Below, piece after piece: positions 1 to 36,349 of a stretch of DNA of 36,349 nucleotides (the first letter of the stretch is position 1; every line of letters starts with the position of its first letter). Under the pieces are notes generated by a model. It searched no databases. It was not told the DNA's origin and saw nothing but the letters and a program-made list of their open reading frames with translations. Source of the stretch: an uncultured Colwellia sp. Lineage in GTDB: Bacteria > Pseudomonadota > Gammaproteobacteria > Enterobacterales > Alteromonadaceae. A program made the position numbers and the translations under genes. Location of the stretch: contig CAJXPG010000023.1 of NCBI GenBank assembly GCA_913057925.1, positions 1-36,349 on the forward strand, given 5' to 3'.

Positions 1-527
1 CGCCATTTGGGCGTAGAAACCGCTGTTAACTCGCTAAGGTCATTCAACTCCTCAACCGCCAAGGTTTTCTTATTATTTGGGCTGGTATAAATGCCTGCGA
101 TGTATTCGCCGTTTCGGATAACTTCATCTGAAATATAGACTTTGTCGGCAAGCGGAAGGGCATCTTGTTGCCAGTATGAGTCGAAACTAATTAATAGCTG
201 ACCATTTTGCAACATTTGGGTATTACGAAAGTTAACTTTTCCCGGTGCATATTTGAAACTAAAGTCAAAGCCGCCTAATTTTAATGCTTGCTGTGCAATA
301 ATCATATCGACAACATCACGGCGTATTTTCTTGCCGGAAAAGTTATTGATTGAATAGACATCTCTGCCGGAAAGGAACTGCTGGTAGTCGATGTAGACAT
401 CATCACGAATATAGATGAGCACACTATCTTGCCTAGCATTTGCAAGTAAAGTAAAAAAGAGCAGTGATAGCAACAGAGTTGCTTTGAAAATCAGCCTACA
501 ATGTTGCTTGTAAGTTAGCTGTGCCAT
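1..527 (-). CDS. Secreted solute-binding-like protein (partial, C-terminus outside window)
   Basis: The reading frame is open from the ATG at 527 to the window edge, giving the first 175 residues; the C-terminal part lies outside. Residues 1-31 form a signal peptide: basic start, hydrophobic core LLLSLLFFTLL, likely cleavage after ANA. The mature part resembles the periplasmic amino-acid-binding fold found in extracellular solute-binding proteins (family 3): an early segment with RDVVDMII, then LLISFDSYWQQD and later YTSPNN, all typical of short stand-alone sensors or binders in Alteromonadales. No transporter gene is visible next to it, so an uptake role is not supported here. It converges on nothing; its 5' end faces the his operon terminator. 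Fold assignment is moderate and the ligand is unknown. Confidence 0.6.
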   Translation of the reverse strand, partial: MAQLTYKQHCRLIFKATLLLSLLFFTLLANARQDSVLIYIRDDVYIDYQQFLSGRDVYSINNFSGKKIRRDVVDMIIAQQALKLGGFDFSFKYAPGKVNFRNTQMLQNGQLLISFDSYWQQDALPLADKVYISDEVIRNGEYIAGIYTSPNNKKTLAVEELNDLSELTAVSTPKW

Positions 528-571
528 AAAAGAACGCCACCTAGTTATAAACTACTTCACTGGAGTAAAAA

Positions 572-613
572 TAAAAGCATCCTTGTCTTATAAAGATAAC
601 AAGGATGCTTTTA
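572..613 (-). terminator. Rho-independent terminator of the his operon
   Basis: A perfect 15-bp inverted repeat (572-586 with 599-613) encloses a 12-nt loop. It lies 43 bases after the hisIE stop and starts with an A/T run on both sides, so it could end transcription on the minus strand. The partial gene at 1-527 starts beyond it and is therefore probably a separate unit. Confidence 0.85.
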
Positions 614-655
614 TTTAGCAAAGTTGGTTATTCTATGTTCGCTCTAACATGTGCT

Positions 656-1276
656 TTATTTATTGTGACGTTGTTGCAGCACAGCCATCACTTCACTTAG
701 TTCAATTTCTTTATCGGCAAGTAAAACTAACGTGTGGTAGAACAAGTCTGCACATTCACCCAATAAGTCATCTTTTGTTTCTGCTACCGCGGCAAGCGCC
801 ACTTCAACGCCTTCTTCACCCACTTTTTGTGCTATTTTAGTGGTACCACGAGAAAATAGATGTGCAGTGTAGCTTTCTTCAGGTTTATCGCCTTTGCGAC
901 TTTCAATGACATTCTCTAACTGGCTGAGAAAGTTTTGTTGAGAAAGTTTTTGCTCAGGAAAACATGACTCAGTGCCTAAATGACAAGTTGGACCAATCGG
1001 CTGGCATGCAATAAGTAAACTATCGCTGTCACAATCAGTGAGTACTTGTTTAACTTCTAGAAAATTGCCCGAAGTTTCACCCTTTACCCAGAGACCTTGT
1101 TTTGAACGGCTATAAAAGGTAGCTTTGCCCGTCTCAAGCGTTGCCGCTAATGAATCTTGATTCATATAACCTTGCATTAAAACAGCACCTGTTGCCGCAT
1201 GTTGAATAATTGCGGGAATGAGGTTATCCATTTTCTGCCACGCTAATTCAGCGATATTATCTTTAGTTACTAACAT
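656..1276 (-). CDS. hisI: Bifunctional phosphoribosyl-AMP cyclohydrolase / phosphoribosyl-ATP pyrophosphatase
   Basis: This is HisIE, which catalyses steps two and three of histidine synthesis: it hydrolyses PR-ATP to PR-AMP and then opens the adenine ring to give ProFAR. The 206 residues match the usual fused length. The N-terminal cyclohydrolase half has the metal-binding DCDSDSLL (residues 81-88) and [11 protein letters not shown] with zinc-type cysteines. The C-terminal pyrophosphatase half has [12 protein letters not shown] and the acidic ECADLFYH helix. The ATG sits inside the last codons of hisF (ATGTTAG overlap of 7 bases), which indicates translational coupling. It is the last gene of the operon, as in enterobacteria. 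Confidence 0.97.
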
Positions 1277-2046
1277 GGTCTTACCTCGATATTTTCATTT
1301 TTTAAATAATCTTTTAAATCGCTAATCGCGATCACACCTTTGTGAAATACTGAAGCAGCTAATGCGCCATCAACATCAGCAGTTTGATACACTTCACTAA
1401 AGTGCTCTATTGCGCCAGCACCGCCTGATGCTATCAGTGGAACATTACATACGGCGCGTGCTTGTTTTAATTGCTCAATATCATAACCTTGGCGAACACC
1501 ATCTTGGTTCATGCAATTAAGCACTATTTCACCAGCACCTAAGCTGACGACTTTTTTAATCCATTCAAAGGTAGTCCAGTCAGTTTTTTGCGTACGTGTT
1601 TCATCACCGGTAAATTGATAAACCTGATACTGATCAGTCTCTTTGTTATAAAAGCTGTCAATACCAACAACAATACATTGCTGACCAAAGACATCTGCTA
1701 AGCGAGTAATTAACTCAGGATCACGCAGCGCAGGGGAGTTAATTGATATTTTATCCGCGCCCATCATCAAAATCTCTTTAGCGTCAGCTTCGCTTTTAAT
1801 ACCACCGGCGACACAAAAAGGGATATCAATGACTTCAGCTATACGGCTAACCCAGCTTTTATCTACCACGCGCCCGTCTGAACTGGCGGTTATATCATAA
1901 AAGACTAATTCATCTGCACCAGCTTCTGCATACTTCTGTGCTAAAGGAACAATGTCACCAATAATCTCATGGTTTCTAAATTGAACACCTTTAACTACCT
2001 TGCCATCACGAACATCGAGACAAGGGATAATTCTTCTAGCTAACAT
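1270..2046 (-). CDS. hisF: Imidazole glycerol phosphate synthase, cyclase subunit HisF
   Basis: HisF is the cyclase half of the HisH-HisF glutamine amidotransferase; it uses ammonia from HisH to convert PRFAR into imidazole glycerol phosphate and AICAR. The 258-residue beta/alpha barrel starts [12 protein letters not shown] and carries both catalytic aspartates at the expected positions, D11 and D130 (VVGID). The phosphate-binding segments [10 protein letters not shown] and ASGGAGAI are present. Unlike the tight spacing elsewhere in the operon, 167 bases separate it from hisA upstream; a promoter-like sequence lies there. It overlaps hisIE by 7 bases. Confidence 0.97.
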
Positions 2047-2112
2047 TTAGCATTTTCCTTCTTCCCAACTTTCCAATTTAATAGCTAGTTGGTTTTTTTA
2101 AGTTTCAATCTA

Positions 2113-2141
2113 AATAAAATGGATTTAAACAAAGCCGTCAA
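2113..2141 (-). promoter_or_regulatory. Candidate internal promoter before hisF
   Basis: On the minus strand TTGACG (2141-2136) is followed after exactly 17 bases by TTTATT (2118-2113). The -35 matches five of six consensus bases, the -10 four of six. It lies in the 167-base hisA-hisF gap, about 70 bases before the hisF start, and could give hisF-hisIE transcription independent of the attenuator. This is a motif match only. Confidence 0.4.
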
Positions 2142-2213
2142 ATGATGAACGCCTGAGCTTATGTTTTATAAGTGATGGCGTAAAGAGTGACGACAATGCA
2201 GTTTACATTCTTT

Positions 2214-2954
2214 TTACGAAGATTGAGGCCAGCAACTGATGGCTTCTTCTAAAGTAAACTTACCCTCAAGAAGTGAGCGACCTAAAATCACACCACTAAC
2301 GCCTGTTGGAATAAGTGCCTTGATGTCATCAAGTGAGCCAATACCACCAGATGCTTGCCAATCAATCTCTGGATACTTAGCGCAAACCTCGCTATATAAA
2401 TCAACGTTAGTGCCCGTCAGAGTACCGTCTTTGCTGATATCAGTACATAAAACATGTTTAATCCCCGCGTCTTGATACTGTGCGAGTAAATCTTCCAAGT
2501 TAACACCACTGTCTTCAATCCAACCGTGGGTTGGGAGGGTTTTATTACCTTGTGCATCAATTTTGATATCGAGCGCTAAGACAATTTTTTCACAGCCGTA
2601 GGTTTTAAGCCATTGAGCTACTAACTCAGGTTGTTTGATGGCTAAGCTACCAATAACAACACGATCAGCACCTAAATCAAGTAGTTGCTTTACATCATCT
2701 TCACAGCGCACACCACCACCTACTTGAATAATCATAGACGGGTGTTTCACTACTGTTTTTAAGGTTTCAAGTTGACGTTTAGTACTGTCTTTTGCACCAT
2801 CTAAATCGACAAAGTGCATAACAGTAGCACCTGATTGAGCATAGGCTTGTTGACGCTCTTGTACGGTATATTGGTAATTGGTTTTCTGGTTGTAATCGCC
2901 TTGGTATAAGCGAACTACTTCACCATTGATCAGATCAATCGCAGGGATCATCAT
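2214..2954 (-). CDS. hisA: ProFAR isomerase HisA
   Basis: HisA isomerises ProFAR to PRFAR, an internal Amadori rearrangement in histidine synthesis. The 246-residue half-barrel repeat protein starts MMIPAIDLINGEVVRLYQGDY, placing the catalytic Asp at residue 7. The second catalytic Asp lies in VLALDIKID. Phosphate-binding loops VGGGVRC and ASGGIGS are intact. Its ATG overlaps the hisH stop by four bases (ATGA), so the two are translationally coupled. A 167-base gap follows before hisF. Confidence 0.97.
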   Translation of the reverse strand: MMIPAIDLINGEVVRLYQGDYNQKTNYQYTVQERQQAYAQSGATVMHFVDLDGAKDSTKRQLETLKTVVKHPSMIIQVGGGVRCEDDVKQLLDLGADRVVIGSLAIKQPELVAQWLKTYGCEKIVLALDIKIDAQGNKTLPTHGWIEDSGVNLEDLLAQYQDAGIKHVLCTDISKDGTLTGTNVDLYSEVCAKYPEIDWQASGGIGSLDDIKALIPTGVSGVILGRSLLEGKFTLEEAISCWPQSS

Positions 2955-3582
2955 GAGTTCACAAGCTCCTGTGGTTCTAACTCTAAAAAGTTTTGTATAA
3001 TTTTACTGCCTAATGCGCTTGAGCGTTCAGGATGAAATTGACAACCAATAAAATTATCTTTCGCTATTGCTGCTGAAAATTCACTACCGTATTCACAACT
3101 TGCGATAGTGTACTCACTAACAGGTGCAGCAAAGCTATGCACAAAGTAAAAATAATCACCGTTAGTGATACCGCTAAATATCGGATGGTCTGATACATTT
3201 TTGAGCGTATTCCAGCCCATATGTGGTAAACGATTACCTTGTGCTTTTAATGGCTCTACTTTTGTTGGGATTAAGCCTAAGCATGGTACGTCAGCATCTT
3301 CATTTGTCTCTTGAGATGACTCTGTCATCAACTGCATGCCTAAACAAAAACCAAGAACAGGTTGAGTTAACCCCTGTAAAACACTCACCAAATTTTTAGC
3401 TTTAATATTAGCCATGGCATGCTTAGCACTGCCAACACCCGGAAAAATAACTTTGTCAGCTTGTTTGATTAAATCAACGTCATCGGTAATAGTCACCTGG
3501 TAACCTAAACGCTCGACAGCAAACTTTACTGAAGATAAGTTAGCGCAGCCGGTGTCTACAATTACATTCATCGCTTTTGACA

Positions 3583-3583
<1 letters not shown>
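2951..3583 (-). CDS. hisH: Imidazole glycerol phosphate synthase, glutaminase subunit HisH
   Basis: HisH is the class I glutamine amidotransferase partner of HisF; it releases ammonia from glutamine for the cyclase. In the 210-residue protein the nucleophile is C80 in GFCLGMQL, and the His-Glu pair is H184/E186 in FHPERS. The start at 3583 overlaps the hisB stop by one base. A second ATG four codons in (MNVIVDTG) aligns better with many family starts and is an alternative. The GVGSAKHAM oxyanion region is normal. Confidence 0.96.
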
Positions 3584-4725
<1,142 letters not shown>

Positions 4726-4741
4726 TTAGTCTTTTGCTACG

Positions 4742-5854
4742 TTAATAGCTTGATAGTAGTTGCTGTAATTTTGCTATTTCTTGTTCACTACCAATACTAA
4801 TGCGTAAGCAGTTTTCCAACTGTAGTTGTTTTGACTGATCCCTAATCAAAATATTATTGCTGACAAGTAAATCAAACAGCTGGTTTTTATCTTGTTCACT
4901 GTGACAGCGAAATAAAACAAAGTTAGCGTCGCTGGCGAATACTTGTTTACACCAACCTTGCTCTGTTAACCACAATGCCAATTGACCTCGAAGCTTGTTA
5001 CTTGATTGTACCTGTTCAAGCATTTTATTTAAGTCACTTGTTAAGGCGTTGCTGGCAAGCTCGGCAACAGGGGCAGAAATAGGATATGGCGCAATTACTT
5101 TGCTTAATAGTGTGATGACATCTTTATTGGCTAAGGTAAATCCGCAGCGCAATCCCGCTAAAGCAAATGCTTTTGATAAGGTTCTAAGCACAATAACATT
5201 ATCAAATTCATTGAGTAATTTTGCCGATGAATCCTCAGGTGAAAATTCAATATAAGCTTCATCAACCACGACCATGGCACTGTCTTTAAATAGCTCAATC
5301 GCTTCGATAATCTGTGCTTGTGGTAATAGATTACCCGTCGGATTACCTGGTGAGCATAAAAATACTACTTTTACTTTACCAACTTGCTGTTTTAATCCTG
5401 CTAAATCTAGGGTTAAGTCGGCTGAAATAAGCGGTACTTTGACAATACCTGCGCCGTGATTTTCAGCACTAATGGCGTACATGCCATACGTTGGAGGACA
5501 AATTAAAATGCTATCTTGATAGGCTTTACAAAAGCTACGGATGATTAGCTCAATGCCTTCATCTGCGCCTCTGGTTGCCAATAACTGTTCTTTTGCTAAA
5601 CCGCAGTATTCGCTATATGCATCGAGTAAGTTACTCGGTTGAAAGTCAGGGTAACGATTTAAGTTTTCGGCTGACAGCTGATATTCACCATTACCTGGGG
5701 CTTCATTAGCATTTAACCAGATTTTCTCTTCAGTTGAGTTGGCACTTGAAAATAACCGCCTTGCCGATTGATAAGGCACCATATCAATTAACTCTTCTCG
5801 CGCTAATTGCTCAGCGGTTGTTAACGAAGCTTTTGTTGACTCGAGGTTAGCCAT
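4742..5854 (-). CDS. hisC: Histidinol-phosphate aminotransferase HisC
   Basis: HisC is a PLP enzyme of fold type I that transfers an amino group from glutamate to imidazole acetol phosphate. The Schiff-base lysine is K228 in TLSKAFALAGLR, and the PLP-pairing Asp is D198 in VVDEAYIEF; NPTGN (171-175) binds the cofactor. The 370 residues include a slightly long N-terminus (MANLESTKASLTTAEQLA) before the conserved VPYQSAR. The start lies two bases after the hisD stop, so it is in the same operon. Confidence 0.97.
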   Translation of the reverse strand: MANLESTKASLTTAEQLAREELIDMVPYQSARRLFSSANSTEEKIWLNANEAPGNGEYQLSAENLNRYPDFQPSNLLDAYSEYCGLAKEQLLATRGADEGIELIIRSFCKAYQDSILICPPTYGMYAISAENHGAGIVKVPLISADLTLDLAGLKQQVGKVKVVFLCSPGNPTGNLLPQAQIIEAIELFKDSAMVVVDEAYIEFSPEDSSAKLLNEFDNVIVLRTLSKAFALAGLRCGFTLANKDVITLLSKVIAPYPISAPVAELASNALTSDLNKMLEQVQSSNKLRGQLALWLTEQGWCKQVFASDANFVLFRCHSEQDKNQLFDLLVSNNILIRDQSKQLQLENCLRISIGSEQEIAKLQQLLSSY

Positions 5855-5856
5855 AA

Positions 5857-7161
5857 TTAAACGCCTTCTTCTAAACGAATAGTTACCGCACGTTGGTGAC
5901 CATCTAAACCTTCGGCATCGGTTAATTCAATAATACACTCAGATAAACTTGTTAGGCCCGCTTTCGTGATTTCTTGAACAGTATAGCGGCGAGAAAAATC
6001 AGCGAGTGACAAACTCGAGATAACTTTTGAATAACCGTAGGTTGGTAATACGTGGTTGGTACCGCTGGCGTAATCACCGGCAGATTCTGGGGTAAAAGCA
6101 CCAACAAAAATAGAACCAGCATTGCGTAAATTATTCAGCAATGATTGTGCATCTTGGGTTTGAATAATTAAGTGCTCTGGTCCGTATAAGTTTGATACCT
6201 CAACCGCTTGGGTTAAGTCTTTCGTTAAAATTAAACGTGACTGTGTTAATGCTTGTTCAGCAATTTTACGTCGTGATAATAATGCCAGTTGCTTTTCTAG
6301 TTCAGCTGATACCTTGTTAATTAGTGATTCACTGTCAGTAAGCAAGATTACTTGGCTATCAGCGCCGTGTTCCGCTTGTGATAACAAATCAGCGGCAATA
6401 AATGCTGGGTTGGCTTGCTCATCACCAATAACTAATACTTCTGAAGGACCTGCCGGCATATCAATGGCAAAACCTGCAACTTGTTGTGATAGCTGAGTCT
6501 TGGCCTCAGTGACATATTTATTACCAGGGCCAAATACTTTATTCACCGCTTTTATGGTTTGTGTGCCGTAAGCTAACGCAGCAATGGCTTGTGCACCGCC
6601 TACTGTGTAAATTTCAGAAATACCACAAAGATCGGCAGCGACTAATATCTCATTGGCTAGTTGACCATTTTTATCTGGAGGACAAACCAATACCGTACGC
6701 TGACAACCAGCAAGTTTTGCTGGCACACCTAGCATCAATACCGTTGATGGTAATGGCGCAGAGCCTGCAGGAATATATAAACCAACACTCTCAATGGATT
6801 CAGTCTTTAACGTACACTTTACCCCAGGCGTTGTTTCAACAGTGATATCACTGGCTTTTTGCGCACTGTGAAAGGCATAAATTTGATTATAAGCTGTTTC
6901 AATGGCTTTTAATCGTTTAGCCGTTAGCGCGAGTTTAGCCTGAGCTACCTGCTCTTGACTTACTGCCAATGTACTTAAGGCGATACCATCAAACTGCTCT
7001 GTTAAGGCAACAATAGCTTTATCACCTTGGCTTTTCACTTGCGCTAAAATATTGGCAACTTGCGTTGATAATAAAGCGCTATCCGCAATGGCTGGACGTG
7101 CAAGAGCACATTTTTGTTGTTGCTCTGAAAGCGTTTGCCAATTGATTAGTTGGTTAATCAT
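5857..7161 (-). CDS. hisD: Histidinol dehydrogenase HisD
   Basis: HisD oxidises L-histidinol to L-histidine in two NAD-dependent steps using a bound zinc. The 434-residue protein has the family signatures LYIPAGSAPLPST, GPGNKYVTEAK, IDMPAGPSE and, near the end, ASGTNHVLPTYG. The start ATG is followed by INQLINWQTLSEQQQ, a normal N-terminus. It sits 154 bases after hisG, an unusually wide gap for this operon; that gap holds a small CTGAC/GTCAG hairpin near 7246-7263 but no gene. Confidence 0.97.
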   Translation of the reverse strand: MINQLINWQTLSEQQQKCALARPAIADSALLSTQVANILAQVKSQGDKAIVALTEQFDGIALSTLAVSQEQVAQAKLALTAKRLKAIETAYNQIYAFHSAQKASDITVETTPGVKCTLKTESIESVGLYIPAGSAPLPSTVLMLGVPAKLAGCQRTVLVCPPDKNGQLANEILVAADLCGISEIYTVGGAQAIAALAYGTQTIKAVNKVFGPGNKYVTEAKTQLSQQVAGFAIDMPAGPSEVLVIGDEQANPAFIAADLLSQAEHGADSQVILLTDSESLINKVSAELEKQLALLSRRKIAEQALTQSRLILTKDLTQAVEVSNLYGPEHLIIQTQDAQSLLNNLRNAGSIFVGAFTPESAGDYASGTNHVLPTYGYSKVISSLSLADFSRRYTVQEITKAGLTSLSECIIELTDAEGLDGHQRAVTIRLEEGV

Positions 7162-7315
7162 AATTACTTCTCGGTATTAATGTTTTTACTTTTAATGTAA
7201 TTCTTTTTGTTCGAAGTTAATTAGTGAAAGAGCAAAGAGATAGCACGGAGCTGACGCTAGTCAGTGAGTACTTTCGATGTAGCTTTTTCGCTAACTAACA
7301 ATGAACCAATAGAAT

Positions 7316-8218
7316 TTAGCCCATCATTTTCTCTATTGGCATCACTAAAATGGAGTGACAACCTAGGGCTTTCAACTCTTCCATGGTTTCCCAAAAGAAA
7401 GTCTCTGTGGCAACTACGTGCACTGCCACCATGTCATCACGCTCAGCTAGTGGTAAAACCGTTGGCGTTTCAGTACCTGGCATAAGCTTACTTACTTCGG
7501 CAACTTTCTCTTTCGGCGCGTGTAACATGATGTATTTGCTTTCTTTCGCTTTCATTACGCCGTGAATACGTGGCAGAAGGGTATCTAAAATAGCCTGTTT
7601 ACCTTCACCGAGAGAGTCTGCACGTTGAATTAGTGAGGCTTTCGAGCGAAATACTTCAGCGACTTCTTTTAAACCATTGGCTTCAAGGGTTGCACCGGTA
7701 GAAACTAAATCACAAATACCGTCAGCTAAACCTACACGAGGCGCTACTTCTACAGAGCCTTTTAATAAACAAAATTCAACATTGATGCCGTTAGCTTTAG
7801 CAAAACGGTTTAATAATTGTGGGTAAGTTGTCGCGAAACGTAAGCCGTTTAAACAATCTAAGCCGGTGTATTCAAACTCTTCAGGCATGGCAATAGAGAA
7901 ACGACAGCCACCGAAATCTAATGCGGTAGTGCGAATATACTCAGAGTTATTGCCCTTTAATTGACGATCTAACTCTTCTTCTTCAAGCGTGTTGTCGCCA
8001 ACAATGCCTAAATCACACACACCATCCATTACCAGACCAGGAATATCGCTGCTGCGAACGCGCATAATATCAATTGGCATATTACTAACATGTGCTAATA
8101 ATCTTCTATCGCTTAGGTTTAACTTTAATCCACAAAGCTTAAGTAGTTTTTGAGTATCGTCACTTAAGCGACCTGACTTTTGCATGGCAATGCGTAAACG
8201 TGGCTCTGATGTAGTCAT
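7316..8218 (-). CDS. hisG: ATP phosphoribosyltransferase HisG (long form)
   Basis: HisG commits ATP and PRPP to histidine synthesis and is normally feedback-inhibited by histidine. At 300 residues it is the long form with a C-terminal ACT-like regulatory domain (about residues 225-300), so it does not need HisZ. The N-terminus [21 protein letters not shown] and the PRPP loop [16 protein letters not shown] are typical. An AGGA ribosome-binding site precedes the ATG by about ten bases. It is the first structural gene after the attenuator. Confidence 0.97.
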
Positions 8219-8291
8219 AGTGTAATTTCCTGTCTTAGTAATGCTTAAAATTCGTCATGTATATACAATTTCTAGTGCGCTAAAATGCGAA

Positions 8292-8327
8292 AAACCCCCG
8301 AGAGAGTAAAGACTCTTTCGGGGGTTT
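8292..8327 (-). terminator. his attenuator terminator hairpin
   Basis: A GC-rich inverted repeat (8292-8307 with 8312-8327, one mismatch) has CCCCC/GGGGG at its base and is followed on the minus strand by TTTTT. It lies between the leader peptide and hisG, 74 bases before the hisG start, exactly where a his attenuator is expected. Confidence 0.9.
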
Positions 8328-8366
8328 AGTAATGTCATTTTCTTATTAGAAATGTTTACTGCTGTC

Positions 8367-8392
8367 CACTGAAAGGCCTTTGCCCTTCAGTG
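8367..8392 (-). promoter_or_regulatory. Leader RNA hairpin, candidate pause/antiterminator stem
   Basis: The arms CACTGAAAGG (8367-8376) and CCCTTCAGTG (8383-8392) pair almost perfectly just after the hisL stop. In his leaders such a stem mediates ribosome-coupled switching with the terminator; which alternative pairings form here is inference. Confidence 0.55.
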
Positions 8393-8416
8393 TTTTTGCT
8401 ACTAACGCTGAATGGG

Positions 8417-8461
8417 CTAAATGTTGTGATGGTGATGTCGGCGATTCAGGTTAATAGTCAT
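8417..8461 (-). CDS. hisL: his operon leader peptide (four consecutive His codons)
   Basis: On the minus strand an ATG at 8461 opens a 14-codon frame, MTINLNRRHHHHNI, ended by TAG at 8417. Four consecutive histidine codons (CAT CAC CAT CAC) sit just before the hairpins. A purine-rich stretch (AAAGAGAAA) precedes the start. The arrangement of short frame, His run, hairpin and U-tailed terminator before hisG is the classical transcription attenuator: scarcity of charged tRNA-His stalls the ribosome and prevents terminator formation. Enterobacterial leaders carry seven His codons, so the four here suggest a milder sensor. Confidence 0.92.
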   Translation of the reverse strand: MTINLNRRHHHHNI

Positions 8462-8655
8462 GGTTAATTTCTCTTTATAATCTTCAATTATCAGCAAATT
8501 TGCTGTGTTTTTAATGATGTTGTAAAATTAACTTAACAATCATTAAAAGCTAATTTATTTAACTGTTATTTACACTACTGGTTAATTAAGTTAGCTGCAA
8601 GTAATAAATAAGTTTTTTTTATTACTATTTGCTATATAGAACATTATTAAAGTTA

Positions 8656-9507
8656 TTACTCTATATGTTCTCTGTTTTTAAACTGGGCAATTCTTAGCGC
8701 CTCTAATTTTGCGTAAAGGTGCTCAGTGAAGAAGCCATGCATTAAAAAACGTTGCCCAAGGTTCCATGGACCAACTAAATATTGTGGATACTTGTTATAG
8801 GCATACTCGGTAAGCGTTCTATCATCTATAATTTCGCCAATTCTAATAGCGATAGATTGATCTAAGTTAAAGCCGTTGATAGCGTCACGGTATTCATCTT
8901 TTGTAAGTAAAAAGCAAAATAGACACATGAATAATGCATGAGATGTTTCAAAATCTAATATTTGTGATGCTTTCTTTTCTATGATGAAGTCTTCCATATT
9001 GATGGATTGCCAACTATTCCAGTTGTATTCATCGCCTTTCTCTACTTGTTTTTTGGGGCTAAAATCACCTAGCTGAATAAAACATTCAAATAACTCTTCG
9101 TCGTGATTTACAAAAGTATCAGTTAACATATCACTAATTTTCTTAGGGTATAAATTAACCCTATGTTGACAGTCTGAGTTTTCGGCCAAAAAATTAAGAA
9201 TGTTAGATTCAGTCGCAAAATGACGCAAAATAAGTAGATTAGCCTCAGGGGATACAAGGTGACGACAAAACCAACAAATAGTTTTTTGTAAAAAACTATG
9301 TGCACTAAATTGCGGAAGAGGCAAACGCTTAATAAACCAAACGATGTGCAGTAAGATAGCAAAGAAAAACTGTAAAGTAGGCCTCAATACCCATCGAAAA
9401 CTATTCTCAAGATCTTTCAGCCATAATTCAGTGGCTTCTTTTTCAATAGGAAGAGAATTATCTTTGCTAATTGCCTGTAAATAAGGACTGCGAGTATTTT
9501 TAGTCAT
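8656..9507 (-). CDS. Unrecognised protein, last gene of the KAS III/diiron oxidase operon
   Basis: I do not recognise this family. I chose the ATG at 9507 over one at 9519 because it overlaps the previous stop in ATGACTAA and has GAGG six bases upstream; this gives 283 residues. A hydrophobic segment with FFFAILLHIVWFI near residues 46-59 may anchor or embed it. A striking conserved-looking region follows: FCRHLVSPEANLLILRHFATES, then charged and aromatic helical sequence, and a C-terminal YPQYLVGPWNLGQRFLMHGFF. His and Glu are frequent but no classical catalytic motif is visible. Tight coupling to the diiron-type oxidase points to a shared pathway, perhaps as a membrane-associated partner. 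Confidence 0.85.
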   Translation of the reverse strand: MTKNTRSPYLQAISKDNSLPIEKEATELWLKDLENSFRWVLRPTLQFFFAILLHIVWFIKRLPLPQFSAHSFLQKTICWFCRHLVSPEANLLILRHFATESNILNFLAENSDCQHRVNLYPKKISDMLTDTFVNHDEELFECFIQLGDFSPKKQVEKGDEYNWNSWQSINMEDFIIEKKASQILDFETSHALFMCLFCFLLTKDEYRDAINGFNLDQSIAIRIGEIIDDRTLTEYAYNKYPQYLVGPWNLGQRFLMHGFFTEHLYAKLEALRIAQFKNREHIE

Positions 9508-10183
9508 TATCGACCTCATCTAATTGCATTTTATATAATTTTGCCACGACTTTAGCGGTACGAATAATATCCTCTACATTCTGCTGTGAGTCTGCAACCC
9601 GATCTATTAGCTGATAAAGCTCTTTCATATGGTTTTCATCATTTTCAGCATGGTAATCCATAAATGTTGTAACGCTTTGCTTAAAAGTAAATTGGTCATT
9701 GATTTGTTTAGACCATTTGACAGCCATCTTGTTACCTAGCCCTTCAATAATCCACATAGCGCCAATTAAATCAATCGGGTTCGGTTGGCTTGCTCTATAC
9801 ATTAGAAACCCATGCAATGCTTCAGTGCCTATATTTTTTGGCGCTGATTGTATTTGCTCCAATTGTCCTCCTGCAGCAACATAGTCAGCTTCTAATAATA
9901 AATAGTCACGATGTTCTTCTGTGGCATGACTGATGACAGTTGATCTTACATCAGAGTAATGTCGATCAAAACTTGAGGCGCACCTGCTAATCCAACGTGA
10001 GCCTTCGATAACTTGCTGGCGCAAATTTAGTAGCAACTCTTGATAGTCTTCGAGGCTCAAACGGCCTTGTTCTAAGCGTTGAATAATTGAAACTTTATTT
10101 AAAGATAAATCAAAGTCTAACCATACTGTTAATAAAGACTGTAAACAGCTTTGTCCAAGTTGTGATAATACTTTATTGTCCAT
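9500..10183 (-). CDS. Haem-oxygenase-fold diiron-type oxidase (HDO, TenA/UndA-like)
   Basis: The 227-residue, all-helical protein looks like the haem-oxygenase-like iron oxidase superfamily, whose members (for example UndA, SznF, BesC, CADD) use two irons and oxygen to oxidise fatty acids, amino acids or other small molecules. Candidate ligands are E60 (VIEGSRW), E90/H91 (ATEEHRDYL), E147 (WIIEGLG) and the C-terminal triad H178, D182, H185. The last has the HxxxDxxH spacing described for SznF-type enzymes. It starts six bases after the KAS III stop, with AGGA formed by the end of that gene. Fold call is good; the substrate is unknown, but the neighbour suggests an acyl chain. A PqqC/TenA role is possible but less likely. 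Confidence 0.78.
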   Translation of the reverse strand: MDNKVLSQLGQSCLQSLLTVWLDFDLSLNKVSIIQRLEQGRLSLEDYQELLLNLRQQVIEGSRWISRCASSFDRHYSDVRSTVISHATEEHRDYLLLEADYVAAGGQLEQIQSAPKNIGTEALHGFLMYRASQPNPIDLIGAMWIIEGLGNKMAVKWSKQINDQFTFKQSVTTFMDYHAENDENHMKELYQLIDRVADSQQNVEDIIRTAKVVAKLYKMQLDEVDND

Positions 10184-10189
10184 AATTAG

Positions 10190-11299
10190 TTATCCTACTA
10201 CTGTTAAATGCATATATGCACAGTTGAACCGACCGCTTTCAGGTACCATGCAAAAAATAGTTTCACCGGCTTTAAGATTGTGAGTGTTAATAAATTCATC
10301 CAGCATGATAAATATTGAGGCACAACCAGTGTTTCCCCGTTGATATAAATTGGTGTACCATTTTTCTTCTGAAATAGCTGCGCCAGCTGTTTCAAGCATG
10401 TCGAATATTTTACTTTTAAAGTATTTTGAAGAAAAATGACATAACACGTGATCTATTTTATTGGGCGTAACATGCTCTTGAGCAATTAGCTTTAAAAAAC
10501 CTTGCACACCGATAGAGACAATATTATCAAGTAATCTAACATCTTGGCGTAGCAGCAATGCACCAGCTTTTTCGGCCTCTGCATAAGAGCTGTAATCTTG
10601 CCAAGTTTTGTTACACTCACTCTTCGCTTGGCCAACAGACATACAAACCGGCAACGTGTTAGCGTGTGAAAAACTCTTTATCCAGTCAATTTTAAGGCTT
10701 TTGCCTGTAGCTCGTGGCTTATTTTCTAATAACAGGGCTCCAGCCCCATCTGATAACATCCAACGTAAAAACTCAGCGTTAAAATCTACCTCATTACTGT
10801 CTAATTGTTCATACCGAGAGTTTTTAAATAATCGAGAGGTTAATTCGCTAGCAATGACTAAAGCATTTTCGCTATCTTGACAGCGCACATTATTAAATGC
10901 GGTTTTAAGTGCCATCATGCTACTTGAGCAAATACCATGACTGGTGTGTAACTCCACTGCTGAAATATCTAATTCTGCTTGTACCATACTTCCAAAGCCG
11001 GGCAGTACCATATCACCTTGGCTTGTTGCACAACTTAGCATTTGAATCTTGCTTGGCGATAAATAGCTATTTTCAATACAGTTAATCCCTGCCTTTGCAG
11101 CCATCTGGCTATTTGATATTTCTGTTTGTTGTTTATCGTTGATGGCATAGTGACGATGTAAAATACCATTTGACTTTAATATCTTGTTTTTTAGGCGGCT
11201 TTTTTTTCCATAAATTAGCCCTAACACATTTTCAATCTCATCATTGTTAATAGCTTTACCCGGTAAGTAATGTCCTGTGCTATTGATATAAACGTCCAT
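10190..11299 (-). CDS. 3-oxoacyl-ACP synthase III-like (FabH/OleA superfamily) enzyme
   Basis: This 369-residue thiolase-fold enzyme should form a carbon-carbon (or acyl-transfer) bond from an acyl-CoA or acyl-ACP. The catalytic triad is intact: C124 in HGICSSSMMA, H288 in CHFSSKYF and N323 in QRGNTGCAS. The N-terminus INSTGHYLPGKAINNDEI is typical of KAS III. It is longer than housekeeping FabH (about 317 residues) and lies outside a fab cluster, so it is probably a specialised homologue. The ATG directly follows the stop of the membrane protein upstream with no gap. Its closest role (FabH-like priming, OleA-like condensation or acyl transfer) cannot be settled from sequence alone. Confidence 0.88.
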   Translation of the reverse strand: MDVYINSTGHYLPGKAINNDEIENVLGLIYGKKSRLKNKILKSNGILHRHYAINDKQQTEISNSQMAAKAGINCIENSYLSPSKIQMLSCATSQGDMVLPGFGSMVQAELDISAVELHTSHGICSSSMMALKTAFNNVRCQDSENALVIASELTSRLFKNSRYEQLDSNEVDFNAEFLRWMLSDGAGALLLENKPRATGKSLKIDWIKSFSHANTLPVCMSVGQAKSECNKTWQDYSSYAEAEKAGALLLRQDVRLLDNIVSIGVQGFLKLIAQEHVTPNKIDHVLCHFSSKYFKSKIFDMLETAGAAISEEKWYTNLYQRGNTGCASIFIMLDEFINTHNLKAGETIFCMVPESGRFNCAYMHLTVVG

Positions 11300-11860
11300 T
11301 TAATTTCCTTTATTTAAATATGCTTTAAAGCAACGTAAGTTCTCTTCTATGTAGGGAAATACACATACGATAGCCATAAAAACCAAATACATGGGTAAAA
11401 ATGATGATGAACCATGAGGTTCTTCAATAAGCACTAAACTCATACTTCCAGCCCAATCAAGTGTGAGTAGTTTTTGGAATACACTCCAATTAATGATAAT
11501 AATTGAGATAAGCATGTATAAAGGTAACGAGCCCAAGTAAGTGTGAGCATGCATTTCCCATATGGAGATTTCTCGTTTGGGTGAGGCATACCTAACATCC
11601 CAATGTGCAACTATTTCGTGTGAAATCCATGTGATTATACAAATGAGCAGGATCAGCACATTGACCTGATAGAGTAGGCAAAGAATTATTGGGATCCCCA
11701 TTTGTACTCCCATTAAAGAGTGCATGAGTGATTCTTTTATGCCCGAAGTGTTTTCAATGTTAGTTGCTCGATGACAGCACCAATCGACAAATCCTGCAAC
11801 TCCCCACAGAGGAAGAAAAACATATAACATTGCATTAATGAGTAAGGTAGAGGTATCCAC
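11300..11860 (-). CDS. Small integral membrane protein with His/Asp/Glu metal-type motifs
   Basis: This 186-residue protein has about four to five membrane segments (roughly 8-25, 50-80, 110-127, 154-171). Between them lie DWCCHR (D26, H30), ESLMH (E43, H47), SHEIVAHWD (H81, E82, H86, D88) and EMHAH (E102, H104, H106). Such clustered His/acid residues at membrane borders recall integral-membrane diiron hydroxylases and desaturases, but the spacing does not fit the standard three histidine boxes I know. The start is GTG at 11860, preceded by AGGA. It heads a four-gene operon with a KAS III enzyme, so oxidation of a lipid or acyl product is a reasonable inference, not a demonstrated function. 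Confidence 0.8.
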   Translation of the reverse strand: MDTSTLLINAMLYVFLPLWGVAGFVDWCCHRATNIENTSGIKESLMHSLMGVQMGIPIILCLLYQVNVLILLICIITWISHEIVAHWDVRYASPKREISIWEMHAHTYLGSLPLYMLISIIIINWSVFQKLLTLDWAGSMSLVLIEEPHGSSSFLPMYLVFMAIVCVFPYIEENLRCFKAYLNKGN

Positions 11861-12102
11861 TTGAAAATATTCCTTTATTTTAATTTTTGGCGATAATACT
11901 AAATACTCTTTTTAATAGAAAGAACTTTAAATAATCAACTATATTAAAAGTGAGGGTTGGTGACGAAAGTGTAACTAATCTTATTAACGACCTTTTTCAT
12001 TTATAGCGATATATTTTTGCCAACTAAAGCTATTATGTTTTTGGTCGATATAAGAGTTGATAGTTAACAATTGTGCAACAAAGACAAGCGTAGAGGCAAA
12101 AG

Positions 12103-12426
12103 ATGGATATTTTTACTACCCAGTTAACCCGAGTAGTTCCTGTACCAATTAAACCCGCTAGTTTAAAGGTAAAGGCATTGTTAAAAGAAGCAGCTAACGC
12201 TAAGCTGACTCAAGATCCTGATCACCTTGAAAACCATGAGTATTATTTTACTAGTGAAGAAGACCAGTATCATTCAAGTCAACAGCAAAATGAGCAAGAA
12301 AATCAGTCAAAAACGACTCAACAACATGTTGATAGTAATGCTGAATTATCAGCAGAAGCTGAGGAAGATAACGCTAATTCAGGTGACAACAAGCCTAAGA
12401 GTAAACACTTAGATCTTTATGCTTAA
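12103..12426 (+). CDS. Hypothetical acidic, Gln-rich protein
   Basis: The 107-residue protein has a short basic N-terminal half (IKPASLKVKALLKEAANAKL) and a low-complexity acidic tail rich in Q, E, N and S, ending KSKHLDLYA. No signal peptide or membrane segment is visible. AGAGG lies ten bases before the ATG (12091-12095), supporting expression. It is divergent from the KAS III operon and 55 bases upstream of the yoaA start, possibly in one transcript with it. I recognise no family. Confidence 0.72.
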   Translation: MDIFTTQLTRVVPVPIKPASLKVKALLKEAANAKLTQDPDHLENHEYYFTSEEDQYHSSQQQNEQENQSKTTQQHVDSNAELSAEAEEDNANSGDNKPKSKHLDLYA

Positions 12427-12481
12427 GCTTTAGTTAAGTATACTTTCACATACAAACTTCTTGTTATGTCATATCTTTTTC

Positions 12482-14419
12482 ATGAGTTCATCAAACGTTA
12501 GCCATGCTTTCTCCCAAGAAGGCGCTTTAGCTAAAGCTATTAGCGGTTTTTCTCCGCGCCAAGCCCAAACAGATATGGCACTTGATGTAGCTAACGCTAT
12601 TGAAAAACAGTCATCGCTTATTGTTGAAGCAGGAACCGGTACAGGTAAAACCTTTGCCTATTTAATTCCAGCCTTCTTGTCATTAAACCCTAAGAAGCCT
12701 AAAAAAATAATGGTGTCAACAGGGACTAAGAACCTACAAGAGCAGCTATTTCATAAAGATATTCCTCTTATTAAAAAAGCGCTGGCGAGTAATGCACAAG
12801 TAGCTTTATTAAAAGGGCGAGCAAACTATTTATGCAATTACCGGTTAGCTCAGTATCAAAATAGTCGTGGCCAACTTGATGCTCAAATGTTGCAAGATCT
12901 GGTTAAAATTAAAACCTGGGCCAATGGTACGCAAAGTGGTGATATTGGTGAATTAGTTAATGTTAGTGAAGATTCCAGTGTTTTTCCCTTTGTTACCAGT
13001 ACACTCGACAACTGTTTAGCAAGAGATTGTCCAGATTATGAGGGTTGTCATTTAGTGAGAGCGCGGCAAAAAGCCAGTGATGCCGATATTATTGTTGTTA
13101 ATCACCATTTGTTTTTTGCTGATATGGCTTTAAAAGACACTGGCTTTGGTGAGTTAATCCCGAAAGCACAGGTGATGATTTTTGATGAAGCCCATCAAAT
13201 TGGTGATATTGCCAGCGAATATTTCGGTGAGGCTTTTTCTAGCAAGCAGCTTGTTGATTTATGTACCGATGTCTTACAAGTACATCGCAGCAGCTTAACG
13301 GATGTAAAGCAGCTAGGTTTGGCGGCAGAAAAACTTCAAAAGACTTGTCAAGAATTCAGACTGCTATTCAACTATGATCCTGAGCGTGGTAATTGGCGAG
13401 AAAAGTATAAGCAACCGCAATTTCAGCAAAAGTTTGCCAACCTAAAAGTTGATTTAGACTTTTTATATCAAGTTATTAAGCTATGTGTATCAAGAAATGA
13501 GGCTATTGATAACTGCTTTGACCGAGCGGTAAATTTATTGGCTCAATATGAAGTAATGTCTAATGTTGAAGCTTTTGGTATGAGCTTTTGGTATGAAACT
13601 ACACCGCGAAGCGTCGTCTTGCATCAAACGCCGTTAAACGTCAGTGACAAGTTTAGTGCCTTTGTAAAAGACTCTGGTGCTGGCTGGATATTTACCTCGG
13701 CAACACTGGCTGTTGATAACAGCTTTAATCACTTTGCACAGCATTTAGGTCTGCAAAATGCCAAGCAATTATTACTAGATAGTCCGTTTGATTATCAAGC
13801 GCAATCTCAACTTGTGGTGCCACGGTATTTGCCACAAGCGAATGATAAAAATCGCGCCTTGAAGTTAGCTGAGCTGGCGCAGCCATTAATTGCCGCGAGT
13901 AAAGGCGCTTGTTTTATGCTGTTTACTAGTTATCGCGTTATGCATCAGGTTGCTGAAGTGCTAACTGAAAGCATTGATAATCCGTTATTAGTACAAGGTC
14001 AGATGGCCAAACGTAAATTGCTAGATCAGTTTGTTGAGCAAGACAATGCAGTGCTGCTGGCGACAGCAAGCTTCTGGGAAGGTATTGATGTGCGTGGTGA
14101 TAAATTAACTTGCGTGATTATCGACAAACTTCCTTTTGCCTCACCTGACGATCCACTATTACAAGCGCGATGTGAAGATGTTAGACGTCAAGGTGGCGAG
14201 CCGTTTAGTCAAATTCAATTACCGCAGGCGGTAATCGCGTTGAAGCAAGGGGTAGGGCGACTGATTCGTGATGTCAGTGACCGTGGTGTCATGGTTATTT
14301 GTGATGATAGGCTAGTCAACAAGCCTTATGGAGAAACCTTCTTAAAAAGTTTACCTGAAATGAGACGTAGTAGAGATATTACTCAAGCCGCTAAATTCTT
14401 AGAGACGCTTAACCCCTAA
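12482..14419 (+). CDS. yoaA: ATP-dependent DNA helicase, DinG family, YoaA-type
   Basis: This is an XPD/DinG-like superfamily 2 helicase with an iron-sulfur cluster; YoaA acts with replication-repair factors during replication stress. With the ATG at 12482 (MSSSNVSHAF) it has 645 residues; a TTG at 12461 in frame is less likely and has no ribosome-binding site. Walker A is GTGTGKT (51-57), the DEAH box is at 235-238, and the four cluster cysteines are C118, C178, C183 and C189. Motif VI is QGVGRLIRD. A hairpin terminator follows. DinG itself is longer (about 700 residues), which favours YoaA. Confidence 0.93.
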   Translation: MSSSNVSHAFSQEGALAKAISGFSPRQAQTDMALDVANAIEKQSSLIVEAGTGTGKTFAYLIPAFLSLNPKKPKKIMVSTGTKNLQEQLFHKDIPLIKKALASNAQVALLKGRANYLCNYRLAQYQNSRGQLDAQMLQDLVKIKTWANGTQSGDIGELVNVSEDSSVFPFVTSTLDNCLARDCPDYEGCHLVRARQKASDADIIVVNHHLFFADMALKDTGFGELIPKAQVMIFDEAHQIGDIASEYFGEAFSSKQLVDLCTDVLQVHRSSLTDVKQLGLAAEKLQKTCQEFRLLFNYDPERGNWREKYKQPQFQQKFANLKVDLDFLYQVIKLCVSRNEAIDNCFDRAVNLLAQYEVMSNVEAFGMSFWYETTPRSVVLHQTPLNVSDKFSAFVKDSGAGWIFTSATLAVDNSFNHFAQHLGLQNAKQLLLDSPFDYQAQSQLVVPRYLPQANDKNRALKLAELAQPLIAASKGACFMLFTSYRVMHQVAEVLTESIDNPLLVQGQMAKRKLLDQFVEQDNAVLLATASFWEGIDVRGDKLTCVIIDKLPFASPDDPLLQARCEDVRRQGGEPFSQIQLPQAVIALKQGVGRLIRDVSDRGVMVICDDRLVNKPYGETFLKSLPEMRRSRDITQAAKFLETLNP

Positions 14420-14426
14420 AAATAAC

Positions 14427-14453
14427 AACGAGTGCCAATGCACTCGTTTTTGT
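14427..14453 (+). terminator. Rho-independent terminator after yoaA
   Basis: AACGAGTGC (14427-14435) and GCACTCGTT (14440-14448) form a 9-bp stem with a four-base loop, followed by TTT. It begins seven bases after the yoaA stop and lies before the convergent GcvR-like gene. Confidence 0.85.
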
Positions 14454-14480
14454 TTGTTCATGTATACGTTCAATAAAGCT

Positions 14481-14978
14481 TTAGCGTGATACATCAACCA
14501 TCAAATCATTAGATATTTGCTCTAATGCGGCAATTAATTCATCAATGCTTTGCTCTTTAATTGAGACCTGCACTTTTGCTTTAAAGATATCTTGGCCAGA
14601 ATTAGCTGCGCTGGCTTGCGAGCTAACCAATTTTATTAAGTTACCGCTTTGATTGTGAATGACAGAGGATACTTCTTGAACAATGCCAGCTCTATCGTTG
14701 GCGGTGATTTCTAGCACTAAATTACTAGCGGCTTTTGGCATGTTAGGCTCAGCTACTTCAATTTGACAGCTTAAGCCATTAATTGCTTTTAACTCGCTTA
14801 TCAGCGCTTCGCTATTGTCTTTGGCAACGGCAACTTCAATAACACCAGCAAAAAATCCAGACAGATGATGCAAACTACTGACTTGCCAGTTACCTTGATG
14901 CTTGGAAATAATTTTAGATAATGTGTCAACAAGGCCTGCTTGGTCAGGACCAATACAAGAAACTACAAGATTATTCAT
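14481..14978 (-). CDS. GcvR-like protein with two ACT domains
   Basis: The 165-residue protein is made of two ACT domains, about residues 1-77 (MNNLVVSCIGPDQAGLVDTL) and 86-165 (NLVLEITANDRAGIVQEV). This is the layout of GcvR, which binds glycine and antagonises GcvA in control of the glycine cleavage operon. The DQAGLV and DRAGIV loops match the ligand-binding turn of ACT domains. No gcv genes or gcvA are nearby, so the regulatory target is inferred from family only; another amino-acid sensor role is possible. Convergent with yoaA. Confidence 0.82.
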   Translation of the reverse strand: MNNLVVSCIGPDQAGLVDTLSKIISKHQGNWQVSSLHHLSGFFAGVIEVAVAKDNSEALISELKAINGLSCQIEVAEPNMPKAASNLVLEITANDRAGIVQEVSSVIHNQSGNLIKLVSSQASAANSGQDIFKAKVQVSIKEQSIDELIAALEQISNDLMVDVSR

Positions 14979-15022
14979 TAAGGCTCCTAAAAGATCATAG
15001 TGGTTGGAAAGGAAAATTTTAC

Positions 15023-15421
15023 TTAGCTAACGCGTGATAATTGACTGAGCTCTTTATTAAGTTGCTCGCTATCACCTAGGTTAAGTTCTACTAGACGACG
15101 TAGATGCGTGACACTATCGATATCGATAGCATTACACTGCAAACCTGTTTCATTCTCTTCTTCATGAACAACGGCGATATTCATCAAAACCTCAGATTCT
15201 TTATCTGATAATAAAAATTTTAAGGTACCCAATTTACCCTTTAATGACGTTTCGCTATTTATGGCCGTTACTAAAGCGCCATTAAGAGAAATGTCATGAA
15301 TTGATACTGGATAAATCTTATCTTCAACGTCTAATTCAGCTTTAATTGAAAATAAAATGCGGGTAAATTGTCGTCTATTTTCCATAAGAATTAAATTTTT
15401 AGCTAAGTGTTCCCTTAGCAT
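15023..15421 (-). CDS. PilZ-domain protein (predicted c-di-GMP receptor)
   Basis: This 132-residue single-domain protein has both parts of the PilZ c-di-GMP-binding signature: RRQFTR (R17 and R21, the RxxxR element) and DISLNGALV (D43, S45, G48, the D/NxSxxG element). PilZ proteins of this size bind the second messenger and act on motility, adhesion or polysaccharide machinery through a partner. I kept the ATG at 15421 because AAGGGGG stands just before it; a second ATG at 15385 starts directly before the motif but lacks such a site. No partner is apparent nearby. Confidence 0.85.
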   Translation of the reverse strand: MLREHLAKNLILMENRRQFTRILFSIKAELDVEDKIYPVSIHDISLNGALVTAINSETSLKGKLGTLKFLLSDKESEVLMNIAVVHEEENETGLQCNAIDIDSVTHLRRLVELNLGDSEQLNKELSQLSRVS

Positions 15422-15461
15422 AGCCCCCTTTGTGATAAAAGTAAAAACTAAGCAGGCACAA

Positions 15462-15497
15462 AAAAGCCAGTTAAAATCAAAATTTTAACTGGCTTTT
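15462..15497 (-). terminator. Rho-independent terminator after ettA
   Basis: A perfect 16-bp inverted repeat (15462-15477 with 15482-15497) has a four-base loop. On the minus strand it ends in a run of six T, 71 bases after the ettA stop. Confidence 0.92.
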
Positions 15498-15567
15498 AAT
15501 AACCGGATTTTACTTAAATCAAAGCAAAGTTACTATGGTTGCAGTAACAACAGCTTTATTTTAGTAA

Positions 15568-17247
15568 TTAACCAATTTTCTTGTATTTAATTCTGTGCGG
15601 CTCGGTAGCAGCAGGACCTAAGGTTTTCTTCAACCATGCTTCATAATCGGTGAAGTTACCTTCGTAGAAGTTAATTTGACCTTCATCACGGTAATCAAGA
15701 ATATGTGTAGCAATACGGTCAAGGAACCAACGGTCATGAGAAATAACCATGGCACAACCGGGAAACTCTAATATTGCTTCTTCAAGTGCGCGCAAGGTTT
15801 CAACATCTAAGTCGTTGGTTGGTTCATCAAGCAGTAATACGTTACCACCGGTTTGCACAAGTTTTGCTAAATGCACACGGTTACGTTCACCACCAGATAA
15901 CTCACCAATGATCTTTTGTTGATCGTTACCTTTAAAGTTAAAGCGTGAACAATAAGCACGGCTTGGAATTTCAAACGTTCCTATTTGTAAAATATCATGG
16001 CCTTGAGAGATTTCTTGGTAAACAGTTTTGCTGTTGTCCATGTCATCACGGAACTGGTCAACACTGGCAAGTTTAACCGTATCACCAACAATTACTTCAC
16101 CTGAATCAGGTTTTTCTGCACCTGACATCATTTTAAATAGTGTTGATTTACCTGCACCGTTTGGTCCAATGATGCCAACAATAGCGCCTTTTGGCACACT
16201 AAAGCTTAAATCATCAATAAGCATTCTATCGCCAAATGATTTAGTCAAATTGTTAACGTCTAGTACTTTATCACCAAGTCTTGGCCCAGGTGGAATATAA
16301 AGTTCGTTAGTCTCGTTACGCTTTTGATGATCTTGGCTATTAAGCTCTTCAAAACGTGCCATACGGGCTTTACTTTTTGATTGACGGGCTTTTGGATTTG
16401 AACGAACCCACTCAAGCTCTTGCTTGATGGTTCTTTGTAAAGCATTTTCGCTTCTACTTTCTTGTTCAAGACGCGCATCTTTTTGTTCTAACCATGAAGA
16501 GTAGTTACCTTCATAAGGAATGCCGTGACCTCTATCAAGCTCTAAAATCCAACCGGCAACATTATCTAAGAAATACCTATCATGGGTAATAGCCACAACA
16601 GTACCAGAGTAGTCATGCAAGAAGCGCTCTAACCATGCAACAGATTCAGCATCCAAGTGGTTGGTAGGCTCATCAAGTAATAGCATGTCTGGTTTTTGCA
16701 ACAATAAACGACAAAGGGCAACGCGACGACGCTCACCACCACTTAATACGTTAACTTGTTGATCCCAAGCTGGTAAACGCAATGCATCAGCAGCACGTTC
16801 AAGCACGTTATCAATATTATGACCATCATTAGCATTGATGATGTCTTCTAATTCACCTTGCTCTTTCGCTAGTGCGTCAAAGTCAGCGCCTTCTTCAGCG
16901 TATTCGTTATACACTTGATCAAGGCGTGCCATCGCATTTTTAACAGTCGCTACCGCTTCTTCTACAATTTCACGTACCGTTTTTGTTTCATCTAATTCTG
17001 GCTCTTGTGGCAAGTAACCAATGTTAGTGCCGGCAAGGGCTGTTGCTTCACCTTCAAATTCAGTATCAACACCCGCCATAATGCGAAGTAGGGTAGATTT
17101 ACCCGAGCCATTTAAACCTAAAACACCAATTTTAGCGCCAGGAAAAAATGATAATGAAATGTCTTTTAAAATAGTGCGCTTCGGTGGAACAATCTTTGAA
17201 ACGCGATTCATCGACATGATGAATTTATCGGGTAACGGCTGAGCCAT
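15568..17247 (-). CDS. ettA: Energy-dependent translational throttle protein EttA (ABC-F ATPase)
   Basis: EttA is a soluble ABC-F protein that binds the ribosomal E site and gates the first elongation steps according to the ATP/ADP ratio. The 559 residues contain two ABC domains, each with Walker A (GLNGSGKST; GPNGAGKST), the signature LSGGER (LSGGERRRVAL; LSGGERNRVHL) and Walker B with catalytic Glu (LLLDEPTNHLD; LLLDEPTNDLD). A charged linker lies between them, and the C-terminus GPAATEPHRIKYKKI is characteristic. It is a single-gene unit with its own terminator. Confidence 0.96.
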   Translation of the reverse strand: MAQPLPDKFIMSMNRVSKIVPPKRTILKDISLSFFPGAKIGVLGLNGSGKSTLLRIMAGVDTEFEGEATALAGTNIGYLPQEPELDETKTVREIVEEAVATVKNAMARLDQVYNEYAEEGADFDALAKEQGELEDIINANDGHNIDNVLERAADALRLPAWDQQVNVLSGGERRRVALCRLLLQKPDMLLLDEPTNHLDAESVAWLERFLHDYSGTVVAITHDRYFLDNVAGWILELDRGHGIPYEGNYSSWLEQKDARLEQESRSENALQRTIKQELEWVRSNPKARQSKSKARMARFEELNSQDHQKRNETNELYIPPGPRLGDKVLDVNNLTKSFGDRMLIDDLSFSVPKGAIVGIIGPNGAGKSTLFKMMSGAEKPDSGEVIVGDTVKLASVDQFRDDMDNSKTVYQEISQGHDILQIGTFEIPSRAYCSRFNFKGNDQQKIIGELSGGERNRVHLAKLVQTGGNVLLLDEPTNDLDVETLRALEEAILEFPGCAMVISHDRWFLDRIATHILDYRDEGQINFYEGNFTDYEAWLKKTLGPAATEPHRIKYKKIG

Positions 17248-17608
17248 GTGAATACCTTTTTAAGGAAATTTGAATTGCGGTTATTTTAGGGCAATGACAA
17301 GGGAATGCAACTTGATAAAGGTACTGATAAGGCAATTAGTTAAACTCAATACATATCAAGACATCTTGAATACTTTATTTGGCAAAATATGAGGGGCAAT
17401 TTGTGAAATTTTATAAACTGTTTGTAATAGCGTTGATAAGTTATCGGACTTCAGGCGATACTCTGACTGGAGTCTTTAAAGACTAAGACTAGTCCTCAGT
17501 TAGTATTCCGCACTTCACAAATGATACTAATGCTCTAATCACTGATTATCATAACAATACTAATTAAGCTGTGAATTTAATTTAATAGCGTCTGCTTGAG
17601 ACATTACA
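17248..17608. other. Intergenic stretch upstream of ettA
   Basis: No convincing frame. It holds the ettA promoter region and a perfect 14-bp palindrome, AGTCTTTAAAGACT (17471-17484), followed by a second short palindrome GACTAGTC. No U-run follows, so it is not an obvious terminator. Confidence 0.4.
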
Positions 17609-17713
17609 TTATGAAGTTGCAATAGCCAGTGCCGATAGGCTTAGTAACATACCACATACTGAAAATAATATTGCCAGTGCCATTTTGTTAAAGTGTTTTG
17701 TAACAGTGTTCAT
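17609..17713 (-). CDS. Small hydrophobic protein, 34 residues
   Basis: On the minus strand an ATG at 17713 is preceded by AAAGGA eight bases upstream and opens a 34-codon frame ending with TAA at 17609. The sequence begins MNTVTKHFNKMALAIL, followed by a continuous hydrophobic segment (ALAILFSVCGMLLSLSALAIA), so it is a predicted single-span membrane peptide or short exported peptide. The basic start followed by a hydrophobic core and SALA could also read as a signal peptide with almost no mature part. I know no family for it; ribosome-binding site and composition support it as real. Confidence 0.55.
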   Translation of the reverse strand: MNTVTKHFNKMALAILFSVCGMLLSLSALAIATS

Positions 17714-18156
17714 AATAATTCCTTTATTGTTTATTCGTTTCTTGTGTTGCTATCCTTAATAAAGCTATTTCTATGCCACTTTTTTATTTTATGTTTTTAT
17801 ACTTAAATAACAATTAGTTACTCGAAATCATGTCTTTTTTAAGGTAAATAAGCATAAATTATGTCCCAATATTAGGATCAGCGTGTCCAGATATTGGGAA
17901 TTTTCGCCACATTTTATTGGAAATTACTAATAGCTGATTATGATAGCTAGGGGGCTTATTTTTTCAAACTAGGTGAGTTAACTAATACTTACTATTCAAC
18001 TGAATAATGCACCATTACAGTTTGTAACTGCAAAATTACGCTTCTCTACAGTTGTTTTAAATAAGCGAGATAGAATCATTAATAACTGATGTGCTTATTT
18101 GAAAAACCTTTCTTTTGAGTAGGCATTGCTAATGTATTATCCCTAAAAAGAATAAA
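17714..18156. other. Intergenic stretch before the lipoprotein gene
   Basis: No frame I would call. It contains the 5' side of the small-protein gene, an inverted repeat TCCCAATAT/ATATTGGGA (17864-17872 and 17891-17899, 18-base spacer) that could be a protein-binding site, and AT-rich sequence leading to the lipoprotein start. Confidence 0.4.
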
Positions 18157-18744
18157 ATGAAATCCATCATCCTTACTACCTTTATCGCTTTGTTACTTTC
18201 AGGTTGCGGTTCTATTGGTGCATATACCGATGCGCAAGCAGAGACAAAAGTTAACTTTTCTGAGTACAGTAAAATCTCCAATGACTATGTACCAAGAAAA
18301 ACTCATTTAAAAGTTGCAGAGACAGGCTTAGTTTCAGGCAGTACTTTATTGTATTCAGCGAACGGTAATAGTGCTTCTTTTCAACAAGATCTCGGGAGTT
18401 TGAACGTTACTTATCCTTTATGGGTCAATGAAACTGAGATAGATGATGTTGAGTTTGCCATTGAGAGTTTTCGAAAATGGCAAGAACAAAGACAGCCGCA
18501 ACATTATCTAGGTGGTCATCCTGTTAACGAATATGTATCTGAATGGATGAACGGTGTAACGTTCAAGTTTGGCTTATTTAGTGACAAGCAGGGGACGCCA
18601 TTTCTCAGTGTATGTTATGAATTTACTGAGTTAGAAAAGTGTACTTTTACATACATGATTGATGAACAAAGTGTCGAGTTACTTTCTAATGATTTAAATA
18701 AGTTTAAAAGTAATGACTTTAAACACTTACAGCCTTCAGATTAA
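18157..18744 (+). CDS. Hypothetical lipoprotein
   Basis: The 195-residue protein begins with a lipoprotein signal peptide, MKSIILTTFIALLLSGCGS, with the lipobox LSGC placing the acylated cysteine at residue 17. The mature part is soluble, with WVNETEIDDVEFAIESFRKWQEQRQP and two later cysteines (SVCYEF, EKCTF) that could form a disulfide. I recognise no family. The +2 residue is Gly, not Asp, so outer-membrane sorting is expected. A degenerate tandem repeat follows its stop. Confidence 0.8.
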   Translation: MKSIILTTFIALLLSGCGSIGAYTDAQAETKVNFSEYSKISNDYVPRKTHLKVAETGLVSGSTLLYSANGNSASFQQDLGSLNVTYPLWVNETEIDDVEFAIESFRKWQEQRQPQHYLGGHPVNEYVSEWMNGVTFKFGLFSDKQGTPFLSVCYEFTELEKCTFTYMIDEQSVELLSNDLNKFKSNDFKHLQPSD

Positions 18745-18767
18745 GAACTGCTGAGTCGAATTTTTGC

Positions 18768-18878
18768 TATAACCGAGAAATATCACCAAAATATAATCGG
18801 CAAAATAATATCGGAAAAAGAGTATCGCCGAAGTAGTATCGTTGAAGTCGTACCGTCAAAGAAATATTGATGAAGGAT
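18768..18878. repeat. Degenerate ~14-bp tandem repeat, about eight units
   Basis: Units begin TATC or a variant. The five best are exactly 14 bases long, at 18809, 18823, 18837, 18851 and 18865, for example TATCGCCGAAGTAG and TATCGTTGAAGTCG. Three poorer units of 13-15 bases precede them at 18768, 18781 and 18794. A 14-base period is not a codon multiple, and the array lies between convergent genes. Confidence 0.65.
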
Positions 18879-18895
18879 AGAAGCGGATTTACGAG

Positions 18896-19771
18896 TTAAA
18901 AACTGTAAATCAATACCACAGATGTTTCAGTGTTTAAGTTTTCTTTATCGGTATCCACTTTTGAATTGTAATCAATGATGAAATTTACCTTAAGCTGTAG
19001 TGAATCAATTAACCGACTTGTGATCGAGCTTTCCGCTTTATAAATGCTGTTTTGTCCTTTTTCAATGGCATGTTTTACTACCATTAACTGTTTGAACTCT
19101 ATATGTTCATTTAGCTTTCTTATGTAAAGAGCCTGTGCTTGTAATATCAGCGTATCTTGCGTTTGACTGGTTATCCCTTCAGCAGCTTCTTCAGGCGTTA
19201 CCTGAGTAACATCTCGTTTAAAACCAGGCCCAACATCAGCATCGAAACTTGATTGTTTATTCTCAAACCAGCGTCGACCCCAACCAAATGACATTGAAGC
19301 TTGTGAATCGAAACCAGAGAAGCGATTTTCTTCGTAAAATGCACTACCATAAACATAGTTTTGCTCAACAGGGTCTAGGGTGTAGTTTGTTTGTGAAACA
19401 ACACTCCATTTTTGCTCTGTGGTCTCAAAGGCTTTTTCAATGACCTCTTCACCTACTTCTTTTTCTGTCTTCTTAAGAAGTAAATCAAAAACAAAAAAAC
19501 TACGCCAAAGATCTCGTTCAAATCTTAAGTCTAAGCCTGTCTTTATATCGGCACTTCGGGTATTACCGGTTAAGTAGAGAAATCCAAGTTGAGCAGAGGC
19601 GGTAAACAAAGTACCTGAAGAAGGTTGTTGCGATTCATCAGCCTTTTCTAAACTAAATAGAATGTCTGACGCATCAGCACTGACTTTTTTAGCCCCTTTT
19701 TCTTGGGCATAACTATTAAAAGGCAGGATGAAAAGAATGATGATAAAAGAAATTGAAAAACGAGAAAACAT
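18896..19771 (-). CDS. DUF481 family outer-membrane protein (YdiY-like)
   Basis: The 291-residue protein has a signal peptide (MFSRFSISFIIILFILPFNSYA, cleavage before QE) and then a beta-barrel-like sequence: alternating residues, GFLYLTGNTRSADIKTGLDL, FGWGRRWFENKQSSFDADVGPGFKRD, ending with the aromatic SVVLIYSF expected for an outer-membrane barrel. The TGNT segment and the VGPG(F/Y)K turn are typical of DUF481, the family of salt-induced YdiY. Function of the family is poorly defined. It is convergent with the lipoprotein gene. Confidence 0.85.
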   Translation of the reverse strand: MFSRFSISFIIILFILPFNSYAQEKGAKKVSADASDILFSLEKADESQQPSSGTLFTASAQLGFLYLTGNTRSADIKTGLDLRFERDLWRSFFVFDLLLKKTEKEVGEEVIEKAFETTEQKWSVVSQTNYTLDPVEQNYVYGSAFYEENRFSGFDSQASMSFGWGRRWFENKQSSFDADVGPGFKRDVTQVTPEEAAEGITSQTQDTLILQAQALYIRKLNEHIEFKQLMVVKHAIEKGQNSIYKAESSITSRLIDSLQLKVNFIIDYNSKVDTDKENLNTETSVVLIYSF

Positions 19772-19852
19772 GTTTATTTTACTACAGCTAGGAATAACGA
19801 GACATAATTTTTGCCTGATTATACCTAAGGGTTAATTGTTTTTCGAGTACAA

Positions 19853-19874
19853 AAAAAGGGCCTAGGCCCTTTTT
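19853..19874 (-). terminator. Rho-independent terminator after fbaA
   Basis: The palindrome AAAAAGGGCC-TA-GGCCCTTTTT lies 37 bases after the fbaA stop and gives a GC-rich stem with U-tails on both strands. It also insulates fbaA from the DUF481 gene downstream. Confidence 0.88.
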
Positions 19875-19910
19875 GTTTATCATTTTTGTAACAGCTTTGT
19901 TTTACAAAGA

Positions 19911-20975
19911 TTACTTGATGATTGCTTTTAACTCACCCGCTTGATAACGGTTAAACATGTTATCAAGGCTTATTGGTTTGATTTTGCTAGCGTTACCAAC
20001 AGTATTGAATGCTTCGTAACGTGCTTTACAAATATCATACATTGCATCTGTTGAAACTTGTAAAAATTTACGCGGATCAAATTCACTTGGGTTTTGCGCT
20101 AAGAAGCGACGTACAGCACCAGTAGCGGCAAGACGTAAGTCAGTATCTATGTTGATTTTACGAACCCCGTGCTTAATACCTTGTTGGATTTGCTCTACAG
20201 GCACACCGTAAGTTTCTGGGATAGCACCACCAAATTCATTGATTACCGCTAACCAATCTTGTGGTACTGATGATGAGCCGTGCATAACTAAGTGTGTTTG
20301 TGGAATACGTTCGTGGATTGCTTTAATACGGTCAATCGCTAAGATATCGCCAGTAGGTGGACGAGTAAACTTGTATGCTCCGTGAGAAGTACCACATGCG
20401 ATAGCTAAAGCATCTACTTGAGTTTTATTAACGAAGTCAGCAGCTTCTTCAGGATCTGTTAACATTTGCTCTTTGGTTAATACACCTTCAGCGCCAACGC
20501 CATCTTCTTCACCAGCCATACCAGTTTCAAGAGAGCCTAAACAGCCTAGCTCGCCTTCAACAGAAACACCACAAGCATGTGCCATTTCAACAGTACGACG
20601 AGTAACGTCAACATTGTACTCGTAGCTGCTTGGCGTTTTACCGTCATCCATTAGTGAGCCATCCATCATTACTGATGAAAAGCCTAACTGAATCGAGCGT
20701 TGACAAACCGTTGGAGAAGTACCGTGATCTTGATGCATTACCACAGGGATATGTGGGAACTCTTCAATTGCAGCTAAAATCAAATGACGCAAAAATGGTG
20801 CACCAGCGTATTTTCTGGCACCCGCAGACGCTTGCATGATGACAGGGCTATCAGTATCACTAGCGGCAAGCATAATTGCACGTACTTGCTCTAAATTATT
20901 TACGTTAAATGCTGGAATACCGTATTCAAATTCTGCCGCATGATCGAGCATTTGGCGCATTGAAATTAAAGCCAT
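19911..20975 (-). CDS. fbaA: Fructose-bisphosphate aldolase, class II
   Basis: This zinc-dependent aldolase splits or forms fructose 1,6-bisphosphate in glycolysis and gluconeogenesis. The 354 residues carry the metal-binding MHQDHGTS, the [10 protein letters not shown] loop, and [10 protein letters not shown]. The sequence is of the subtype often annotated as Calvin-cycle aldolase ([30 protein letters not shown]), which is common in marine gammaproteobacteria and differs from E. coli FbaA (359 residues). A run TAGGAGTAAG sits just before the ATG. A 501-base gap separates it from pgk, so it probably has its own promoter. Confidence 0.94.
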
Positions 20976-21035
20976 TTACTTACTCCTAGATAAGTTTTTG
21001 TTGCTGAGGTTGGAAGTTTTTATTTCGACTACAAA

Positions 21036-21044
21036 ATTATAGCA
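21036..21044 (-). promoter_or_regulatory. Candidate extended -10 promoter of fbaA
   Basis: The minus strand reads TGCTATAAT, a perfect TATAAT with the TGn extension that can replace a -35 box; no good -35 is present. It lies 61 bases before the fbaA start. An inverted repeat AAATGC-N3-GCATTT (21044-21058) abuts it on the upstream side and could be an operator. Confidence 0.6.
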
Positions 21045-21216
21045 AATGCCTCGCATTTCTTACAGGATAATTTCGCTAAAGTTGTACTTTAAGCGGGGCA
21101 AGAGCTTTATCTTTGAATTTTGTTCGAATATTACAATATTATTTTGTTTTGCTACTTGTAGTAGTACTTTTTTAGAGGATGTGATTGTAAATTTACTACA
21201 ATTTTAATGCAACAAG

Positions 21217-21304
21217 TTTCGACTTTATTTCGATTTTATTTCGAAATTGTTTCGTTTTGTTTGCTTTGGTCTTTCGTGTAGCTTTTATTTTACTTTTGTT
21301 TGGC
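21217..21304. repeat. Degenerate 11-bp tandem repeat with phased T-tracts
   Basis: Eight units of exactly 11 bases start at 21217, 21228, 21239, 21250, 21261, 21272, 21283 and 21294; four of the first six begin TTTCG in sequence and a fifth follows at 21272. Short T-tracts spaced by one helical turn predict intrinsic DNA curvature. Confidence 0.7.
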
Positions 21305-21371
21305 ACCGTTTGACTCTGCTTGGCTTTATTTACGGTAAATATTTGGGGGAGTATTGTTTTTGGGTAAAAAA

Positions 21372-21401
21372 AAACGAGTACCTTTTATAAAGTACTCGTT
21401 T
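21372..21401 (-). terminator. Rho-independent terminator after pgk
   Basis: AAACGAGTAC (21372-21381) pairs with GTACTCGTTT (21392-21401); on the minus strand the stem is followed by an unbroken T run. It lies 76 bases after the pgk stop. Confidence 0.9.
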
Positions 21402-21476
21402 ACTATGCTAGAACAAAGCTGTTGGCTGTTAATAAAAGGCCATTAGCATTTTATTCGAGAGTATGTCGTCGCAGAA

Positions 21477-22652
21477 CTAATCTTGTGCACGTTGCTCTAA
21501 AATTTCTACCGCAGGTAATTTCTTACCTTCTAAGAACTCTAAGAAAGCACCACCACCGGTAGATATATATGAAACCTTATCGGCGATATCATATTTATCA
21601 ACAGCAGCTAAAGTATCGCCACCGCCCGCAACTGAAAAAGCGCTGCTTTGCGCAATGGCGTGTGAAATAACTTCAGTACCTTTAGCAAAGGCATCCATTT
21701 CAAAAACACCTACAGGTCCATTCCATAAGATGGTGCCTGCAGATTTGATGATTTCTGCTACTTTTAATGCAGTTTCAGGGCCGTAATCGATGATGTCATC
21801 TTCTGCTGAAACGTCACTTGCAGATTTAATCTCTGTCGCAGAGTCATGTTTCCAGTCACTAAAGCCGTCACGGGTTACGGTTACGTCATCGGCAAAAATT
21901 ACTTCAGTTTCTTTACATAAACGCTGTGCCTCTGGAATTAAGTCGGCTTCATAAAGTGAGTTACCCACTTCATTACCAGCTGCTGCAACGAAAGTATTTG
22001 AAATACCGCCACCAACAACTAAAGTATCAGCAATTTTAGATAATGAATCTAATACGGTTAGTTTGGTTGAAACTTTAGAGCCACCTACAATAGCAACTAA
22101 CGGACGAGCAGGGCTTTCGATTGCTTTTGCCAATGCATCCAACTCACCTGTTAATAATGGACCTGCACAAGCGGTTTCGGCAAACTTTGCTACACCATGA
22201 GTACTTGCTTGTGCACGATGAGCGGTACCAAAAGCATCCATTACAAATACATCACATAATGCAGCGAGTTTTTTAGCTAACGCATCATCATTTTTCTTTT
22301 CACCAACATTAAAGCGAATATTTTCAAAAATAACTAACTCGCCTGCAGCTACCTCAACACCATCAAGGTAATCTTTTACTAAACGAACAGGGTAATTTAA
22401 TGCCGCACTTAAATAGTCAGCTACTGGTTGCAATGAAAACTTATCTTCTGGCTCACCTTCTGTTGGTCTGCCTAAGTGCGACATAACCATTACTTTTGCA
22501 CCCGCTTCTAAAGCAAGTTTTAATGTTGGTAGTGCTGCACGTAAGCGAGCGTCTGAAGTGATCTTACCTTCAGCAACAGGTACATTTAAATCTTCACGAA
22601 TTAATACACGTTTGTTGGCTAATGTTAAGTCGGCCATTTTGATAATCGACAT
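21477..22652 (-). CDS. pgk: Phosphoglycerate kinase
   Basis: Pgk interconverts 1,3-bisphosphoglycerate plus ADP and 3-phosphoglycerate plus ATP. The 391-residue protein has the substrate-binding N-lobe ([23 protein letters not shown]), the hinge region and the nucleotide-binding C-lobe ([18 protein letters not shown] and the [12 protein letters not shown] loop). The length is normal. It follows epd by 55 bases and is most likely cotranscribed with it, as in many gammaproteobacteria. Confidence 0.97.
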
Positions 22653-22707
22653 TGTTGTCTCCTATTTTCACTATCTGTGAGTTATATTCTTTATGTGTTC
22701 GGTATTC

Positions 22708-23727
22708 TTAACTTTTTGCTTGGTACATTGCCATAGCAGTATCGAGCATACGATTTGCAAAGCCCCATTCGTTATCACACCACACAAGCATTTTTACTAA
22801 TCTTTTATGGCTTACGCGTGTTTGGTTTCCGTCAACGATACAAGAGTGTGAGTCATGATTAAAATCAACAGATACTAGCGGCTCTTCGGTGTAATCTAAG
22901 ATACTCGTTAGCCCAATAGTTGCTGCGGCACGTTGAATTGCTTGATTGATATCATTAATGCTTACGTCAGTATTAACGGTAATACTTAAATCCATTGCGG
23001 TGACGTTAATTGTTGGGACACGAACCGCTATGGCTTCAAAACGCCCTTTTAATGTAGGTAATACGCGTTCAATCCCAGCGGCAAGCTTAGTATCAACGGG
23101 AATTATTGACTGACTAGCAGCACGAGAACGACGTAAATCCTTATGATAGGCATCAATAACTTGTTGATCATGCATTGAAGAGTGAATGGTAGTAATACTG
23201 CCACTTTCTACGCCAAATGCTTCATCAATGACCTTAATGACAGGTACGATGCAATTGGTGGTACAAGAGCCATTAGAAACGACTCTATCATCTGAACTTA
23301 ATGTGTGATGATTAATACCGTAAACTATCGTAGCATCAATGTCTTGGCTACCAGGATGAGAAAACAATACCTTTTTAGCACCACGATTAATATGGCTTAA
23401 GCCGTCAGCCTTACTACCATATTTTCCTGTACAGTCTAAAACGATATCAACATCTTGTTGTTGCCAAGGTAAGCTATTTAAATTGCCTAGATGGGTTAAT
23501 GCAACTTTATCTTCATCGATAATAAGATGCTTATCTGTTTGACTAACCTCAAACGGGAATCGTCCGTGCGTACTATCATACTTGAGCAAGTGAGCTATTC
23601 CTGAAGCGGGTGCTAATTCGTTAATGCTTACTAAGGTGAATTGGTCCGCTTTACCACTTTCATATAAAGCTCGTACTACGCTACGACCGATGCGGCCAAA
23701 GCCATTGATGGCAATTCTTACTGTCAT
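22708..23727 (-). CDS. epd: D-erythrose-4-phosphate dehydrogenase
   Basis: Epd oxidises erythrose 4-phosphate to 4-phosphoerythronate, the entry step of the DXP-dependent pyridoxal phosphate pathway. It is a GAPDH homologue: NAD fold [15 protein letters not shown] and catalytic C155 in SNGSCTTNC. Features favouring Epd over GapA are [20 protein letters not shown], the [14 protein letters not shown] segment and the position tktA-epd-pgk-fbaA. The 339 residues match the family. GapA activity cannot be fully excluded from sequence. Confidence 0.92.
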
Positions 23728-23800
23728 AATCTTACTACATTGTTACGGATGACTTTAAGTCATTACCAAGTGATGAAATGAGGGTTGTTACGAGATAATT

Positions 23801-23840
23801 TTTACCTATAACGCCGAAGTCTATAGAGGTTATAGGTAAA
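23801..23840. repeat. Inverted repeat between tktA and epd
   Basis: Perfect 12-bp arms, TTTACCTATAAC (23801-23812) and GTTATAGGTAAA (23829-23840), enclose 16 bases. It lies about 75 bases before the epd start, next to a second hairpin, and may be an operator or RNA structure. Confidence 0.5.
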
Positions 23841-23849
23841 GATTATAAG

Positions 23850-23886
23850 TACTCAGCACAAGTCTTATTAATACTTGTGCTGAGTA
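23850..23886. terminator. Hairpin after tktA, probable terminator
   Basis: A 14-bp perfect inverted repeat (TACTCAGCACAAGT with ACTTGTGCTGAGTA) lies 14 bases after the tktA stop. The minus-strand tail is only weakly U-rich, so termination may be partial, leaving read-through into epd. Confidence 0.65.
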
Positions 23887-23899
23887 TTTTATGCGTTGA

Positions 23900-25888
23900 T
23901 TATAATTCGTTTACAGTATTTACAACGTTATCAACAGTAAAGCCGAAGTGCTCAAGTAATACGCCACCAGGTGCAGATTCACCAAAGGTAGTCATACCAA
24001 CAACAGCGCCACTTAAACCAACATATTTAGCCCAGAAATCAACGTGAGCAGCTTCAATAGCTACACGGTTAGTAACGGCTGCTGGTAAAACTGACTCTTT
24101 GTATTCTTTGCTTTGTGCATCAAATACATTAGTCGATGGCATTGAAACCACACGTACTTTTTTACCTTGCTCAGTTAAAGCCGTTGCAGAATTAACCGCT
24201 AGGGCAACTTCAGAGCCTGTTGCCATTAAAATAACATCAGGGGTACCTGCACAGTCTACAAGTACATAAGCGCCTTTATCAATAGCAGCTACTTGTTCTT
24301 GCGTACGAGACATTGCCGGTAAACCTTGGCGAGAAAATACTAATGCCGAAGGTGCTTTTTGGTTTTGTACCGCAGCTTTCCATGCAACAGCAGACTCAGT
24401 CGCATCACACGGGCGCCATGTTGTTAGGTTAGGTGTAGTTCTTAAGTTCGTTAACTGTTCAATAGGTTGATGTGTTGGACCATCTTCACCTTGACCAATT
24501 GAATCATGGGTATAAACAAATACATTTTGAATACCCATTAAAGCTGACATGCGAACAGCGTTACGCGCGTATTCCATAAACATCATGAAAGTTGCGCCGT
24601 AGTTTACAAAACCACCATGTAAAGAAATACCGTTCATGATGCTGCTCATACCAAATTCACGTACACCGTAGAAGATGTAGTTACCGGCAGGATCAGTTTC
24701 AATACCTTTTGAACCAGACCATAAGGTTAAGTTAGAACCCGCTAAATCGGCAGAGCCACCAAGCATTTCTGGTAAGACTTTACCAAATGCTTCAATAGCA
24801 TTTTGTGACGCTTTACGTGAAGCAATGTTTTCGCCTGCTTCATGACACTCTTGAATAAATGCGTTCGCTTTTTCTTCAAATTGTGCCGGTAATTCACCTT
24901 TAATAACACGGCGTTCATATTCTGCCGCTAGTGCTGGGTGAGCCGCTTGGTAAGCTGCAAATTTATCATTCCAGCTAGATTGGCTCGATTGACCTTTCTC
25001 TTTTCTATCCCATTGTGAGTAGACATCTTCAGGGATTTCAAAAGCAGGGTGCGACCAGTTTAGTTTTTCACGGGTAGCTGCAATTTCGTCATCACCAAGT
25101 GGTGCACCATGACAGTCATGAGTACCTTCTTTATTTGGTGAGCCAAAACCAATAATCGTTTTACAACAAATCATGGTTGGCTTGTCTGTTACTTTTTTCG
25201 CTTCTTCAATCGCATGCGTAATAGCTTGTGCATCGTGACCGTCAACACAAATTACATGCCAACCGTAAGATTCAAAGCGTGCTGGCGTGTTATCGGTAAA
25301 CCAACCTTCAACTTCACCATCGATTGAAATGCCGTTGTCATCCCAAAATGCAATTAACTTACCTAAACCTAAAGTTCCGGCAAGTGAACAAGCTTCATGA
25401 GAAATACCTTCCATTAAACAACCGTCACCTAAGAAACAGTAAGTGAAATGATCAACAATTGCGTGATCTTCACGGTTAAACTGTGCCGCTAAAGTTTTTT
25501 CAGCAATGGCCATACCAACCGCATTGGCAATACCAGCACCTAATGGACCCGTAGTAGTTTCAACACCTGGTGTGTAACCGTATTCTGGATGACCTGGTGT
25601 TTTAGAATGCAATTGACGGAAGTTCTTTAAATCGTCAATTGATAAATCGTAACCTGATAAATGCAATAAAGAATAGATAAGCATAGAACCATGACCGTTT
25701 GATAATATAAAACGATCGCGGTCAACCCAGTTAGGATCAGTAGGGTTGTGCTTTAAAAAGTCACGCCATAATACTTCGGCAATATCTGCCATACCCATTG
25801 GGGCACCAGGGTGTCCTGATTTTGCTTTTTGTACGGCATCCATACTTAATACACGGATAGCATTTGCTAGCTCTTGACGCGATGACAT
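23900..25888 (-). CDS. tktA: Transketolase
   Basis: Transketolase moves two-carbon units between sugar phosphates in the non-oxidative pentose phosphate pathway; one product is erythrose 4-phosphate, the substrate of the next gene. I chose the ATG at 25888 ([18 protein letters not shown]), giving 662 residues, the usual length; it has GGAG six bases upstream, whereas an in-frame extension to 25948 adds 20 non-conserved residues. The thiamine diphosphate motif is GDGCLMEG...DDNGISIDG, and the catalytic-Glu segment is [12 protein letters not shown]. Confidence 0.96.
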
Positions 25889-26101
25889 AGTAGCTCCAGA
25901 TCTCATAGTCTTGAAAGAATAAAAATTGCGCGTATTTTCGCTCACCAAGGCACACAGCGCAAATTAAATTATGCAATTTTTTATATTATTTTGTGCACAG
26001 GCTAATTATTAGCATATTAAAGCCTGTTAATACTTGAAACATCACGTGAAATATTTACAATCAGATAACGGACAAACAAGGGCAATATCGAACTACTACC
26101 T

Positions 26102-28450
26102 ATGATGCAACTTCACTTATTGCGCTTATTTATTTCAGCATTTTTATACTGCTCTGTCTGTTTTCTAGCGACCTTGTTAATTAACCCACAGTCAATTGTG
26201 AACTTTGTTGGCCCAGCCGCAGCACTTACCGGTGGCTTATTACTGGTTTGGCGTATTACACCAATAGTTGCCGCCCTACTAGTTACGCCTGTCGTAGCAT
26301 GGAGCTTAAACAGTTATTTTGCACTCAATGCAAATATTGCTGTAATGGTTATTGCAACGCTAGCTATTATTTTACAAGCAGCTTGGACAAAACAGCTTGT
26401 TACTCGATTTATTCGATATCAAAAATGGTTAACTTCACGAAAACACTTATTTTTCTTCCTACTTAGAATAGGCCCTATTGCGAGTTTAGTGTCGGCAAGT
26501 GCAGTGCTAATAATCGCAATGCTGGATAACCAAGTTGTTAATGGCAGTTTTTTATACACCTTTATTAATACTTGGTCGGCGAGTATGTTGATGGCGGTAT
26601 TTTTTATTCCGTTGATACTACTTTCGAAAAGCTCAGAACATATAAAGCTGACTAAACGACTATTTGTTGGTTTTACTTCAGTGCTTGGTGGCATCGCTAT
26701 TTTATTACTTTTTAAAACCTCGCAATATGAACAACAGCACTCCCGACAAGCCGTGTTTGAACAGTCAATATTAGACGTTGAGCGATTAATTAATAGTGAC
26801 TTGACTGAAGTTGGTCATCAAATCACTAGTCTTTCGGCTTTTTTTAAAGCAAGTAAACATGTCACCCTTACTGAATTTAATCTCTTTAGCGAAAGCATTT
26901 ACAGCAAAAAAGCTAGTATTAAAGCATTGGAATGGGCGCCTATCGTAGACCGTTCACAGCGACAAGCATTTGAGCAACAAGGATCTACGATGTTATCGAC
27001 AAATTATGCGATAAAAGAGCGATTGATAAGTGGCAAGCTATCCATTGCTAAGGTACGCAGCAAATATGCACCTTTACTATACATTTATCCAAGGCAGGGC
27101 AATCAACAGGCGCTAGGCTTAGATGTTTTTACTAACCCTAATCATGTTATCTCGATGCAAGAAGTTATCGAAAGTAGAGAGATTATTGCAAGTGCCCCTA
27201 TCACCTTAGTTCAAGACGAGCTTGCAAAACCTGCCATGCTATTTAGTACCGCTATCTACTCACCAAAGAAAACTACAGAAGAAGTTGGAAGTGTTAAGCA
27301 AAGAAAGCTTTCTTTACAGCAAAATGGAGAGTTAATAGGTTTTGTTGTTGCTGTTGTTCAAATAGATGAATTATTGCAAGGGTTAGCAGAGCAAAAGCAA
27401 GATAAGGTTAGCTTTTTTATTGATGACATTACCAATAAAGAGCCTATGGCTTTATTTGGCAAACAGTCACCTAGTGCTAATCGGTATACTGAAACTTTTA
27501 CCATGAATGTTTACTCGCGTATTTGGCAAGTCACCCTAGTTGAAAGCCAACCTTGGTTTAGTCAAGAAAAAAGCTGGCAAGCATGGGCCGTACTGATAGG
27601 TGGCACAATTGGCTCTGTGCTTTTTCAAATGTTAGTACTGATGATGGCAGCATACTCAAGTGAATTAAGTTTACAAGTAGACCTCAAAACACGAGCACTG
27701 ATCTCAGCTAAAGAAAAGTCTGAGCAAAAAAGTTTAGCGAAAAGTCACTTTTTAACGACATTAAATAAAGAGCTAAGAATGCCGTTATTGGCAATAAAAT
27801 CTTTTGTCGAACAATTAAAGAAAAAAGGTATTAATAATAAGCAAGTCACAGGGATTAGCCACGCGGGCAGTAATGTTGCTTTATTGTTAGATACTATGAT
27901 GGATTTATCAGATATAGAATCAGGAAAAGTCATCGCGAAAAAAGATTGTTTTGATTTTTATGGCTTTTTGCAGAGAACAGAGTCGGTATTTAAAGCCAGT
28001 AATGTCTATGAAGGAAAATCTATTTACTTCCTTATTGATGATAGTGTGCCTCACTATATCAATAGTGATGAACTTTATATCCAAAAACTGCTTAACGCAT
28101 TAATTGAAAGTGCTCACTTGATATTAAAAAGTGACGGCTTGCGACTGTCTATTAAATTGCATCAGCATAAGCAAGCGGATGCCAGTCTATTCTTTATATT
28201 ATCACCTCTAAACCCTTTAACTTCTGATAGCACAGAAGCTAATGATGAGTCGGTAATACAAAACGAACTCTCTACCAGCAGCACTGCAATGGCAATGGCG
28301 ATCAAATATAGTCAATTGTTGCAGGGTGATACTAGCTTAGGCACCTTAAGTACAGGCTCTGGGGTGTTAAGTGCCTCTATTAGGGTGACAGTATCATCAA
28401 TTGAAGAGCAAGAAGCGCATCAAAGTTTAACATTTGACTTAATGAGTTAA
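26102..28450 (+). CDS. MASE1/CHASE-like membrane sensor with degenerate histidine-kinase domain
   Basis: The 782-residue protein has an N-terminal block of membrane helices (about 5-175) resembling a MASE1 sensor, another helix at 187-204, a periplasmic CHASE-like domain (about 210-480, with ALEWAPIVDR and LGLDVFTNP), a helix at 493-517, a coiled linker, and a region aligned with HisKA and HATPase. In the dimerisation motif, FLTTLNKELRMPLLAI, the phosphoacceptor His is replaced by K556. The expected N-box reads LLNALIESAHLI without the catalytic Asn in its usual place, and no DxGxG loop is visible. It therefore looks like a pseudokinase. No response regulator adjoins it. It is divergent from tktA. 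Confidence 0.8.
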   Translation: MMQLHLLRLFISAFLYCSVCFLATLLINPQSIVNFVGPAAALTGGLLLVWRITPIVAALLVTPVVAWSLNSYFALNANIAVMVIATLAIILQAAWTKQLVTRFIRYQKWLTSRKHLFFFLLRIGPIASLVSASAVLIIAMLDNQVVNGSFLYTFINTWSASMLMAVFFIPLILLSKSSEHIKLTKRLFVGFTSVLGGIAILLLFKTSQYEQQHSRQAVFEQSILDVERLINSDLTEVGHQITSLSAFFKASKHVTLTEFNLFSESIYSKKASIKALEWAPIVDRSQRQAFEQQGSTMLSTNYAIKERLISGKLSIAKVRSKYAPLLYIYPRQGNQQALGLDVFTNPNHVISMQEVIESREIIASAPITLVQDELAKPAMLFSTAIYSPKKTTEEVGSVKQRKLSLQQNGELIGFVVAVVQIDELLQGLAEQKQDKVSFFIDDITNKEPMALFGKQSPSANRYTETFTMNVYSRIWQVTLVESQPWFSQEKSWQAWAVLIGGTIGSVLFQMLVLMMAAYSSELSLQVDLKTRALISAKEKSEQKSLAKSHFLTTLNKELRMPLLAIKSFVEQLKKKGINNKQVTGISHAGSNVALLLDTMMDLSDIESGKVIAKKDCFDFYGFLQRTESVFKASNVYEGKSIYFLIDDSVPHYINSDELYIQKLLNALIESAHLILKSDGLRLSIKLHQHKQADASLFFILSPLNPLTSDSTEANDESVIQNELSTSSTAMAMAIKYSQLLQGDTSLGTLSTGSGVLSASIRVTVSSIEEQEAHQSLTFDLMS

Positions 28451-28572
28451 TGTTATTTTTCAATATGTAAAATAATGCTTGTAAAAAAAAAGTTAATCGT
28501 ATAGTGTCTTTGCACCTGCTCATAAATAGTACAAATTAATAATAAACTAGGCAGGAACAAATAGGTAAAACA

Positions 28573-28710
28573 ATGAATAATTCATCCGAGCGCGGGTTTA
28601 AATTAACCACCGTGATTTTTGCAGTAATTATCATGGCAGTTACCGCAATGCTGAGTGGAAACTCGGTTGCAGATGACATGGATGTAGGAACAACGCAATT
28701 AGAAGAGTAG
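28573..28710 (+). CDS. Small single-span membrane protein, 45 residues
   Basis: An ATG at 28573, with AGGT nine bases upstream, opens a 45-codon frame ending TAG at 28710. The protein has a polar start (MNNSSERGFK), one hydrophobic segment (LTTVIFAVIIMAVTAML) and an acidic tail (ADDMDVGTTQLEE). It is directly followed by a strong terminator, which supports it as an expressed unit. I recognise no family. Its orientation matches the sensor gene upstream, 122 bases away. Confidence 0.65.
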   Translation: MNNSSERGFKLTTVIFAVIIMAVTAMLSGNSVADDMDVGTTQLEE

Positions 28711-28744
28711 CTTAGTCGCGATCTTTAATTGTTATGGAAAATTC

Positions 28745-28784
28745 AAGCCCCATCGTTAGCAGTAGCTGATGATGGGGCTTTTTC
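28745..28784 (+). terminator. Rho-independent terminator after the 45-residue gene
   Basis: AAGCCCCATC (28745-28754) pairs with GATGGGGCTT (28771-28780), followed by TTT. The stem is GC-rich and lies 34 bases after the small gene. Confidence 0.88.
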
Positions 28785-28877
28785 ATTTTTAGTGATTTTT
28801 ACTGAGAAAATTTGAGTGAATATACAAGCACAGTCTTTGAGGGATATTGGTTTTAGCAATATCGACAAGGTTACTTA

Positions 28878-29555
28878 TTAAAACTCAAACGTCTTGGCTG
28901 CTGTTAGCAGTATGGTGGTATCTCCGTAAGTGTCCAAATCTGTTCCTTCAACGCCTAAAGCAAAATCAAAACCTTTGAAGTGATACTGCGCTGTTACTTG
29001 CCAATGGATATAGTCTTTATCGTTTGCTTCCCAAGACCATTTTTCATCATCAAGACTCGATGAAATGTCGACGCCAGTTAAAATGGATAAATTATCTGAC
29101 ATTGGAAATGTCTGGGTGAGCATAGCAATAACATGACCCGCCCCGGTACCAAAATAATCCCAAGCGTACCAAAAATTTACACCGGTATTACCAAAGCTAA
29201 ATTTTGTCCATGCTTCAGCATAGTTATAATCAGAGCTGAAATTTGCGCCAGAGTATGTATACTGTGCGGCGCCTATATCGACATGTATATTGTCAGATAT
29301 TGCGGTGTAGTAACCTAAGTAGCCGTCAGCTTCAAGATTAGTACCTTCACCAAATTTCACGTTTGATCCCCAAACGCCAACATACAAACCATTATCAGCC
29401 GCCCAATCCAAACTAACCTGCAATGCAGGTTTTTCATTTGTTTGACTGACACCATTAAATAAGTAATCACTTACCACTGATACCGTACTTGAGGTATCAG
29501 CTAAACTTGATGAAGAATATAGGGTTATGAGTAAAATGATATTAAAAGACTTCAT
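28878..29555 (-). CDS. TorF family putative porin (outer-membrane protein)
   Basis: The 225-residue protein has a signal peptide (MKSFNIILLITLYSSSSLA, then DTSS) and a barrel-type mature part. VSDYLFNGVSQTNEKPALQ and GLYVGVWGSNVKFG match the start of the family annotated as TorF or Gcw_chp porins, small barrels widespread in marine proteobacteria. The C-terminus ends with phenylalanine (AAKTFEF), as expected for BAM-dependent insertion. Substrate is unknown. It stands alone between the 45-residue gene and tRNA-Arg. Confidence 0.85.
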   Translation of the reverse strand: MKSFNIILLITLYSSSSLADTSSTVSVVSDYLFNGVSQTNEKPALQVSLDWAADNGLYVGVWGSNVKFGEGTNLEADGYLGYYTAISDNIHVDIGAAQYTYSGANFSSDYNYAEAWTKFSFGNTGVNFWYAWDYFGTGAGHVIAMLTQTFPMSDNLSILTGVDISSSLDDEKWSWEANDKDYIHWQVTAQYHFKGFDFALGVEGTDLDTYGDTTILLTAAKTFEF

Positions 29556-29776
29556 ATTGCCTCACTAACTAGCGTTTAATGCTAGGGATGTTGTTACCAT
29601 TTCAAAAGGAATTGCTTATTGTTTAGAGAAGAGTATTAAAAATACCTTTCTCAAAAGCATAGGACAACAAAAATATTTTACCCATTAAAAGGATAAATAA
29701 CAGGGCAGAGACAAGCGTTGAAAGGGTCTCATGAGTTTACTAACTTATGTAAAATCAGAGCTTTATTTTTGGAATA

Positions 29777-29852
29777 TGGCGTCCCCACCGGGACTCGAAC
29801 CCAGAGCAGCGGCTTAGGAGGCCGCAGTTTTATCCAGTTAAACTATGAGGAC
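29777..29852 (-). tRNA. tRNA-Arg (anticodon CCT)
   Basis: Read on the minus strand, the 76 bases fold as a full cloverleaf: acceptor GTCCTCA with TGGGGAC, anticodon stem GCGGC/GCCGC around the loop CTCCTAA (anticodon CCT, reading AGG), T-arm with GGTTCGAGTCC, discriminator G and an encoded CCA. It is a lone gene, with no sign of an integrated element next to it. Confidence 0.95.
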
Positions 29853-29983
29853 ATAATTTTTTCTATTTTAATCACAATTATCAGCGTTTGTTAATATTTT
29901 TTATTAAAAAATACCCGTAATAACAAGCTAATAAGTAAAGCAATTTTAAAAAATTAAAAAAATGTTAATTATTTTCAAACTAT

Positions 29984-30011
29984 TTTACCTACCGAGACAA
30001 CTTTATATAAC
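29984..30011 (+). promoter_or_regulatory. Candidate sigma-70 promoter of the ECF sigma operon
   Basis: TTTACC (29984-29989) and TATAAC (30006-30011) are separated by 16 bases, about 70 bases before the GTG start at 30081. No ECF-type GAAC -35 element was seen, so autoregulation is not evident. Confidence 0.5.
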
Positions 30012-30080
30012 AATGAAGCTTAAGTTACTAACACGGTAACAATCACTGGGTTTAATAATAACCTCATAATAGGAGCCTTT

Positions 30081-30650
30081 GTGTTTGATAAAAGCGATGA
30101 AAAACTCGTAGCACAAGCGTTGAAAGGGAAAAAGTCTGCTTGGTTGGCGCTTGTTAAGCGTTATGAGAAGGGCATATATAACTATGCGCTTCGAATGGTG
30201 AATAACCCGGCGGATGCGATGGATCTAATGCAGGATGTTTTTATGGCGTTATTTAAAAACTTACCGACATTTCGAGGCGACAGTCCTTTTAAAGGTTGGC
30301 TATTTAAAATAGCGCATTATCGATGCCTGGAGTTTTATCGACGTAAACGTCCAATGCAATCTCTTGATGATGCGCCAGAGCAAGAAGATGCGCAAAGGTT
30401 AGGTCTAGACACCGAGTTATTGTTAAATCAGCAAAACAACTCGCTGTTACAGGCAATGCAAACCTTACCGGTAAAGCAAAAGTTAGTGGTAGAGCTGAAA
30501 TTTTTTCAACAGTGCACGTTTGAAGATATCAGCCAGCAGCTAGATATCTCAACCAATACGGCAAAATCTCAGTTATATAGCGCCTTAGATAAACTTAAAG
30601 TGCAATTAGCTGATGATCCAATCAGTAAAATAGAGGTGGAGTATGTCTGA
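30081..30650 (+). CDS. ECF-type RNA polymerase sigma factor
   Basis: The 189-residue protein has the two sigma-70 regions of the extracytoplasmic-function group. Region 2 has YNYALRMVNNPADAMDLMQDVFMALFKNL and FKGWLFKIAHYRCLEFYRRKR; region 4 has LPVKQKLVVELKFFQQCTFEDISQQLDISTNTAKSQ, the helix-turn-helix for -35 recognition. I chose the GTG at 30081 because AGGAG lies five bases upstream. Its stop overlaps the start of the next gene, a membrane protein placed where an anti-sigma factor belongs. The subgroup is not certain. Confidence 0.92.
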   Translation: MFDKSDEKLVAQALKGKKSAWLALVKRYEKGIYNYALRMVNNPADAMDLMQDVFMALFKNLPTFRGDSPFKGWLFKIAHYRCLEFYRRKRPMQSLDDAPEQEDAQRLGLDTELLLNQQNNSLLQAMQTLPVKQKLVVELKFFQQCTFEDISQQLDISTNTAKSQLYSALDKLKVQLADDPISKIEVEYV

Positions 30651-31344
30651 TAAAAAAACAGTTAATGCTCAAATGAATGAAGATGATAGAGCGATGTTTA
30701 CCGAGCAGCTTAACCAACAAGCAGCCAGTATAACTGAGCAAGAAGTGCCCAATTGGCATCGGGCACAAGCTTTTGAGCAGCATTATAACCCTGAGCAAAA
30801 TAAGCGTGAACAAAAAACAGCTATTGGTAAGTCGTTCAATTGGGAAATATGGTTTGGTGTTCCTGCATTATCCATGGCGTGTTCGGCATTGGTCATCTCG
30901 CTTGCAATGAATTTTGGTCAAGACAGCTCTATGGATAATCAAGCGTTGACTGCGTTTATCGACAAACAAGTACAAGAAAAGGTGGCAATAGAGCTGGCGA
31001 GCCAAACTAATCAACAAGTTGAAAGTTTAGTTAACTTAAAGCTAAGAGAGTTTGCCGCAGAACAACAGGTGATTTTAGCTAATTATCGCGCCGATATGAG
31101 TGCTGAGCAGCAACAAAATAACCTAAGTTTAGCGAGCTATGTAATTGGTGCATCAAGAAAAGAGCGTAAAGAAGATATGAGTGATTTTATTAACTTTATT
31201 AACGCACAGCGTAAAGATGAGCAGTTGGCTCAAAAAATCAAATTTCAACAATTAGAGCGAGAGATTGGTTATCAGCAATTGGGCTATCAGCAAAGTGGTC
31301 GCGCAGGCAAGAAAGCTACTAAGCCGATTAACTATAAAGGTTAA
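30643..31344 (+). CDS. Single-span membrane protein, candidate anti-sigma factor
   Basis: The ATG overlaps the sigma gene by 8 bases (ATGTCTGA), indicating coupled translation. The 233 residues comprise a cytoplasmic N-terminal part (about 1-66, with VPNWHRAQAFEQHY), one membrane span (about 70-90) and a long Gln/Glu-rich, coiled-coil-prone outer part (95-220) with tandem YQQLGYQQ near the end. No zinc-binding HxxxCxxC motif of ZAS-type anti-sigma factors is present, so the role rests on position and topology. I know no family name. Confidence 0.68.
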   Translation: MSDKKTVNAQMNEDDRAMFTEQLNQQAASITEQEVPNWHRAQAFEQHYNPEQNKREQKTAIGKSFNWEIWFGVPALSMACSALVISLAMNFGQDSSMDNQALTAFIDKQVQEKVAIELASQTNQQVESLVNLKLREFAAEQQVILANYRADMSAEQQQNNLSLASYVIGASRKERKEDMSDFINFINAQRKDEQLAQKIKFQQLEREIGYQQLGYQQSGRAGKKATKPINYKG

Positions 31345-31402
31345 TCCAAAACAATCACTGTGCTAAAAACAAATATCAGCATTATCCATTGAGGGGAATT
31401 AA

Positions 31403-32389
31403 ATGAAATCAATACACCAGTTAACACCGAGCAAGATACACGGTAAAAAAAGCCTAAAGACGAGCGTTAAAGCTAAAATTGCTTTGGTCAGCTCTGCACT
31501 TTTACTAGCCTTTAGTGCACATAGTGCAGATAAAAATTTTGATAATTTACATAAGCAGTTAGCGATTATGAATGACATCATGATGTCGTCAGCTAAGGTT
31601 GAACAAAACCCGAATCAAGCGTTAATTCGCTCAATTGATAGTGTTTATTTGCAAGGGCAAGGTGCTATTTTCACGGTGAAATCTGCTCATGGCGGCTCTT
31701 CCCACCGTCAATTTTTTCAAATGATTGCCCCTAAACCGCCAAAATCACCAAAAGCGCCAAAGTCGATGAAGCCACCCAAAGCACATGTTAATGAGCACGT
31801 GATTATCAGTGATGACGATGATTTTGTCTTTGATTTTTCAGAGCATGAAGATGAGTTTGATCGCGTTATTGAGATATTTGAAAGACAACGAGAAGGAGCA
31901 AGAGAGCTTCGCAGTGAACAACGTGATATTGCTTATGAAATGCGTGATATTGCTAGAGAAGTTCAAGATATTGAATACCAGTTACAGCGGGCTGAAAAAG
32001 AGAGTAAGCAAGCGTTAACCGCCGAATTAAAAAAACTAGAGCATCAGCGTGTCGCTTTAGATAAAAATAGAGCGAATATCGAGCAGAAAGTTGCTGAATT
32101 AAATAAGCAAAGAGCGCAACAAAAAATGGCACAGAATAAAGCTAGAACAGCGCACTTTGGTGCACTCAATGAAGCGCTTGTCGAAACCTTATGCTTATAT
32201 GGTAACGGGCTTCAAGCGGTACCCAGTGATGAGCATATTAGTCTGATTATAAAAGATGCGGGCGATAAGCAGCGTAGTGGCTATAAAGATCAGATAATGG
32301 TATTTAGTAAAAAGGATATCAGCGCCTGTTCAAGCAGCAAGTTAACAAGCCAAAAACTACTCGCTAAAGCAGCTAAATATCAGTTTTAG
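31403..32389 (+). CDS. Exported coiled-coil protein, third gene of the sigma module
   Basis: The 328-residue protein has a long signal peptide ending SAHSA before D43. The mature part shows a Pro/Lys-rich linker at 109-127 (repeated PPK, SPK and APK), an acidic patch at 136-153 (DDDDFVFDFSEHEDEFD), a long charged coiled coil at about 155-245 and a globular C-terminus with two cysteines (C264, C309). It follows the membrane gene by 58 bases and has AGGGG before the ATG. No family is recognised. Context suggests a periplasmic sensor or effector for the sigma/anti-sigma pair. Confidence 0.75.
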   Translation: MKSIHQLTPSKIHGKKSLKTSVKAKIALVSSALLLAFSAHSADKNFDNLHKQLAIMNDIMMSSAKVEQNPNQALIRSIDSVYLQGQGAIFTVKSAHGGSSHRQFFQMIAPKPPKSPKAPKSMKPPKAHVNEHVIISDDDDFVFDFSEHEDEFDRVIEIFERQREGARELRSEQRDIAYEMRDIAREVQDIEYQLQRAEKESKQALTAELKKLEHQRVALDKNRANIEQKVAELNKQRAQQKMAQNKARTAHFGALNEALVETLCLYGNGLQAVPSDEHISLIIKDAGDKQRSGYKDQIMVFSKKDISACSSSKLTSQKLLAKAAKYQF

Positions 32390-32420
32390 AAAGCTAAAGA
32401 TAAAGTAGCTTAACCGTTGA

Positions 32421-32453
32421 AGCCATAAGTTGTCATTGACTTATGGCTTTGTT
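32421..32453 (+). terminator. Rho-independent terminator of the sigma-factor operon
   Basis: AGCCATAAGT (32421-32430) pairs with ACTTATGGCT (32439-32448), followed by TTGTT. It lies 31 bases after the third gene of the module. Confidence 0.8.
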
Positions 32454-32629
32454 ATTTCTGGCAAGTAAGCACGGTTAAGACAAACGTTCATAGCTAGGTA
32501 GTAAGCTAAAAATAGCTTGATGAGTGCTCTGCAAGTAAGTTGGTTTTACCAAGTTTTAATTTGAGCTAATCACGCAAGCTAAATTTAGGCAGCCTCACTT
32601 TAAGCATACTCACTTCAAGCACAATGACA

Positions 32630-33628
32630 TTAATGGTAGCGTAACTCCCGCACCTTTCCCCAAAAGACCCAGTATGAGAAAACGGTGTAACTAATGATTA
32701 CTGGCACTACAACTATTGCCCCCCACAAAATAAAACTCAAAGATTCAGGTGCTGCAGCTGACTGCCAAATGGTAAGTTTACCCGGTACTATATAAGGGAA
32801 AAAACTAAAAGCTAAGCCGAAGAAACACAAAGTAAAAATAATCACAGCGCCTACAAAAGGACGCCAGCAGCCTTTATCATTAAGTGCAGGTAAATGTTTT
32901 AAATGCATTTGGCTATAGACGAATAAAGCAAAGCACAGTGCAGGTAGCGGTAAAATATATAAGGTTGTTGGCCAAGCAAACCATTTAGTAAAAACGTCGG
33001 GGTTAATTAATGGATTGACTGTTGAAACGGCTACTACACCCAAAAAGCAAATTAAACCGGTCTTTTTAGCCCAACTTACGGCTTGTATCTGTAAGGCACC
33101 TTCAGTTTTCATAATAAGCCAACATGCACCAATATAGGCATACGCGGCAGCTACACCAAACGCGCTGAGTAAGCTAAATACATAAGCTGATAAGGTACTT
33201 TCAAACCCCATAACATACATACCTAACATATACCCTTGACTCATTGCTGCTAGCAAAGATCCCGCTTTAAATACTTTATTCCAAGTCGGTTTATGGCTAA
33301 ACGCCGCTTTGGCTCTAAAATCAAAAGCAACCCCACGAAGTACTAAGCTGATAAGAAGCACTGCTGTTGGTAAGTAGAGCTCCTTAAAAATATGGCTATG
33401 CGCTGAAGGAAATGCGATTAATAGCAAGCCAATAGCTAACACCAGCCACGTTTCATTGGCATCCCAAAATGGACCAATAGAAGCAATCATGGTATCGCTA
33501 TCGTCTTTTTGCTCTAGGGGAAGCAAGATACCTATACCTAAATCAAAGCCATCTAATACTGCATATAACAATACTGAAAAACCCATTAGTGCAACAAAAA
33601 TGACTGCCAGTGAATTAGCTTCAAACAT
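32630..33628 (-). CDS. cydB: Cytochrome bd-type quinol oxidase subunit II (CioB/CydB)
   Basis: Subunit II of the terminal oxidase that reduces oxygen with quinol. The 332-residue protein is strongly hydrophobic with about eight to nine membrane spans and contains the family start LYAVLDGFDLGIGILLP and the conserved GPFWDANETWLVLAIG. Its ATG overlaps the cydA stop by 8 bases (ATGTTTGA). With 332 residues it is shorter than E. coli CydB (379) and fits the cyanide-insensitive (Cio) branch. I find no cydX-like small subunit after it. Confidence 0.95.
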   Translation of the reverse strand: MFEANSLAVIFVALMGFSVLLYAVLDGFDLGIGILLPLEQKDDSDTMIASIGPFWDANETWLVLAIGLLLIAFPSAHSHIFKELYLPTAVLLISLVLRGVAFDFRAKAAFSHKPTWNKVFKAGSLLAAMSQGYMLGMYVMGFESTLSAYVFSLLSAFGVAAAYAYIGACWLIMKTEGALQIQAVSWAKKTGLICFLGVVAVSTVNPLINPDVFTKWFAWPTTLYILPLPALCFALFVYSQMHLKHLPALNDKGCWRPFVGAVIIFTLCFFGLAFSFFPYIVPGKLTIWQSAAAPESLSFILWGAIVVVPVIISYTVFSYWVFWGKVRELRYH

Positions 33629-34991
33629 AGTTATTCTCCTTCAATGCTCTGTGAGTCACCGATTTAACTTTTTCATCATCAGTTATCTCTTCAATTTCAA
33701 CGGCCCTATTTGCCATAGTAAAAATGGTATGTAAGTAAGCGACCATTAATACCGCATATAAAATGAGGTACAGGGTAAGGGACAAAGCAACATTGCCCGG
33801 CGCAATATCAGTCGCGGCATCTTTAACGGTTAATATTCCCGTTACTAGCCAAGGTTGGCGGCCTATTTCGGTAACGTACCAACCGGCTAACGTTGCTAAC
33901 CAACCAGAGAAACTCATGGCGACAAGTATTTTCAGTAGCCACCTTGGTATGGGGTTGTTTCGCCATAGCTGTATGCGACTGAACCAAGCGACAAATAACA
34001 TCAACATGCCAACACCTACCATAATACGAAAGGCATAAAATACCGGCGCCACGGGTGGGTGATTACCTTCAAACTCATTTAAACCCTTTATTTCACCTTG
34101 AAAATCATGGGTAAGAATAAAACTAGCCATATTAGGGATCGCGATTTCTAAGTGATTCGTTTTTTGTTTTTCATCGGGAATAGCAAAGAGCAATAACGGC
34201 GCGCCTTTTTCTGTATGCCAAACACCTTCCATGGCAGCAATTTTTTGAGGTTGATGTGCCAACGTATTTAAACCATGCATATCACCAATAAAAATTTGCA
34301 GTGGTGTTAAGAACATTGCCACGGTTAATGCAATTTTTAACGTTAATTTAGGCGCTTGTTTATCATCACCTTTAAGTAATCGGTAAGCACTGATGCCTGC
34401 GACTAAAAATGCTGCAGTTAAACCTGAAGCCACCACCATATGTGATAAGCGATATGGAAATGACGGGTTAAATATTATCGCTAACCAATCAACGGGAAAG
34501 GCAACGCCATCCCGCATCACGTGACCTTGCGGAGTTTGCATCCAAGAATTAAGCGCTAAAATCCAAAAGGCAGATAAGGTTGTGCCAATAGCAACAATAA
34601 GGGTAGATAACGTATGTACTCTTGCAGAGACCCTTTTCATGCCAAATAACATAATGCCTAAAAAGCCCGCTTCAAGAAAAAAAGCAGTTAACACTTCATA
34701 GCCTAATAATGGCCCGGCAATATTACCAACCGTCTCCATGAATTTTGGCCAATTAGTGCCAAATTGAAAGGACATGGTAATGCCAGATACCACGCCAATA
34801 GCAAAAGTGATAGCGAATATTTTTACCCAAAAACGATAGGCGCGCATCCAAACGGGTTCACCTGTTTGATCAAAACGTAATTTGAAAAAAAATAAAAACC
34901 AACTTAAGGCGATGGTGATGGTAGGAAAAAGTATATGAAAGCTGATATTGGCAGCAAACTGAATACGGGAAAGCATTAGGGTTTCAAACAT
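33621..34991 (-). CDS. cydA: Cytochrome bd-type quinol oxidase subunit I, short Q-loop (CioA/CydA)
   Basis: Subunit I binds the three haems and quinol. I chose the ATG at 34991 (MFETLMLSRIQFAANISFH), which has GGAG six bases upstream and puts the haem ligand at H19, the E. coli number; an in-frame ATG at 35003 adds only four residues. H184 in YRLSHMVV corresponds to the second haem-b ligand and the Met in FRIMVGVGM to the b558 ligand; GRQPW is present. At 456 residues it lacks the long Q-loop extension of E. coli CydA (522), placing it in the short-loop CioA group. Confidence 0.94.
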   Translation of the reverse strand: MFETLMLSRIQFAANISFHILFPTITIALSWFLFFFKLRFDQTGEPVWMRAYRFWVKIFAITFAIGVVSGITMSFQFGTNWPKFMETVGNIAGPLLGYEVLTAFFLEAGFLGIMLFGMKRVSARVHTLSTLIVAIGTTLSAFWILALNSWMQTPQGHVMRDGVAFPVDWLAIIFNPSFPYRLSHMVVASGLTAAFLVAGISAYRLLKGDDKQAPKLTLKIALTVAMFLTPLQIFIGDMHGLNTLAHQPQKIAAMEGVWHTEKGAPLLLFAIPDEKQKTNHLEIAIPNMASFILTHDFQGEIKGLNEFEGNHPPVAPVFYAFRIMVGVGMLMLFVAWFSRIQLWRNNPIPRWLLKILVAMSFSGWLATLAGWYVTEIGRQPWLVTGILTVKDAATDIAPGNVALSLTLYLILYAVLMVAYLHTIFTMANRAVEIEEITDDEKVKSVTHRALKENNYV

Positions 34992-35073
34992 GACTGACTC
35001 CATTCGCCAATAACTTTTAAAATTGCTAATGGCTGTATAGTGTTATGGTTTACTCGTTTTAATTACATATAAA

Positions 35074-35101
35074 AAACGGCTAAGTTTGCACTTAGCCGTT
35101 T
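35074..35101 (-). terminator. Rho-independent terminator between the GbsR-type gene and cydA
   Basis: AAACGGCTAAG (35074-35084) pairs with CTTAGCCGTTT (35091-35101) with a T run on the minus strand, five bases after the regulator stop. cydAB therefore probably also has its own promoter in the remaining 82 bases. Confidence 0.85.
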
Positions 35102-35105
35102 CGGT

Positions 35106-35648
35106 TTATTTACTAATTAATTTATCTTTAAGGTTGATTACTTTGCTAACGCCGGCGCCAAGTTTCATTAACGTATTAAGCTTTTCAGGGCTCATACTTT
35201 GCAACTCGCCTGCCCAGTGGGTGACTGTTTCAAGTAAGTCATGAATTTCATGCATCTGCTTTTGTGCGTATTGTTCTTTTTGATTGGCAGGTTCGTCTAA
35301 CAGGTTATCGCGAAGTAATGACAGTGTTGGATCTACTTCACGTTTACGGCGTTCTTCAAATACTCGTGTAGCCATTTCCCAAATAGAGCCGGCAGGTGAG
35401 TAATATTCTTTTCTATCTTTAGGTTTATGCTGCACCTGCACTAATCGCCATGACTGCAATTCTTTGATGCCCATGCTGACATTACCACGGGAAATATTAA
35501 GCGCTTCAGAAATTTGCATAGCACTTAGTGGCTCTTCATGAATAATTAATAAACCGTACATTTGCCCGACAGTACGGTTAAAGCCCCAGCGGCTACCCAT
35601 TTCACCGCAGTGCATGACGAAGGATTCTATTTTTGCTGTAAGTATCAT
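35106..35648 (-). CDS. GbsR/MarR family transcriptional regulator
   Basis: The 180-residue regulator starts at the ATG at 35648 (MILTAKIESFVMHCGEMGSRWG); a frame extension to 35708 would run through an FNR box and is non-conserved. GEMGSRWGFNRTVGQMYGLL is the signature of GbsR-type regulators. A winged helix-turn-helix follows (LSAMQISEALNISRGNVSMGIKEL), then a wing with KDRKEYY and helical C-terminal dimerisation sequence. In Bacillus GbsR senses choline, but proteobacterial relatives beside cydAB have no known ligand to my knowledge. Position suggests control of cydAB. Confidence 0.85.
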   Translation of the reverse strand: MILTAKIESFVMHCGEMGSRWGFNRTVGQMYGLLIIHEEPLSAMQISEALNISRGNVSMGIKELQSWRLVQVQHKPKDRKEYYSPAGSIWEMATRVFEERRKREVDPTLSLLRDNLLDEPANQKEQYAQKQMHEIHDLLETVTHWAGELQSMSPEKLNTLMKLGAGVSKVINLKDKLISK

Positions 35649-35663
35649 ATGTAAGTTCTGAAG

Positions 35664-35690
35664 TTTCAGTATTTTCTGAAAGTTTAAACT
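35664..35690. promoter_or_regulatory. Palindromes over the regulator promoter, candidate operator
   Basis: TTTCAG-N6-CTGAAA (35664-35681) overlaps the presumed -10 (AATACT, 35668-35673), and the perfect palindrome AGTTTAAACT (35681-35690) adjoins it. Either could be the autoregulatory site of the GbsR-type protein; inference only. Confidence 0.4.
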
Positions 35691-35694
35691 TATA

Positions 35695-35708
35695 TTGATA
35701 TAGATCAA
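35695..35708. promoter_or_regulatory. FNR/EtrA box upstream of the GbsR-type regulator
   Basis: TTGATATAGATCAA matches the FNR consensus TTGAT-N4-ATCAA in every fixed base. Its centre lies about 41 bases upstream of a start point predicted from the -10-like AATACT at 35668-35673, the classical position for activation. A second pair of half-sites (35725-35740) has a six-base spacer. Confidence 0.75.
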
Positions 35709-35826
35709 GTTTTAATTGGGTTTATTGATAAAAAAATCAAGATTCTCTTAGAAGGGTGATGAGAAAAAGGGGATGTGTAGCCGATTTCATCATAGAAAGA
35801 TGTCAGTAGCGGGTCTGTTAACAAAA

Positions 35827-35853
35827 AAAGCCCTAAACGGTGTTTAGGGCTTT
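35827..35853 (-). terminator. Rho-independent terminator of the PPC-domain gene
   Basis: AAAGCCCTAAAC (35827-35838) and GTTTAGGGCTTT (35842-35853) form a 12-bp perfect stem with a three-base loop, followed by T on the minus strand, 30 bases after the stop. Confidence 0.9.
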
Positions 35854-35882
35854 GAAAAACAATACGCTAAAAATGAGTTATG

Positions 35883-36349
35883 TTATTGTTCAGTAATGGT
35901 TAATTTAACACCACCAAATTCACCATCAAGGGTAATGTAATGCCAATAAACAGTAGGATCTAATTCAACAATTAAACTGTCGAAGTTACCGTCACCATTA
36001 GCATAACCATTGTTATCTTGTGCTGAAGGCCAGCCATCTGCTTTAAACATGATATCAGCATTGCCCCAACCGCCAGATGTTCTTAACTCAAAGCGAGTGG
36101 CTAGGTTATTATCATTACGAATAATGAAAGATGCGCGACCAGCAGATGAGTTAATACATTCAACAACTTGGTTAGTTGTCACTGCATTATTGTTTTCATC
36201 ATGTTGGTTTGCCGGAATATCAACAATACATGGAGAGAAGTCAGTACTAATTGTTACTGGCTCACCTGCCCAGTTACCAGCAGTGCCAGAAGCAGTTGAG
36301 TCAGTATCATTTGGACCAATTTCAACAATGTTGCTTGTACCTAGTACTA
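35883..36349 (-). CDS. Secreted protein with PPC-like C-terminal domain (partial)
   Basis: The frame is open from the stop at 35883 to the window edge, giving the last 154 residues; a GTG at 36182 is internal and not the start. The final ~90 residues (from RASFIIRNDNN to GGVKLTITEQ) resemble a bacterial pre-peptidase C-terminal (PPC) domain: FELRTSGGWGNADIMFKADGWPS, then an Asn/Asp/Gly-rich turn, then YWHYITLDGEFGGVKLTI. Upstream sequence is Thr/Asn/Gly-rich with two cysteines (SPC, VEC) that may pair. PPC domains usually end secreted peptidases, but the catalytic part lies outside, so the function is open. Confidence 0.6.
   Translation of the reverse strand, partial: VLGTSNIVEIGPNDTDSTASGTAGNWAGEPVTISTDFSPCIVDIPANQHDENNNAVTTNQVVECINSSAGRASFIIRNDNNLATRFELRTSGGWGNADIMFKADGWPSAQDNNGYANGDGNFDSLIVELDPTVYWHYITLDGEFGGVKLTITEQ

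Follow-up and report, generated by a model that had tools for sequence, protein, structure and literature searches.

A conserved four-gene unit in an uncultured Colwellia, probably encoding the synthesis of an oxidised, fatty-acid-derived product

What is made by four packed genes that combine a ketosynthase with a haem-oxygenase-like oxidase? The question was raised by a locus on a contig of an uncultured Colwellia sp. (CAJXPG010000023.1), of which the window, i.e., the whole stretch of DNA that was analysed, covers 36,349 nucleotides. The genes were designated M, K, H, and D in the order of transcription (Table 1). The unit is most likely an uncharacterised O2-dependent pathway to an oxidised fatty-acid product. 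The earlier note on this DNA knew of no described pathway with this gene set, and our literature search found no description of the M-K-H-D set either.

Gene layout, spread, and neighbours of the unit

Table 1. Features of the M-K-H-D locus (positions in the window)
Gene	Product	Length	Position	Strand	Basis
M	Membrane protein, GTG start	186 aa	11300..11860	-	ORF listing
K	KAS III-type ketosynthase	369 aa	10190..11299	-	ACP_syn_III and ACP_syn_III_C over cut-off
H	Haem-oxygenase-like probable dimetal oxidase	227 aa	9500..10183	-	Haem_oxygenas_2
D	DUF6999 protein	287 aa from first ATG; 283 aa if start at 9507	8656..9519	-	DUF6999

The four genes were confirmed as a packed group on one strand. 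By ORF coordinates, the M/K gap is 0 bases and the K/H gap is 6 bases, and D and H overlap by 20 bases if D starts at its first ATG, or by 8 bases if it starts at the ATG at 9507. By inspection, the latter start has a GAGG just upstream and agrees with the start of several relatives. Ribosome sites of AGGA/AAGGA type were seen 5' of M, K, and H.

Synteny was compared in the best 80 loci of at least 540 H relatives, i.e., the nearer part of the H family. All four genes were found in 76 of these 80 loci, 75 of them with the same order and strand, and the four loci without the full set all lie at contig ends. Such an arrangement is far beyond chance, and M-K-H-D is one inherited unit. By record title, the loci were 55 gammaproteobacterial (including L027, titled Proteobacteria only), 22 marine archaeal, two of Myxococcota, and one cyanobacterial. 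Searches seeded with D gave 14 carrier genomes, i.e., 11 with K-H-D, two with decayed pieces (G283 and G346), and one with D alone (G368). These 14 include the window's own genome and G194 and G594, identical to the contigs that carry L021 and L037; after removing these three, K-H-D was present in 8 of 11 carriers. The earlier note would have given up the pathway idea had the genes rarely co-occurred, and they were found together in nearly all loci. It had proposed a search for conserved synteny across Alteromonadales; the synteny was recovered, and the spread reaches much wider, into archaea, Myxococcota, and a cyanobacterium. The unit was most likely spread horizontally and crossed between bacteria and marine archaea with its order kept. 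A pattern search of viral contigs gave 39 matches, with no relative among them.

K and H are fused in one uninterrupted reading frame in four loci (L105, L106, L142, and L143). When pairwise distances were compared among M, K, H, and D, using 68 of the 80 loci, they were correlated (r 0.85-0.94 overall, 0.76-0.94 within the gammaproteobacterial group), as is partly expected from a species history in common. D is split in L034 and H ends early in L092, perhaps by assembly errors. The D frames are open in L014, L024, L025, L031, and L037.

The link to fatty acids proposed by the earlier note was supported by the neighbouring genes. A desaturase gene overlaps the unit or lies within 3 bases of it in 17 of the 25 non-gammaproteobacterial loci (the start of the L077 gene was overextended by the ORF caller), and the two desaturase families concerned were not found in the 55 gammaproteobacterial loci. 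Relatives of a fatty-acid hydroxylase and a desaturase precede the K-H fused form in three of the four fused loci. In G849, a genome from another class of the same phylum, D is followed by an MFS/acyltransferase/AMP-binding protein. Among M, K, H, and D themselves, no ACP or thioesterase was found.

The ketosynthase K

Whether K is the housekeeping FabH, with M, H, and D as chance neighbours, was considered, since one plasmid record annotates K as beta-ketoacyl-ACP synthase III. K scored 83.7 bits on the fabH model TIGR00747, against a cut-off of 292.1, whereas two FabH controls of the order (L127 and L130) scored 424.5 and 418.5 bits. In the tree, FabH rows fall across a 99/98 branch from K, and 75 of the 80 loci, which come from two domains of life, have the genes in the same order. 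The FabH assignment, by which the earlier note would have abandoned its pathway, is refuted by score, tree, and synteny, and the chance of it being right is negligible.

The closest named relatives of K are the StlD/DarB ketosynthases of the Photorhabdus stilbene, dialkylresorcinol, and flexirubin pathways. K matches the StlD structure 5gk0 over its full length (E 2.5e-75), and the catalytic residues C124, H288, and N323 do not vary across the 31 K rows and 10 DarB rows of the alignment. However, K scored 398.7 bits on the StlD/DarB model NF005293, under the curated cut-off of 450, whereas ten DarB proteins from 197 genomes of the order scored 561-612. K also departs from DarB at H121 and C287, which lie close to the catalytic Cys and His. 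In a tree without outgroup, a 99/97 branch separates the 30 M-K-H-D rows from the others, and they lie outside the DarB branch. Four other KAS III rows were added, i.e., two FabH over cut-off and two paralogues from the own genome (PRK07515 and PRK09258 models). With these rows, which have very long branches (up to 10) and all lie across the 99/98 branch, the M-K-H-D rows were not recovered as a clade, and DarB and the K-H fused forms nest among them. By sequence comparison, K thus stands next to the ring-forming StlD/DarB ketosynthases without being one of their group, and it is separate from FabH.

The surroundings of K differ from those of DarB as well. DarA, BtrH-like, or 137-aa partner genes were found in 0 of the 80 M-K-H-D loci, whereas each of the 10 DarB genes from the order is accompanied by all three. 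DarA had no match in the window's own genome, which is 93% complete. Pfam and NCBIfam give DarA no family name, and the label rests on adjacency to DarB, a DarH model match two genes further along, and PMC3949708. A canonical dialkylresorcinol (Dar) cluster was rejected, as no DarA or other Dar neighbours were found in the 80 loci. Because K scores under the StlD/DarB cut-off and is without DarA, ring formation by K is uncertain.

It was also considered that K transfers acyl or ester groups in the remodelling of membrane lipids, with no separate metabolite being made. The membrane protein M, the coupled membrane desaturases, and the fused MFS-acyltransferase-AMP-binding gene 3' of D in L144 would suit such a role. 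However, K retains the Cys-His-Asn condensing triad and is placed in the tree with ring-forming condensing enzymes, and remodelling is an unlikely explanation.

The oxidase H and the proteins M and D

H matched Pfam Haem_oxygenas_2 with 37.0 bits (cut-off 28.9), the family of the haem-oxygenase-like dimetal oxidases (HDOs), among them UndA, CADD, SznF, BesC, and AetD. Eight residues were invariant in 31 aligned rows, i.e., E60, H86, E90, D93, E147, H178, D182, and H185. Of these, E147 and H178-x3-D182-x2-H185 are common to H and eight other HDOs in the alignment; HDOs have a carboxylate in core helix 2 and H-x3-D-x2-H in core helix 3. H differs in the first helix, where the predicted ligands are E90-x2-D93 with H86 upstream, instead of E-x2-H, and depart from the HDO order. 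A His stands at position 93 in 8 of 8 AMP-type HDOs and in 3dde. First-helix spacing varies in other HDO subtypes. H is probably a dimetal, O2-using oxidase, as judged from its conserved residues, and its predicted metal ligands would set it apart from the relatives compared.

About a dozen HDO members have been characterised, mostly acting on fatty or amino acids, according to the available part of PMC13108848. KAS III, which lies beside H or is fused to it, is not named as an HDO partner in that part. A small operon of AMP-binding, HDO, and SDR genes on plasmids of Pseudoalteromonas, Vibrio, Pantoea, Variovorax, and others carries an oxidase of the same Pfam family. However, its partners are AMP-binding and SDR proteins, the stretches read carry no KAS III or DUF6999 annotation next to it, and its HDOs are only 21-24% alike to H.

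The earlier note had mentioned the formation of 1-alkenes by UndA. In a hydrocarbon pathway of this kind, K would supply the precursor, a long beta-keto acid or ketone, and H, acting like UndA, would release an alkene by oxidative decarboxylation. H does fall into the Pfam family that comprises the haem-oxygenase-like iron oxidases, and desaturases accompany the unit. However, when the H profile was searched against the PDB up to E=1, only 3dde was found and UndA was absent, and the first-helix motif differs from E-x2-H. Moreover, UndA is not known to need a ketosynthase. UndA-like synthesis thus gained no specific support, and a hydrocarbon product is quite improbable.

M has five long helices in its predicted structure, and most of its invariant His, Glu, Asp, and Cys residues would lie at helix termini on the same side. 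Fifteen positions are the same in all 29 aligned rows, the window included, i.e., D26, C29, H30, E36, E43, H47, H81, E82, H86, D88, E102, H104, H106, E173, and C177. The metal motif that the earlier note saw in M therefore holds as a set of conserved residues, and metal binding itself is putative. No Pfam or NCBIfam family was over cut-off, and a confident model of M compared with the PDB by Foldseek gave a best E of 0.51, with none at 0.001. An ordinary fatty-acid hydroxylase or desaturase was rejected for M, as none of 29 members matched PF04116 or PF00487 at E values up to 1 and no fold matched.

D scored 297.3 bits on DUF6999 (PF22523; gathering cut-off 27), a family for which the literature search found no paper. 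H100, H139, D140, D189, D220, H261, and E266 were invariant in 34 aligned rows. The model of D is confidently predicted as all-helical, and its Foldseek comparison with the PDB gave 39 rows, none significant (best E 2.3), among them ferritins, PolF, and SznF. The pattern H100, H139-D140, D189/D220 bears a loose resemblance to an HD signature. D was rejected as a ferritin, an HDO, or an HD-domain protein, since the Foldseek rows were insignificant and no HD protein was named. M and D thus match no solved structure with their models and have no relative of known function.

The three conserved His/carboxylate sets of H, M, and D in one operon, together with the relation of K to DarB, would fit a ring-hydroxylated or quinone-like lipid. 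K would then make a ring, which H, M, and D would convert by successive oxidations into a redox-active quinone. However, the aromatase DarA was not found, and such a product is very doubtful.

Proposed pathway and its meaning

The reading that we favour, with reasonable though far from full confidence, sees in M-K-H-D a biosynthetic operon that has spread horizontally. It would make an oxidised small molecule or lipid of fatty-acid origin, with H oxidising what K produces. This reading builds on the observed conservation, fusion, family placement, conserved residues, and neighbours. K would join two acyl thioesters, presumably drawn from primary metabolism, and by analogy with StlD/DarB would probably give a beta-keto or a cyclohexanedione-like ring intermediate. 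H, with a putative dimetal centre, would then oxidise this intermediate with O2, and its fusion to K in some lineages is consistent with this. M and D may act on the same lipid at an earlier or later step, through their conserved His/carboxylate and His/Asp/Glu residues, respectively; the order of the steps is a tentative one. In other lineages, membrane desaturases and the fatty-acid hydroxylase might replace or supplement the M and D steps.

A bolder version, which we regard as conceivable but rather unlikely, is that H, with its relocated first-helix His, does the job of DarA, i.e., the O2-dependent desaturation or aromatisation of a ring formed by K. In that case, the operon would use a dimetal oxidase to reach lipids of the resorcinol or cyclohexanedione type, M and D would be two new enzyme families, and marine bacteria and marine archaea would have this route in common.

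The unit is compact, with four genes, and is readily cloned. It could potentially yield a product, a KAS III reaction, and two enzyme families that are all new. Because the unit appears to have crossed between bacteria and marine archaea with its order kept, the product probably benefits its carriers in the marine environment. The unit would bring fatty-acid-type chemistry to archaea, which have isoprenoid membranes.

Operon layout and distribution

The products of the KAS III-type ketosynthase gene (K), the haem-oxygenase-like oxidase gene (H) and the fourth gene of the operon (D) were assigned by Pfam and NCBIfam to the KAS III, Haem_oxygenas_2 and DUF6999 families, respectively, and no family over cut-off was found in these databases for the membrane protein M. 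The earlier note had described four coupled genes, and this was borne out, i.e., all lie on one strand with gaps of 0 and 6 bases and a D/H overlap. From the window sequence and the starts of D relatives, a D start at 9507 is more likely, which would give 283 aa and an 8-base overlap with H. Between D and hisG, a histidine-operon attenuator is likely from the sequence (fold z-score -6.4), and Rfam gave no match in this region at its cut-off.

Predicted features of the operon and the adjoining region
Feature	Position in the window	Strand	Description
M	11860-11300	-	ORF
K	11299-10190	-	ORF
H	10183-9500	-	ORF
D	9519-8656	-	ORF
Leader peptide MTINLNRRHHHHNI	8417-8461	-	four consecutive His codons
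Putative histidine-operon attenuator	8219-8480	-	leader, then strong GC hairpin and T run

The H alignment was scanned over bacterial and archaeal genomes, giving at least 591 pattern matches and at least 540 relatives; the top 80 relatives were retained for comparison. Among these, the joint search for synteny suggested earlier found one conserved unit, i.e., all four genes in 76 of 80 loci by tblastn. The order M-K-H-D on one strand was kept in 75 of the 76, the sole exception being locus L077 with D inverted, and the four incomplete loci (L066, L076, L080, and L081) were all at contig ends. Median gaps were -4 for M/K (77 loci), 1 for K/H (78 loci) and -11 for H/D (73 loci). Of 83 loci, just three (L009, L019, and L021) had the window neighbours hisG and dinG beside the unit, L009 and L021 being one contig; therefore, the unit is located elsewhere in other lineages.

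By record title, 55 of the 80 loci belong to Gammaproteobacteria (counting one whose title gives just Proteobacteria), 22 to Poseidoniales or Euryarchaeota, two to Myxococcota and one to Cyanobacteria. The archaeal origin does not depend on titles alone, because a neighbour gene cluster was present in 14 loci, all archaeal, and its member in L069 was the large subunit of DNA polymerase II, PolD (1079.7 bits, cut-off 702.15). Mean identity between the archaeal and gammaproteobacterial sets (17 vs 48 loci) was 60% for K, 57% for H, 47% for M and 43% for D. The simplest reading is transfer of the unit between the domains Bacteria and Archaea, with deep branches of the K tree poorly supported.

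DUF6999 was found in 5/295 genomes of the order, 7/369 of the class and 5/299 of the phylum, each including the source genome of the window, and these searches combined gave 14 different carriers. K and H adjoined D in 11 of them (G000, G194, G254, G173, G313, G371, G517, G594, G803, G827, and G849), or in 8 of 11 without the source genome and two contigs shared with the best-80 set. G283 and G346 held decayed K and D pieces, G346 additionally a 17-residue H match, and G368 had D without K or H. The M profile matched three of 369 class genomes, and one of these (G566) was a distant relative in a different gene neighbourhood. On these counts, the core is K-H-D and M is an addition of the type present in the window. 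L010 and L109 are decayed K and D pieces in two genomes, the former near a fatty-acid desaturase and a gene that we tentatively take, from its sequence, to be GH3-like.

Ketosynthase K and its relation to DarB

The top NCBIfam model for K was StlD/DarB, ring-forming ketosynthases (398.7 bits, cut-off 450), followed by the DarB exception model (362.4 bits, cut-off 550), and the third-best model reached 105.3 bits. In 197 genomes of the order, the StlD/DarB model NF005293 matched ten DarB at 561-612 and three K at 327-398, and the next match was 58. DarB is used here in a wider sense, because one of the ten scored 532.9 against the cut-off of 550 of the stricter DarB model.

In a 47-row tree without outgroup, 30 M-K-H-D rows were on one side of a 99/97 branch and ten DarB rows on another (97/87). 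With four other KAS III rows, whose branches were very long, the added rows fell outside (99/98) and DarB stayed together (99/99); here M-K-H-D needs two changes, with DarB and the fused forms among its rows. From these splits K is placed, at the level of sequence, outside both FabH and DarB; its type may be a clade, or else the stem from which the other groups branch. The grouping with FabH considered in the earlier note was not found, fabH scoring 83.7 bits (cut-off 292.1) and the KAS III rows splitting off as described.

The condensing triad C124, H288, and N323 is retained in K. H121 and C287 were conserved in all but one of the 31 K rows, whereas DarB has Ala and Pro there, and so the K reaction may differ from that of DarB; the fused forms carry His and Cys (L105) or His and Ala (L106). 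DarA, BtrH-like and 137-aa genes adjoin 10/10 DarB genes, whereas they were beside 0/80 M-K-H-D units, and DarA had no match in the source genome. According to PMC3949708, DarA is an aromatase and DarB a cyclase. The boldest reading, i.e., that H takes the place of DarA as aromatase of a ring made by K, is considered unlikely. A Streptomyces plasmid cluster (L099, 8712-18288), perhaps another fatty-acid-type pathway, combines a relative of K (40%) with two acyl carrier proteins, FabF, FabG, P450, FAD monooxygenase and SCP2 protein.

K-H fusion, proteins M and D, and the proposed pathway

K and H formed a single uninterrupted reading frame in L105, L106, L142, and L143. The same K-to-H read-through met 6 stops in L144, 12 in L108 and 22 in L007, and K closed with its own stop in 79/79 loci holding both genes among the best 80. 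This natural fusion is strong evidence that K and H perform consecutive steps on one substrate. Lipid-modifying neighbours precede it in the order fatty-acid hydroxylase, desaturase, fusion in L105 (by Pfam), L142, and L143 (both by tblastn); in L106 no hydroxylase or desaturase match was found within its 20 kb. A desaturase of the same family or of a second one was coupled to the unit in 17/25 non-gammaproteobacterial loci, and of the other eight, L083, L089, and L095 have <600 bases beyond D. In L144 (3697-7098, minus strand), one protein with MFS, acyltransferase and AMP-binding domains immediately follows K-H-D and perhaps links the product to lipids.

Where it accompanies the fusion, the hydroxylase gene, like M, precedes K, the desaturase gene lying between the two; by analogy, this suggests that M may be a membrane lipid oxidase too. 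The M model (mean pLDDT 94.8) has helices at 3-32, 40-63, 68-92, 100-123, 125-132, and 154-185. Invariant residues are at the end of helix one, start of two, end of three and start of four, and hence probably on one membrane side. E173 and C177 are invariant in the last helix. The D model (mean pLDDT 89.8) is entirely helical, and its conserved H100, H139, D140, D189, D220, H261, and E266, on separate helices or helix edges, appear arranged as in a helical-bundle active site. Foldseek against PDB gave no match at 0.001 for M (best 0.51) and none for D (best 2.3). At this level of sensitivity, M and D are therefore orphan proteins. A distant M relative in L136 (7733-8257, plus strand) keeps the D-x3-HR, ESxxH and ExHxH motifs, which places M in a wider unnamed membrane family as judged from these motifs. 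It adjoins an apparent alcohol dehydrogenase, by reading of the sequence.

K would condense two acyl thioesters from primary metabolism, H would oxidize the product with O2, and M and D may modify lipid or deliver electrons or substrate. In line with the earlier proposal of supply from primary fatty-acid synthesis, the four genes include no ACP or ligase, so that the acyl groups would come from acyl-CoA or housekeeping ACP. Elsewhere in the source genome, one desaturase exceeds its Pfam cut-off, and the genome encodes two further KAS III proteins. No description of the M-K-H-D set was found in the open-licence PMC literature, in agreement with the earlier claim that no described pathway has exactly these genes. 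K and H belong to known enzyme classes; the gene combination and the proteins M and D are undescribed as far as searched.

H residues E60, H86, E90, D93, E147, H178, D182, and H185 were invariant in 31 rows. Eight haem-oxygenase-like dimetal oxidases (HDOs) of AMP-binding/HDO/SDR operons and structure 3dde have E90-x2-H93, whereas the K-linked family has D93 with invariant H86, where the eight have Tyr. We infer from these alignments that the first-helix histidine ligand of H may be shifted by two turns. According to PMC13108848, some twelve HDOs have been characterised, mostly acting on fatty and amino acids. The comparison operons, on plasmids (L103, L104, and L147-L152), are a second uncharacterised type, i.e., AMP-binding enzyme, haem-oxygenase-like oxidase and SDR. 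In L147 the oxidase lies inside a gene annotated AMP-binding and is hence probably fused, and in L103 and L104 a gene annotated 'thermostable hemolysin' precedes the operon.
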